The notes under the pieces were generated by a model. It made no database searches and was not told the origin of the DNA. It saw only the letters and a list, made by a program, of their open reading frames with translations. The translations under genes were made by a program, and so were the position numbers. From a virus, in IMG/VR virus record IMGVR_UViG_3300003323_000385, positions 1 to 38,975 of that record: a stretch of DNA of 38,975 nucleotides; one strand, written 5' to 3'. Shown here one piece after another: positions 1-38,975 of this stretch. The stretch's first letter is position 1. Each line of letters begins with the position of its first letter.

Positions 1-25
1 TTCGACCGGCAGGCCAACGAGTGGA
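1..25. repeat. Left copy of 25-bp end redundancy
   Basis: Bases 1-25 are identical to 38951-38975. The ssb reading frame continues across the junction, so this is most simply assembly overlap from a circular or circularly permuted genome, not a biological terminal repeat. Confidence 0.9.
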
Positions 26-435
26 AGGACGGCGAGGCCCTGTTTCTCCGAGGCTCCTGCTGGCGTGACTTCGCCGAGCACGTCGCCGGGTCGCTGACCA
101 AGGGCATGCGCGTCGTCGCGACCGGACGCCTGCGCCAGCGGAGCTATCAGGACCGCGAGGGGCAGACTCGGACGGCCATCGAGCTGGAGGTGGAGGAGAT
201 CGGGCCGAGCCTGCGCTACGCCACTGCCCAGGTCACCCGGGCCGCCTCGGGGGCCTCTGGCGGCGGCCAGCAGTCCCAGCAGCGCCCGCAGCAGCAGGTC
301 ACCGAGGAGCCCTGGGCCACTCCCGGCTCCGCGGCCCCTGACGCCTGGAACGCGCCGCAGAGCACCGCGCCGGTCGCTTCCGATGGGTCCTGGGCACCTG
401 GTGCGCACACCTACGGCGACGACACGCCGTTCTAG
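1..435 (+). CDS. ssb: Single-stranded DNA-binding protein, C-terminal part (gene spans window ends)
   Basis: SSB coats single-stranded DNA during replication and recombination and recruits partners through its C-terminal tip. The gene starts at 38834, runs through the right end and resumes in frame at base 1, giving about 183 residues when joined. This part holds the rest of the OB fold ([18 protein letters not shown], then [17 protein letters not shown]), a Gly/Gln/Pro-rich flexible linker and the acidic tip GDDTPF typical of bacterial and phage SSBs. It lies downstream of the exonuclease/RecT/origin block and upstream of a RusA-like resolvase, consistent with a replication-recombination module. 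Confidence 0.95.
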
Positions 436-483
436 ACTGGCGACAGCCATTCGACCGGATGCACGACGGCAGGGGAGAGACGA

Positions 484-636
484 ATGAAGGACAAGATCGC
501 AGCGGCCATTGCGTCGCTGATCGACGGCGCGGAGGTGGACGGGCAGAGCCTGAACGCCAATGCCAAGGGGGACGCCCTGACGGTGACGTGGCAGGGTGAG
601 GAGTTCACGGCCCAGATCGGCCAGGTGAACGCCTGA
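484..636 (+). CDS. Small hypothetical protein (50 aa)
   Basis: A 50-residue ORF starting MKDKIAAAIASLIDGAEV and ending at TGA 634-636. A purine-rich Shine-Dalgarno (aggggagag, about 471-479) sits just before the ATG. The sequence predicts a short helix followed by beta strands (ALTVTWQGEEFTAQIGQV); no cysteines, TM segment or recognised motif. It fills the gap between ssb and the RusA-like gene on the same strand with similar codon use, which supports it being real. Function unknown. Confidence 0.7.
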   Translation: MKDKIAAAIASLIDGAEVDGQSLNANAKGDALTVTWQGEEFTAQIGQVNA

Positions 637-650
637 TCCCTGACCGCCTC

Positions 651-687
651 GCGGCCACCTACTCCTCACTGGGGGGTGGGTGGCCGC
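651..687 (+). promoter_or_regulatory. Hairpin enclosing the resolvase ribosome-binding site
   Basis: GCGGCCACC (651-659) pairs perfectly with GGTGGCCGC (679-687). The G-rich stretch likely to serve as Shine-Dalgarno for the GTG at 690 lies in the loop and 3' arm. It could be a weak terminator or a translational control hairpin. Confidence 0.45.
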
Positions 688-689
688 TT

Positions 690-1040
690 GTGCTGTCCTG
701 GGACGGCACGCCGCACCCCCAGGCCCGACCGCGGGTGACCCGGCACGGTACGTTCAAGCCGGACGCCGCCGACCAGCGCGAGCTGCGCGCGATCATCGCC
801 AGCCAGGTGCCTGACCCCTTGGAGGGTTCCCTGATCGTCGCCGCCGCGTTCTACCTTCCCGACCTGCGTACGCGCGACACCGACAACCTGATGAAGCACG
901 TCCTGGACTCGGCCAACACGGTCCTGTTCAAGGACGACCGCCAGGTGACCGCCCAGGTGGGCTACGTCGAGCTGGACCGAGAAAAGCCCCGCACCATCGT
1001 GATGGTCGGGGCTGACGTTCTCACCTCGGTGAGGCGCTAG
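690..1040 (+). CDS. RusA-like Holliday junction resolvase
   Basis: RusA-family nucleases cut four-way DNA junctions as dimers, resolving recombination and replication intermediates before packaging. The 116-residue size fits the family (about 120). The diagnostic acidic/Lys block is present: RDTDNLMKHVLD (residues 62-73) carries D63, D65 and K69, and KDDRQV (81-86) supplies the third acidic residue. The start is GTG 690; a G-rich Shine-Dalgarno precedes it inside a hairpin. The TAG stop (1038-1040) overlaps the stop of the convergent gene at 1037 in a shared CTAG. Confidence 0.88.
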   Translation: MLSWDGTPHPQARPRVTRHGTFKPDAADQRELRAIIASQVPDPLEGSLIVAAAFYLPDLRTRDTDNLMKHVLDSANTVLFKDDRQVTAQVGYVELDREKPRTIVMVGADVLTSVRR

Positions 1041-1231
1041 TCGTCGGAGCGCAGCGCGTCGCGGATGGTCGGCCGGGACACCTTGGCCTCGGCCTGCACC
1101 TCATCCCAGGTGCGTCCGTCCACGCGGACGCGCTGGCGGATCAGCTCGCGCTGGCGGGCGCGGTCGGTGGCCTGGGCGGCGTTGCGCTGCGCGATCCGCT
1201 GCGCGATCTTCTCCAGCTCGGTCATGGGCAT
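1037..1231 (-). CDS. Small HTH DNA-binding protein, leaderless start
   Basis: A 64-residue basic protein. Residues 30-60 (RQRVRVDGRTWDEVQAEAKV then SRPTIRDAL) read as a homeodomain-like helix-turn-helix with the recognition helix near the C-terminus. On the minus strand the start codon at 1231 follows TACACT (1243-1238) by six bases with no Shine-Dalgarno, the leaderless arrangement seen repeatedly in this genome. It is divergent from the operon starting at 1329, and the operator-like palindrome 1256-1271 lies between them, so it may regulate that region. Start could also be the second Met at 1225. Confidence 0.7.
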   Translation of the reverse strand: MPMTELEKIAQRIAQRNAAQATDRARQRELIRQRVRVDGRTWDEVQAEAKVSRPTIRDALRSDD

Positions 1232-1237
1232 GGTGGC

Positions 1238-1243
1238 AGTGTA
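1238..1243 (-). promoter_or_regulatory. Leftward -10 box for leaderless HTH gene
   Basis: Minus-strand TACACT followed by six bases and the ATG of the HTH gene. The -35 is poor (TTTAGG lies 20 nt upstream). The upstream DNA is shared with the rightward promoter. Confidence 0.45.
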
Positions 1244-1255
1244 GCAACAAACTAC

Positions 1256-1287
1256 GGTTTGCGCCTAAACCACCTCGGGTGTAGAGT
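1256..1287 (+). promoter_or_regulatory. Rightward early promoter with palindromic operator
   Basis: GGTTTGCGCCTAAACC (1256-1271) is an inverted repeat GGTTT-6-AAACC that includes the -35 TTGCGC (1259-1264). Seventeen bases later comes the -10 TAGAGT (1282-1287). Close copies occur at 14597 and around 33447. It would drive the operon starting at 1329, whose Shine-Dalgarno ccgaaagga is at 1312-1320. Confidence 0.65.
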
Positions 1288-1328
1288 CTCTACCAAAAGA
1301 CGGCCAAGACCACCGAAAGGACACGCAA

Positions 1329-2231
1329 ATGGCCCTGATCGCATACGAGGACTGGAACCCCTCGGAGAAATCCCGATCCATCATCCGACTGGCTAACGGC
1401 ATCTGTCGGGAGTACGCCGCCCAGGGTTACGACCTCACCCTGCGCCAGCTCTACTACCAGTTCGTGGCCCGGGGGTACATCCCGAACAACCAGCGGAGCT
1501 ACAAGAGCCTGGGGAACACCATCGACCGGGCGCGCAAGGCTGGGCTGATGGACTGGCGTTTCATCGTGGACCGCACCCGCAACCTGATGGGGTACACCAC
1601 GTACGAGGACCCCGCGGGCATCGTGGAGGCGATGGAGTCCGACTACCACGTGGACCTCTGGGAGGGTCAGGACTTCCGCGTGGAGGTCTGGGTGGAGAAG
1701 GAGGCCCTGGCGGGCGTCGTCGCTCGCGCCGCACTCTCTCGCGGCGTCGATTACTTCTCGTGCCGTGGCTACGTTTCCCAGAGTGAGCTGCACAGCGCTG
1801 CGCTCCGGCATCGTCGGTATGAGCGCGAGGGCCAGGACGTGGTGGTGGTTCACCTCGGCGACCACGACCCGAGCGGCATCGACATGACGCGCGACATCCA
1901 GGAGCGCCTGGCCCTGTTCGGCGCACACAGCGAGGTCCGGCGCATCGCACTGAACCGTGACCAGATCGACCTCTACAACCCGCCGCCGAACCCGGCCAAG
2001 CTCACCGACAGCCGTGCCAAGGGCTACATCATGGAGCACGGCAAGAGTTCCTGGGAGCTGGACGCGCTCGACCCCGACACGCTGGCCACCCTCATCACGG
2101 ACGAGATCGACCGGCACCAGGACGCGCATCTGTACGGCGCGCGGCTCAAGCTCCAGAACGAGGGTCGCGAGGAGCTGGCCAAGGTCGCCGAGAACTGGTC
2201 CGAGGTCGCCGACTTCCTCCGGGGTATCTGA
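1329..2231 (+). CDS. Stand-alone Spo11/topoisomerase VI-A-like protein (5Y-CAP winged helix plus Toprim)
   Basis: A 300-residue protein joining two parts characteristic of type IIB topoisomerase A subunits and Spo11. Residues 35-51 (DLTLRQLYYQFVARGY) match the winged-helix segment holding the catalytic tyrosine (Y42 or Y43). The Toprim domain follows: VEVWVEKEALAGVV with E123, then VVVHLGDHDPSGIDM with the DxD pair D178/D180 for magnesium. In topoisomerase VI the A subunit cleaves DNA through the tyrosine with help from a B-subunit ATPase; no B subunit is seen here. This architecture resembles, from memory, the orphan Mini-A group described in phages and mobile elements. It leads the early operon behind the 1256-1287 promoter with a good Shine-Dalgarno. 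Nuclease, nickase or recombination role is inferred. Confidence 0.75.
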   Translation: MALIAYEDWNPSEKSRSIIRLANGICREYAAQGYDLTLRQLYYQFVARGYIPNNQRSYKSLGNTIDRARKAGLMDWRFIVDRTRNLMGYTTYEDPAGIVEAMESDYHVDLWEGQDFRVEVWVEKEALAGVVARAALSRGVDYFSCRGYVSQSELHSAALRHRRYEREGQDVVVVHLGDHDPSGIDMTRDIQERLALFGAHSEVRRIALNRDQIDLYNPPPNPAKLTDSRAKGYIMEHGKSSWELDALDPDTLATLITDEIDRHQDAHLYGARLKLQNEGREELAKVAENWSEVADFLRGI

Positions 2232-2635
2232 TGGCAGGCGGGCGGGTGTCTGACCCGCGCAGGGGGCGCAAGCCCAAGGCCCCGCCCGCCGAACCCCCGC
2301 GCGATGAGGGGTTCCACTACCGGACCCGGGCGACGCAACCAGGGCCGTTCGGCGACACCGAGGAGCCCTGGGAGGGTCCACTCCCGGACGTGCTCAAGCG
2401 CGCGGAGGCTGACGACGCGGCGGGCATGGCACCCGTGATCGAGTACCGCCTGCCAGGGGCTCCATGGATGCGGTGGCGTCGGCCCCTACTGATCGAAGAC
2501 CTGGCCCGGCTCGGGCTCGCACACCAGAAGGACGGATCGAAATGGCAGATCACGCAAGAGGGGCAGCGGCGCTTGGCGCTCGCGGCGAAAGGCGAGCTGC
2601 CGCCCAGCGGGTGGGTGCGCGCGTCATCATCGTGA
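2231..2635 (+). CDS. Winged-helix-like hypothetical protein
   Basis: The 134-residue protein starts at the ATG overlapping the upstream TGA (TGATG), indicating translational coupling to the Spo11-like gene. The N-terminal half is Pro/Arg-rich and probably disordered. The C-terminal half (LIEDLARLGLAHQKDGSKW then QITQEGQRRLALA) has the helix plus beta-hairpin pattern of a winged-helix domain with a T-x-E-G-x-x-x-L motif. It may be a DNA-binding partner of the upstream protein, but that rests only on coupling. No catalytic motif seen. Confidence 0.65.
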   Translation: MAGGRVSDPRRGRKPKAPPAEPPRDEGFHYRTRATQPGPFGDTEEPWEGPLPDVLKRAEADDAAGMAPVIEYRLPGAPWMRWRRPLLIEDLARLGLAHQKDGSKWQITQEGQRRLALAAKGELPPSGWVRASSS

Positions 2636-2835
2636 CCCGCAGCCGGGACGCCGCCCGCGACTTCGCAGTGTCCCGGAAGATCGACCGGTGGATATGGCCG
2701 CGCGGCCTGTCCGACCTCGGCGGGCTCTACCAGGCCACGCTCGTGATGCTGCCCGACTGGGGCCTGCATCCCGCCTCCGCGGACCTCGCGGAATACTTCG
2801 CGGCCCGCTTGCGGATGGCCCAAGTAAGCCACTAA
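2611..2835 (+). CDS. Small alpha/beta protein, paralogue of the 3526 gene
   Basis: A 74-residue protein with strand (ARVIIVTRS), helix (RDAARDFAVSRKI), strand (RWIWPRGLSDL), strand (ATLVMLPDW) and a C-terminal helix. The same order and spacing occur at the N-terminus of the gene at 3526, suggesting duplication. I place the start at GTG 2611 because it includes the first beta strand shared with the paralogue. GTG 2632, overlapping the previous stop as GTGA, is the other candidate. The fold looks Rossmann-like but lacks a clear nucleotide-binding motif. Function unknown. Confidence 0.6.
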   Translation: MGARVIIVTRSRDAARDFAVSRKIDRWIWPRGLSDLGGLYQATLVMLPDWGLHPASADLAEYFAARLRMAQVSH

Positions 2836-2838
2836 ACT
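2809..2838 (+). promoter_or_regulatory. Promoter before the 2877 gene
   Basis: TTGCGG (2809-2814), 18-base spacer, TAAACT (2833-2838). The predicted leader then carries the gaaagga Shine-Dalgarno (2860-2866) ahead of ATG 2877. Confidence 0.5.
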
Positions 2839-2876
2839 GACTAAGCATCCACCCACCCCGAAAGGACCCCCCCATC

Positions 2877-3212
2877 ATGCCGTTCGAGCCCCACGAGCTG
2901 GACGCCATCAAGCAGGCCGCAGCCGTCGCAATCGCCGACGCGGGCAGCTCGCTGATGGTCCTGGCCCCCGAGCGCCACGCACTGGCCATCGCCGTGCTGG
3001 AGGCCATCGACCGAGCTGCCGAAGACCCCACCGACCCCCGCCCCTTCGCCCCCGGCCGGAAGGTCCGCGTCAAGGGGACCGGCATCCCCGGCGTGGTGGT
3101 CCGCACCGTCGAGGACGCAGGCGAGCTGCACACCGTCGTCGTGCGCCTGGCCCTGGAGGAGCTGGAGGCCGAGACGCCTTTCAGCCCGCGCGAGCTGGAG
3201 GTGATCGAGTGA
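2877..3212 (+). CDS. Hypothetical protein with SH3/KOW-like C-terminus
   Basis: A 111-residue protein with a strong Shine-Dalgarno (ccgaaagga). Residues 1-55 are helical (DAIKQAAAVAIADAG, AIAVLEAIDRAAED). Residues 58-111 (FAPGRKVRVKGTGIPGVVV then RTVEDAGELHTVVVRL) form alternating beta strands like a small SH3-type barrel, as in many short phage accessory proteins. It begins a tightly overlapping run of genes to 4211. Function unknown. Confidence 0.7.
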   Translation: MPFEPHELDAIKQAAAVAIADAGSSLMVLAPERHALAIAVLEAIDRAAEDPTDPRPFAPGRKVRVKGTGIPGVVVRTVEDAGELHTVVVRLALEELEAETPFSPRELEVIE

Positions 3213-3529
3213 TGTTCGGCATCATCATGGCCCCCGCCCCGCGTCCTCGCCGCTGGTGGCAGCGCAAGCCGCGCCCGACGCTCCGCGAGATCGGCGTGGC
3301 TGTCTCGCAGCTCCAGCGGGCCGAGGGTCGGGCGATCCACGGTCAGCGCGACGGCTGCCTGGGGCACATGGTCGAGGCCCAGATGACCCGGGGCATGTTC
3401 GCCCGGGTGGTCCCTCGCCACCTTCTCGCCGATCCCCAGTGGCGGCACGAGCACATCGAGGCCCCCGGCGTCCGCATCCAGGCCCGCGTCGAGGAGTTCT
3501 GGGCGCGCCGCGAGGGCGACGAGTCATGA
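3212..3529 (+). CDS. Hypothetical basic protein
   Basis: A 105-residue Arg-rich protein with a hydrophobic start (MFGIIM) followed by PAPRPRRWWQRKPRP. The start at ATG 3212 overlaps the previous TGA; an in-frame GTG at 3209 is equally compatible. The middle (LREIGVAVSQLQRAEGRAIH) is helical. The stop overlaps the next ATG (ATGA), so it is translationally coupled on both sides. No recognised domain; Trp and Arg content would fit nucleic-acid binding, but this is weak. Confidence 0.6.
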   Translation: MFGIIMAPAPRPRRWWQRKPRPTLREIGVAVSQLQRAEGRAIHGQRDGCLGHMVEAQMTRGMFARVVPRHLLADPQWRHEHIEAPGVRIQARVEEFWARREGDES

Positions 3530-3957
3530 CCGCCGTCGTCGTCTTCGCCAAGGACTACGCCGCCGCCGCGACGGCCGCCGCGCAGCTCGGGCTCGGGCAG
3601 GACTGGGTGTACCCCCACGACCCTGACCGACTCCGCGGCATGGCCATCGACCGGGTGGTGTGGGTCGATGGCTGGGAGGCATCCCGGGCCATCACTCCCC
3701 AGGCCGGTGCCGTCGCCATCGCCCGAATGACCGCCAACGCCTCCGAGCGCTTCGTGCGCCTCCAGGCCCCGCAGTCGTTCCCCTCGCCCTTCGTGGAGAC
3801 GGTCGCCCCGGTCGCCCGGAACGTCCAGCACGGCCAGGGACGCCGTCGCCGGGGCATCCTCCCGACCGGCTACGAGTGGCTATGGGTCGCCACCATCGGC
3901 GCTATCGCATCGACCATCGTCCTCTGGGCGCTCAGCCTGACCGGAGTCCTGTCGTGA
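3526..3957 (+). CDS. Alpha/beta protein with C-terminal membrane anchor, paralogue of the 2611 gene
   Basis: A 143-residue protein. Residues 1-50 (TAVVVFAKDYAAAATAAAQL, then WVYPHDPDRLRGM and RVVWVDGW) share the strand-helix-strand-strand order of the 2611 product. A linker with a basic GRRRRG patch leads to one predicted transmembrane segment near 118-140 (WLWVATIGAIASTIVLWALS). The domain is thus predicted to be tethered to the inner membrane surface, unlike its soluble paralogue. The start is the ATGA overlap at 3526. Function unknown; a sensor or exclusion role would be speculation. Confidence 0.65.
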   Translation: MTAVVVFAKDYAAAATAAAQLGLGQDWVYPHDPDRLRGMAIDRVVWVDGWEASRAITPQAGAVAIARMTANASERFVRLQAPQSFPSPFVETVAPVARNVQHGQGRRRRGILPTGYEWLWVATIGAIASTIVLWALSLTGVLS

Positions 3958-4211
3958 AGCGGTCCCAGCTCGCCGGAGTCGTGGCCATGGCCGTGCGCGA
4001 CGCGCTGGGACGCTATGGCGGCCAGACCGACCTCCAAGCCACGCCCCGCCACCTCCCCGAGCGCGGCTACGGGCTCCAGGTTTCCGGCCTTATCGACATG
4101 GACCTGCTGGGCGAGAAGGCCGCGGAGCAGATCATGGCCGTGATGGTCCGGGACCATCCCGAGATCATCGACCCCGAGCTCGAACCCCAGCCCGCCTGGG
4201 ATGACTTCTAA
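3954..4211 (+). CDS. Hypothetical protein (85 aa)
   Basis: Starts at GTG 3954, overlapping the previous TGA by the GTGA arrangement, and ends at TAA 4209-4211. The sequence (MKRSQLAGVVAMAVRDALGR, later LIDMDLLGEKAAEQIMAVMV) predicts two helices and a short hairpin, with an acidic C-terminus ending PAWDDF. No TM segment or cysteine pair. It is the last gene of the overlapping run from 2877. Function unknown. Confidence 0.6.
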   Translation: MKRSQLAGVVAMAVRDALGRYGGQTDLQATPRHLPERGYGLQVSGLIDMDLLGEKAAEQIMAVMVRDHPEIIDPELEPQPAWDDF

Positions 4212-4257
4212 GCACTTCCCCGAAAGATCAGACCACTGACCCCGAAAGGATCACACC

Positions 4258-4734
4258 ATGAGCACCACCGACGAGACACCCCTGCACACCCAGTCGCGCA
4301 TTCGCGAGATGCTGAGCAAGGCGCAGTCACCCACCGAGGCCATCGGCCAGGGCGTGGGTGCCGCATCCGTCTGCTGGGAGTACCCCGAGCGCGCCGGACT
4401 GTTCGACAGCGACCGCGCCACGATCCTGGCCCGGGAGCTGGAGAACCGCCTGGAGGAGTTGGCTGAGGCAGCCCCCAAGGGGCCGACCGGCGACATCCTG
4501 CACGAGATCGGCCTGGAGCGCGCCAACCAGCATCAGCAGGGCTACACCCCCGAGCACGACGACAGCCACGGGTTCGAGCACATCCTGGAGCAGGCCCGCC
4601 TTCGCATCCGGCGCGGGACCCTCAAGACCCGTGACGACCTGGTGGAGGCCGCCGCCTGCATCGTCGCCTCCATCGAATGGATGGACCGTGCGACCGCCCA
4701 CGAGGTCGCACAAGCGGCAGCAGCCCGGCTCTGA
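4258..4734 (+). CDS. Conserved phage protein with GYTPEHDDxH motif
   Basis: A 158-residue, mostly helical protein behind a clear Shine-Dalgarno (ccgaaagga, 4244-4252). Residues 86-105 include ERANQHQQGYTPEHDDSHG, close to the (R/E)xxQxxxGyTpEHDDxh motif of a widespread uncharacterised phage/bacterial family, followed by helices rich in Ala (DDLVEAAACIVASIEW). The conserved His/Asp/Glu cluster could bind a metal, but no activity is established that I can name. It is the last gene before the hairpin at 4794-4826. Confidence 0.65.
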   Translation: MSTTDETPLHTQSRIREMLSKAQSPTEAIGQGVGAASVCWEYPERAGLFDSDRATILARELENRLEELAEAAPKGPTGDILHEIGLERANQHQQGYTPEHDDSHGFEHILEQARLRIRRGTLKTRDDLVEAAACIVASIEWMDRATAHEVAQAAAARL

Positions 4735-4793
4735 GCCCCACCCAGACGCCAGGTAACCCAGCCTGGTCCCCCCAGGGCCACCCAAGGGGCCCA

Positions 4794-4826
4794 GAGAGCC
4801 CGTCAGCACCCCACTGGCGGGCTCTC
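4794..4826 (+). terminator. Stem-loop terminator
   Basis: GAGAGCCCGTCAG (4794-4806) pairs with CTGGCGGGCTCTC (4814-4826), a 13-bp stem with one G:T pair and a 7-base loop. The tail gtcat is not U-rich, as in other high-GC phages. It closes the early operon. Confidence 0.7.
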
Positions 4827-4830
4827 GTCA

Positions 4831-4836
4831 TACACT
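4831..4836 (+). promoter_or_regulatory. -10 box after the terminator
   Basis: TACACT directly after the hairpin, about 45 bases before GTG 4881. No convincing -35 is visible, so this is weak alone; the same -10 type recurs throughout the genome. Confidence 0.35.
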
Positions 4837-4880
4837 GAGCCCAGCGCGCGACCGGGAGCCGCGCACCAGGAGGCATCACA

Positions 4881-5537
4881 GTGGCGGGAACCACACGGCG
4901 AGACGAGCTAGAGCCGGGCGAAGCGCGCGAGATCGCAGCAGCAGCCCGAGCCGGAGGCGGCGACCCCGCGCCCGAGAGCAGCCAAGCTCAGGATGACGAG
5001 TTCGACGCGGCGGCTCCGGGCGCGAACCAGTCCAAGGCCAAAACGCGCGCGAGCCGAACCGCTCCGCTGACGGCCGCCACCAAGGCCCGCATTCGCAAGC
5101 TCGCTCGTGAGGGGAAGAGCCGCAACGCCATCGCCCGTGAGGTCGGTGTGGGAGCCGCGACCGTGACCCGTGTGTGCCAGTCCGCCAAGCCCCCGATCTC
5201 GTTCGACCGCACCGCGACCGCTGCCGCCGTCCAGGCCAAGGGGATCGACCTCAAGGCCGCTCGGGCTGAGCTGTCCGGCAAGGCCATCGATGAGGTCCGC
5301 CGCCTGTTCGATCTGATGACGACGCCGCACGAGGTCATCCACTGGGACAAGGACGGCTTCATGCATCGAGGCGAGATCGAGCGGCCCACCTCGGGCGATG
5401 TGAAGAACTACGCCACCGCCATCGGCATCCTGACCGACAAGCACCTGGCGCTCGTGAAGCACGACGCCGACGCCCGCGATGTGCCCGCCGTCGATAAGTG
5501 GCTGCTGGCCATGGGCGTGGGCGCGGTCGAGGCGTAA
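4881..5537 (+). CDS. HTH DNA-binding protein, candidate small terminase subunit
   Basis: A 218-residue protein starting at GTG 4881 behind AGGAGG (4869-4874). The first 60 residues are Ala/Gly/acid-rich and probably disordered. Residues 63-98 (TAATKARIRKLAREGKSRNA then IAREVGVGAATVTRVC) are a Hin/resolvase-type helix-turn-helix. The C-terminal region (TSGDVKNYATAIGILTDKHL) resembles the oligomerisation region of some actinophage small terminases. A small terminase recognises packaging DNA and hands it to TerL. The gene is 5 kb from terL, so the assignment is tentative; a general HTH regulator is the alternative. Confidence 0.55.
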   Translation: MAGTTRRDELEPGEAREIAAAARAGGGDPAPESSQAQDDEFDAAAPGANQSKAKTRASRTAPLTAATKARIRKLAREGKSRNAIAREVGVGAATVTRVCQSAKPPISFDRTATAAAVQAKGIDLKAARAELSGKAIDEVRRLFDLMTTPHEVIHWDKDGFMHRGEIERPTSGDVKNYATAIGILTDKHLALVKHDADARDVPAVDKWLLAMGVGAVEA

Positions 5538-5540
5538 ACT
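5535..5540 (+). promoter_or_regulatory. -10 box before the endolysin gene
   Basis: TAAACT overlaps the upstream TAA stop and lies 33 bases before ATG 5573, whose Shine-Dalgarno is ccgaaagg (5558-5565). No good -35 seen. Confidence 0.4.
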
Positions 5541-5572
5541 GGGGTTCACCACTGAACCGAAAGGCCCGACCT

Positions 5573-7306
5573 ATGACCACGCTTGCACGGCCCACAGATG
5601 AGGCCGTTTCCCACTTCGTCCGAGGGTTCAAGCCCGGCGCTGGATCGGCAGGCCACCGCGGCCTGGACTACGGATGGAAGACCCACGACGACATCGAGGT
5701 GAAGGCCGCCGCCGATGGCGTCGTGTCGTTCATGCAGTACGGCTTCCCCGACAACGGCGACGGCGGCGGCGACGGCTGGGGCAACTACGTGAAGGTGAAC
5801 CACGGCCACGGCATCGAGACGGGCTATGCCCACCTCAAGCGGGGCTCGATCATCGTCAACAGCGGCGACAAGGTGAAGGCCGGGCAGGTCATCGCCCTGA
5901 TGGGCAACAGTGGCTCGTCGGGCGGCCGTCATCTGCATTTCGAGCTGTGGCTGAACGGCACCCGCGTGGACCCCGAGCCCTACCGGACCCGCGACCTCCC
6001 CGGGCTCGCAGCTCCCGCAGGCTCGACCCCGGCGCTGTCCGACATGCAGCGCGTCTTCTCCGCGTACACCTTCCGCCGCGAGGCCCCGAGCGCGTCGGCC
6101 GCCAAGATCATCGTGGATGGCAAGGACGGGGTGGACGCTGGCGAGGTCGGCAACTTCACCCACTGGACCCACGGCGAGAACGTCAACGGGTCCGACATCT
6201 GGCTCAAGGGCGTGTCGGGCGGCTGGTTCCACTCCTCGGGGCTCAAGGACGGCACCAACACGCGAGGGCTCCAGGAGGTCCTGCCCGCGGGCGCGAACAT
6301 CGCCCCGTACCAGCGCATCGTCCGGTCGGCCACCCTCAACGAGCGCCGAGAGCCCACCACCCAGAGCGAGCTGCTGCGCACGTTCAAGGCGGGCGAGGTC
6401 CTGGACTTCAAAGCGTGGGCCCGCGGCCAGGTCGCGACCATCGAGGGCGTCACGTCTGACATCTGGGTGCAGGGCCGCTACGCAGGGACGTGGTTCAACC
6501 TCGCCGGGTTCACCTCGCAGAGCGTCGAGGGCCTGGAGGAGTACAAGGCCCCCAGCACGCCGACGCCGACGCCCACCACGCCGACGCTGCCGACGACGCC
6601 CGCGAACCCGGACAACCCCAAGGGGCTGCCGACGCGGACGCCGACCTACCCCGGTGCCGCGTTCGCCCTGGTCGCTCCCCTCGGCGTGAACAGCTCGCGC
6701 CGGACCAAGGGCGTGCCGCCCGAGCCCGTCCCCTCGGTGGGCATCGACCGGTTCATCGTCCACCACACGGCGACGACGCAGGACCAGCTCGCCTACTTCT
6801 CCGAGTCGAACGACCGGGGGAGCTGCCCGACCTGGTACATACGTGCCGATGGTCAGGTCATCGAGCTGATCGAGCCTGCCGCCAAGCCCGCCGCCAGCGG
6901 GTCCGGCTGGAACTATCGGAGCGTGGCCGTCGAGACGCTGAACACGACCGGCGCACCCGAGTGGAAGGTGGCCGACGTTCAGGTGGAGGCCATCGCTCAG
7001 GCCATCGCCTGGCTGGCCTCACTCGACGGCAAGGACCTGGGCGGCATCCCCGTGCGGTTCAAGATCGACCGGGAGCACGTCATCAGCCACCGCGAAACCG
7101 GGTTCGCCACCGAGTGCCCCGGGCCGACGCTCCAGGGCATGCTGGACACGCTCGTGGCGCGCGCCCGGACCATCTACGCCGAGAAGTACGCTCCGGCCCC
7201 CAGCGAGCCCCAGGAGCCGCAGCCGGAGCCCGAGACGGCCACGGGCATCATCGCGGCCATCCAGGCGCTCCTGGGTCGTCTGGCCGCGCTCCTCGGCCGC
7301 AAGTAA
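5573..7306 (+). CDS. Dual-enzyme endolysin: M23 peptidase plus N-acetylmuramoyl-L-alanine amidase
   Basis: A 577-residue lysis enzyme. Residues 25-138 are an M23 zinc endopeptidase domain: GHRGLDY supplies H28 and D32, GYAHL supplies H87 and GRHLHFEL supplies H120/H122. Residues 150-320 contain two SH3-like beta segments, perhaps wall-binding. A Thr/Pro linker follows (about 326-358). Residues 380-540 are an Amidase_2/PGRP domain: IVHHTA (H397/H398), SHRETG (H506) and C515 match the His-His-Cys zinc ligands of T7-lysozyme-like amidases. The last 25 residues (TGIIAAIQALLGRLAALLG) form an amphipathic helix. The ATG at 5573 has a good Shine-Dalgarno; an in-frame upstream GTG overlaps the previous gene and is rejected. 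Cutting both cross-links and the sugar-peptide bond would be efficient lysis. Confidence 0.93.
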   Translation: MTTLARPTDEAVSHFVRGFKPGAGSAGHRGLDYGWKTHDDIEVKAAADGVVSFMQYGFPDNGDGGGDGWGNYVKVNHGHGIETGYAHLKRGSIIVNSGDKVKAGQVIALMGNSGSSGGRHLHFELWLNGTRVDPEPYRTRDLPGLAAPAGSTPALSDMQRVFSAYTFRREAPSASAAKIIVDGKDGVDAGEVGNFTHWTHGENVNGSDIWLKGVSGGWFHSSGLKDGTNTRGLQEVLPAGANIAPYQRIVRSATLNERREPTTQSELLRTFKAGEVLDFKAWARGQVATIEGVTSDIWVQGRYAGTWFNLAGFTSQSVEGLEEYKAPSTPTPTPTTPTLPTTPANPDNPKGLPTRTPTYPGAAFALVAPLGVNSSRRTKGVPPEPVPSVGIDRFIVHHTATTQDQLAYFSESNDRGSCPTWYIRADGQVIELIEPAAKPAASGSGWNYRSVAVETLNTTGAPEWKVADVQVEAIAQAIAWLASLDGKDLGGIPVRFKIDREHVISHRETGFATECPGPTLQGMLDTLVARARTIYAEKYAPAPSEPQEPQPEPETATGIIAAIQALLGRLAALLGRK

Positions 7307-7313
7307 TCCCGTG

Positions 7314-7354
7314 TGGTCATGCCGGGTGGTGTAGTGCTAAACTGCCCGGCATGA
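7314..7354 (+). promoter_or_regulatory. Leaderless promoter inside a 10-bp inverted repeat
   Basis: TGGTCA (7314-7319), 18-base spacer, TAAACT (7338-7343), then seven bases and ATG 7351. TCATGCCGGG (7317-7326) and CCCGGCATGA (7345-7354) are perfect inverted repeats flanking the -10, one arm covering the start codon. Confidence 0.55.
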
Positions 7355-7935
7355 CCGCCACCCCCGATCCGATAGACGCCCTGTTGCATAGCATCCTCAC
7401 GATGCAGGCCGCCGAGCATGAGCGCCTGACCGTCCCCGCCCCCAGGCTCGACCGCATACGCGAGGATGGCCTGCGCTGGCCATTCGACGCCGACCGTTCG
7501 GGCACGATCATGGGGATGCCGTTCTTCACGAGCGAGCACGTAGAGCCCGGGGAGTTCCTGGTGTTCCAGGCGGGCGAGGACGGCATGGGCATCCCTCGCC
7601 CGGCTCGCATCCACGTGCATCCCCGAACGGCCCACCAGCTCCTCCTGAGCCTCCAGCGTGGTGTCCGCATGTCCGACATCGACGTGCAGCTCGACGCGAG
7701 CCTGTGGTGGCAGCGCGAGCGCATCGAGGCAGCCGGACGCCGCGCTGAGATCAAGCTGGACCAGATGGCAACGCAGTTCCGCAATCGCGCCGACGCCCGC
7801 GCCGAGGCGTTCGACCACCCGCGCGAGCACTTCATGATCCGCGACGAGCTGCGCCTGATGTCGCTCTGCATGGAGTGTGATTACGAGATCACCGACGAGT
7901 CGGCGGCGCACCTTGGGCTGCGGGTGATCGTATGA
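7351..7935 (+). CDS. Hypothetical protein, leaderless start
   Basis: A 194-residue protein with no Shine-Dalgarno; TAAACT ends seven bases before the ATG, predicting transcription from the start codon. The N-terminal half mixes helices and strands (FFTSEHVEPGEFLVFQAG). The middle is a long charged helix (WWQRERIEAAGRRAEIKL). The C-terminus has a Cys pair (CMEC) and the closing pattern YEITDESAAHLGLRVIV. It overlaps the next gene (ATGA). Function unknown; it begins a run of small genes reaching terL. Confidence 0.7.
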   Translation: MTATPDPIDALLHSILTMQAAEHERLTVPAPRLDRIREDGLRWPFDADRSGTIMGMPFFTSEHVEPGEFLVFQAGEDGMGIPRPARIHVHPRTAHQLLLSLQRGVRMSDIDVQLDASLWWQRERIEAAGRRAEIKLDQMATQFRNRADARAEAFDHPREHFMIRDELRLMSLCMECDYEITDESAAHLGLRVIV

Positions 7936-8537
7936 GCGGCGAGTGCCCCCAGCCCTGCATCCACCTCTCGCAGGAAGACGCACGCGAGGGGCGCACGTGC
8001 CCCGAGCACCCCTGCACCTGCACGCCAGACCTCGCCCACCAGTTCCAGGAGTACACCGACACGACGGCCGCCTACGAGGCGGGCGAGGACGTAGTGCCCG
8101 GCGACTGCTGGCGCGCCTGCCTCGCGTCTCTCCTGGAGGTGCCTATCGCCGAGGTGCCGCACTTCATCCACCTGTACCCCACAGAGCCCGATGCTGAGGT
8201 TACGCCAGAGGAGCTGGCGCAGCGCGAGGTGGACGGGCCGCCATGGTGGCGCGCGTCCGTCGCATGGGTGCGGGAGCAGCGTCCCGGCTGGACCATCGCC
8301 GCTTGGGACCGCCCCGAGCCCTGGGTGCCGCTGATGCCGAAAGTGCTGGAGATCGACGGGGTGCCGCTGACCGCTCGCGAGATCATCACCGCCCCGAGCC
8401 CGCGCGGCGCATGGAATCACTCGGTGCTGGTGGACGCGCAGACCGGCGAGCTGGAGCACGACCCGTTCCCGGGCGGCCAAGGCGTCCTGCCCGGCCCCGG
8501 CGACCGGGTGGCGCTCGTTCGAGAGGAGTGGCTGTGA
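7932..8537 (+). CDS. Papain-like/C39-like cysteine peptidase-fold protein
   Basis: A 201-residue protein. The N-terminus is Cys-rich (C5, C9, C23, C28, C30) and may bind zinc. Residues 57-78 (GDCWRACLASLLEVP then EVPHF) match the N-terminal helix of a phage/bacterial family with a papain-like fold in which the first Cys (C59) is the nucleophile. The matching His lies in WNHSVLVDA (H163) and the Asp in HDP (D177), giving a Cys-His-Asp order. It could cleave peptides or act as a transglutaminase-type or deamidase enzyme; the substrate is not predictable. ATGA overlap with the previous gene. Confidence 0.65.
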   Translation: MSGECPQPCIHLSQEDAREGRTCPEHPCTCTPDLAHQFQEYTDTTAAYEAGEDVVPGDCWRACLASLLEVPIAEVPHFIHLYPTEPDAEVTPEELAQREVDGPPWWRASVAWVREQRPGWTIAAWDRPEPWVPLMPKVLEIDGVPLTAREIITAPSPRGAWNHSVLVDAQTGELEHDPFPGGQGVLPGPGDRVALVREEWL

Positions 8538-8815
8538 ACGGCCACGCCTGCCGCTCCTGCGGCCACCGGCACCCCGTCGATGGCGCGTGCGTTCACCCGA
8601 TCACCGCCGACGCAGCACGCGCTCGGATGAGGGACTTGGCCGCCGCGACCTCTGCGACCCAGGCCCGAGCCCGCGCCGCCCGTCTGCGGGACGACGCCCG
8701 GGACGCCTCGCGCGCCATCAGCCGGATGCTCGCGGCGACGGGTGCCATCGACCCGGCCGAGCGCGAGGAGCTGGAGGCCGCCCTGGCCACCATCGAGAGA
8801 GTAGGGATGCGATGA
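8534..8815 (+). CDS. Small protein with N-terminal zinc knuckle and helical body
   Basis: A 93-residue protein starting at GTG 8534, overlapping the upstream stop (GTGA). The N-terminus has a CxxC pair followed by His and Cys (CRSCGHRHPVDGACVHP), a likely zinc site. The rest is a long Ala/Arg-rich helix (ARARAARLRDDARDASRAIS) probably forming a coiled coil. The stop overlaps the next ATG. Function unknown. Confidence 0.65.
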   Translation: MNGHACRSCGHRHPVDGACVHPITADAARARMRDLAAATSATQARARAARLRDDARDASRAISRMLAATGAIDPAEREELEAALATIERVGMR

Positions 8816-9048
8816 GTAACCGCAGAGAGCTGGCCAAGGCCCGCCGACAGCTGCGCCTGGCGCAGGAGAATCTGGTGGCCATCGAGTCGCTGCCGCGACG
8901 GCGGGGCGCTCGCGTCCAGTGGTCCAACGGCGTCATCTGGACCCGCATGGGAGATGACCAGTGGCAGCCCCTCAGCTCGGATGGGGAGACTATTGGGCCG
9001 CTCCATCCGTCCGAGCACGTCGCATCATTCGGGTGGGTGGCGCTGTGA
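8812..9048 (+). CDS. Hypothetical protein (78 aa)
   Basis: Starts at the ATGA overlap at 8812. Residues 1-28 form a basic helix (SNRRELAKARRQLRLAQENL). The remainder is beta-rich (ARVQWSNGVIWTRMGDDQW, later GPLHPSEHVASFGWVAL), resembling a small all-beta module of the kind phages place on host-interaction proteins. No cysteines. Function unknown; coupled on both sides. Confidence 0.6.
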   Translation: MSNRRELAKARRQLRLAQENLVAIESLPRRRGARVQWSNGVIWTRMGDDQWQPLSSDGETIGPLHPSEHVASFGWVAL

Positions 9049-9182
9049 CCTGGCAGCAGCTCGTGAGGCTCGCGTGGTGCGAACTGTTCGGCCACGCCTG
9101 GATGATCGTGATGCCCATGGGTGGCCGGTCGCATTTCGAGTGCTCGCGCTGCGGCAAGCGCACGGATCAGGTGGAGTCATGA
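9045..9182 (+). CDS. Tiny Cys-rich protein (45 aa)
   Basis: A 45-residue ORF starting at GTG 9045 (GTGA overlap) and ending at TGA 9180-9182, which overlaps the next ATG. Sequence LVRLAWCELFGHAWMIVMP followed by HFECSRCGKRT. The C..H...CxxC arrangement looks like a minimal zinc ribbon, of a type often found in actinophages (lCelfgH.w...C.rCG). Function unknown. Confidence 0.6.
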   Translation: MTWQQLVRLAWCELFGHAWMIVMPMGGRSHFECSRCGKRTDQVES

Positions 9183-9457
9183 CCACGGCCGAGGAGCTGG
9201 AGGCCGCGCGTCTGGATGTGGAGCGCGCTATCGAGCGCTGGGCTCAACTCCGGGCCGCGCACGACGATGAGCAGCGCGAGGAGGGGCAGGCGGAGAATGG
9301 CCTGGTGGCCGTGACGGCCGCCGTCTGGGCCGCCGAGTGCGCGAGCATCAGCCCCGACCTTGACGGCTACTCGCTGCGCTGGGTCGGTGTGCCGAGATCG
9401 CAAGGGGTCAGCGCCAGCGCCGGGCTTGGGCTCTACATCACCAAGGCGTACACGTGA
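9179..9457 (+). CDS. Hypothetical protein (92 aa)
   Basis: Starts at the ATGA overlap at 9179. The first half is a charged helix (EELEAARLDVERAIERWAQL). The second half is mixed (NGLVAVTAAVWAAECASI, SLRWVGVPRS). No known motif. It sits in the chain of overlapping short genes between endolysin and terL; function unknown. Confidence 0.6.
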   Translation: MTTAEELEAARLDVERAIERWAQLRAAHDDEQREEGQAENGLVAVTAAVWAAECASISPDLDGYSLRWVGVPRSQGVSASAGLGLYITKAYT

Positions 9458-9720
9458 GCCGCCCCTGCCCCTCGGGGAAGGTCGAGCACGCCAACCTCCG
9501 AGCTGCGCACGGTTCGGCTCACGCCTTCGCCATCCAGCTCAACGCCGAGGGCAAGCTGGCCCCGAGCCTGTACGTCTACCGCTGCCCGGACTGCCGTCGT
9601 TGGCACGTCACTAAGCGCGCGTCATGGGACGGGGTGCCGAACCACCTGGCGTGGGAGGCGGCACCCGAGGAGCTGCAACGGTGGGCTATGCCAGAAAGTG
9701 TTAGACAGTCTCCGGTTTAG
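9454..9720 (+). CDS. Zinc-ribbon protein with CPSGK motif
   Basis: An 88-residue protein starting at GTG 9454 (GTGA overlap). It begins SRPCPSGKVEHAN and later has VYRCPDCRRWHVTKR: the N-terminal CPSGK, a Y-x-C-xx-C pair and a following W-H are typical of small single-zinc phage proteins of unknown role. The basic, aromatic segment after the ribbon could contact nucleic acid. The last codons overlap the promoter of the next gene. Confidence 0.65.
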   Translation: MSRPCPSGKVEHANLRAAHGSAHAFAIQLNAEGKLAPSLYVYRCPDCRRWHVTKRASWDGVPNHLAWEAAPEELQRWAMPESVRQSPV

Positions 9721-9729
9721 TGCTACACT
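9701..9729 (+). promoter_or_regulatory. Leaderless promoter
   Basis: TTAGAC (9701-9706), 17-base spacer, TACACT (9724-9729), seven bases, ATG 9737. This is the clearest two-box promoter of the leaderless class, lying across the end of the upstream gene. Confidence 0.65.
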
Positions 9730-9736
9730 GGACGAC

Positions 9737-9907
9737 ATGAGCACGCACGCCGCACCTGAGATCACCGTGGGCCAGGCCGTCAAGTTCGAGGGTCGCCCCG
9801 CCGTCGTCACCGCATACGAGCCGCGTGGCGGCATCGTCACTCTGACGAGCTACACCGGCACGCACATGGTCGGCCGCACCCACCCCGAGCTGGAGGTGGC
9901 GGCATGA
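9737..9907 (+). CDS. Small beta-rich protein (56 aa), leaderless start
   Basis: A 56-residue ORF with no Shine-Dalgarno, its ATG seven bases after TACACT. The sequence (ITVGQAVKFEGRPAVVTAYE then GGIVTLTSYTGTHM) has the spacing of a small SH3/KOW-like beta barrel; the VKFxGRPAVV pattern resembles other short phage proteins with that shape. It overlaps the next gene (ATGA). Function unknown. Confidence 0.7.
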   Translation: MSTHAAPEITVGQAVKFEGRPAVVTAYEPRGGIVTLTSYTGTHMVGRTHPELEVAA

Positions 9908-10323
9908 GCGCCGCCGAAGTCGTCCGCACGATCCTGACCGGGGGCAACCTTGGCCAGCGAGCCCTGGAGGAGGCGGCCGTGTGGGCCACTCTCGCGGTCG
10001 CTGAGGCCCTGGAGGGCCGCCAGGCACCTCCCACCCCTACCGAGTCCCCCGAGGACGCTGAGGCGCGCGAGACGGCCGACTGGATGGCCAGCAGCATCGA
10101 CCTGAACCGGGATGCGTACACCATCACGGGCGCGGCGTTCGGACGGCCCCACCGGCCGACCATGGCTCAGGTCATCGAGCGGGCCTACCGGCTCGGGCAC
10201 CAGGCCGGGCGCAAGGCCCCCAAGATCGTGAGCCGCTGCCAGCGCTGCGGATCGGACATCCGCGAGGATGAATCCACGTCACCGGACGGCACTGCGCATC
10301 TGGACTGCTGGGCCGAGTCATGA
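9904..10323 (+). CDS. Hypothetical protein with C-terminal zinc ribbon
   Basis: A 139-residue protein starting at the ATGA overlap. The N-terminal 110 residues are helical (RALEEAAVWATLAVAEALEG). The C-terminus has CQRCGSDI and a single Cys in AHLDCWAES, forming CxxC...C, with His as a possible fourth zinc ligand. Stop overlaps the next ATG. Function unknown. Confidence 0.65.
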   Translation: MSAAEVVRTILTGGNLGQRALEEAAVWATLAVAEALEGRQAPPTPTESPEDAEARETADWMASSIDLNRDAYTITGAAFGRPHRPTMAQVIERAYRLGHQAGRKAPKIVSRCQRCGSDIREDESTSPDGTAHLDCWAES

Positions 10324-10568
10324 CGGACGCGCCCCACGGCACCGAGCGCCGCTACGGCCAGGGGTGCCGTGAGGCGTGCTGCCGCCAAGCTCACCGGGAC
10401 TACTGCCGGAGCCGCCGCGAGCTGCGCCTGGCGAGCATGCCCGAGTGGATGCACGGCACGCCGAACGGCACGAAGAACTACGGGTGTACGTGCGAGCGCT
10501 GCCGGGCGGCGAACACCGCCGACTGTAGGCCGCGGGTGCGCGCATCGCGAGAGAGGACACGGACATGA
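10320..10568 (+). CDS. Cys-rich protein with internal duplication
   Basis: An 82-residue basic protein made of two similar halves. Half one is PHGTERRYGQGCREACCRQA followed by HRDYCR; half two is MHGTPNGTKNYGCTCERC followed by RAANTADCR. The shared pattern HGTxxxYxxGCxxxxC...C indicates a tandem duplication of a zinc-knuckle-like unit. Small proteins of this type are common in actinophages and uncharacterised. ATGA overlap on both sides. Confidence 0.65.
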   Translation: MTDAPHGTERRYGQGCREACCRQAHRDYCRSRRELRLASMPEWMHGTPNGTKNYGCTCERCRAANTADCRPRVRASRERTRT

Positions 10569-10699
10569 TGGACCGCTTTCGAGAGTGGTTCTACGAGCCC
10601 CCCGAGTGGTTCCTGAGCTTGGCCACCGTCGCCTCTGCGCTGGGCATGGCCGCTGGCATCGGCCTGATGCTGTGGGGCGTCCTCCAGGGGTTGAGGTAG
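10565..10699 (+). CDS. Small single-TM membrane protein (44 aa)
   Basis: A 44-residue ORF starting at the ATGA overlap with the preceding gene: a charged, aromatic head (MMDRFREWFYEPPEWF) and one hydrophobic segment (SLATVASALGMAAGIGLMLW). It sits between the endolysin-side cluster and terL. Small single-TM proteins near lysis genes may be holin or antiholin components; this is possible here but unproven. Confidence 0.6.
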   Translation: MMDRFREWFYEPPEWFLSLATVASALGMAAGIGLMLWGVLQGLR

Positions 10700-10707
10700 T
10701 TCACCGG

Positions 10708-10713
10708 TAGACT
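10708..10713 (+). promoter_or_regulatory. Leaderless -10 box before terL
   Basis: TAGACT, six bases, then GTG 10720; no Shine-Dalgarno. Bases 10696-10714 match 22273-22291 at 17 of 19 positions, in both cases beginning at the upstream TAG stop. No clear -35. Confidence 0.45.
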
Positions 10714-10719
10714 GCCCGG

Positions 10720-12081
10720 GTGGAGATCGAACCGCTTGAGGGCAAGGCTGCCAAGGCCGTCCTAGTCCCCCCGGGCTGCAACCTGGTGATGTTCGACGGC
10801 GCGGTGCGATCCTCCAAGACAATCAGCAGCCTGCTGATGTGGACGCGCTACCTCATCGACGGCCCCGAGGGCTCCCTGGTGCTCGTCGGCCGGACGGAGA
10901 CGAGCGCGATCAACAACGTGGTGCAGCCGCTCATCGACATGCTCGGGCCGCAGCGCGTCGTCCTGAACCGCGGCCTCGGAATCGTGACCATCATGGGCCG
11001 CCAGGTGTCGATCTACGGCGCGAACGATGCCGCCGCGTACACCAAGATTCAGGGCCTCACGCTGGCGGGCGCGTACGTCGATGAGGGCGCGGTCATTGCC
11101 GAATCGTTTTTCAACATGCTGCGCTCGCGCCTCTCGGTCGCGGGCTCGATGTTGTTCCTGACCTGCAACCCCGAGGGTCCGAAGCACTGGCTCAAGGTGA
11201 ACTGGCTAGACAAGGCCGAGTGGCACCTGGACCGCGACGGCAAGCTGCACCACTTCACGAAGTGGGAGAAGGACCCCGACGCCGACGACGGCCGCCGCCC
11301 CGTCCACCAGCCCATCTGGCGGGTCACCTTCCTGCTGGACGACAACCTGGCTCTGGGGCGCAACAACCCCCGATTCGTGCAGCAGCTCAAGTCCTCCTGG
11401 CCCAAGGGGTCCGTGTTCTATCGCCGGTACATCCGCAGCGAGTGGGTCAGTGCCGAGGGCTCGATCTACAGCATGTTCGATGAGACGCGAAATGTGATCC
11501 CCCTGGGCGACGTTCCCCGCGGCGGTCGGCTGCTGATGGTGGCCCTGGACTACGGCACCACGCACGCGACCCGCGCATACGCGCTCGCGCTCGTGCATAT
11601 CGACGGCGAACCCACCCTGGTCGTGGTCGATGAGTTCGCCCCCGAGAGCGCCACTGTCGGCGAGCATGCCCGCCTGTTCTCGGCGTGGCTCGACGGCATC
11701 CACCAGGAGTGGGGTGATTGGGAGTGGACGGCCATCGACCCGGCCGCCGCGACGTTCAAGACCGAGCTATTCAACATGGGCCGCCAGGACGTGATGAACG
11801 CGCACAACGCCGTTGTGTCGGGCATCCAGACCGTGGCCAGCCTGTTCTACTCCCGCCGCCTGCGGATCGTGCGCGAGCGCTGCCCCAAGCTGATCGAGGC
11901 CATCCCCGGCTACATGTGGAGCACGAAGGCCACCGAGAAGGGGCGCACCGAGCCGGTCAAGGAGAACGACGACGAGGTGGACGCCCTGCGGTATGTTGTC
12001 TACACGTCCAGGCGGTATTGGCGGGATTCGATTCCACTGGCTCCGATAGCTTCATCTGACGAGGAGGACCAGGCCGCATGA
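10720..12081 (+). CDS. terL: Terminase large subunit
   Basis: TerL is the ATP-driven motor and nuclease that packages DNA into procapsids through the portal. The 453-residue length is usual. The ATPase domain has a Walker A variant GAVRSSKT (27-34) and Walker B GAYVDE (D121/E122). The RNase H-like nuclease domain has D277 in ALDYGT, D340 in AIDPAA and the D418/D421 cluster in NDDEVDALRY. The GTG start is six bases after a -10-like TAGACT. The next gene is portal, overlapping by ATGA. No small terminase is immediately upstream; the 4881 gene is a candidate. Confidence 0.95.
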   Translation: MEIEPLEGKAAKAVLVPPGCNLVMFDGAVRSSKTISSLLMWTRYLIDGPEGSLVLVGRTETSAINNVVQPLIDMLGPQRVVLNRGLGIVTIMGRQVSIYGANDAAAYTKIQGLTLAGAYVDEGAVIAESFFNMLRSRLSVAGSMLFLTCNPEGPKHWLKVNWLDKAEWHLDRDGKLHHFTKWEKDPDADDGRRPVHQPIWRVTFLLDDNLALGRNNPRFVQQLKSSWPKGSVFYRRYIRSEWVSAEGSIYSMFDETRNVIPLGDVPRGGRLLMVALDYGTTHATRAYALALVHIDGEPTLVVVDEFAPESATVGEHARLFSAWLDGIHQEWGDWEWTAIDPAAATFKTELFNMGRQDVMNAHNAVVSGIQTVASLFYSRRLRIVRERCPKLIEAIPGYMWSTKATEKGRTEPVKENDDEVDALRYVVYTSRRYWRDSIPLAPIASSDEEDQAA

Positions 12082-13772
12082 CTGCGCTCCTGCCCGCCGA
12101 CCGCACCGAGTGGCCCCCGGCCGCGGTGGCCACGCGCTACCGCAACATGGAGCTGCCAGAGGCGTGGTACGTGGGGGACCCCAACCGCCTGCGCCGGGCC
12201 TACGCTCGCAACCGTATCGCCGCGCGCACCACCCTGCGCCCCGGTGGCGGCGTCGCGTCGGCGCGCTCGATCAGCACTGAGGATTCCCTCTGGGCTCAGG
12301 AGGCGTCCGGCGAGCTGGACACCCGCCGTCACCTGCCGGTCGCCGAGGACATCGCCAAGCTGTCCGCCGATCTCCTGTTCAGCGACCCGCCGACCTGGAG
12401 CGTTGAGGGTCCCATGGAGCAGGTCGCCGTCACGCTGGACGGCAAGACCCAGACGGTTAAGCGCCCTACCGCCGCAACGCGGGCGGCGCAGCAGCGGCTC
12501 GACAAGGTGCTGGACCGCTGCAATTTCCAGGCCACCCTGCTGGCCGCCGCCGAGATCGCCGCCGCGCTCGGCTCGACCGGTCTGCGCATCGCCTACGACA
12601 AGGCCAGCCCCGCCATCGGCATCCGCGAGGGCAAGCCCGGCTCGGGCCGCCCCGTCATCACCCGTGTGGACGCTGACGCCGTGATCCCGCACTACCAGTG
12701 GGGGCAGCTCGTCGGCGTCACGTTCTGGCGCGAGGTGCAGCGCAGCGGCTCCGACGCCATGGCCGTCGTCTGGCGGCACCTGGAGGTCCACGAGGGCGGC
12801 AAGGTGTATCACGCGCTCTACGAGGGCACGGGCGACAACATCGGCGAGCGTAAGCCTCTGGACGCGCATCCCGCGACCGCGCGCCTGGCCACCCAGGTGG
12901 ACGAGGAGGGGGCCATCGTCATCGACGCCAGCGGCGGCGCGACGGCCACCAGCATCCCCAACATGCTCCCGGACCCGCTCGACCGCCAGAGCTACGCCGG
13001 ACGCTCCGACCTGACGCCCGCCGTCATGGACGTGCTCGACGCGCTCGACAAGGCGTACACCCAGCTCATGGACTCGGTGGACGATGCGAAGTCGCGCCTG
13101 ATCGTCGCGCGCTCGATGCTGGAGAACAACGGCCCCGGCAAGGGGCAGAGCTTCGACCTGAGTCAGCGCCTGTTCGTCAAGGTGAACGTCCCGCCCTCCG
13201 AGAAGGAAGGCGGCGGACTGCCCATCGAAAAGGTGCAGTTCGAGATGCACGTCGAGGAGTACCTGGCGCTGATTGACGCGCTCCAGTACAAGGCCATGGA
13301 CGCCGCGGGCTACAACCCGAACACGGAGCGTGAACAGGACGGCTCGGCGATGACGGCAACCGAGTTCGCCGGGCGCAACCGCAAGTCGATGACCACCCGA
13401 GACAAGAAACTGCGCTACTGGCAGGGCGAGCTGTCGAGCCTCCTCACCACGCTGCTGGCCGTCGATGTCGCGAACTTCGGGCCAATCTACGAGGAGATCG
13501 ACGGCAACATGGTGCCCGTCCAGGCGTTCCCCGTCTCGGTCACCTTCCCCGAGGCTGTGCAGCCGACGCTGCTGGAGCTGGCCACGACAGCTCAGGCCCT
13601 CCAGGCGGCCAAGGCCGCGAGCACCTGGGTGCTGGTCAAGCTCGTGCATCCCGACTGGGACGACCAGCAGGTGCAGGAGGAGGTGGACCGCATCGCCGCG
13701 CAGGCGTCCGTGGTTGATCCCGTGTCTTTCGGTACAGGTGGGTTCGGCGTCGGCGCTGGTGATGGCGCATGA
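12078..13772 (+). CDS. Portal protein
   Basis: The portal forms the dodecameric ring at one capsid vertex through which DNA enters and leaves. The 564-residue product begins MTALLPADRTEWPP and its position directly after terL with ATGA overlap, plus features such as AWYVGDPNRLRRAYARNRI, FVKVNVPPSEKEGGGLPIEK and QYKAMDAAGYNPNT, fit the SPP1 gp6-like portal family of actinophages. The C-terminus is helical and ends Gly-rich. Upstream and downstream head genes support the call. Confidence 0.9.
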   Translation: MTALLPADRTEWPPAAVATRYRNMELPEAWYVGDPNRLRRAYARNRIAARTTLRPGGGVASARSISTEDSLWAQEASGELDTRRHLPVAEDIAKLSADLLFSDPPTWSVEGPMEQVAVTLDGKTQTVKRPTAATRAAQQRLDKVLDRCNFQATLLAAAEIAAALGSTGLRIAYDKASPAIGIREGKPGSGRPVITRVDADAVIPHYQWGQLVGVTFWREVQRSGSDAMAVVWRHLEVHEGGKVYHALYEGTGDNIGERKPLDAHPATARLATQVDEEGAIVIDASGGATATSIPNMLPDPLDRQSYAGRSDLTPAVMDVLDALDKAYTQLMDSVDDAKSRLIVARSMLENNGPGKGQSFDLSQRLFVKVNVPPSEKEGGGLPIEKVQFEMHVEEYLALIDALQYKAMDAAGYNPNTEREQDGSAMTATEFAGRNRKSMTTRDKKLRYWQGELSSLLTTLLAVDVANFGPIYEEIDGNMVPVQAFPVSVTFPEAVQPTLLELATTAQALQAAKAASTWVLVKLVHPDWDDQQVQEEVDRIAAQASVVDPVSFGTGGFGVGAGDGA

Positions 13773-14209
13773 CCGAGGCAGAGAAGGAGCGTCAGCACAC
13801 GGTCGGGGGGCTGTCTGAGCGGCAGCTCTCGGTCGCGCTGCTGGCCAAGTACATCGCCCTGACCCTCTATGGTATCTGGGCGGCCATCGTGGAGATTCCG
13901 ACCATGGCCATCGTGGGCTCGCCGCGGTTCGCGATCACCTGGGCCATCCTGGTGGCCGTCTTCGCCGCCATCGCCGCATTCGGCGTGATGCGCACCTGGA
14001 CGACGCTCCGCAGCCGCGTCGAGCGTGTGGCCACGGCGTCGTTCATCATCACGTTCATGTCGTACTCGACAGCCCTGGTGGTCCGTGCGATCCAGTCCGG
14101 CGACTGGTCGCCCGCCCCCCTATCCCTGATCCCGCTGGCGGTCTGCGTGCTGCCGACGATCCGTTTCTACTCCCTCGGGGGGCGCTCCTGGAAAGGGGGC
14201 CGCAGTTGA
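13769..14209 (+). CDS. Four-TM membrane protein, holin candidate
   Basis: A 146-residue protein with about four hydrophobic segments: LSVALLAKYIALTLYGIWAA, FAITWAILVAVFAAIAAFGV, VATASFIITFMSYSTALVV and PLSLIPLAVCVLPTI. The N-terminus is charged (TEAEKERQHTV) and the C-terminus basic. The size and topology could suit a holin, but the position between portal and MuF is unusual. It forms an overlapping pair with the next membrane-anchored gene. ATGA overlap with portal. Confidence 0.65.
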   Translation: MTEAEKERQHTVGGLSERQLSVALLAKYIALTLYGIWAAIVEIPTMAIVGSPRFAITWAILVAVFAAIAAFGVMRTWTTLRSRVERVATASFIITFMSYSTALVVRAIQSGDWSPAPLSLIPLAVCVLPTIRFYSLGGRSWKGGRS

Positions 14210-14595
14210 CCGGCGAGCTGATCGCAGCCGCCCAGGCCGGTGATGGCGCTGGGCAGATATGGATTTACCTGGGCGGTGTGGGCATGGTTGTGCTCGGCTG
14301 GGTCGGGTCCATCATCGTCAAGAAGTTCCGCGAGCCGACCCGCATCGAGACGATGTGGGAGCGCCTGGACTCCCTGACCAAGACGCTGCACGGCGACCCG
14401 AACGATGCGAACGCGCCCGGGGTGCTCGTCCGCCTGGAGAAGTCCGAGAGCCGCAACAAGACCATGGGGCACATCATCGCCTCGCTGGTCCGCCAGTGGC
14501 CCGCGGATCACGTGCCCCACCTGAACCCCGACTGGCTCGCCGATCTGGACGAGGACACTATGCCGCTCGATCACCCGTGGCGTGTTCGGCCGTAA
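14206..14595 (+). CDS. Single-TM protein with cytoplasmic helical tail
   Basis: Starts at TTG 14206 overlapping the previous TGA (TTGA), with ggaaaggggg as Shine-Dalgarno. One TM segment near residues 18-39 (IWIYLGGVGMVVLGWVGSII) is followed by KKFREP and a charged helical region (TMWERLDSLTKTLHGD, VLVRLEKSESRNKTM). With the previous gene it may form a membrane complex. The pattern of one TM plus a soluble helical region resembles some phage lysis-accessory proteins. Function unknown. Confidence 0.65.
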   Translation: MTGELIAAAQAGDGAGQIWIYLGGVGMVVLGWVGSIIVKKFREPTRIETMWERLDSLTKTLHGDPNDANAPGVLVRLEKSESRNKTMGHIIASLVRQWPADHVPHLNPDWLADLDEDTMPLDHPWRVRP

Positions 14596-14596
14596 C

Positions 14597-14627
14597 GGTT
14601 TGCATCTAAACCAAGATGGTGTAGAGT
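14597..14627 (+). promoter_or_regulatory. Operator-promoter, leaderless class
   Basis: GGTTTGCATCTAAACC (14597-14612), the same palindrome type as at 1256; TTTGCA (14599-14604), 17-base spacer, TAGAGT (14622-14627), seven bases, ATG 14635. An internal promoter in the late region sharing the early operator. Confidence 0.65.
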
Positions 14628-14634
14628 CCCTAAC

Positions 14635-15027
14635 ATGAACACGCACCGCATCCCCACCCACGTCATCGCCAAGGCCGCCATCACCGTCTCGGCCGCCACC
14701 GTCCTGGTCGCCACGTTCGCCATCGGGGCCGCCTCCGGTCGCGCCGAGGTCCGCGCCGAGGCACCCGAGCCCGCGCCGACCGTCACCCACGTGGTGCCCG
14801 CCGAGAAGGACACCGCGTGCGCCGAGGCGTCGCAGGGGCTCGATGAGTACGCCCGCCGTGTCACCGAAAGCATCATCGGCCCGATCCTGTTCCAGGGCGG
14901 CGACCCCGCCGACGTGAAGTACAAGCGCGTGCTGGCCGAGGCCATGGAGGGCTATCAGTCGGTCTACTTCGACGCGATCCGCCGCTGCGACGGCCTGGAG
15001 CCGATCACGTTCGAGAGCGCCGAGTGA
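14635..15027 (+). CDS. Membrane-anchored or secreted protein, leaderless start
   Basis: A 130-residue protein with an N-terminal hydrophobic segment (IAKAAITVSAATVLVATFAI) after a short basic head, reading as a signal anchor or signal peptide. The exported part is Glu/Ala/Pro-rich, with Cys at 67 and 116 that could form a disulfide. No Shine-Dalgarno; the ATG is seven bases after TAGAGT. Being driven by an early-type promoter, it may act at the host surface, for example in superinfection exclusion, but no homologous motif was recognised. Confidence 0.7.
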   Translation: MNTHRIPTHVIAKAAITVSAATVLVATFAIGAASGRAEVRAEAPEPAPTVTHVVPAEKDTACAEASQGLDEYARRVTESIIGPILFQGGDPADVKYKRVLAEAMEGYQSVYFDAIRRCDGLEPITFESAE

Positions 15028-15209
15028 TGCGCGTTCCGATCATCGGCGGCCCGCACGACGGGGCGTATGCGATCATCTCGAACCACGCCGCCGAGGGCTC
15101 GCGCGCGCAGGTCGGTAAGACCCTCTACACCGTCCGCCGCCCGTTCGGCCAGGGGCCGCATCTGGGCTACGCCGAGCCCGTCGCGGATCACACGGATGGG
15201 GGTCTGTGA
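15027..15209 (+). CDS. Small hypothetical protein (60 aa)
   Basis: Starts at ATG 15027 overlapping the previous TGA (in-frame GTG at 15024 also possible). It begins MRVPIIGGPHDGAYAIIS: short actinophage proteins with an N-terminal GGPxDG motif are common and of unknown role. The rest is beta-rich (LYTVRRPFGQGPHLGYAEPV). Overlaps the next start. Confidence 0.6.
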   Translation: MRVPIIGGPHDGAYAIISNHAAEGSRAQVGKTLYTVRRPFGQGPHLGYAEPVADHTDGGL

Positions 15210-15427
15210 TGGTTCAGCGACTCGACATCGTGAAGCTCGGAGCGACGGCGCAAGAGCGACACACGGTGGTGTCTCACCCGGTCGGAGGTCGGGTGTACGT
15301 CAAGCAGCTCACCACCGGCAAGGTCCGCGAGGTCGCCGTCGAGCGATGCATCGTGACCGGGCACGCTGAGGACTACCAGCACGCGACCGTGGCGACCGGT
15401 TCGACCGATCCGGACCTGGACGACTGA
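15209..15427 (+). CDS. Small beta-rich hypothetical protein (72 aa)
   Basis: Starts at ATG 15209 overlapping the previous TGA; GTG 15206 is in frame. The pattern LDIVKLGATAQERHTVVSHP then GGRVYVKQLTTGKVREVAV and an acidic end (STDPDLDD) predicts a small barrel. No motif. The end of the gene contains the -35 of the downstream leaderless promoter. Confidence 0.6.
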   Translation: MVQRLDIVKLGATAQERHTVVSHPVGGRVYVKQLTTGKVREVAVERCIVTGHAEDYQHATVATGSTDPDLDD

Positions 15428-15445
15428 CCACCCCAGGCGTACCAT
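15417..15445 (+). promoter_or_regulatory. Leaderless promoter before a six-codon ORF
   Basis: TGGACG (15417-15422), 17-base spacer, TACCAT (15440-15445), seven bases, ATG 15453. The spacing fits the other leaderless starts. Confidence 0.5.
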
Positions 15446-15452
15446 CCCGGCC

Positions 15453-15473
15453 ATGCAGAACGAGCTGCACTGA
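15453..15473 (+). CDS. Leaderless six-residue leader ORF (MQNELH)
   Basis: ATG 15453 is seven bases after TACCAT and is followed by five sense codons and TGA (15471-15473). The TGA overlaps ATG 15473 of the next ORF (TGATG). It could load ribosomes on a leaderless mRNA and pass them on by reinitiation. No product function is implied; it may be only a translation device. Confidence 0.4.
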   Translation: MQNELH

Positions 15474-15661
15474 TGGACCCGACCCCGCCCCCGCGATTCG
15501 AGCCGAACCCGAGGGGCCTGCACACCCGACGCAGGAGACGCATCATGGACCCCGAAAGCGACCAGCAGGACAACGCATCCCCGTACTGGACCGAGGCCGA
15601 CTGGCAGGGCGTGCGATCCCGCGCTGGCCTCGCCGATCCGAGCCCCGACTGGATGCGCTGA
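15473..15661 (+). CDS. Small hypothetical protein (38 or 62 aa)
   Basis: From ATG 15473 the product has a Pro/Arg-rich start (MDPTPPPRFEPNPRG, HTRRRRR) and then MDPESDQQDNASPYWTEADW. A strong Shine-Dalgarno (aggag, 15533-15537) precedes the internal ATG 15545, so a 38-residue acidic form is likely as well or instead. No known motif. The stop overlaps the next ATG (TGATG). Confidence 0.5.
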   Translation: MDPTPPPRFEPNPRGLHTRRRRRIMDPESDQQDNASPYWTEADWQGVRSRAGLADPSPDWMR

Positions 15662-15816
15662 TGACATACGCCTGGCCGAGTGCTTCCACGATTCACCCGA
15701 TGCGGTGCGTCGGCGAAACGCGCGCTGGCGAGCGATGTAAGCGCCGCCACTGGATCACGATTCACGAAGCTCCGAACGGATGGCGTTGCCATCACCACAG
15801 TAATCTGGGGCGATGA
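15661..15816 (+). CDS. Small Cys/His zinc protein (51 aa)
   Basis: A 51-residue ORF starting at ATG 15661 in a TGATG overlap and ending at TGA 15814-15816, overlapping the MuF-like start. RCVGETRAGERCKRRHW and WRCHHH give the pattern C-x9-C-x16-C-HHH, matching a family of tiny phage and bacterial proteins with C-x-G-T-x-x-G-x-x-C and a later C/H pair. It probably binds one zinc. Function unknown. Confidence 0.6.
   Translation: MTYAWPSASTIHPMRCVGETRAGERCKRRHWITIHEAPNGWRCHHHSNLGR
15801..15806 (+). promoter_or_regulatory. Leaderless -10 box before the MuF-like gene
   Basis: TAATCT, six bases (ggggcg), then ATG 15813. No good -35. The ggggcg might alternatively act as a very close Shine-Dalgarno. 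Confidence 0.4.
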
Positions 15817-17096
15817 TCTCCCCCACTCTCGGCGCGAATCTCGCGGAGCCGGTCGCGGACATCTACCGCGACGCGGAGCTGCGCATCTTACAGCGCATCG
15901 CGTGGTCGCTCCAGGCGAACATGGGCGCGTCCGACTGGGACACTCAGCAGCTCATCCGCTTGCAGCGCATCCGTGCCGAGGTCCTGGCCGAGCTGGAGGC
16001 GATCAATCCCGCCGCCGCCAAGGTGATCCGCCTGGCCATCGAGAGCGCCTATCAGGCCGGTGGCCTGTCCGCCTTCGCCGACGTGGGCAGCGCCGTGCCG
16101 CACATCCCTGCGAACCCCGACCAGCGCGCCGCCGCCGTCGTCGCGTTCGCCGCTGACGCAACCCGGGCTATGGCGTCCAGCCAGGGGGCCATCCTCCGGG
16201 CCGTGGACGACGTATACCGCGACGTAATCGCCCGGGTGGCAGCCCAGACCGTGACGGGCGTCATCAGCCGCCAGACGGCCGTACAGAGCGCGCTCGATGA
16301 CTTCCTGGCCCGGGGCATCACCTACGTGCCGACACGCCGAGGTCGGATGACCCTGGCCGACTACGCGACCATGGCCGTGAGAACCGCCACCGTGCGCTCC
16401 GCGATCTCCGGCCAGGTGGACACGCAGCGGCAGATGGGGCTCGATCTCGTCGTGATCCACCCCGGCCCGCGACCGTGCGACATCTGCGACCAGTGGGCGC
16501 GCTCGATCCTCACGACCGGCAGCCAGGTCGGCCGCCTCATGCTCGACAACATCGGCGGCCCCGGCATGGTGTCCGTGACCGTCGATGCCACCCTGGATGA
16601 GGCGCGCGCCGCAGGGTGGGGCCACCCCAACTGTCGGTGCGGCCTGCACACCTACCTGCCCGGCGTGACACGCCCGGACATCATCGAGCGCCCCGAGTGG
16701 GATCAGGCGGGCTACGAGGCCCAGCAGCGCCAGCGCGCCATCGAGCGCCAGATACGCGCCGCCAAGGTGCAGCAGGCCATCGCCGTCACCGAGGAGGAGA
16801 AGGCCGAGCGCGGCAAGCGAGTGAAGGCGTGGCAGCGTGCCATGCGCGAGCACCTGGACGCCCAGCCGGACCTCAAGCGCCAGAGCGCGCGCGAGCAGAT
16901 CACCGGCACACCTGACGCGAACCTCACGCCGTCGCGCCCGCTGCGGCCGACGCCCGACGCACCCAAGCCGCCGACACCCTCGCCGGTCGGCGTGGACGCG
17001 CGCGCGATGTCGAACGCCCAGAAGGTCGAGGCGGCGGCGATCATGTACGGCACCGACTCCCGCGAGTACCGCGAGGCCAAGCGGCGCTGGAGCTGA
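15813..17096 (+). CDS. MuF-like minor capsid protein
   Basis: A 427-residue protein placed between portal and scaffold, the usual site of Mu gpF-like minor head proteins that sit inside the capsid near the portal. The first 200 residues are helical. The MuF-type motif is clear: GPRPCDICDQWARS (C222, C225), then AAGWGHPNCRCGLHTYLPG (H271, C274, C276). The C-terminal 130 residues are charged and helical, then Pro-rich. No extra toxin domain is recognised. The start is coupled to the small zinc gene (ATGA) and also fits a leaderless start. Confidence 0.88.
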   Translation: MISPTLGANLAEPVADIYRDAELRILQRIAWSLQANMGASDWDTQQLIRLQRIRAEVLAELEAINPAAAKVIRLAIESAYQAGGLSAFADVGSAVPHIPANPDQRAAAVVAFAADATRAMASSQGAILRAVDDVYRDVIARVAAQTVTGVISRQTAVQSALDDFLARGITYVPTRRGRMTLADYATMAVRTATVRSAISGQVDTQRQMGLDLVVIHPGPRPCDICDQWARSILTTGSQVGRLMLDNIGGPGMVSVTVDATLDEARAAGWGHPNCRCGLHTYLPGVTRPDIIERPEWDQAGYEAQQRQRAIERQIRAAKVQQAIAVTEEEKAERGKRVKAWQRAMREHLDAQPDLKRQSAREQITGTPDANLTPSRPLRPTPDAPKPPTPSPVGVDARAMSNAQKVEAAAIMYGTDSREYREAKRRWS

Positions 17097-17099
17097 GGA

Positions 17100-17225
17100 T
17101 GGAGTGGCCGCCTGGGACTCGAACCCAGATGACGGTATCCGGCTGACCGCGGGACTCACCATGCGCCTGGTGCCCGGGGTAGGTTGCAACGCCCGCCGCG
17201 CCTCTGCCATTGAGGTAGCGGCCAC
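17100..17225 (-). tRNA. Aberrant tRNA gene with about 49 extra nucleotides
   Basis: On the minus strand GTGGCCGC (17225-17218) pairs with GCGGCCAC (17111-17104), an 8-bp acceptor stem, followed by T and an encoded CCA (17102-17100). U8-A9 and a canonical D arm, CCTC-AATGGCA-GAGG (17215-17201), are present, as is a canonical T arm, CTGGG-TTCGAGT-CCCAG (17128-17112). Between D and T arms lie 72 nt (17200-17129) instead of about 23. This insert contains a strong hairpin (CACCA/TGGTG enclosed by CGGG/CCCG). No perfect anticodon arm is seen; TTGCAAC (GCA, Cys) and ATGGTGA (GGT, Thr) are weak candidates. It may be a real, intron-bearing, class II-like or degenerate tRNA. Confidence 0.6.
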
Positions 17226-17234
17226 TCGATGGGC

Positions 17235-17240
17235 AGTATA
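17235..17240 (-). promoter_or_regulatory. -10 box for the minus-strand tRNA
   Basis: Minus-strand TATACT nine bases before the tRNA 5' end, within GTTTACTGCTATACTG, which resembles the leaderless promoters at 7327 and 9714. Transcription would start at or within a few bases of the mature 5' end. Confidence 0.5.
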
Positions 17241-17264
17241 GCAGTAAACCGCGCAGTAAGGCAC

Positions 17265-17270
17265 TAACCT
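17265..17270 (+). promoter_or_regulatory. -10 box before the scaffold gene
   Basis: TAACCT 34 bases before ATG 17305. The upstream bases 17234-17257 carry three GCAGTA units and overlap the tRNA promoter. No obvious -35. Confidence 0.35.
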
Positions 17271-17304
17271 GGCCGGGACAGTCCATCACGAGAGGATCGA
17301 CACC

Positions 17305-18159
17305 ATGACGGATGCCAGCGGCGCGACGGGATCGGGCCAGGGCACGGGCGGCAGCTCGGATGCCGGACAGGCGCAGGGCGCACAGGCCACACAGGGAGGC
17401 GCAGCGGCCGATCAGGCCCAGCAGACCCAGGGTGCCCAGGCGACCGGCCAGGCCGCCACCGGGCAGGCCCAGGGGCAGCAGGCGCAGGCTCAGCCCAGCG
17501 AGGGCGACGCCTACCTCGCGCAGCGCTTCCCCGGATTCGCGAACTTCCCGGCCGAGGCGCAGGCCGCGCTCCGGGCGCGCAACGAGGAGGCCGCGCGCTA
17601 CCAGCGCGAGGCCGGGGACCAGCGCATCAACGCCAAGAACGAGGCCGCCCAGAAGGGTGCTCGGGAGGCGCTGGCGCAGGCGGCCAAGCTCGCGGGCCTG
17701 GACATCCCCGGCCTGACCGACGCTAAGGAGGGTGAAGGCGACCCCAAGGCGCTGGCCACCCAGATCACCTCGGTGACGGGCGAGCGCGACACGGCCATGC
17801 GGGAGGGTGCCGCGTACCGCGCCGCGCTCCTCGCGATGATGCCGGGCACCGACGCCGAGAAGGCCGACGCGCTCGACTTCCTGGCGTTCAAGCTCCAGCG
17901 AGATGCCACCTACTCCGGGGACCCCACGGATTCGGAGTATGGCGCTAAGCTGTCCGCGACGGTCACCAATCTGGTGGCCGCCGATTCGAGGTTCCGGGCG
18001 CAGTCGGGCACTGCGCAGACCTCGGGCGTGGAGAACCTTGGCGGGTCCAACGGTCAGAACGCGATCACAAGCGAGCAGTTCAACCGCATGTCGATGGGCG
18101 AGCGGCAGCAGCTCAAGACCAACGATCCCGAGACGTATCGCCGTCTCGTCGGCGCGTAA
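17305..18159 (+). CDS. Capsid scaffolding protein
   Basis: A 284-residue protein directly before the major capsid gene. The first 65 residues are a Gly/Gln/Ala/Thr low-complexity tract. The middle is a long charged coiled-coil (ALRARNEEAARYQREAGDQR, later EALAQAAKLAG), and the C-terminus (TSEQFNRMSMGERQQLKTND) matches the basic helical end that many scaffolds use to bind the coat protein. Scaffolds direct procapsid assembly and leave before or during packaging. Shine-Dalgarno gagagga precedes the ATG. Confidence 0.85.
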   Translation: MTDASGATGSGQGTGGSSDAGQAQGAQATQGGAAADQAQQTQGAQATGQAATGQAQGQQAQAQPSEGDAYLAQRFPGFANFPAEAQAALRARNEEAARYQREAGDQRINAKNEAAQKGAREALAQAAKLAGLDIPGLTDAKEGEGDPKALATQITSVTGERDTAMREGAAYRAALLAMMPGTDAEKADALDFLAFKLQRDATYSGDPTDSEYGAKLSATVTNLVAADSRFRAQSGTAQTSGVENLGGSNGQNAITSEQFNRMSMGERQQLKTNDPETYRRLVGA

Positions 18160-18177
18160 GCGCAGAAAGGCACTCCC

Positions 18178-19089
18178 ATGGCAAACGAGGTCACCACCTC
18201 CGCCGATGTCATCGATCCCGAGGTCTGGGCCGATGCCATCGCCCCGACCATCCTGGGCCGCGCCCAGATGGCCAACCCTGCCGCTGGCATCGTCACCATC
18301 GACGACCAGCTCGTGGGCACCCCCGGCTCCACGGTCGGTTTCCCGAAGTGGGCCTACCTCGGCGACGCCGAGGACCTGACCGAGGGTGTGGCCATCGAGG
18401 CCGACAAGCTCACCCTTACCGAGTCCTTCGCGACGATCAAGGAGGTGGGCAAGGCCGTGGACCTCACGGACACCGCCCGCCTGATCGCCCTGAACGACCC
18501 GAACGGCGAGGCCCTGCGCCAGATTCCCGTGACGATCTCCCGCAAGATCGACACGGACCTGATCGCGTCGGCACTCAAGGTGGTCACGGGCTCCTCGGAC
18601 CCCAAGAACCCCAACACCTCGCCGATGATCGTTCCCGAGGTCGCCCCCTCCATGAGCTGGGACGCCTACGTGGACGCCATCTCGCTGTTCGGCGACGACT
18701 ACGACCCGAGCGACATCGGCGGCGTGTTCCTGCACTCCAAGCAGTACAAGCAGCTGATGAAGGACGACGATTTCAAGACCGTGGACAAGTTCGGGGCCAA
18801 CGCCACGATCCTTCGCGGCCAGGTCGGTGCCATCGGCACCGTGCCCGTCTTCCTCACCGACCGCATGCCCGCCATCACGGACGTGGACTCGGGCGCGGCG
18901 GGCAACCAGCCGGGCCACCAGGTCCTCATCGTCCGCAAGGGGGCCATCGCGCTCAAGTACAAGCGCCGGCCGGTGGTCGAGACAGACCGCGACATCAAGC
19001 GCCGCATCACCTCGCTGGTGGCGACGACCCACTACGCGACCAAGCGCACCGACGACCGCGGCGTGATCGCGCTCGGCGTCGCCGACTGA
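18178..19089 (+). CDS. Major capsid protein
   Basis: A 303-residue protein with HK97-fold coat character, forming the icosahedral shell. It begins MANEVTTSADVIDPEVWADA, has the typical SVGFPKW-like segment GSTVGFPKWAYLGDAEDL, and ends with beta-rich stretches (VLIVRKGAIALKYKRRPVVE, RRITSLVATTHYATKRTD) common to phage coats of this type. It follows the scaffold with a gaaagg Shine-Dalgarno, consistent with high expression. No separate decoration domain is seen. Confidence 0.92.
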   Translation: MANEVTTSADVIDPEVWADAIAPTILGRAQMANPAAGIVTIDDQLVGTPGSTVGFPKWAYLGDAEDLTEGVAIEADKLTLTESFATIKEVGKAVDLTDTARLIALNDPNGEALRQIPVTISRKIDTDLIASALKVVTGSSDPKNPNTSPMIVPEVAPSMSWDAYVDAISLFGDDYDPSDIGGVFLHSKQYKQLMKDDDFKTVDKFGANATILRGQVGAIGTVPVFLTDRMPAITDVDSGAAGNQPGHQVLIVRKGAIALKYKRRPVVETDRDIKRRITSLVATTHYATKRTDDRGVIALGVAD

Positions 19090-19101
19090 GGAGGAAACCG
19101 C

Positions 19102-19713
19102 ATGGCTCCGATGAACCCCCTGTACGCGCAGGTCCACGGGCTCGATGCCTCGGCCGACCTGGACGACGTGGACGTGGACGCCACCCCGGCATCGGGCGTG
19201 ACGGTCATCCCCTCGGAAATCCAGGCGGCCGTCGCTGAGGCGAAGGCTCGGCACGCTGCCGAGATCGACGCCATCGTGAACGGATACCCGGCCCCGAACA
19301 CCTCGGGCGTGGCCAACACCACGGCGGGCTCTCCGAACACGTCGGACGACCAGGCCGATTCCACCGACGCGATCCCCACCGGGGTCGCGGGCGTGAACCC
19401 GGGCAACGAGCCCGGCACGTCGGGCACGGACGGCAACGGCCAGGACGAGGGCGGCCCCAAGGCGTCCGAGCTGGACGGCGTGGCAGCCGCCAACGGTGTC
19501 ACGCCCGCGGCGAACTCCCAGGAGGTCGAGGAGGTGGCCACCGCCACCCCCGAGGTCAGCACCAAGCACGGTGACCTGGAGCGCCCCGGCAAGACCGCCA
19601 GCACGGACGACTGGGTGGCCTACGCCCAGGCCGACCCCGAGGGCGAGCCCTTCGACCTCACCCCGCGCACCGGTCTGCGCGACGACATCGCCAAGCACTA
19701 CCTGGGGGAGTAA
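19102..19713 (+). CDS. Low-complexity acidic protein after the major capsid gene
   Basis: A 203-residue protein with a strong Shine-Dalgarno (aggaggaaa). It is rich in Thr, Ser, Asn, Gly and Asp over residues 55-150 (PNTSGVANTTAGSPNTSDDQ) and probably disordered there. The C-terminus (GDLERPGKTASTDDWVAYAQ, later TGLRDDIAKHYL) looks like a short folded tail also seen after coat genes in other actinophages. Position suggests a head-associated role, but no enzymatic motif is present. Confidence 0.65.
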   Translation: MAPMNPLYAQVHGLDASADLDDVDVDATPASGVTVIPSEIQAAVAEAKARHAAEIDAIVNGYPAPNTSGVANTTAGSPNTSDDQADSTDAIPTGVAGVNPGNEPGTSGTDGNGQDEGGPKASELDGVAAANGVTPAANSQEVEEVATATPEVSTKHGDLERPGKTASTDDWVAYAQADPEGEPFDLTPRTGLRDDIAKHYLGE

Positions 19714-19730
19714 CCTTCTCCCACCGACAG

Positions 19731-19771
19731 GGGGCCGGGCTGGACGCAGAACATCGCTCCGGCTCGGCCCC
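19731..19771 (+). terminator. Attenuator-like hairpin after capsid genes
   Basis: GGGGCCGGGC (19731-19740) pairs with GCTCGGCCCC (19762-19771), ten pairs with one G:T, followed by TTCC. It may cut transcription of connector genes relative to the capsid gene. A very similar hairpin lies at 22292-22319. Confidence 0.5.
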
Positions 19772-19790
19772 TTCCACGTCTGGAGGACCC

Positions 19791-20297
19791 ATGCCCGTCT
19801 ACGCCACCGCCGCCGAGCTTGCCACCTACATGGAGCCGGACGCGCCGGAGCCGCCCGCTGTCCCGCGCGCCACCGTGCTGCTGCGCGCCGCCTCTGAGCT
19901 GGTGCTGGACGCCACGGCCGCCGCCGTCTACGTCACCGACTCGGACGGCATGCCCACCGAGCTGCACACCCTCACGGCATTCAAGGCCGCGACGATGGAG
20001 CAGGCGAGCGCGTGGGCTGCCCACGGCATCGACCCGCGCAAGGGGGCCGCAGGCGTCGGCCGTCGCGTGGCATCCAAGGGCCTCGGGGGCGCGACCGTGA
20101 GCTACGTGGCCGACCCGGCCGCCGACACCTACCTGAGTGACCTGGCCAGCGGTGCCGCGCTCGTCACGTCGGCCTGGCGCATCCTCCGCAACGCCGGACT
20201 GATCTCCAACCGGGTTGAGACGGGCGCGGGTGGCCACGAGCGATTCAACGTCGCCCAGCGCACCTACGACCCCGTGGCTGGGACGTACACCCCATGA
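19791..20297 (+). CDS. Head-to-tail adaptor protein
   Basis: A 168-residue helical protein (YATAAELATYMEPDAPEPPA, ATVLLRAASELVLDATAA, LHTLTAFKAATMEQASAW) with the helix pattern of HK97 gp6/SPP1 gp15-like adaptors that bind under the portal. The first connector gene after the capsid, with ctggagga Shine-Dalgarno, and an ATGA overlap with the next gene. Confidence 0.8.
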   Translation: MPVYATAAELATYMEPDAPEPPAVPRATVLLRAASELVLDATAAAVYVTDSDGMPTELHTLTAFKAATMEQASAWAAHGIDPRKGAAGVGRRVASKGLGGATVSYVADPAADTYLSDLASGAALVTSAWRILRNAGLISNRVETGAGGHERFNVAQRTYDPVAGTYTP

Positions 20298-20650
20298 ACG
20301 CCGCGGAGGAGTGGGAAGAGCTGTTCGCCGAGTGGGGCAATGACGGCGAGGGCAACCCGCTACCGCTGACCGTCCGGACCAAGACGGGCGGCGGCCAGAT
20401 GGGTGGATCATTCGCGAATCCGCGCAAGCTGCCGGGCCTGCCCCAGGTGCCGGACATCAAGCTGGTGCGGACGGCGGACGGGAACCAGCGGACGGCTCAG
20501 ACGGCCGTCTACGCCCCGCGGGACCTCGCTGAGCACTTCACCCTCGGGAGCCGCGTTACGCTCGCTGACGGCCGCGAGAGCACCGTCCTGGGGGTGCAGA
20601 CGCCCGACACCCTCGGACTGTTCGCCTTCGTCATCGTCCGGGTCGAGTGA
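20294..20650 (+). CDS. Head-to-tail stopper/connector protein
   Basis: A 118-residue protein. The second half is beta-rich (RTAQTAVYAPRDLAEHFTLG, then SRVTLADGRESTVLGVQT) like SPP1 gp16-type stoppers that seal the portal after packaging. Position after the adaptor and before the gp10-like gene supports this. ATGA overlap upstream, and its stop overlaps the next start. Confidence 0.7.
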   Translation: MNAAEEWEELFAEWGNDGEGNPLPLTVRTKTGGGQMGGSFANPRKLPGLPQVPDIKLVRTADGNQRTAQTAVYAPRDLAEHFTLGSRVTLADGRESTVLGVQTPDTLGLFAFVIVRVE

Positions 20651-21030
20651 TGGGCGCGGTCTGGCAGGGTGCTGACGCCATGATGGCCAAGCTCCGACAG
20701 GTGAAGGAGCGCAAGACGCAGGGGGCTCGGAAGGGCCTCCAGCTCGCGCTGCGCAACGTGCTGAACGAGTCCAACCGCCAGGTGCCCCACGAGGAGGGCG
20801 ACCTGGAGCGGGATGGCGGTATCTCTATGGAGGGTGACAAGCTCCGCGGGGCGGTGAGCTACGGCCGGAACGAGCAGACGCGCGAGTACGCCGTGGTGCA
20901 GCACGAGGACATGACCCTGAATCACGACGCCGGGCGTAACGCCAAGTTCCTGGAGAACGCATTCAACTCGACGCGCGACCAGAACACCGAGATAGTGGCC
21001 GCCGCGATCCGGCGAGAACTGGGGGCATGA
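20650..21030 (+). CDS. Neck/tail-completion protein (HK97 gp10-like)
   Basis: A 126-residue protein starting at ATG 20650 (TGATG overlap; GTG 20647 also in frame). Helical start (AMMAKLRQVKERKTQGARKG), then VPHEEGDLERDGGISM and YAVVQHEDMTLNH, the pattern of the HK97 gp10/minor neck family in which a helix is followed by GxLxxS-like and YAxxxHE segments. It acts at the head-tail joint. Confidence 0.75.
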   Translation: MGAVWQGADAMMAKLRQVKERKTQGARKGLQLALRNVLNESNRQVPHEEGDLERDGGISMEGDKLRGAVSYGRNEQTREYAVVQHEDMTLNHDAGRNAKFLENAFNSTRDQNTEIVAAAIRRELGA

Positions 21031-21524
21031 TGCTTCGATCCTTCGAGCTGGACCTGCAACTGGGGGTAGCCAACCTGCTGGCCGACAACCCGGCCGCCAG
21101 CGTGCCCCTCTGGAGCGAGTACAGCGCCGTCTGGGATGAAGAGGCCGAGAGCTACGTGCCGAACCCGCCGCGCCCGGCCGACGCCGTGGCCATCTACATC
21201 GATTCGTACGACGACGCGGACACCACCGTGGGGCCGTACGTGGTGGTCAGCGAGTACAGCGTGGACGACTCGGATGGCTCGGCACCCGTCGTCGGGGTGC
21301 AGTTCACGATCCGCGCCGAGGACATCGCCATGCTCAAGGCGATCACGTCCGACATCTACGCCCTACTGCACATGAGGTGGGGCGGTATGCTAGGCCCCGT
21401 CACCCTGGTGACGGCCTCTCGCTCGTCGGGCACGAGGACGGGGCAGGACTCGAGCAACCGGCAGGGCCGGATCGAGAACTACTATCTGCGGGTCTACCGA
21501 TCCACACCGAACCGGCAAGAGTGA
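21027..21524 (+). CDS. Tail terminator protein
   Basis: A 165-residue protein with alternating strands and helices (AVAIYIDSYDDADTTVGPYV, VVGVQFTIRAEDIAMLKAIT, SDIYALLH) as in lambda gpU/SPP1 gp17-like terminators that cap the tail tube. Its place immediately before the major tail protein agrees. The ATG at 21027 overlaps the previous stop; ATG 21030 is the alternative. Confidence 0.78.
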   Translation: MMLRSFELDLQLGVANLLADNPAASVPLWSEYSAVWDEEAESYVPNPPRPADAVAIYIDSYDDADTTVGPYVVVSEYSVDDSDGSAPVVGVQFTIRAEDIAMLKAITSDIYALLHMRWGGMLGPVTLVTASRSSGTRTGQDSSNRQGRIENYYLRVYRSTPNRQE

Positions 21525-21535
21525 AAGGCACACAC

Positions 21536-22276
21536 ATGAGCATCCCCGTGTTCACGCCCCTGGGGGCTAGCACGACCAACCGCAAGTGGGCTCTGGACGT
21601 CGAGGACCCGGACGAGCCCGGCGTCTACGTCGGCGTCCGCGGCATGCAGGAGGGCAAGCCGCGCCCGTCCGATGCGACGACCCAGGACGACAGCGACCTG
21701 GACGGTGAGGGCTACGGCTCCGACACCGTGACCGGCCTTCGCTGGGGCTTCGACGGCAAGCTGCTGCGCAAGACGGTGCTGGGTGATCGCACGTCGTACG
21801 ACCGGGGCCAGGAAATCCTGCGCAAGGTCGCGCGCACGGTCGGCGGCATCCTCAAGTTCCGCTACTACGAGATGGAGCCGGACGGCCCCCGAGTCGAGGC
21901 GTACGAGGGCTACGGCGTCGTCACCTGGGCACCGGACGGCGGCAACCAGGAGTCCCTGGACTCGGTGGCTTTCTCGGTCAAGGGTCGCGGCAAGCCCACC
22001 GAGATCGAGCACCCCGAGGCGCAGGCCGCGGTCCCCGTCGTCACCCGCATCGAGCCCTCGGGTGCTGGTGCTGGCGATCCCGTCGTCATCAAGGGCCACC
22101 GCTTCCCGGCTGGCTCCACCGCCGCCTCGCTCGTGAAGTTCGGCGGCACCAACGCCGCCAGCGTCCTGGTGACCGACTCCGAGACGATCCTGGCCACGCT
22201 CCCCGCGGGCGACGCCGGGCTCGTCCTGGTCAAGGTCGGCACCGGAGCGGACTACACGTACACGCGCGGCGCGTAG
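21536..22276 (+). CDS. Major tail protein with C-terminal IPT/TIG domain
   Basis: A 246-residue tail-tube protein behind gtgaaagg. The N-terminal 160 residues have the tube fold features (NRKWALDVEDPDEPGVYVG, LRWGFDGKLLRKTVLGDRTS). Residues 165-245 form an Ig-like IPT/TIG module (VVTRIEPSGAGAGDPVVIKG, later SVLVTDSETILATLPAGDAG). Such Ig domains decorate tail tubes and can bind cell-surface sugars weakly. The start at ATG 21536 is chosen on the Shine-Dalgarno; the longer in-frame extension overlaps the terminator gene. Confidence 0.88.
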   Translation: MSIPVFTPLGASTTNRKWALDVEDPDEPGVYVGVRGMQEGKPRPSDATTQDDSDLDGEGYGSDTVTGLRWGFDGKLLRKTVLGDRTSYDRGQEILRKVARTVGGILKFRYYEMEPDGPRVEAYEGYGVVTWAPDGGNQESLDSVAFSVKGRGKPTEIEHPEAQAAVPVVTRIEPSGAGAGDPVVIKGHRFPAGSTAASLVKFGGTNAASVLVTDSETILATLPAGDAGLVLVKVGTGADYTYTRGA

Positions 22277-22284
22277 TTCACCGC

Positions 22285-22290
22285 TACACT
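22285..22290 (+). promoter_or_regulatory. -10 box after the major tail protein gene
   Basis: TACACT followed by the hairpin at 22292-22319. Part of the 19-base element shared with 10696-10714. Without a visible -35 this is tentative. Confidence 0.3.
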
Positions 22291-22291
22291 G

Positions 22292-22319
22292 GGGGCGGGG
22301 TCCATTCGGGCCTCGCCCC
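22292..22319 (+). terminator. Attenuator-like hairpin after the major tail gene
   Basis: GGGGCGGG (22292-22299) pairs with CTCGCCCC (22312-22319), eight pairs with one G:T, followed by TTCC. It mirrors the hairpin after the capsid genes. Confidence 0.5.
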
Positions 22320-22340
22320 TTCCGCATACCTGGAGACGTG

Positions 22341-22844
22341 ATGCCCGAGCCGATGGACGACCTGTTCAGCTTCCTGGACGACGACGCCCTGACCATCCCC
22401 CACCCCATCAAGAGCACCAAGCACCCCGAGGGCAAGGTGTACTCGATCCCCTACCCCGACGCCGAGACGGGCCTGCGGCTGACGGCCCTGGCCGAGATCG
22501 GGCGGAAGGTCGAGCAGCGCCGCCGCGGCGACCGGAACGTGAAGATCAGCGCGGCCGAGGCGGGCCGCCTGGTCATGGACGACAAGGATGAACGCGAGTT
22601 CGCGATGCAGGTCCTCGGCGAGACGTACCAGGAGCTGATCGATGACGGCGTGCGCTGGCCGATCATCCAGAGGCTCGTCCAGTACGCATACGTCTACTTC
22701 GCGATGGGGGCGAACGCGGCCGAGAACGCGGCGCGGGACGGTCTGTTCACGGGGGGAAAAGCGTTCGTCCCGGCGAACCGATCGGAGCGCCGGGCGGCAG
22801 CGAGTGGCAAGACTGGAACGCGCCAGACCCAGAAACGGGGCTGA
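22341..22844 (+). CDS. Tail assembly chaperone, short form (gpG-like)
   Basis: A 167-residue helical protein between major tail and tape measure genes, where lambda G-like chaperones lie. They coat the tape measure protein during tail assembly. Features include FSFLDDDALTIPHPIKST and FAMQVLGETYQELIDDGV, WPIIQRLVQYAYVYFAMGAN. The start is ATG 22341 (GTG 22338 also in frame). A slippery GGGAAAA at 22754-22760 permits a -1 shift into the T-like frame. Confidence 0.85.
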   Translation: MPEPMDDLFSFLDDDALTIPHPIKSTKHPEGKVYSIPYPDAETGLRLTALAEIGRKVEQRRRGDRNVKISAAEAGRLVMDDKDEREFAMQVLGETYQELIDDGVRWPIIQRLVQYAYVYFAMGANAAENAARDGLFTGGKAFVPANRSERRAAASGKTGTRQTQKRG

Positions 22845-23143
22845 GGCGGTTCGAGGACGGCCCAGCGAGCTCTGGGCCGCGCATCACCTGGTACGACATC
22901 CTGCGCGCCTGGGGTGCCGTCGAGCAGGACCTGCACGAGCGCTACGGGATCGACCTTCGCGAGCCCGGGCTGATGCGCTCACGCTCGTGGCGCTGGCTTG
23001 AGGTCCGGGTGCTTGGGCTACTATCGGTTGACAGAGGGCCGACCGGACTGGGAGGCTCCCGGCTCCAGCGGGCTCTGTCGCCGACCAAGCACCCCAGCAC
23101 GCTCCCGGTATTCCTGACCAAGGCACCGGAGAGGTCCGACTAG
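22341..23143 (+). CDS. Tail assembly chaperone, frameshifted long form (gpGT-like)
   Basis: Joining 22341-22760 to 22760-23143 by -1 slippage gives about 267 residues. The added part has typical T-domain sequence: SEWQDWNAPDPETGL, ITWYDILRAWGAVEQDLHER, YGIDL, then RSWRWLEVRVLGLLS, ending KAPERSD. In lambda the GT fusion is made at a few percent and recruits the tail tube protein to the gpG-coated tape measure. No good independent start exists for the second frame, which supports frameshifting. Confidence 0.82.
22754..22760 (+). promoter_or_regulatory. Slippery sequence for -1 ribosomal frameshift
   Basis: In the chaperone frame the codons are ACG GGG GGA AAA GCG, so G-GGA-AAA (22754-22760) is a canonical X-XXY-YYZ heptamer, close to lambda GGGAAAG. 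A -1 shift enters a frame open to 23143. Confidence 0.85.
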
Positions 23144-23168
23144 AGCCGACGAGGGAGGCCCGCACCAC

Positions 23169-25436
23169 ATGGCGCTTGATCTCGGCACCCTGACCGGATA
23201 CCTGGAGTTGAACGATGGCCAGTTTGACTCGGTAATCGACGGCCTGCCGGACAAGCTCTCTGGTGCGGGCGTCCTCATGGGCGTGGCCGCCACGGCAGTG
23301 GCCATCGGCGTCGGCGCGGCGCTCTCGAACGGGCTGAATCAGGCCATCGAGCTGGACGACGCACGGCACAAGATCACGGCCCAGCTCGGCCTCACCGAGG
23401 AGGAGAGCGCCCGCATCGGCGGCGTCGCCGGAACCCTGTTCACGCAGGCGTACGGCGAGAGCGTCGAGGAGGTCAACACCGCGGTGCAGAACGTCGTGTC
23501 CAGCATCGACGGGATGCGCGGGGCCACCGAGGAGTCGCTGGAGGCAATGACGGCCAAGGCGCTCAACTTCGCTTCGGCGTTCGAGATCGACACGGCGCGC
23601 TCCACTCAGGTGGTCGGGCAGCTCATCAAGACCGGCCTGGTGGCCGACGCAAACGAGGGGTTCGACCTCCTCACCTCGGCCATGCAGAAGGTCCCCGCCG
23701 CGGTGCGCGAGGACATCATGGACGCGGCCGACGAGTATGGGCCGTTTTTCCAGGCGGTCGGACTGAACGGCACCGAGGCATTCGACCTACTGGTGCGCAG
23801 CTCCGAGAAGGGCATGTACGGCATCGACAAGGCCGGTGACGCGCTCAAGGAATTCGGCATCCGGGCCACCGACATGTCCACCACGTCCGCACCCGCGTTC
23901 GAGTCCATCGGCCTAGACCAGCAGGAGATGGCGAACAAGCTGCTGGCGGGCGGGGAGACGGCAAACCAGGCGTTCGATCAGATCGTCTCGGGGCTCCAGA
24001 GCATCCAGGACCCCGCCGAGCGCAGCAACGCCGCCATTGCTCTGTTCGGCACGCCCCTGGAGGACCTGGGCGTGAACGAGATTCCCGCCTTCCTCTCCAG
24101 CCTCCAGGACCTCGGCGGCGGCATGGAGGATGCCGCGGGGGCCGCCGACCGCATGGGCGAGGACATCAACGGGTCGGCCAAGGTCGGCTGGGAGCAGCTT
24201 TCCCGCACTTGGGACTCGATCATCGGTCAGCTCGGCGCGGGCCTGCTGCCCGTGCTCTCCCAGGTGATCGACTTCCTGAACCAGAACCCCGAGATTCTGG
24301 TGGCCGTCGCCACCGGGCTCGGCATCATGGCCGTGGCCCTCGGCGTCGCCGCCGCCGCGCAGTGGGCGATGAATAGCGCGATGCTTGCCAGCCCGCTCAC
24401 GTGGATCATCCTGGCCGTCGTCGCGCTCGTCGCGGCCATCATCGCGCTGGCGATGAACTGGGACGCCGTGGTGGCCCTCATCAGCGATGTCTGGGACGGC
24501 TTCGTGTCGTGGTTCACCGGGGTGATGGACGGCTTCCTCGGCTGGTGGGATGGTATCTGGCAGGGCTTCCTCGGGTTCCTCAACGACGCCTGGGCGAACA
24601 TCACGGCCGCCATCGGGGCGGCGCTCGTCTGGATCGTGGACCTGTTCATGAACTGGACCCTGCTGGGCCTGCTGATCCAGTATTGGGACCAGATCGTGGG
24701 CGGCGCGACGGCGGCATGGAATGGCCTGATCGCGTTCTTCCAAGGCATCCCCGGGTGGATTCTCTCGATCTTCGTCTCTGCGGGCGTCTGGCTCATCCAG
24801 ACCGGCTCGAACATCCTCAACGGCCTGCGCTCCGGCGTCGAGAACGGCTGGAACGCGGTCTGGGGATTCATCTCCGGCATTCCTGGCTCGGTGATGGGGT
24901 TCTTCTCCAACGCGGGCTCGTGGCTCGTGAACGCTGGTCGCTGGATTCTCGACGGCCTCCTGTCCGGGCTCCGTGCTGCGTGGGACGGCGTGACCGGCTT
25001 CATCGGCGGGATCGGCGACTGGATCGCGGAGAACAAGGGACCCGAGGCGTACGACCGGCAGCTGCTGGTGCGCCACGGTGGCTGGATCATGTCGGGCCTC
25101 CAGAACGGCCTCATGGACGGATTCGAGGACGTGCAGAGTCAGGTGGCATCCATGGGTGCCGACATCGAGGCCAGTTTCGGCGCTCCCGCGCTCAATGTGC
25201 GCGCCGGTAACCTGATGGGTGCCGATGACATTTCGGCCGCCAGCGGGGCGTACAGCGCCGCAGGCGGTGGGTACACGGCCGGTGACCCCCTCACCGAGCG
25301 CGAGCAGGACCGCTGGGACCGCCTCACGCAGGAGCTTGCGGACCTCTCCGAGACGGTACGCAGCGCGCGGGGAATCACCGTCAACTCGAACGACCCCGAG
25401 GAGGTCGCTGTGGTGGTTGCGGAGCACCTGCGATGA
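23169..25436 (+). CDS. Tape measure protein
   Basis: A 755-residue protein that sets tail length; this length implies a tail of roughly 110 nm on the usual scaling. Helical N-terminus (GYLELNDGQFDSVIDGLPDK), a long hydrophobic stretch between about 375 and 600 (VATGLGIMAVALGVAAAAQW, LTWIILAVVALVAAIIALAM), repeated Trp-rich segments (WDGFVSWFTGVMDGFLGWWD) and the conserved GPEAYDRQLLVRHGGWIMSG near the C-terminus. Shine-Dalgarno gggagg precedes ATG 23169. No lysozyme or peptidase domain is obvious. Confidence 0.93.
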   Translation: MALDLGTLTGYLELNDGQFDSVIDGLPDKLSGAGVLMGVAATAVAIGVGAALSNGLNQAIELDDARHKITAQLGLTEEESARIGGVAGTLFTQAYGESVEEVNTAVQNVVSSIDGMRGATEESLEAMTAKALNFASAFEIDTARSTQVVGQLIKTGLVADANEGFDLLTSAMQKVPAAVREDIMDAADEYGPFFQAVGLNGTEAFDLLVRSSEKGMYGIDKAGDALKEFGIRATDMSTTSAPAFESIGLDQQEMANKLLAGGETANQAFDQIVSGLQSIQDPAERSNAAIALFGTPLEDLGVNEIPAFLSSLQDLGGGMEDAAGAADRMGEDINGSAKVGWEQLSRTWDSIIGQLGAGLLPVLSQVIDFLNQNPEILVAVATGLGIMAVALGVAAAAQWAMNSAMLASPLTWIILAVVALVAAIIALAMNWDAVVALISDVWDGFVSWFTGVMDGFLGWWDGIWQGFLGFLNDAWANITAAIGAALVWIVDLFMNWTLLGLLIQYWDQIVGGATAAWNGLIAFFQGIPGWILSIFVSAGVWLIQTGSNILNGLRSGVENGWNAVWGFISGIPGSVMGFFSNAGSWLVNAGRWILDGLLSGLRAAWDGVTGFIGGIGDWIAENKGPEAYDRQLLVRHGGWIMSGLQNGLMDGFEDVQSQVASMGADIEASFGAPALNVRAGNLMGADDISAASGAYSAAGGGYTAGDPLTEREQDRWDRLTQELADLSETVRSARGITVNSNDPEEVAVVVAEHLR

Positions 25437-26215
25437 CGCGCGTGGTGATCGAGGAGAAGGCCAATCCGGCCAACTCCCTCACGCTCGTGAACCGCTCCGA
25501 GTCGCTGATGCAGGGGCCTGCCGTCCAGGATGAGTGGTATCTGCGCGTCGATGGGCTCGATGACGCCTGGTACTCCCCGCCCGACAGTCGGGCCGAGCTG
25601 GAGGAGGACCCTGGCAACGATGGGGCATTCTGGCCCGACGAGTACCTGCTGACCTCGCGCACCTTCCCCATCCGCGGCGGGCTCTGGACGCGCAGCAGCT
25701 CGCTGTCGCAGGCCGCCGCGCGCTCGCGCCTCGCGCGCCTGCACAACCGGCCGCTGCGCATCCTGGTCGAGGATGAGCTGGGACCCCGCTGGGTCGAGGG
25801 GTTCAGCCGCCAGCGGCCCATCGTCACGCGGCCGTCGATTCACCGCGTCGAGTTCACCCTGTTCATCTCGTGCCCCAGCCCGCTCAAGGTCGGCCGCGAG
25901 GCACCCTTTCCCGTGCAGAACGGGATTGCCCGCGTCGAGAACGCGGGGGACTATCCCACCTGGCCCACCTTCCGTGCCAGCGGACTGGTGACCGTCCTGG
26001 CGTCGGAGTTCCAGGGCCACGTCTTCGCCTGGGCGGGGCTCTCCACTACAGGCATCACGCTCGACCCGCAGACTGGGATCGTGACCAACGGGCTCGGCGA
26101 CGAGATCGGCGGCATCCAGGTGGACGATGTGTACCGCATCCCGCCCGGCGCACACGAGATCGTCGTGGAGTCTGACGCCCCCGTGACCGTGGGGGTGCGT
26201 CCCGGATGGCTCTAG
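25433..26215 (+). CDS. Distal tail (Dit-like) minor tail protein
   Basis: A 260-residue protein directly after the tape measure, the position of Dit, the hub that joins tube to tip. It opens with strands (TRVVIEEKANPANSLTLVNR), has GGLWTRSSSLSQAAARSRLA-type insertions and a C-terminal galectin-like beta region (NAGDYPTWPTFRASGLVTVL, then AHEIVVESDAPVTVGVRPGW), the NxGxxxxxPxixxxG motif being typical of Dit proteins. ATGA overlap upstream; overlaps the next gene by ten bases. Confidence 0.82.
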   Translation: MTRVVIEEKANPANSLTLVNRSESLMQGPAVQDEWYLRVDGLDDAWYSPPDSRAELEEDPGNDGAFWPDEYLLTSRTFPIRGGLWTRSSSLSQAAARSRLARLHNRPLRILVEDELGPRWVEGFSRQRPIVTRPSIHRVEFTLFISCPSPLKVGREAPFPVQNGIARVENAGDYPTWPTFRASGLVTVLASEFQGHVFAWAGLSTTGITLDPQTGIVTNGLGDEIGGIQVDDVYRIPPGAHEIVVESDAPVTVGVRPGWL

Positions 26216-27957
26216 AACCGCTGCGCGCCACGCTCTACGACCTCAAGACGGGGAACTACCTCCGGCGTATCCCGATCAAGACTGCGCCCTGGGGTAAGGA
26301 GCTGAACCGCTGGGGAAAGCTAGAGGTCACTCTGCCGCGCTCGACCTCGGCCAACCTGCCGCTGCTGCGCTCGCTGGCTCAGCCGTGGCGCACCCTGCTG
26401 GTGCTCACCCGGGGCCAGCGCGTGATCCACGCCGGGCCGGTCACCGCGCGCCCGTTCGGCGACCGACTCCAGCTCAAGGGCGAGGGGTTCGGTGCCGTCT
26501 TCCGCAAGCGCCTGGTTCTCAACCGCGCACTGCGGGGCATGACCCTGGATGGTGAGGTGCTGATCGATGAGGACAATCCGGCACCCGAGTGGCAACTGAC
26601 GTTCAGCGGATCGTACGTCGATATCGCCGCCAAGCTCGTGGAGGAGACGTATGTCTGGGGCGAGCTGCCGGTGACGACTCCGCCGCGCCAGGGGGGCATC
26701 GCGACTCGCACGTACTACGGATACGACTTCGCCACCGTCGAGGAGCGTCTACTGCAACTCACCAAGCTGGAGAACGGTCCCGAGCTGCGGTTTACGCCCA
26801 AACTGGTCACGGGCGGAATCCAGTTCGACCTGGAGGGTGCCACCGAGCTGGTGAACAAGCACCACCGCTGGAGCACCGAAATCCCCGGCGACCGTTGCAC
26901 CATCGGGCGGATCGATGACGACGGCGAGGCCATCGTGACGGACCAGTGGATGCTCGGCGGTCGGAACGAGGACATCATGCTGCTGACCCGCGCGAAGGAC
27001 GCGCCCGCGGTAGCCCCTGCCGTGAACAAGATTCTCGACCCGCGCCTCACCAGCGTGAACGGCTACCCCGCGACACGCGTATCCCGCGGCGTCGATCCCA
27101 TCTTCCCTGGCGCGCAGGATGGCGTTCCCCACAACGGTCTGCTGCTGCATTCGCCGGACCCGAAGAACAACGACAGCTTTGCATCCGTCCGAACCGATGC
27201 AGGCTTCGGGATCAGTATGGAGATGGAAGCGGGCAAGTCCTACGTGTTCAGCGCGACCGGTTCGGTGCGTTCGATCCTCAAGGGCACCCCGCACCCCCGG
27301 GCTCGGCGCATCGTCGTGTTCCACCGCGCGGGCTCGGGTGCATACACCGAGGTCATGAGCCCGCCGATTCCCGACCTGGTGGAGGCCGGGGGCGGCGGTG
27401 GGGTGCGCCTGCGCGTGGAGTTCACCCTGCCCCCCGAGACCACTGAGGCATTCATCCGCCTGTACCACGGGCACACCGCGGGCTCGGTCGCCTGGGCTAT
27501 GCCCCGCCTGTCCGAGAAGGGCAACGACCCCGAGGTGGATGACGGCGCGTATTTCTGGGGCGGCAAGCCCGCAGGCGGAGGGTACGCCTACGCCTGGCAG
27601 AGCACCCCAGACCTGTCGCCGTCCTCCCGCACCGTGACGACCCCGCCGCCGCCGCTCCTCCAGGGCTACCCCCTGCTGCAAATCGCGGACACCTCCCACT
27701 CGACCGTCTCCGAGATCGGCACGCTGCGCGGATACGCACGAGAGGCGATCCTGCGGGGCGCTCGCACCCAGGAGGTCATCGACGTGACCGTGAGCGCGGA
27801 GGAGGACGTGGAGCCCGGCGACTGGGCGGACGTGCGCACGGTCCACCCGCTCTATGGTGAGGTGGTGCTGCCCCTCAAGGTGGTGGCGGTCAGTGGTGAC
27901 ACGAGCGACCGAATCAAGCTCTCGTGTCGCATCAGGAACGGGGAGGAACCGAGCTGA
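26206..27957 (+). CDS. Tail-associated (Tal-like) minor tail protein with inserted beta domain
   Basis: A 583-residue baseplate hub protein. The N-terminus (LEPLRATLYDLKTGNYLRRI) and the late segment (LRGYAREAILRGARTQEVID, VTVSAEEDVEPGDW) match the gp44/Tal-type hub core. Between about 285 and 460 lies an inserted beta-rich region (GISMEMEAGKSYVFSATGSV, FTLPPETTEAFIRLYHGHTA) shaped like a carbohydrate-binding module, which may contact the cell wall. Starts at ATG 26206 inside the previous gene end. Confidence 0.78.
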   Translation: MALEPLRATLYDLKTGNYLRRIPIKTAPWGKELNRWGKLEVTLPRSTSANLPLLRSLAQPWRTLLVLTRGQRVIHAGPVTARPFGDRLQLKGEGFGAVFRKRLVLNRALRGMTLDGEVLIDEDNPAPEWQLTFSGSYVDIAAKLVEETYVWGELPVTTPPRQGGIATRTYYGYDFATVEERLLQLTKLENGPELRFTPKLVTGGIQFDLEGATELVNKHHRWSTEIPGDRCTIGRIDDDGEAIVTDQWMLGGRNEDIMLLTRAKDAPAVAPAVNKILDPRLTSVNGYPATRVSRGVDPIFPGAQDGVPHNGLLLHSPDPKNNDSFASVRTDAGFGISMEMEAGKSYVFSATGSVRSILKGTPHPRARRIVVFHRAGSGAYTEVMSPPIPDLVEAGGGGGVRLRVEFTLPPETTEAFIRLYHGHTAGSVAWAMPRLSEKGNDPEVDDGAYFWGGKPAGGGYAYAWQSTPDLSPSSRTVTTPPPPLLQGYPLLQIADTSHSTVSEIGTLRGYAREAILRGARTQEVIDVTVSAEEDVEPGDWADVRTVHPLYGEVVLPLKVVAVSGDTSDRIKLSCRIRNGEEPS

Positions 27958-28640
27958 TGGCAGGCTACAACCCCGCGACAACCGATGCCTGGGACCTCAT
28001 CAAGCGCCGCCAGCAGGATGAGGCGCTGGCGACCAAGGAGGCTCTGCGGGTCGGGGGCACTCAGCCATTCCAGGTGAAGCGTAAGACCGCCCAGAGCATC
28101 GTCCGGATTGACGAGCAGCAGGAGGACCTGGAGGCCCAGCAGGCCCAGCTCGCGGAGCAGCAGGAGCAGCTCGCCGTGATCGTCTCGCAACTCGGCGATA
28201 TCGTCCAGGCCATCCCAGTGAACCGGAAGGGCGAGGGGACCAACGGCAACTGGACGCCGAGCGGGAGCTGGCAGGAGGTCGCTGCTGTCGAGGTCGGTCG
28301 CCCGGACGGCAAGAACAACATGGAGGCGCAGGCCATCGCCGTCATCAACGCGCAGTTGAACAGCAGCGAGGTGATCCTGCCCCTGGTGAAAATGCGCGTG
28401 GTGATCGACGGCGACGTGGGCGTGGAGGTGGACGCCCGCGGCAACTTCGTGGTGGGCGACGGCTCGGGCAGCAAGGTGTTCGTGTCCGGCACCGCGCTGA
28501 ACGTCCACGTACGCAGCGGCAGCGGCAACGTCCGCGCCTCGGTCCAGGTTCGATTCGACTGGACTATCGCACCGACGCAGGGCTATAGCTGGAGCGGCAC
28601 CCTCGCCCAGATCGCTCTGGATGCGTCGTTCACCCCCTAG
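27957..28640 (+). CDS. Minor tail protein with coiled coil
   Basis: A 227-residue protein starting at ATG 27957 (TGATG overlap with the hub gene; ggggagg upstream). Residues 45-85 form a Gln/Glu-rich coiled coil (DEQQEDLEAQQAQLAEQQEQ). The C-terminal part is all-beta (VVIDGDVGVEVDARGNFVVG, VHVRSGSGNVRASVQVRFDW), like trimeric tip components of actinophage tails. Probably part of the receptor-binding apparatus; no enzymatic motif. Confidence 0.72.
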   Translation: MAGYNPATTDAWDLIKRRQQDEALATKEALRVGGTQPFQVKRKTAQSIVRIDEQQEDLEAQQAQLAEQQEQLAVIVSQLGDIVQAIPVNRKGEGTNGNWTPSGSWQEVAAVEVGRPDGKNNMEAQAIAVINAQLNSSEVILPLVKMRVVIDGDVGVEVDARGNFVVGDGSGSKVFVSGTALNVHVRSGSGNVRASVQVRFDWTIAPTQGYSWSGTLAQIALDASFTP

Positions 28641-28643
28641 GAT
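28638..28643 (+). promoter_or_regulatory. Leaderless -10 box before the 28651 gene
   Basis: TAGGAT overlaps the upstream TAG stop; seven bases (ggcgggc) then ATG 28651. No clear -35. Confidence 0.35.
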
Positions 28644-28650
28644 GGCGGGC

Positions 28651-29019
28651 ATGACTGGAGTCCTCGGGCAGCCGTACCTGACGCGGCAGGACATCGCTGT
28701 CGGCGTCGGCACTGACCAGCGTCTCGGCTTCCGGTGGTTCCGCCAGGCGGCGGATGGTGGCCGTGAGCACGTGGACCTGTACGGCTACACGGGCGTGGTC
28801 CGGTTCGAGTCGATGGATGGGCGGCCGTGGGTCGAGTTCGCGCCGCTCCTCCACGAGGATGGCCTGTGCGAGGTGATCCTGACGCCCGACACCACGGACG
28901 GCATCGAGTGGCTGTCGCGCACCTCTGGCCGGTGGTCCGTCGTTCTGACGGCCCCTGATGGCACTAAGACCTGCCTGGCGGCGGGGTATCTGAGCATCGT
29001 GAGCATGGGAGCACTTTGA
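28651..29019 (+). CDS. Small minor tail protein
   Basis: A 122-residue beta-rich protein (GTDQRLGFRWFRQAADGGRE, VDLYGYTGVVRFESMDG, CEVILTPDTTDGIEWLSRTS) similar in plan to the short BppU-N-like or tail-tip proteins (LxFxWxxxxGxxVDLxGYTG) encoded before fibers in many siphophages. No Shine-Dalgarno; ATG is seven bases after TAGGAT. The end overlaps the start region of the tailspike gene. Likely links the fiber to the baseplate. Confidence 0.65.
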   Translation: MTGVLGQPYLTRQDIAVGVGTDQRLGFRWFRQAADGGREHVDLYGYTGVVRFESMDGRPWVEFAPLLHEDGLCEVILTPDTTDGIEWLSRTSGRWSVVLTAPDGTKTCLAAGYLSIVSMGAL

Positions 29020-29021
29020 GC

Positions 29022-30914
29022 ATGACCATGGAAGTCAAGGACGTTGTGCAGGTCGGCATCCCCGGCTCCGCGGGCACGGTCACACCGGCAGCCCAGGCTG
29101 CATTGGCAGCGGGGGAGCTGGCGCGAGATGCAGCGATCGCTGCCCAGGAGGCCGCCGAGTTTGCCGCGGAGCACTCTGGCAATCTCGCGTCGGCAACGGC
29201 GGTGACTCTCTCGCCCGATGCCCCGGCGACCGTAGTCCTGGAGGGGCCACTCGATGCGCGCAACGCGCGATTCGGAATCCCCCGGGGCCTCCCTGGCGTC
29301 AACGCCGTGGAGAACGACGCGGCCGTTGCCACATACCTGCGATCCGAGGGCACGCAGGCGCGCCAGGCCGCGAGCGAGCGCATCGCCGCAGAAGTGGCAG
29401 GCCGGAGCGCGAAGGCAGTAGGCGCTGGGCTCGGTGCCGCCAATGATTCCCCGTTGCTCCAGGCGCTCCTGGACGTGTTCGACAACGTGGTGATTCCTGC
29501 CGGAACGTACAACATCGGCACCCCCCTGGTTATCCCCCGCAGTGGGCAGACGATTACGTTTGCGGCGGGAACCAAGCTCAAGGCGCAGGCGGGGCTTGGC
29601 GGGCTCGGGGTGGCGATGCTGAGCGCTACCGGACGTAGCGAAGTCACCGTCGTGGGCAACGGCGTGATCTTCGACATGAATGCGGTCACGGATCGTGCAA
29701 TTCGGATCATGGGCACAAGCTCGGCCAACGTCGATGGCATCAGGGTTTCCGGAGTGAAGGCCATCAACGCGCCGAGCACGGCGGATGGCTCTGCTGCTAT
29801 CGAGTTCCGCTACGTCAACAGCCCCGATGTGGTCGGCATCGAGGTTCGGGACTACGGGTACGCCACGACGCGACCAGCTGGAGATGGATGGGGCTACGGG
29901 CTCGGATTCTTCTTCTGCACGGATGTGAAGACTTCCCGCATCCGCCTTATCAACTGCGATGTGGGCCTGGAGATTCAGGCGTGCGACGATGTGCAGGCAT
30001 CGCTCCTCACGATCCGCGGGTGCCGTGATAACGGCATCTACATCCTGTCCAACTCGACCTCGGTCAACATCTCGCAGTCCCGCATCGACGCCTGCGAGGA
30101 GGGCGTCGTGGTCCGGTCGGATGACGTGACGCTGGATCGCGTCAAGATCACCAACTGCACCAACAAGGGCGTGAGCCTGCGAGTGGGTCAGCGAGTCAAG
30201 ATCACCCGCTGCCATTTCCAGGGCAACGCCACCCACATTGGCGACGCGGGGGCCACCGGGGGAACAGTGAGCCGCGGGATGGTCTGCGGTAACACGTTCA
30301 AGGATTCCACCGCAGCAGCCATCTTCCTAGTTCTGCTGACGGACTCGGACATCTGCGGGAACAGCTTCGATGAATCCCTGGTCACGGATCACGTCATCCG
30401 GGTGAATAACGCCCTGCGCGTCCGGATCAACGAAAACCGATTCGACAACCCGGGCAAGACGGCCGCGAACACCGTCCGCGTCGCTGGCTCGTCGGTTGAC
30501 TGCGAGGTGGCGCGTAACACATTCGTCGTCGCAGCCACGGCTATCAACATCTACGACTCGGGCGCGCTCCCGACCGGTACTCGGATCATCCACAACCTGT
30601 TCCGGGATGTCACGACGCAGATCGCGCTGAGCGGTGGCGTCCTCGCGCAGACCGTGCGCGTGCCCATCGTCGCCAGCGCCCTTAACAACTTCGGATTCAT
30701 CGCGGCCGGGGCGTCGGCTTCGTTCGACATGAACGTCCCGAGCGCTGCGGTGGGTGATCGCGTCATCCTGAACCCGCCGAACAACCCGGATGGCATCGTT
30801 TTCCAGGCGTTCGTTAGCGCAATCGATACCGTCACGGTTCGAGCCCGCAACGTCTCCGGCGCGAGCATCGACCCTGACCCGGCATCCAGTCGGTATCGGG
30901 TCGAGGTCGGCTGA
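29022..30914 (+). CDS. Tail fiber/tailspike with right-handed beta-helix
   Basis: A protein of about 630 residues. The N-terminal 110 residues contain an Ala-rich helical stalk (PAAQAALAAGELARDAAIAA) likely for attachment. The central part repeats short beta-helix turns with stacked Asn/Val/Ile (NGIYILSNSTSVNISQSRID, EEGVVVRSDDVTLDRVKITN, KGVSLRVGQRVKITRCHF), the pectate-lyase-like fold of tailspikes that bind or cleave surface polysaccharide. The C-terminus is a beta domain. Start may be TTG 29016 (TTGA overlap) or ATG 29022; GGGAG lies at 29007-29011. Confidence 0.83.
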   Translation: MTMEVKDVVQVGIPGSAGTVTPAAQAALAAGELARDAAIAAQEAAEFAAEHSGNLASATAVTLSPDAPATVVLEGPLDARNARFGIPRGLPGVNAVENDAAVATYLRSEGTQARQAASERIAAEVAGRSAKAVGAGLGAANDSPLLQALLDVFDNVVIPAGTYNIGTPLVIPRSGQTITFAAGTKLKAQAGLGGLGVAMLSATGRSEVTVVGNGVIFDMNAVTDRAIRIMGTSSANVDGIRVSGVKAINAPSTADGSAAIEFRYVNSPDVVGIEVRDYGYATTRPAGDGWGYGLGFFFCTDVKTSRIRLINCDVGLEIQACDDVQASLLTIRGCRDNGIYILSNSTSVNISQSRIDACEEGVVVRSDDVTLDRVKITNCTNKGVSLRVGQRVKITRCHFQGNATHIGDAGATGGTVSRGMVCGNTFKDSTAAAIFLVLLTDSDICGNSFDESLVTDHVIRVNNALRVRINENRFDNPGKTAANTVRVAGSSVDCEVARNTFVVAATAINIYDSGALPTGTRIIHNLFRDVTTQIALSGGVLAQTVRVPIVASALNNFGFIAAGASASFDMNVPSAAVGDRVILNPPNNPDGIVFQAFVSAIDTVTVRARNVSGASIDPDPASSRYRVEVG

Positions 30915-30917
30915 GCG

Positions 30918-30923
30918 TAGGAT
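30918..30923 (+). promoter_or_regulatory. Leaderless -10 box before the holin-like gene
   Basis: TAGGAT, six bases (gcggcc), ATG 30930. Same layout as 28638. No strong -35. Confidence 0.35.
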
Positions 30924-30929
30924 GCGGCC

Positions 30930-31337
30930 ATGACCGAACGCATGCAGCTCGATGCACGAGTGATCTCCCGCGGCGAGGTGGAGCTGGCTGACGGCTCGCA
31001 GCTCGTCATTCCCAACGAGGGTGTGCCCACTCAGGTGGCGAACCCCGGCCGCGCCGTCGTGCGTACGCTGGTCGCCAACCTGGTGGGCCTCCTGGTGGCC
31101 CTGCCGACGATCAACGCGGCACTGGCCGCCCTCCAGGACTTCCTGGCCACGCAGACGCTCTACGAGCTGCCCGCGTGGGTCTGGGTGGTCGTGAACGGCG
31201 CGGCGGCGGCGTTCCTGTTCGTGTCGCTCCTCATCACCCGCCTCATGGCGGTGCCGGGGATCAACGAGTGGGTGAAGCGCTACATCCCGGCGCTGGCCCC
31301 CATCCCGTTGGTCAAGGCCGACGATTCCAACGGCTGA
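30930..31337 (+). CDS. Two-TM membrane protein, holin candidate
   Basis: A 135-residue protein with a charged N-terminal domain (RVISRGEVELADGSQLVIPN) and two TM segments near 45-70 (VVRTLVANLVGLLVALPTI) and 82-106 (VWVVVNGAAAAFLFVSLLIT), ending in a charged tail. This size, topology and position at the end of the tail operon resemble actinophage holins, which make the membrane hole that lets endolysin out. It is the last gene before a strong terminator. Other candidates are 13769 and 10565. Confidence 0.65.
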   Translation: MTERMQLDARVISRGEVELADGSQLVIPNEGVPTQVANPGRAVVRTLVANLVGLLVALPTINAALAALQDFLATQTLYELPAWVWVVVNGAAAAFLFVSLLITRLMAVPGINEWVKRYIPALAPIPLVKADDSNG

Positions 31338-31347
31338 TATCGCGCCG

Positions 31348-31391
31348 ACGACGAGAGCCCCCATCCACATCGGATCGGGGGCTCTCGTCGT
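31348..31391. terminator. Strong bidirectional terminator
   Basis: ACGACGAGAGCCCCC (31348-31362) pairs perfectly with GGGGGCTCTCGTCGT (31377-31391), 15 bp with a 14-base loop and TTTCT after it on the plus strand. It lies between convergent operons. Confidence 0.88.
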
Positions 31392-31401
31392 TTCTGCGGG
31401 C

Positions 31402-31800
31402 CTAGCTGGCCTCCTGGGTATCCTCACCTGCCCCCGACGATTCCAGGGCCTCCTGGAGGCGCTGAGCGCGTCGCTCGCGGGCGAGCTTGTTGCGCCGGAT
31501 GCGCCGGGCCTCGGCCTTCGCCCGTTCGACTGCCGCCTGGCGCGCGCCGTCCGCCGCGTTGCAGCTCATACACGCGGGCCGCAGGTTGCCCTTCACGTAC
31601 TTGCCACCCTTCCGGCCGGGCCGGGGGTAGCGGTCGCGGGTGATCTCCGAGCAGAGGAGCTGACGGCCGCAGAACGCGCAGGGGGCGGTGATGCCATCGC
31701 CGAACGTCCCGAGCAGCCAGACGTTTAGCGCCCGGCGCACCGCGGCGCTGGGTACGTCGTTCTTGTTCGAGCCCCTGTTGGCCCGCCGCGGTGCGCCCAA
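31402..31800 (-). CDS. HNH endonuclease-like protein
   Basis: A 132-residue protein. CAFCGRQLL (C41, C44) and RPACMSCN (C77, C80, N81) form the structural zinc site of HNH nucleases. Between them EITRDRYPRPGRKGG and YVKGN give the beta-beta-alpha core, with D56-R57 where many HNH enzymes have DH; this DR variant is common in phage members. The C-terminus is a basic helical tail. Starts at TTG 31800 with aggtaggg ahead of it. It is the last gene of the leftward operon. Such proteins may nick DNA in packaging or replication. Confidence 0.8.
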   Translation of the reverse strand: MGAPRRANRGSNKNDVPSAAVRRALNVWLLGTFGDGITAPCAFCGRQLLCSEITRDRYPRPGRKGGKYVKGNLRPACMSCNAADGARQAAVERAKAEARRIRRNKLARERRAQRLQEALESSGAGEDTQEAS

Positions 31801-31804
31801 GGCC

Positions 31805-31987
31805 CTACCTGTCGTCCTGCCAGCGAGCCTCGGCCGCGCGGTACGCCTGGTCCTCCAGGTCGAGGGCGGCGTCGATGTCGCCCGTGCCGTCGCAGCGCGG
31901 GCAATCGTCCGTCTCGGCGTAGTTCACCTCGGGCTCCTCGTGGATGACCACGGAGCCCGCGCCGAGGCAGTCCGGGCAGGTGCTCAT
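31805..31987 (-). CDS. DnaJ-type zinc-finger protein (60 aa)
   Basis: A 60-residue protein with two CxxCxGxG units: CPDCLGAG at the N-terminus and CPRCDGTG in the middle, together one DnaJ-like zinc centre. The C-terminus is an acidic helix (DIDAALDLEDQAYRAAEAR). Standalone DnaJ-like fingers are common in actinophages and may bind nucleic acid or protein. The ATG overlaps the upstream TGA (ATGA). Confidence 0.7.
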   Translation of the reverse strand: MSTCPDCLGAGSVVIHEEPEVNYAETDDCPRCDGTGDIDAALDLEDQAYRAAEARWQDDR

Positions 31988-32358
31988 CGCAGGCCCTCCA
32001 GTTCGTCGGCGAGGAGGAGCTGGACCTCTGCCAGCGTCTTCGCGTTCCGGGCGGCGGCGTAGAGCGTACCGACCAGCTCGCGACGCTCGCGCTTGGCCTT
32101 GGCCTCCAGCTCGCGCTCATGCTCGTCACGCCATTCCTGGAGCCCCAGGCCCGCCACGGCCGACGACTGGAACCTGCGCAGGTCGCGCTCCAGGTAGGCG
32201 CGGACGCCCTCGGGGGGAAGCTCGGAGGACATCACCCCATACCGGGCGATCTGAGCGCGCATGGCGTAGTGGTCCTCCATGGTGGCGACGTTGTGCTCGA
32301 TCACCACCTGGACGGCGGGAGCGCCGGGGAAGGCGGGTTCAGGAGGGAGGACGCCCAT
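31984..32358 (-). CDS. Helical hypothetical protein (124 aa)
   Basis: Starts at ATG 32358 in an ATGA overlap with the winged-helix gene. The sequence is largely helical: VVIEHNVATMEDHYAMRAQI, LRRFQSSAVAGLGLQEWRDE, then a charged coiled coil (HERELEAKAKRERRELVGTL) and AKTLAEVQLLLADELEGL. No catalytic or zinc motif. Function unknown; belongs to the leftward regulatory operon. Confidence 0.65.
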   Translation of the reverse strand: MGVLPPEPAFPGAPAVQVVIEHNVATMEDHYAMRAQIARYGVMSSELPPEGVRAYLERDLRRFQSSAVAGLGLQEWRDEHERELEAKAKRERRELVGTLYAAARNAKTLAEVQLLLADELEGLR

Positions 32359-32882
32359 CAGCCCATCTCCTCGGCGAGCTTGGCGGCGTCTTCCTCGGGG
32401 TTGAGGTAGGCGTGGATCGCGGCGTCCGCCCATTCGGGCTCGCCCGTCTCCCACCGCATGCGAGCCCGCGCAGCGCGCATTCCGGCGTCGTGGTCGCGCT
32501 CGGCCTTGCTCGGCTGTGCGGAGCCCGTGGGGGCCTCCTCACCCTCCAGGGCGGCGCGCCAGACGATGCCGGGTCGGCCGGAGCGCAGTGGACGCTTGAG
32601 CACCGAGCCGTCATCTGCACGAGCCTCGGTCACCCAGCCGGTCAGCACCAGCTCGTTGCGGCGGGAGCGCACGCCCGAGGCGCTGAACTTGTCGTCGGGG
32701 TGGCGCTGGACGAGGTGCGCCAGCAGCTCCTCATCCGTCGCGGGCCCGCTTTCGGTGAGCGCGCGGCGGATGCGTGTGTACAGCTTGGCGGTGCTCTCCT
32801 TGGTGAGGGACAGGGCGGCCTCCCAGCTCGTGCTGCGGCCGTTGCGCTGGACGCGCGTCTTGGGGTCGGGGGTGGTGGTCAT
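32358..32882 (-). CDS. Winged-helix DNA-binding protein
   Basis: A 174-residue protein. Residues 33-85 (KLYTRIRRALTESGPATDEE, LLAHL, SASGVRSRRNELVLTGWV) are a winged-helix domain of the kind in which SGxRSRRxELxxxGxV is the recognition helix and wing; it is frequent in actinophage early regions. The C-terminal half is acidic and disordered-looking. A strong Shine-Dalgarno (ccgaaaggc) precedes the ATG. Could act as a transcription regulator or replication accessory. Confidence 0.75.
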   Translation of the reverse strand: MTTTPDPKTRVQRNGRSTSWEAALSLTKESTAKLYTRIRRALTESGPATDEELLAHLVQRHPDDKFSASGVRSRRNELVLTGWVTEARADDGSVLKRPLRSGRPGIVWRAALEGEEAPTGSAQPSKAERDHDAGMRAARARMRWETGEPEWADAAIHAYLNPEEDAAKLAEEMG

Positions 32883-32906
32883 GCTCGTGCCTTTCGGTTC
32901 AGTGGC

Positions 32907-33293
32907 TTACTGGGGGCGGATGTACTCGACGGGGGCGGACGCCCCGTACGGGGGGAGCGCGAGGCGCGCCTGGACAGCGACGATGAGCTGGCCCTGGCTG
33001 GAGGGACCCCAGCCGCGCATCTCGGGCACGGCCATGTCGAAGTCGTCCATGGAGACGTAGCGCGGGATCGCGTCATCGGATGCGGCGACATCCTCGGCGA
33101 TGCGCTCCACTGCGCAGTCGAAATCGTTGAGCAGGTCGCGCACGACCTCGGCGACGCGCTCGGGCACGTCCGCCTCGCGCTTGGGGTTCTCGTAGCGCCA
33201 GACCTGCTGGGCTGAGATGCCGAGGCGGTCGGCGAGGAAGTCTGTCGATACTCCGAGCGCGTCGTGCGCCGTGCGGAGGTCGGCGGGGCTCAA
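32907..33293 (-). CDS. Xre-like HTH regulator
   Basis: A 128-residue protein starting at TTG 33293 (TTGA overlap with the small membrane gene). Residues 1-35 (SPADLRTAHDALGVSTDFLA, DRLGISAQQVWRYENP) are a lambda-repressor/Xre-type HTH. The remainder is acidic with a small beta region (AIPRYVSMDDFDMAVPEMRG). As the nearest true HTH to the divergent operator at 33447-33460 it is the best candidate for its regulator, perhaps an autoregulated early repressor. A longer upstream in-frame extension is rejected because it overlaps the membrane gene in reverse of the usual spacing. Confidence 0.72.
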   Translation of the reverse strand: MSPADLRTAHDALGVSTDFLADRLGISAQQVWRYENPKREADVPERVAEVVRDLLNDFDCAVERIAEDVAASDDAIPRYVSMDDFDMAVPEMRGWGPSSQGQLIVAVQARLALPPYGASAPVEYIRPQ

Positions 33294-33400
33294 AACGCCC
33301 CCTTGCGCGGGCGCTGGTTCAGCGCGATGAGCAGGGCGGTGACGACGGCCGCGGGCATGTAGCCCAGCCAGATCACCAGGATGATGTCCCAAGGGTTCAC
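33290..33400 (-). CDS. Tiny single-TM protein (36 aa)
   Basis: A 36-residue ORF beginning at GTG 33400 behind accgaaagga: MNPWDIILVIWLGYMPAAVV then TALLIALNQRPRKGAF. One TM segment followed by a basic tail. It is the first gene after the leftward promoter at 33431-33459 and is coupled to the Xre-like gene. Small membrane proteins made early can modulate host membrane or regulators, but no function can be assigned. Confidence 0.65.
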   Translation of the reverse strand: MNPWDIILVIWLGYMPAAVVTALLIALNQRPRKGAF

Positions 33401-33430
33401 GTGGGGGTCCTTTCGGTTCGGATGTCAGAG

Positions 33431-33459
33431 ACTCTACACCGAAACAGTTTGGTTGCAAA
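33431..33459 (-). promoter_or_regulatory. Leftward promoter sharing the central operator
   Basis: Minus strand TTTGCA (33459-33454), 17-base spacer, TAGAGT (33436-33431). Its -35 overlaps the palindrome GTTTG-GTTG-CAAAC at 33447-33460. Confidence 0.7.
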
Positions 33460-33477
33460 CCATGGATGTGTTAGAGT
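33447..33477 (+). promoter_or_regulatory. Rightward promoter sharing the central operator
   Basis: TTGGTT (33449-33454), 17-base spacer, TAGAGT (33472-33477), seven bases, ATG 33485. The palindrome GTTTG-GTTG-CAAAC (33447-33460) covers the -35 boxes of both divergent promoters. Confidence 0.7.
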
Positions 33478-33484
33478 CGCTAAC

Positions 33485-33682
33485 ATGACACGCACCGAAC
33501 GCCGCCAGACGCGGCTCCTCCTGGTCATCATCGTGCTGGCCTCGGCCCTCGGCCTCCTGGCCGTGCCCCCGACTGCGGACGGCTCGGCACTCATCCCGCT
33601 GTCGCTGGTCGGTGGCATCGTCGGGCTCTGGCTCCTGCGCCCGGGCAAGGCAAAGGCCCCCCGGCAGAACCGAGGGGCCTAG
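33485..33682 (+). CDS. Two-TM membrane protein (65 aa), leaderless start
   Basis: A 65-residue protein with two hydrophobic segments: LLLVIIVLASALGLLAVPP and LIPLSLVGGIVGLWLL, joined by a short loop, with basic ends (TRTERRQTR, KAKAPRQNRGA). No Shine-Dalgarno; the ATG is seven bases after TAGAGT. It is the first gene of the rightward early operon, opposite another tiny membrane gene. Function unknown; exclusion or membrane-regulatory roles are possible. Confidence 0.68.
   Translation: MTRTERRQTRLLLVIIVLASALGLLAVPPTADGSALIPLSLVGGIVGLWLLRPGKAKAPRQNRGA
33653..33679 (+). terminator. Hairpin at the end of the early membrane gene
   Basis: AGGCCCC (33653-33659) pairs with GGGGCCT (33673-33679), with an inner CGG/CCG stem. 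It overlaps the stop region of the 33485 gene and could partly terminate transcription before the recombination genes. Confidence 0.5.
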
Positions 33683-33754
33683 CACCCGAAAGGTTGCCCT
33701 CCACCCCTGGAAAGCGAACACGCAAACCCACCATACACCGAAAGGTCCACCCCC

Positions 33755-34795
33755 ATGAAAAACCTCACCGTACTGGCTGACGGCACCGACGAGGCCGCCT
33801 GGCTCGCCGCTCGAATCCCGGTCATCACCGCCACGCAGGCGGCGGCCATCGCGGGCTCGCACCCGTACTACAAGCTGATCGATGTCTGGAACGAGAAGAC
33901 CGACCCGAACCACGACAGCGAGGCGAACCGGAACGCCTACCTGATGGCGCGCGCCGCGGTCGGCGCGGAGCGTGAGCCCGAGATCATCCGCTGGGCCACC
34001 GAGCTGCCGGAGACGGGCGGGGCGTCCGCGCCGTTCAAGCCGTCGCACGCGCTCGTCACCCGGCCCGAGCTGATCGAGGAGTTCCCCGAGCTGCCCCCGG
34101 CTGCGACGCCGGATGCGTGGAAGTCCGTCCGCGGCAAGCTCGTGCTGATGGAGGCGAAGACCACCCAGCAGGACTGGGAGAGCGACGGCCTCCCGCAGCA
34201 CATCTACGACCAGGTGCTCTGGCAGCGCTGGGTGACCGGCGCGGTGACTGTCTGGATCGCCGTCGAGCGCACCGAGTGGACCGGCCGCGGTGCCAACAAG
34301 GTGGCCACCATCGTGGCCCGCTCCATCCTCAAGGTCAGCGACGACGACCCCCAGCGCCTCGCGTTCCTCCAGGAGCGCGTCGCCGAGTTCCGCCAGATGG
34401 TCGCCGAGGGCATCGCGCCCGAGTCCGACGTGAACCTGTCGGAGCCCTCCGACTGGAACGAGGCCGAGGAGTTCGAGCGCATCGAGCAGGACCTGGACCG
34501 GCTGGCCGAGATCGAGGATGAGATCGCGGCCAAGGTCAAGGAGGCCGACGCGATCAAGAAGCGGATCAAGCCCATCGTCACGTCGTACGCCGGGCGTCGC
34601 ATCCACCTGATCGGCAAGCGCCGCATCGTCAAGCTCGTGCGCTCGTACGTGACCAAGCGGGACTTCTCCCAGGTGGACCCCGCCACCCTCCGCGCCATCA
34701 CCTCCTGGAGCGAGCAGGAGACGATGCGGGTCGAGCCGAACCCTGACTACATCCCGCCCGCCGAGCCGGTCGCGCCCGCGCCGGTTCAGGACTAA
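33755..34795 (+). CDS. YqaJ-family exonuclease (RecE/lambda Exo-like)
   Basis: A 346-residue nuclease of the PD-(D/E)xK class that degrades one strand from DNA ends to feed an annealing protein. The start IPVITATQAAAIAGSHPYYK followed by LIDVWNEKT matches the YqaJ N-terminus. GAEREPE (E72), D120 and LMEAK (E133, K135) form the metal/nuclease core, and QVLWQ (Q153) the final motif. Residues 235-275 form a coiled coil (EQDLDRLAEIEDEIAAKVKE). Shine-Dalgarno ccgaaagg precedes ATG 33755. RecT follows directly. Confidence 0.88.
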   Translation: MKNLTVLADGTDEAAWLAARIPVITATQAAAIAGSHPYYKLIDVWNEKTDPNHDSEANRNAYLMARAAVGAEREPEIIRWATELPETGGASAPFKPSHALVTRPELIEEFPELPPAATPDAWKSVRGKLVLMEAKTTQQDWESDGLPQHIYDQVLWQRWVTGAVTVWIAVERTEWTGRGANKVATIVARSILKVSDDDPQRLAFLQERVAEFRQMVAEGIAPESDVNLSEPSDWNEAEEFERIEQDLDRLAEIEDEIAAKVKEADAIKKRIKPIVTSYAGRRIHLIGKRRIVKLVRSYVTKRDFSQVDPATLRAITSWSEQETMRVEPNPDYIPPAEPVAPAPVQD

Positions 34796-34798
34796 ACT
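34793..34798 (+). promoter_or_regulatory. -10 box before recT
   Basis: TAAACT spanning the exonuclease stop codon, 27 bases ahead of GTG 34826; no good -35. Shine-Dalgarno ccgaaagga is at 34811-34819. Confidence 0.35.
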
Positions 34799-34825
34799 AG
34801 AACCACCCAACCGAAAGGAAAGAAC

Positions 34826-36253
34826 GTGACCACCTCCGAACTTGAGCGGTACGAGTCCAGCAGCATGACCGACCGCATGGAATACGCGAAGATGATCGCC
34901 CAGGCCGACGACCTGGTGCCCAGCGGATTCCACGATCCCGTCATCCGCGAGATCAACGGCAACATGGTGAAGGTCGCCGGACAGGTCGGACCCGTGAACG
35001 CGGGGAAGGTTTTCCTGGCGTTCGAGTACGGCGCGATGCTCGGCCTCCACCCCCTCGCCGCCCTGATGGGCATTCACGTGATCGAGGGCAAGCCTGCGGC
35101 ATCCGCTGGCCTCATCTCGTCGCTCGTGCGCACGGCGGGCCACCGCCTCCGAGTCACCACCAAGGGCGACTGGGAGGATGGCACGTTCGAGGCCAAGGCC
35201 GAGCTGACCCGTGCCGACGATCCCGACTTCACCTTTACCGCCACCTGGACCAGGCGGGACGCCGAGCGCGCCAAGCTCCTCAGCAAGGACAACTGGGCGA
35301 AGTACCCCGCCAGCATGGCCAAGGCTCGCGCCATCACAGCGGTGGCTCGCGAGGGTGCCGAGGAGGCCCTGTTGGGCGTCCACTACACGCCCGAGGAGCT
35401 GGGCGCTGCCGTGGACTCCAACGGCGAGGTGATCGTGGTTCAGGAGGGCGAGGAGGGCGAGGAGGGCGCGGCCCCTGCCGTCGTGGTCGCCGACGAGGCG
35501 GACAAGCCCGCCCCCCGCAAGCGCGCCACCAACGGCCGCCAGGGCACCAAGCGCAAGACCTCCACGGCAGGCAGCACCACGTCGGTGCCGATGGATGCCC
35601 CGGAGACGCCGCAGGAGCCCGCCGAGGATGTCGTGGACGCCGAGGTGGTGGTGGAGCCCCAGGAGGACTCCGCGGAGGCCGCAGAGCGCGAGGAGCGCGC
35701 GCGCATCGCCGCCGAGCAGGAGGCGGCGGCGCGGGCGGCTGACGAGGCCGAGCCCGAGGTGACCCCGCAGGACCTGGCCAAGGTCGCCGCAGCTAAGGCC
35801 GCCGACGCCAAGCCGGGCGAGACGGAGGTGCAGTACCAGCAGCGCAAGCTACGCGAGCACCAGGCCCAGCAGCGCCCCTCGGGCGTCCCCGGCGTCCCGC
35901 TCGTCTCGGAGGGATATCCCGACCTCGCCACGGGCGTGGTGTACGAGACGGCCGACGAGCTGACCCAGGCCATCAAGGAGCGGGTGCAGGCCAAGCGCGC
36001 CGCTGAGCAGCAGCCCACCGAGGAGCCCGCGGGCGGCCCGTCGTGGGATGACGCGCCGGAGGAGCCGGGCGCTCCGACGCCGTACGAGCTGGCGCGCGAG
36101 GAGGAGCCCGAGAACTGGGAGCGCATGGCCAAGGCGTGCCGCACCCAGGCTGAGCTGCTGAACGTCTGGAACGACTCGGCCAAGGCTGGGAAGCGCGACG
36201 CCGAGCTGGCCAAGCTCATCATGGCCATCAAGCCCACCCTGCCCGAGCAGTGA
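34826..36253 (+). CDS. recT: RecT-like single-strand annealing protein with long acidic C-terminus
   Basis: A 475-residue protein starting at GTG 34826. Residues 1-200 match actinophage RecT proteins: AGKVFLAFEYGAMLGLHPLA, ALMGIHVIEGKPAASAGLIS, TWTRRDAERAKLL and PASMAKARAITAVAREGAEE. RecT anneals the 3' strands exposed by the upstream exonuclease. The rest (about 210-475) is an unusually long Glu/Ala/Pro-rich region with coiled-coil stretches and a conserved-looking end (NWERMAKACRTQAELLNVWN). This tail could bind SSB or the exonuclease, or keep the protein soluble; this is inference. Confidence 0.88.
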   Translation: MTTSELERYESSSMTDRMEYAKMIAQADDLVPSGFHDPVIREINGNMVKVAGQVGPVNAGKVFLAFEYGAMLGLHPLAALMGIHVIEGKPAASAGLISSLVRTAGHRLRVTTKGDWEDGTFEAKAELTRADDPDFTFTATWTRRDAERAKLLSKDNWAKYPASMAKARAITAVAREGAEEALLGVHYTPEELGAAVDSNGEVIVVQEGEEGEEGAAPAVVVADEADKPAPRKRATNGRQGTKRKTSTAGSTTSVPMDAPETPQEPAEDVVDAEVVVEPQEDSAEAAEREERARIAAEQEAAARAADEAEPEVTPQDLAKVAAAKAADAKPGETEVQYQQRKLREHQAQQRPSGVPGVPLVSEGYPDLATGVVYETADELTQAIKERVQAKRAAEQQPTEEPAGGPSWDDAPEEPGAPTPYELAREEEPENWERMAKACRTQAELLNVWNDSAKAGKRDAELAKLIMAIKPTLPEQ

Positions 36254-36741
36254 ACGACCTGGACCTGCCCCCCGGCTTTCCCCGGCCGGGGGGCACGGTC
36301 CCTACGGGGACCACACCCAGGGGCGGAGTGTTCGCCATCTCCGAGGTGGTACCCATCGTCCAGCAGGCGGCAGGCGAGATGCGCCGCCTGCGCGAGGAGT
36401 GGGTGCAACTACGGAACGCGCGCGATGAAGCCAAGGCCCACGCTAAGAAGGTCCGCGCCGATCTCATCGTGACCCTGCGGGTGTGGGGCAACGACGAGAA
36501 CGGCGGCATGCCGATGAAGACCAGCGTGGAGCGCAACGAGTGGGCCGACGCCGACGCGAACGTGCAACAGGCCGAGCTGGAGGCCGACCTGGCCCAGACG
36601 GCAGCGATGAACGCGCACGCGGCCTGGAGCGAGGCGCAGGCTTATTTCCAGACCCTCCAGAGCATGCTGGGCATGGAGCGCGATCAGCTCAAGTGGGAGC
36701 GCGGCGGCGGGGCTGGCACGGGTGATAACACCCCGTTCTGA
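36250..36741 (+). CDS. Coiled-coil protein with SSB-like C-terminal tip
   Basis: A 163-residue protein starting at GTG 36250 (GTGA overlap with recT). The first 30 residues are Pro/Gly-rich; residues 35-155 are helical and coiled-coil (EEWVQLRNARDEAKAHAKKV, NVQQAELEADLAQTAAMNAH). It ends GTGDNTPF, strikingly like GDDTPF at the end of this phage's SSB. In bacteria that tip docks onto exonucleases, RecO and PriA. The protein may share SSB partners or compete with SSB during recombination; inference from sequence and operon position. Confidence 0.65.
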   Translation: MNDLDLPPGFPRPGGTVPTGTTPRGGVFAISEVVPIVQQAAGEMRRLREEWVQLRNARDEAKAHAKKVRADLIVTLRVWGNDENGGMPMKTSVERNEWADADANVQQAELEADLAQTAAMNAHAAWSEAQAYFQTLQSMLGMERDQLKWERGGGAGTGDNTPF

Positions 36742-37081
36742 CCGCTGGCCCGTGCTCACCGTCGCCAGGCTGGCCGAGCGCGACCCCCGCCGCTGCATCC
36801 ACTGCGGTGCGGTGGCGGGGCTCAGCATCCAGCACCGCGCTGGCAAGGGCATGGGGGGCGATCCTACGGCCGAACACCCGGCCAACGGGGTCATCCTATG
36901 CATCGAGCTGAACGTGGCCGCAGAGGCCGACGTGCGGGCGATGGAGCTATGCGTGGCGTACGGGTGGAAGATCAGGCGCGACCAGGACCCCGAGCGGGTG
37001 CCGGTCTACGACGCCGTGGAGGGCCGGTGGTATCGCCTGACCGACTCTCTGACCCCCGCGGGCCGAGTGCCCGTAACATGA
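36722..37081 (+). CDS. HNH-like nuclease protein
   Basis: A 119-residue protein starting at GTG 36722 inside the previous gene (alternative GTG 36752). RRCIHCGAVAGLSIQHRAGK gives CxxC (C25, C28) and H38; ANGVILC (N55, C60) gives the following Asn and Cys, as in HNH nucleases with one zinc. The last conserved CN dipeptide is replaced by CIELN. The second half (MELCVAYGWKIRRDQDPERV) matches the tail of a family of small actinophage HNH proteins. Followed by a terminator. Confidence 0.7.
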   Translation: MITPRSDRWPVLTVARLAERDPRRCIHCGAVAGLSIQHRAGKGMGGDPTAEHPANGVILCIELNVAAEADVRAMELCVAYGWKIRRDQDPERVPVYDAVEGRWYRLTDSLTPAGRVPVT

Positions 37082-37083
37082 CA

Positions 37084-37119
37084 GGACCCCCGCCGAGGGT
37101 GAGATATCGGCGGGGGTCC
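37084..37119 (+). terminator. Stem-loop terminator
   Basis: GGACCCCCGCCGA (37084-37096) pairs perfectly with TCGGCGGGGGTCC (37107-37119), 13 bp with a 10-base loop. It ends the recombination operon just before the promoter at 37126. Confidence 0.8.
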
Positions 37120-37125
37120 AGAACA

Positions 37126-37154
37126 GTTTGCACGCGAACCCCAGCATATAGGGG
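37126..37154 (+). promoter_or_regulatory. Promoter before the initiator-like gene
   Basis: GTTTGCACGCGAAC (37126-37139) resembles the early operators. TTTGCA (37127-37132), 16-base spacer, TAGGGG (37149-37154) align with the other TTTGCA-TAGAGT promoters but with a weaker -10. Confidence 0.45.
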
Positions 37155-37177
37155 TCGCACGACGTTTGGAACACAAG

Positions 37178-37510
37178 ATGAGCAACCGCGCACTGACGTG
37201 GGCATTCTCCACCCCCCTCCCGACATCCCCCAAGTTCGTGCTGGTGGTCCTGGCCGACCTCGCCGACGAGGCCGATTCCTGCTACCCCGGCGCGCGCTAC
37301 GTCGCCGACGCCATCGGGGGCAGCGTCCGCACCGTCCGGCGCGCTCTCGCGGAGCTGGAGGAGCTGGGCTACATCCAGCGCGAGGAGCGCTATCGGCCGG
37401 GCGGGTCGCAGGCGTCGAATCGCTACCGGCTGAGCGTCGGCTGGCATCCCGCGACTGTGGATAACCCTGTGGATAAACCGGGTGACAATTTGGCAGGGGG
37501 GCCACAGTGA
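37178..37510 (+). CDS. Replication-initiator-like winged-helix protein
   Basis: A 110-residue protein (TTG 37166 also in frame). Residues 7-75 (TWAFSTPLPTSPKFVLVVLA, DLADEADSCYPGARYVADAI, then SVRTVRRALAELEELGYIQR) are the HTH domain found at the N-terminus of DnaD-like phage replication proteins. It stops at TGA 37508-37510, shorter than typical relatives. Two DnaA boxes lie within its own 3' end, and further C-terminal-like sequence continues in the other two frames (to 37583), so the gene may be frameshifted or need frameshifting. Probable origin-binding role. Confidence 0.7.
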   Translation: MSNRALTWAFSTPLPTSPKFVLVVLADLADEADSCYPGARYVADAIGGSVRTVRRALAELEELGYIQREERYRPGGSQASNRYRLSVGWHPATVDNPVDKPGDNLAGGPQ

Positions 37511-37613
37511 CAGGGGGCCCCGGCCAATCTGTCACCCCTTGAACCCCCATCTACCCCCACGAGATATAGAGAAACGATGCTGACGACGAGTAAGGCGCGG
37601 CGAGTTATCCACA
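37456..37613. other. Putative replication origin with three DnaA boxes
   Basis: TGTGGATAA occurs at 37456-37464 and 37468-37476, and TTATCCACA at 37605-37613; all three are perfect DnaA boxes (TTATCCACA). Between them GGTGACAATTTGG (37481-37493) and CCAATCTGTCACC (37524-37536) form a near-perfect inverted repeat with another GTGACA in the middle. A relatively AT-rich patch (gatatagagaaacgatg) follows. The initiator-like gene overlaps it and no good gene lies in 37511-37724, so this is the best origin candidate. Confidence 0.65.
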
Positions 37614-37655
37614 TCGTGGGCTGCCGCCCTCCGCTTCGCTCCGGTTGCCACAGAG

Positions 37656-37684
37656 TTGCACTTGAGCGTTAGAGGGCCTATCGT
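37656..37684 (+). promoter_or_regulatory. Promoter after the origin
   Basis: TTGCAC (37656-37661), 17-base spacer, TATCGT (37679-37684), 40 bases before ATG 37725, whose Shine-Dalgarno is gcgaggag. Confidence 0.45.
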
Positions 37685-37724
37685 CCTAGTAAGCACCTAA
37701 ACCACCCCAAGCGAGGAGCACACC

Positions 37725-38312
37725 ATGGCACGCGTCCACCACGTCAAGCGGAGCAACAAGGAACACGTCTGCGGCCGAGGAGGTCACACGATCCCGAAAG
37801 GCGAGCCGTACAGCTGGGCCAAGCCCGGATTCCGAACCCGAGTCCCGCTGATCCGCTGCACCGCCCACCCATTCCGCCCATCCGAGCTGACCACCTCGGC
37901 GGCATCTGCGCCGATGGCAGCCCTGGAGGCCCTGGAGGACGAGGTGAACGGCATGGACCCCAGCGATGCCGGAACCCTGGACGAGCTGGAGTCAGCCGTG
38001 GAGGCGTTCGCGTCGGCCGTCCGCGAGTACGCCGACGAGCGCGAGCAGGCGCTGGAGGCTTGGGAGAACGGCAACAGTCAGCTGGAGGAGCTGAACGACA
38101 TCGCGCAGGCAGCGGCCGATGAGGCCGAGGGGATCGAGGTCGAGAGCTGGGATGAGTCCGAGCCCGACCAGAGCGAATACGAGGACGAGGACGGCAACCC
38201 CGACGAGGCCGAGTATGAGAACGCTCTGGACGAATACCAGGAGCGCCTGACCGAGCACGTCCAGGGCCAGCTCGATCAGGTGCTCGACGCGGCGCAGAGC
38301 ATCGAGTTCTGA
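37725..38312 (+). CDS. Acidic protein with N-terminal zinc-finger-like region
   Basis: A 195-residue protein. Residues 1-50 are basic with Cys/His (VHHVKRSNKEHVCGRGGHTI, KGEPYSWAKPGFR, IRCTAHP), a zinc-finger-like start seen in many actinophage proteins. Residues 60-195 are acidic and helical with coiled coil (DELESAVEAFASAVREYADE, LDEYQERLTEHVQGQ). It may be a DNA mimic or structural partner in replication, but no family function is known. Strong Shine-Dalgarno. Confidence 0.68.
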   Translation: MARVHHVKRSNKEHVCGRGGHTIPKGEPYSWAKPGFRTRVPLIRCTAHPFRPSELTTSAASAPMAALEALEDEVNGMDPSDAGTLDELESAVEAFASAVREYADEREQALEAWENGNSQLEELNDIAQAAADEAEGIEVESWDESEPDQSEYEDEDGNPDEAEYENALDEYQERLTEHVQGQLDQVLDAAQSIEF

Positions 38313-38686
38313 TGGCTCGGCTGCCCCGCATCTACCTGGTGACTGGCACCTGGCCGGACACCTCGCGCAAGACCCGGAAGTACCTGACCCCCGAGGCCGC
38401 CGACGAGCGGCGCGAGAAGTGGGAGGCCAAGGGTGCGACCGCGACGGTGCAACCGAGCTACCCCGTGGCCTTCCCGGACATCAAGGGCGACCGGTTCGAC
38501 ATCCCGGATGGCCTGATCTCTCGGGACACCTGGCACGACCTCGCGGCGCGTCTCGGCATCAAGCCCGAGGCCGTCCGCGGCATCACCGTGACCCCCACGC
38601 AGATCGTGGTGGAGTACGACCCCGAGCCCAAGCGGCCCGGGAAGGCTGAGCCGCGCCTGTGGCTCATTCAGATCGAGGAGGGATGA
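38312..38686 (+). CDS. Hypothetical protein (124 aa)
   Basis: Starts at ATG 38312, overlapping the previous TGA (TGATG). The sequence is mixed alpha/beta: RIYLVTGTWPDTSRKTRKYL, FDIPDGLISRDTWHDLAARL, VRGITVTPTQIVVEYDPEPK. No recognised motif. Located between the origin and ssb, so possibly an early or replication gene. Function unknown. Confidence 0.62.
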   Translation: MARLPRIYLVTGTWPDTSRKTRKYLTPEAADERREKWEAKGATATVQPSYPVAFPDIKGDRFDIPDGLISRDTWHDLAARLGIKPEAVRGITVTPTQIVVEYDPEPKRPGKAEPRLWLIQIEEG

Positions 38687-38690
38687 CCCC

Positions 38691-38837
38691 ATGGGCATCA
38701 AGCACGCCACCACCATCCACGAGCGCCACACGCCCCGCGGCGCGCGCATGATGAACGAGCACCGCCGCATCGGCGCTCGGTTCGCCCCGAGCGCTCGCGA
38801 GTGGTTCGCGATCCGCCGCGAGGAGCACGCTGCATGA
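38691..38837 (+). CDS. Tiny basic protein (48 aa)
   Basis: A 48-residue ORF from ATG 38691, with ggaggga just upstream (about 38677-38683): [20 protein letters not shown] then [20 protein letters not shown]. Rich in Arg and His. Its TGA overlaps the ssb ATG (ATGA), which supports it being translated. ATG 38683 overlapping the previous stop is out of frame. Function unknown. Confidence 0.55.
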
Positions 38838-38975
38838 CCGGGGAAACCGTCATCACGGTGGTGGGCAACCTCACCGCCGACCCGGAGCTGCGCTACACCC
38901 AGAGCGGCCTCCCGGTGGTGAACTTCACCATCGCGAGCACTCCCCGCACGTTCGACCGGCAGGCCAACGAGTGGA
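38834..38975 (+). CDS. ssb: Single-stranded DNA-binding protein, N-terminal part
   Basis: Begins at ATG 38834 overlapping the previous stop. [20 protein letters not shown] followed by [18 protein letters not shown] is the classic start of the SSB OB fold (GNLTxDPELRYTxSGxxVxxFTIA). The gene leaves the window and continues at base 1, in the same frame once the 25-base redundancy is removed. Confidence 0.95.
38951..38975. repeat. Right copy of 25-bp end redundancy
   Basis: Same 25 bases as 1-25. Removing one copy gives a circle of about 38,950 bp and restores a single intact ssb gene. Confidence 0.9.

Follow-up and report, generated by a model that had tools for sequence, protein, structure and literature searches.

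The Mini-A gene and its relatives

The window analysed here is an entire virus record, 38,975 bases long. An ORF with an ATG start at 1329-2231 on the + strand encodes a 300-aa protein that matches PHROG 6247 ('DNA topoisomerase') in a profile search (E 2.7e-102) and is a further member of Mini-A, a group already named in reviews and reportedly given that name by Takahashi et al. 2020. Using tblastn, 46.6 % identity over 92 % was found to the Mini-A of Pseudomonas phage NP1, which an excerpt of PMC7614492 gives as an example of the family. These two matches bear out the resemblance to Mini-A claimed in an initial annotation of this DNA, and the structure model described below also supports the gene call. 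A plasmid gene annotated 'Topo Mini-A/DNA topoisomerase VI' is 30 % identical over 76 %. A longer antisense ORF at 1290-2381 (363 aa) was rejected as the gene, because the + frame matches PHROG 6247 and because differences from three relatives over 160 codons are in excess at the third position of that frame (23/21/50, 21/21/53 and 22/22/55 by codon position).

Homologues were detected by tblastn in 75 of 50,697 phage records, each with <60 % identity, and in 38 of 72,556 plasmid records. Scans seeded with LGDHDPSG yielded 172 confirmed Mini-A stretches in genomes taken one per species and at least 584 in IMG/VR. The family is common, yet no Pfam or NCBIfam model matches the member found here.

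Some members have unusual features. In the Mini-A of Clavibacter phage 33 (L129), a segment of some 37 residues that includes the Toprim glutamate is present in tandem duplicate, which is either real or an assembly artefact. Three of 119 Mini-A genes contain a single in-frame stop (L016:6325, L026:3796 and L105:8490), for which decay, sequencing error or recoding are candidate explanations; intact copies exist elsewhere. A tRNA-like sequence lies immediately 5' of one Mini-A gene (L042, just upstream of 8001). The long N-terminal extensions of some Mini-A proteins look like start-site ambiguity, and a search of 80 viral loci for domain fusions that might give a clue to function revealed no clear case.

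The first and last 25 bases of the record (1-25 and 38951-38975) are identical, and an SSB gene recognized by a profile match spans the join, starting at 38834 and continuing with its 3' part at 1-435 (+). For these reasons the record is probably complete, representing a closed or permuted genome. The ends of a related record (G002) share a repeat of 123 bases.

Neighbouring genes and the search for a partner

A divergent gene at 1037-1231 (- strand), separated from Mini-A by a gap of 97 bases, encodes a 64-aa HTH-like protein (PHROG 686, E 4e-4) that is kept in three relatives (64-72 %). Between the two genes is the palindrome GTAGAGTCTCTAC (1281-1293), which is intact in two of these relatives (L001 and L003), has one change in the third (L002) and is possibly an operator or promoter element. 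No sigma-70 consensus promoter was found upstream of Mini-A. On the other side, an ORF at 2231-2635 (+, 134 aa) overlaps the Mini-A stop codon. The divergent gap and the overlapping ORF make it plausible that Mini-A heads an operon, as had been suggested. The further suggestion, that Mini-A and the putative winged-helix product of the overlapping ORF make up a two-protein machine, was not supported, because homologues of this ORF were found only in the three closest phages (L001-L003) and because clustering of the neighbourhoods of 120 loci revealed no constant Mini-A neighbour of any kind. The ORF has no Pfam, PHROG or NCBIfam match, and no relative was confirmed when it was used to scan viral sequences.

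Other genes in the window include those for a RusA-like resolvase at 690-1040 (+; PF05866, E 2.8e-14), a YqaJ-type exonuclease at 33755-34795 (+; profile match) and, among the matches listed, a RecT-like annealing protein at 34826-36253 (+; PHROG 561, E 8.6e-30). The gene set covers 54 of about 61 called genes, with the best 25 of 41 Pfam and the best 25 of 138 PHROG families. A viral scan with RecT confirmed nothing. The YqaJ, RecT, SSB, RusA, divergent HTH and Mini-A genes and the 2231-2635 ORF form a block common to this record and its three relatives. Among these four phages, Mini-A is 74-76 % identical, near the top of the full-length shared proteins, compared with 67-68 % for the terminase, 58-60 % for the portal and 65-68 % for the first part of SSB. 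Higher values are reached by a 132-aa protein (81 %, in a single relative) and by two further proteins that match over part of their length (80-83 %).

Elsewhere, the neighbours of Mini-A are genes for ThyX, ligase, Sak4, DNA polymerase and a Cas4-type exonuclease in named phages. In contigs from bacterial genomes they encode an SNF2 helicase, SSB, a DUF2800 nuclease and an Enc34-type ssDNA-binding protein. DNA metabolism genes recur beside Mini-A but a fixed partner does not. Mini-A was present in only three of 27 terminase-related records of at least 30 kb (this record included), and is therefore accessory. A link to recombination through co-occurrence with YqaJ was considered and dropped, as there was no enrichment: 12 of 66 Mini-A records carry YqaJ against seven of 24 terminase relatives that lack Mini-A, although the comparison is between groups of different phylogeny, and YqaJ represents one of several exonuclease types.

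The initial annotation noted the lack of an ATPase B subunit, and indeed neither HATPase_c nor HATPase_c_3 has a match in the 38,975-base record. Neither model exceeded the cut-off in any of 33 Mini-A records (this one included), nor did HATPase_c_3 in 48 additional ones (81 in all). Topo VI-B was found in one of the 48 host genomes or bins searched (of 50 selected among 80 genome loci), and the other 47 were without it. Thus, no recognized B subunit or constant partner accompanies Mini-A.

Two GHKL matches below the threshold were seen, one among the first 33 records (G014) and one, to HATPase_c_3, among the 48 further records (G247), and the proteins concerned are homologous (E 2.5e-122, 43 % identical). 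Both are examples of a phage protein of 483-488 aa that combines GHKL motifs with a C-terminal HExxH (also L029:7713-9161 and L179:1723-3186). It was found in 25 viral loci and in one phage record of 485 kb, and has no PHROG match. In four records (G014, G278, G279 and G247) its gene is on the same strand as Mini-A and no more than 2 kb away. As a B subunit for Mini-A, this protein is a lead only; just six of its 26 carrier records include Mini-A (the four within 2 kb among them), and three of the six, all three being among those four, were known before the scan.

Predicted domains and catalytic residues

The full-length protein was modelled with AlphaFold2 (pLDDT 88.1, pTM 0.75) from an alignment of 33 rows, which drew on 32 of 35 viral loci after exclusion of two with an in-frame stop (L016 and L026) and one that is cut off (L031). 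With the full-length model, the top Foldseek match was Topo VI-A (9o7o, E 2.5e-3) and nothing passed 0.001. A BFVD fold search returned a single match below 0.001, which has no name. The top 1000 Foldseek matches were then compared using VIA-align. For the predicted Toprim domain (residues 109-263; 1653-2117, +), the Topo VI-A structure 1d3y ranked first (Z 10.7, 140 residues, 2.8 A), and further matches were to MksG/JetD (8b7f, Z 10.7; 7til, Z 10.4) and Spo11 (8urq, Z 8.9).

Residues 1-105 were modelled separately (pLDDT 84.8) from 69 rows, made up of 68 loci and the Mini-A of this record. Foldseek gave no match below E 1 with this model. In VIA, residues 12-83 (1362-1577, +) were again closest to 1d3y_A (Z 7.7, 69 residues, 2.4 A), followed by the winged helix of KAT6A (Z 6.7). 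A Z score below 8 taken alone could mean a generic winged helix. However, the model superposes on residues 72-143 of 1d3y, which, if there is no net gap, puts Y43 on residue 103, which we take to be the catalytic tyrosine of the Methanocaldococcus jannaschii enzyme, and this register makes the match more specific to Topo VI-A. The N-terminal part is accordingly modelled as a 5Y-CAP-like winged helix with Topo VI-A as its best match. Structure prediction thus agrees with the Spo11/topoisomerase VI-A-like architecture that had been proposed, with both winged helix and Toprim present.

The segment LRQLYYQF (residues 38-45, including Y42 and Y43), E123 and D178/D180 were all found where the initial annotation had placed them in the 300-residue ORF. 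In an alignment of 119 sequences, which omits L031 and includes the fragments of L016, L026 and L105, residues Y42, Y43, E123, K124, D178, H179 and D180 are unchanged wherever the letter is present. In a second alignment, of this protein with those of 80 further viral loci, Y43 is present in 81/81 and Y42 is replaced by F in three. Y43, E123, D178 and D180 are each found in 118/118 or 119/119 of one set and 81/81 of the other, and no member with a change at R39, Y43, E123 or D178 was seen in any set. This constancy exceeds chance, although the invariance of D178 and D180 is partly by construction in the genome and second viral scans, which were seeded with LGDHDPSG; in the sets found by tblastn, where there was no such seed, D178 is present in 19/19 and D180 in 18/19. 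The exception, with DxN in place of DxD, is the Mini-A of Haloarcula virus HCIV-1 (L120:3989-5020). Plant SPO11-2 likewise carries DxN (PMC11302465).

Both tyrosines of the pair had been put forward as the catalytic segment. This segment is present and conserved, but the two positions differ. In divergent members Y42 is replaced by H (BKO1-3), A (phi38:2), or W or F (plasmids), and Y43 is kept. As Y42 varies whereas Y43 is invariant in three alignments, the nucleophile is most likely Y43 (1455-1457, +; 118/118, 81/81 and 19/19) and not Y42. This agrees with SPO11, in which the nucleophile is Y138, the second of a tandem pair whose first position is F in yeast (PMC11922746). R39 (1443-1445, +; 117/117 and 81/81) precedes Y43 by four residues, as does the clasp residue R102 the catalytic position Y106 in Methanosarcina mazei Top6A. 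The Toprim acidic residues are E123 (1695-1697, +; 119/119) and D178-H179-D180 (1860-1868, +; 118/118), the latter aligning with the DxDPxG of Topo VI-A. When 19 Mini-A proteins were aligned jointly with nine of 17 bacterial Topo VI-A sequences, RxxxY, the Toprim E and DxDPxG coincided unguided. A proposed equivalence of motif IV (WELDAL) to E342 of Top6A was dropped, since the two do not align there.

Relationships seen by sequence comparison are more distant. TP6A_N (PF04406) does not match the Mini-A protein, although the same model found matches in 29 of 140 genomes elsewhere. In hhalign, Mini-A was linked to Topo VI-A weakly, with probabilities of 11.6 % and 6 % (E 0.0026 and 0.006, respectively), and PDB sequence searches with the Mini-A protein gave nothing credible. 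The link to Topo VI-A therefore rests on structure and on the order of the motifs. The tyrosine in a winged helix together with the Toprim E and DxD nevertheless identify Mini-A, by its motifs, as a member of the Spo11/Topo VI-A superfamily.

Proposed activity and comparison with known enzymes

The initial annotation considered the role of Mini-A to be unsettled, and an excerpt of PMC8084294 likewise gives its function as unknown. According to part of PMC8185306, no archaeal Mini-A has been characterized, and Thermococcus kodakarensis transcribes one (PMC8643681). No report of Mini-A activity was found in the open-licence literature, to which the search was confined (subscription papers were outside its scope).

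We consider it probable that Mini-A is a B-independent 5'-tyrosyl DNA transesterase serving phage DNA metabolism and most like SPO11. It would be an enzyme of the Topo VI-A/Spo11 type pared down to a winged helix and a Toprim domain. Most likely, two copies would meet on DNA as a dimer; E123, D178 and D180 of one copy would bind metal, and Y43 of the other would attack the backbone, leaving the protein joined to what is presumably the 5' end. Cleavage would need neither ATP nor a B subunit, and the phage may use the break in replication, repair or recombination of its own DNA. Topo VI requires both of its subunits (PMC12203943). SPO11 cuts DNA without partners in vitro after dimerizing on it, and remains covalently attached (PMC11922746). 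Because SPO11 cuts alone, we predict that Mini-A also cuts via Y43 without a partner. B-independent cleavage is favoured because the residues of SPO11 are kept, the parts of Top6A that couple it to ATP are absent and the latch loop seems to be absent. The weak sequence links to Topo VI-A, the weak Foldseek scores, the YqaJ counts, which do not favour recombination, and the two-subunit requirement of Topo VI argue against it. The main use of the finding is a sharp prediction about Y43. If it is true, Spo11 chemistry independent of a B subunit is widespread outside eukaryotes.

A more specific form of this proposal, which we regard as rather doubtful, is that Mini-A is the stand-alone prokaryotic counterpart of meiotic Spo11, with which phages and plasmids make programmed, protein-capped double-strand breaks without ATP, and so start recombination or recombination-dependent replication of their own genomes. 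Also rather doubtful is an ATP-independent relaxing enzyme that nicks or cuts, releases supercoils and reseals, and so relaxes replicating phage DNA. The annotation of PHROG 6247 is in keeping with this, one Topo VIII has been reported to relax DNA without ATP (PMC7614492) and SPO11 is able to reseal nicks, yielding topoisomers (PMC11922746). However, there is no strand-passage ATPase, and the latch loop of Top6A, which is required for relaxation (PMC13040014), appears to be missing from Mini-A; residues 6-84 of the model cover M. mazei 38-145, where there are 29 more residues, around 44-67 (Z 5.3).

That Mini-A is one part of a two-part enzyme, completed by a GHKL ATPase from the host or from elsewhere on the phage, is improbable. 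The GHKL/HExxH protein encoded close by in four records would suit such a role, but most of its carriers lack Mini-A, and neither the 81 Mini-A records nor, with one exception, the 48 host genomes searched supplied a recognized ATPase subunit. Least probable is a hydrolytic nuclease like JetD/MksG that makes no use of Y43 and, for example, degrades host or rival DNA; the Toprim domains of MksG and JetD match Mini-A about as well as that of Topo VI-A, but Y43 is invariant, the clustering found no constant neighbour and MksG has, in an excerpt of PMC10123090, no tyrosine candidate within its 5Y-CAP-like domain.

The proposed B-independent transesterase can be set against known systems. Mini-A resembles Topo VI-A in how its two domains fold and in having RxxxY, DxDPxG and the Toprim E; it differs in that it has no B subunit, a shorter N-terminus, probably no latch loop and no TP6A_N match. 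With Spo11, Mini-A shares the winged helix and Toprim, tandem tyrosines of which the second is catalytic (in Mini-A, most likely so), and possibly action without ATP. Unlike Spo11, it has no Top6BL-like partner that could be found and no sequence match detectable in PDB searches. JetD/MksG have a similar Toprim domain (Z 10.4-10.7), but are without the 5Y-CAP tyrosine and are part of SMC-type systems. Topo VIII itself carries the ATPase part, whereas none was found for the Mini-A of this record. Nonetheless, reviews place Mini-A close to Topo VIII (PMC8185306 and PMC8084294, in part). The closest comparison is with known Mini-A proteins, those of NP1, HCIV-1 and the archaeal plasmid P-7H_11, which are alike in size, domains and catalytic motifs and, as here, are carried by viruses or plasmids. 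No difference from them was seen at the level of the enzyme; the gene lies in a separate phage lineage, and the ORF that overlaps it is specific to that lineage.

Follow-up and report, generated by a model that had tools for sequence, protein, structure and literature searches.

A tRNA-like RNA with a conserved domain in place of the anticodon arm in an actinobacterial virus and in Microbacterium phages

Genomic context and layout of the element

The window, i.e. the whole stretch of 38,975 nucleotides analysed here, belongs to a virus of soil-type actinobacteria and carries a tRNA-like element on the minus strand at 17224-17104. The main reading frames of the surrounding late region are all on the plus strand, and the element, although intergenic, is on the opposite one, as the preliminary description of this DNA had stated. 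The features of the locus are the following:

15813-17096, plus strand: MuF-like minor capsid gene, assigned by synteny and similarity with Microbacterium phages; its stop codon adjoins the 3' end of the element, which is encoded on the other strand
17305-18159, plus strand: scaffold-like gene, the next after the element in the late operon, assigned by synteny with Appa and DelaGarza
17235-17240, minus strand: TATACT, candidate -10 hexamer
17104-17224, minus strand: tRNA-like element of 121 nt with a 7-bp acceptor and C17104 as discriminator, recognised from the sequence, from its homologues in SallyK, Nike and Hubbs and from covariation
17218-17224, minus strand: 5' strand of the acceptor stem, TGGCCGC
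17201-17217, minus strand: U8 A9 (17217-17216) and D arm CCTC-AATGGCA-GAGG (17215-17201), with GG in the D loop
17129-17200, minus strand: 72-nt non-decoding domain replacing the anticodon arm and the variable loop
17181-17199, minus strand: invariant strand GCGGCGGGCGTTGCAACCT
17147-17179, minus strand: covarying hairpin in which 7 bp are followed by a 3-nt bulge in the 3' strand (17156-17154), by another 5-6 bp and by the loop
17133-17145, minus strand: invariant strand CAGCCGGATACCG
17112-17128, minus strand: T arm CTGGG-TTCGAGT-CCCAG
17105-17111, minus strand: 3' strand of the acceptor stem, GCGGCCA
17100-17103, minus strand: TCCA following C17104

Read directly on the minus strand, the order is TGGCCGC-TA-CCTC-AATGGCA-GAGG-(72 nt)-CTGGG-TTCGAGT-CCCAG-GCGGCCA-C, then TCCA. 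The D loop keeps A14, G18, G19 and A21 and the T loop is TTCGAGT, the anticodon arm being the only part of a tRNA that is missing; in its place, 72 nt (17200-17129) separate the D and T arms, a spacing already noted before, as against about 23 nt in a normal tRNA. The 39-kb window contains a single 5-bp TTCRANH T arm, which is that of the element (0.15 expected). The 8-bp acceptor previously described holds in part, since pairing can be extended in the window to 8 bp (17225/17104) and even to 10 bp (17227/17102), but the acceptors of the relatives are of 7 bp. Likewise, the encoded CCA is present as part of TCCA, which would read as U73-CCA only with an 8-bp acceptor, but SallyK, Nike and Hubbs encode no CCA, and the window TCCA may or may not be functional.

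On the upstream side, TATACT (17240-17235) ends 8 nt ahead of the 10-bp stem and is the sole TATANT on either strand of the window. A transcription start 7-8 nt downstream of it is predicted at about 17228-17226, coinciding with the foot of the acceptor stem. No match to a -35 element was found for TATACT, a situation that is common for actinobacterial promoters. The uniqueness of the hexamer thus strengthens the suggestion of a dedicated promoter, which we treat as a candidate.

A structure conserved with compensatory changes in Microbacterium phages

Our blastn searches of phage records with this region retrieved the same element, unannotated and intergenic, in the Microbacterium phages SallyK and Nike (Squashvirus) and in Hubbs, which is of a different lineage; no useful close relatives of the window virus were found in IMG/VR. 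Leaving the acceptor ends aside, the alignment needs a single gap, of 1 nt, in the D loop. The SallyK and Hubbs elements have 111 identical nucleotides but unlike acceptor stems (GGGCAGG/CCTGTCC and GATGCGG/CCGCATC, respectively), and that of the window (TGGCCGC/GCGGCCA) is a third type. Across the homologues, six of the seven acceptor pairs are changed on both sides and three of the five T-arm pairs are compensated, the D arm contributing one further compensatory pair, with 100% of cells paired in all three helices; the hairpin within the 72-nt domain adds four compensated pairs, about 95% of its cells being paired. Over the whole alignment 97.7% of cells are paired and 14 pairs are changed on both sides, compared with 4.7 in shuffles, none of 500 shuffles reaching 14, and slid controls collapse. 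On these pair counts, a conserved RNA structure is established by the very comparison with relatives that the preliminary description had proposed, and both its canonical acceptor stem, U8-A9, D arm and T arm and its separate hairpin in the insert are upheld. By energy alone the window fold is not exceptional (z -1.5); it is because of its conservation with compensatory change in other phages that the element has to be regarded as more than chance.

The SallyK element is matched by the Rfam tRNA model RF00005 with 41.1 bits, above the threshold of the model, 59 nt being skipped at the anticodon, and the D arm of SallyK and Hubbs is letter-for-letter that of the host (actinobacterial) tRNA-Lys(CTT), which on this resemblance is a likely origin. 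The same identity, together with the failure of tRNA finders to see anything in the window, could be taken to indicate a decaying tRNA pseudogene, a reading that we regard as highly improbable: it is contradicted by the compensatory changes in the acceptor, the T arm and the inserted hairpin and by the invariant strands described below, all of which require ongoing selection.

Absence of an anticodon arm

ARAGORN called neither a tRNA nor a tmRNA in the window and Rfam called no family there, the element falling below the RF00005 threshold with a T-arm fragment as the sole match. Neither of these standard tools recognises the whole as an ordinary tRNA, a possibility that the preliminary description had raised against its own proposal. 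Three readings had been offered there: an intron-like insertion, an extreme variable arm and a tRNA mimic. The first, an ordinary tRNA interrupted by an intron of 48-49 nt, takes its appeal from the excess length and from a CGCGG pentamer at both ends, removal of the span being expected to leave a normal tRNA. We addressed this by brute force over all single internal deletions leaving a tRNA-length core, in the window and in SallyK, and none of them yielded a canonical anticodon arm, i.e. a 5-bp stem with a 7-nt loop conforming to Y32-U33-R37; in the positive control, 10 of 10 centred host tRNAs passed the anticodon-arm test. The two CGCGG copies do exist (17200-17196 and 17151-17147, at an offset of 49 rather than 48), but the relatives lack the repeat, the first copy being located in a conserved strand and the second, which is absent in the relatives, in the 3' strand of the covarying hairpin, and the direct repeat was therefore rejected as an insertion scar, being a boundary that is not conserved. 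In addition, no curated model of a catalytic intron, group I or other, was matched in Rfam, and the sister loci contain no intron-less tRNA but other non-decoding elements instead. The chances of the intron reading are accordingly next to nil.

Just as slim are those of a class II-like tRNA that would still decode and whose very long variable arm would account for the length of the middle and for its hairpin: neither the 72 nt of the window nor SallyK contains a contiguous anticodon arm with a 5-bp stem and a 7-nt loop including U33. The selenocysteine type, with its 8-bp acceptor and UCA anticodon, likewise presupposes an intact anticodon arm, and the relatives' acceptors are of 7 bp. Of the attributes of a decoding tRNA, the element has the 7-bp acceptor, the D arm and the T arm with the conserved loop bases but lacks the anticodon arm. 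The tRNA mimic is thus the only one of the three readings to survive, the acceptor, D and T arms covarying and relatives at the same loci carrying other non-decoding middles. In summary, the acceptor, the D arm, the T arm and the D/T-loop contact bases are under selection, and the anticodon arm is replaced by a conserved 72-nt domain that is unable to read codons.

The 72-nt domain

The domain is identical to that of SallyK and Hubbs at 51 of its 72 positions. All 19 positions of the first invariant strand are the same in the window, SallyK and Hubbs, and so are all 13 of the second, a conservation that amounts to one comparison, the window against the rest, since SallyK, Nike and Hubbs, three of the four phages known to carry the domain, scarcely differ in it. 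Invariant strands around a hairpin that differs and is compensated are what a structured RNA maintained by selection would show, and suggest, at the level of the alignment, that the domain is selected for its own sequence.

Pattern scans of viruses and genomes yielded only chance matches, and the domain was seen in no further virus or genome searched. A domain model run over 396 Micrococcales genomes gave two weak matches, both without tRNA arms, and the full-length model re-found only ordinary tRNAs; the IMG/VR matches to half-patterns of the domain also lacked tRNA arms and were treated as chance, and the plasmid search returned only T-arm-like matches in enterobacteria. Within the window virus' own genome, complementarity to a possible antisense target is no longer than 11-12 nt, and no target or protein partner of the element was found. 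Several viral contigs share, with small changes, the conserved stretch TTGCAACCTTCTGGATACCGCAGGACCGCTGCGACGCCGGATACC, in positions and flanks unrelated to the element.

Other tRNA-like elements at the same loci

In sister phages the position of the SallyK element, flanked by the SSB gene and by MazG or resolvase genes, is occupied by tRNA-like elements of other kinds, whose acceptor stem is the same or similar and whose T arm is intact. In Squash and related phages the D loop contains a hairpin and the closing loop is short; the anticodon loop of Kelcole, Marcie, Tempo and Fregley has 6 nt, and Fizzles has a middle of yet another kind. At the Hubbs position, before the primase/polymerase gene, the middles of Lupine, Wolfstar, Alleb, Erenyeager, Necrophoxinus and RunningBrook have loops of 6, 7 (without U33) or 8 nt. 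Thus, at fixed loci the acceptor and the T arm are kept and the decoding part is not. The acceptor stem of SallyK is that of its own locus, and because of this it seems that recombination within the conserved sequences of the D and T arms has swapped the interior.

Some of these elements are annotated as tRNA-Ser, -Tyr, -Lys, -Ile or tRNA-OTHER and others bear no annotation at all. Those called tRNA-Ser gga, tRNA-Tyr ata, tRNA-Lys ttt, tRNA-Ile aat and tRNA-OTHER have loops of 4, 6 or 8 nt, or loops without U33. Judged by such sequences, the phage tRNA annotations at SallyK- and Hubbs-type loci are probably wrong. A strong GC-rich hairpin without a T run is located directly upstream of the element in Squashvirus (L004, 2164-2111, minus strand, and homologous positions) and in Necrophoxinus and RunningBrook; were the RNA cut at the acceptor stem, this hairpin could shield the resulting 3' end.

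Minimal 43-nt elements in early gene blocks

A T-arm scan of the Streptomyces phage phiCAM revealed a dispersed element of 43 nt made up of a 5-bp acceptor, an 11-nt GGCA-containing mimic of the D loop and a 6-bp T arm. In the model built from 22 copies, 100% of cells are paired and 44 cells are changed on both sides, a figure equalled by none of 500 shuffles. The model finds 10 copies in phiCAM, 6 in Chucky and 8 in the mycobacteriophage Damien, and in Hubbs, Lupine and Wolfstar it detects copies within the terminal repeats. The early gene blocks concerned, in which the elements are unannotated, each have a covarying 5-bp acceptor stem and are often followed by a hairpin, are:

phiCAM 44550-49597, minus strand
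Chucky 44916-48783, minus strand
Damien 19280-25550, plus strand

Hubbs, Lupine and Wolfstar have one minimal element per terminal repeat besides the element before the primase gene; in Hubbs it is at 1102-1144 on the minus strand, with a copy at record positions 61501-61543. An independent scan of IMG/VR with a pattern that left the acceptor free gave 69 occurrences in 44 stretches, and all 69 have five of five acceptor pairs, drawn from nine stem types, five being a number never reached by slid controls. In bacterial genomes such elements are rare (4 of 297).

The window element is itself hit by the minimal model (28.6 bits, E 2.8e-4 over 308 kb), mainly via the T arm. This weak match suggested that the 3' half might fold alternatively as a mini-element (with GGUC/GGCC paired in the window and GACAG/CUGUC in SallyK), an idea that was dropped because Hubbs cannot form such a fold. 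With a covarying acceptor and T arm and no anticodon arm, the window element is part of a wider non-decoding tRNA-like set in actinobacterial phages, in which it represents a subtype with a long domain; the SallyK, Hubbs and minimal elements lie between genes of their own strand, and the window copy between genes of the opposite one.

These positions bear on the leading alternative for the function of the elements, namely that they punctuate transcripts, as tRNAs do in mitochondria. In this case they would be RNase P/RNase Z cleavage signals between genes, the 72-nt domain would be a passenger and the antisense copy of the window would have been displaced. In phiCAM, Chucky and Damien, the minimal elements fill 22 of the 27 gaps of at least 60 nt in the early gene blocks, always on the gene strand and between stop and next start, mostly 7-15 nt past the stop codon and about 40 nt ahead of the following start. 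A hairpin of at least 5 bp begins within 2-5 nt after 15 of 23 minimal elements, compared with 5.5% of random positions, and could protect the new 5' end; a few of these copies repeat one another, so that the counts are not wholly independent. The gene-strand, intergenic placement in SallyK and Hubbs fits as well. Therefore, the arrangement supports punctuation well for the minimal elements, but it is at odds with the window copy, which cannot separate the late genes because those genes run on the plus strand, and which has its own candidate promoter; moreover, the invariant strands of the 72-nt domain are left unaccounted for. As an explanation of the window element, we consider punctuation unlikely, though worth serious attention.

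Possible function

The element of the window is very probably a non-decoding tRNA-like RNA. As to what it does, we give a slight preference to a tRNA-body RNA of about 121-125 nt that displays a trans-acting domain. In the window, TATACT would serve this RNA as a promoter of its own, antisense to the late genes, and the SallyK and Hubbs RNAs would be cut out of the operon transcript. Host RNase P, RNase Z or exonucleases and the CCA-adding enzyme would treat this RNA as a tRNA, and such processing would give it well-defined ends and protect it from nucleases. On this natural tRNA scaffold the hairpin would hold the two invariant strands, and the domain so displayed would act in trans on a partner. 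One RNA body is found in three contexts: it separates SSB and MazG genes in one, precedes a primase/polymerase gene in another and, in the third, lies antisense with MuF and scaffold genes on its two sides; therefore it is the RNA itself that is kept and not any single neighbour, which favours a trans-acting RNA over a neighbour-bound function. Against the scaffold stands the fact that sister elements carry short loops in place of the domain, so the domain is not needed for a class-wide function, for which RNase P/Z processing of transcripts is plausible. It is tempting to combine both proposals into a system in which short elements cut operon transcripts between genes, one lineage has swapped the anticodon arm for a conserved domain so that the host tRNA machinery makes and protects a phage regulatory RNA, and the window carries a stand-alone, promoter-driven copy; we put this forward tentatively, its chances being somewhat below even.

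It can also be speculated that the elements are decoys which, as tRNA mimics, bind tRNA-directed host factors (anticodon nucleases, tRNA-targeting toxins or synthetases) without offering an anticodon loop to cut. No relative indeed retains an unaltered anticodon loop, escape from tRNA-cleaving defences has been suggested for phage tRNAs whose anticodon loops are altered (PMC10264068), and Hubbs also encodes an RNA ligase and a polynucleotide kinase. However, known anti-defence phage tRNAs still decode, which these elements cannot do, and the minimal elements are intergenic repeats without the whole lower half; furthermore, there are no RNA repair genes among the listed SallyK features and none were identified in the window, which was inspected without a profile search. 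We therefore hold an anti-defence role to be improbable. The two Hubbs genes are side by side at 45592-47855, as a possible RNA-repair pair.

Comparison with known RNAs and significance

tRNA-like RNAs are a known kind, with tmRNA, viral tRNA-like structures, mascRNA and YrlA among their members. With a canonical tRNA (RF00005; the nearest host gene is tRNA-Lys(CTT)) the element shares the acceptor stem, U8-A9, the D arm, the T arm and the D/T-loop contact bases; it differs in having a 72-nt structured domain instead of the anticodon arm, in receiving no ARAGORN call and, in the window, in scoring below the Rfam threshold. tmRNA has a tRNA-like acceptor and T arm and no anticodon, as the element does, and the minimal 43-nt elements resemble it further in lacking the D stem and having a GG-containing D-loop mimic. 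However, the element is far shorter (121 nt), has no mRNA-like frame or tag and keeps the D stem in its long form, and it is thus no tmRNA. The bacterial Y RNA YrlA (RF02553) is also a noncoding RNA with a tRNA-mimic module, but its T arm comes first, and its model matches SallyK with 17.1 bits against a threshold of 69 and the window not at all. The 3' tRNA-like structures of plant viruses, the TMERs of murine gammaherpesvirus and mascRNA are RNAs that use tRNA processing enzymes without decoding; in contrast to these, the phage element occurs in tailed bacterial phages, stand-alone or intergenic, and has the anticodon arm swapped for a conserved domain. Engineered tRNA-scaffold RNAs offer a parallel in design, since their tRNA body stabilises an RNA that has been inserted where the anticodon arm would be; the phage element is natural and its stabilisation presumed.

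Phage elements of this type, tRNA-like and without an anticodon, did not appear in our search of the open-access literature, which leaves most subscription journals outside. If our interpretation is correct, a tailed phage provides a natural case in which a tRNA body bears an RNA domain, and this RNA belongs to a larger set of tRNA-like elements without an anticodon that annotation misses or mislabels as tRNA-Ser, tRNA-Tyr, tRNA-Ile, tRNA-Lys or "tRNA-OTHER". This bears on why phages keep odd "tRNAs", some of which may serve RNA processing or carry regulatory RNA rather than translation. As laboratory hosts were used to isolate SallyK, Nike, Hubbs, phiCAM and Damien, the predictions are directly testable. 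In line with these elements having gone unnoticed, a 2024 paper on Camvirus phages reported no tRNA genes in Kamino (PMC11536984).
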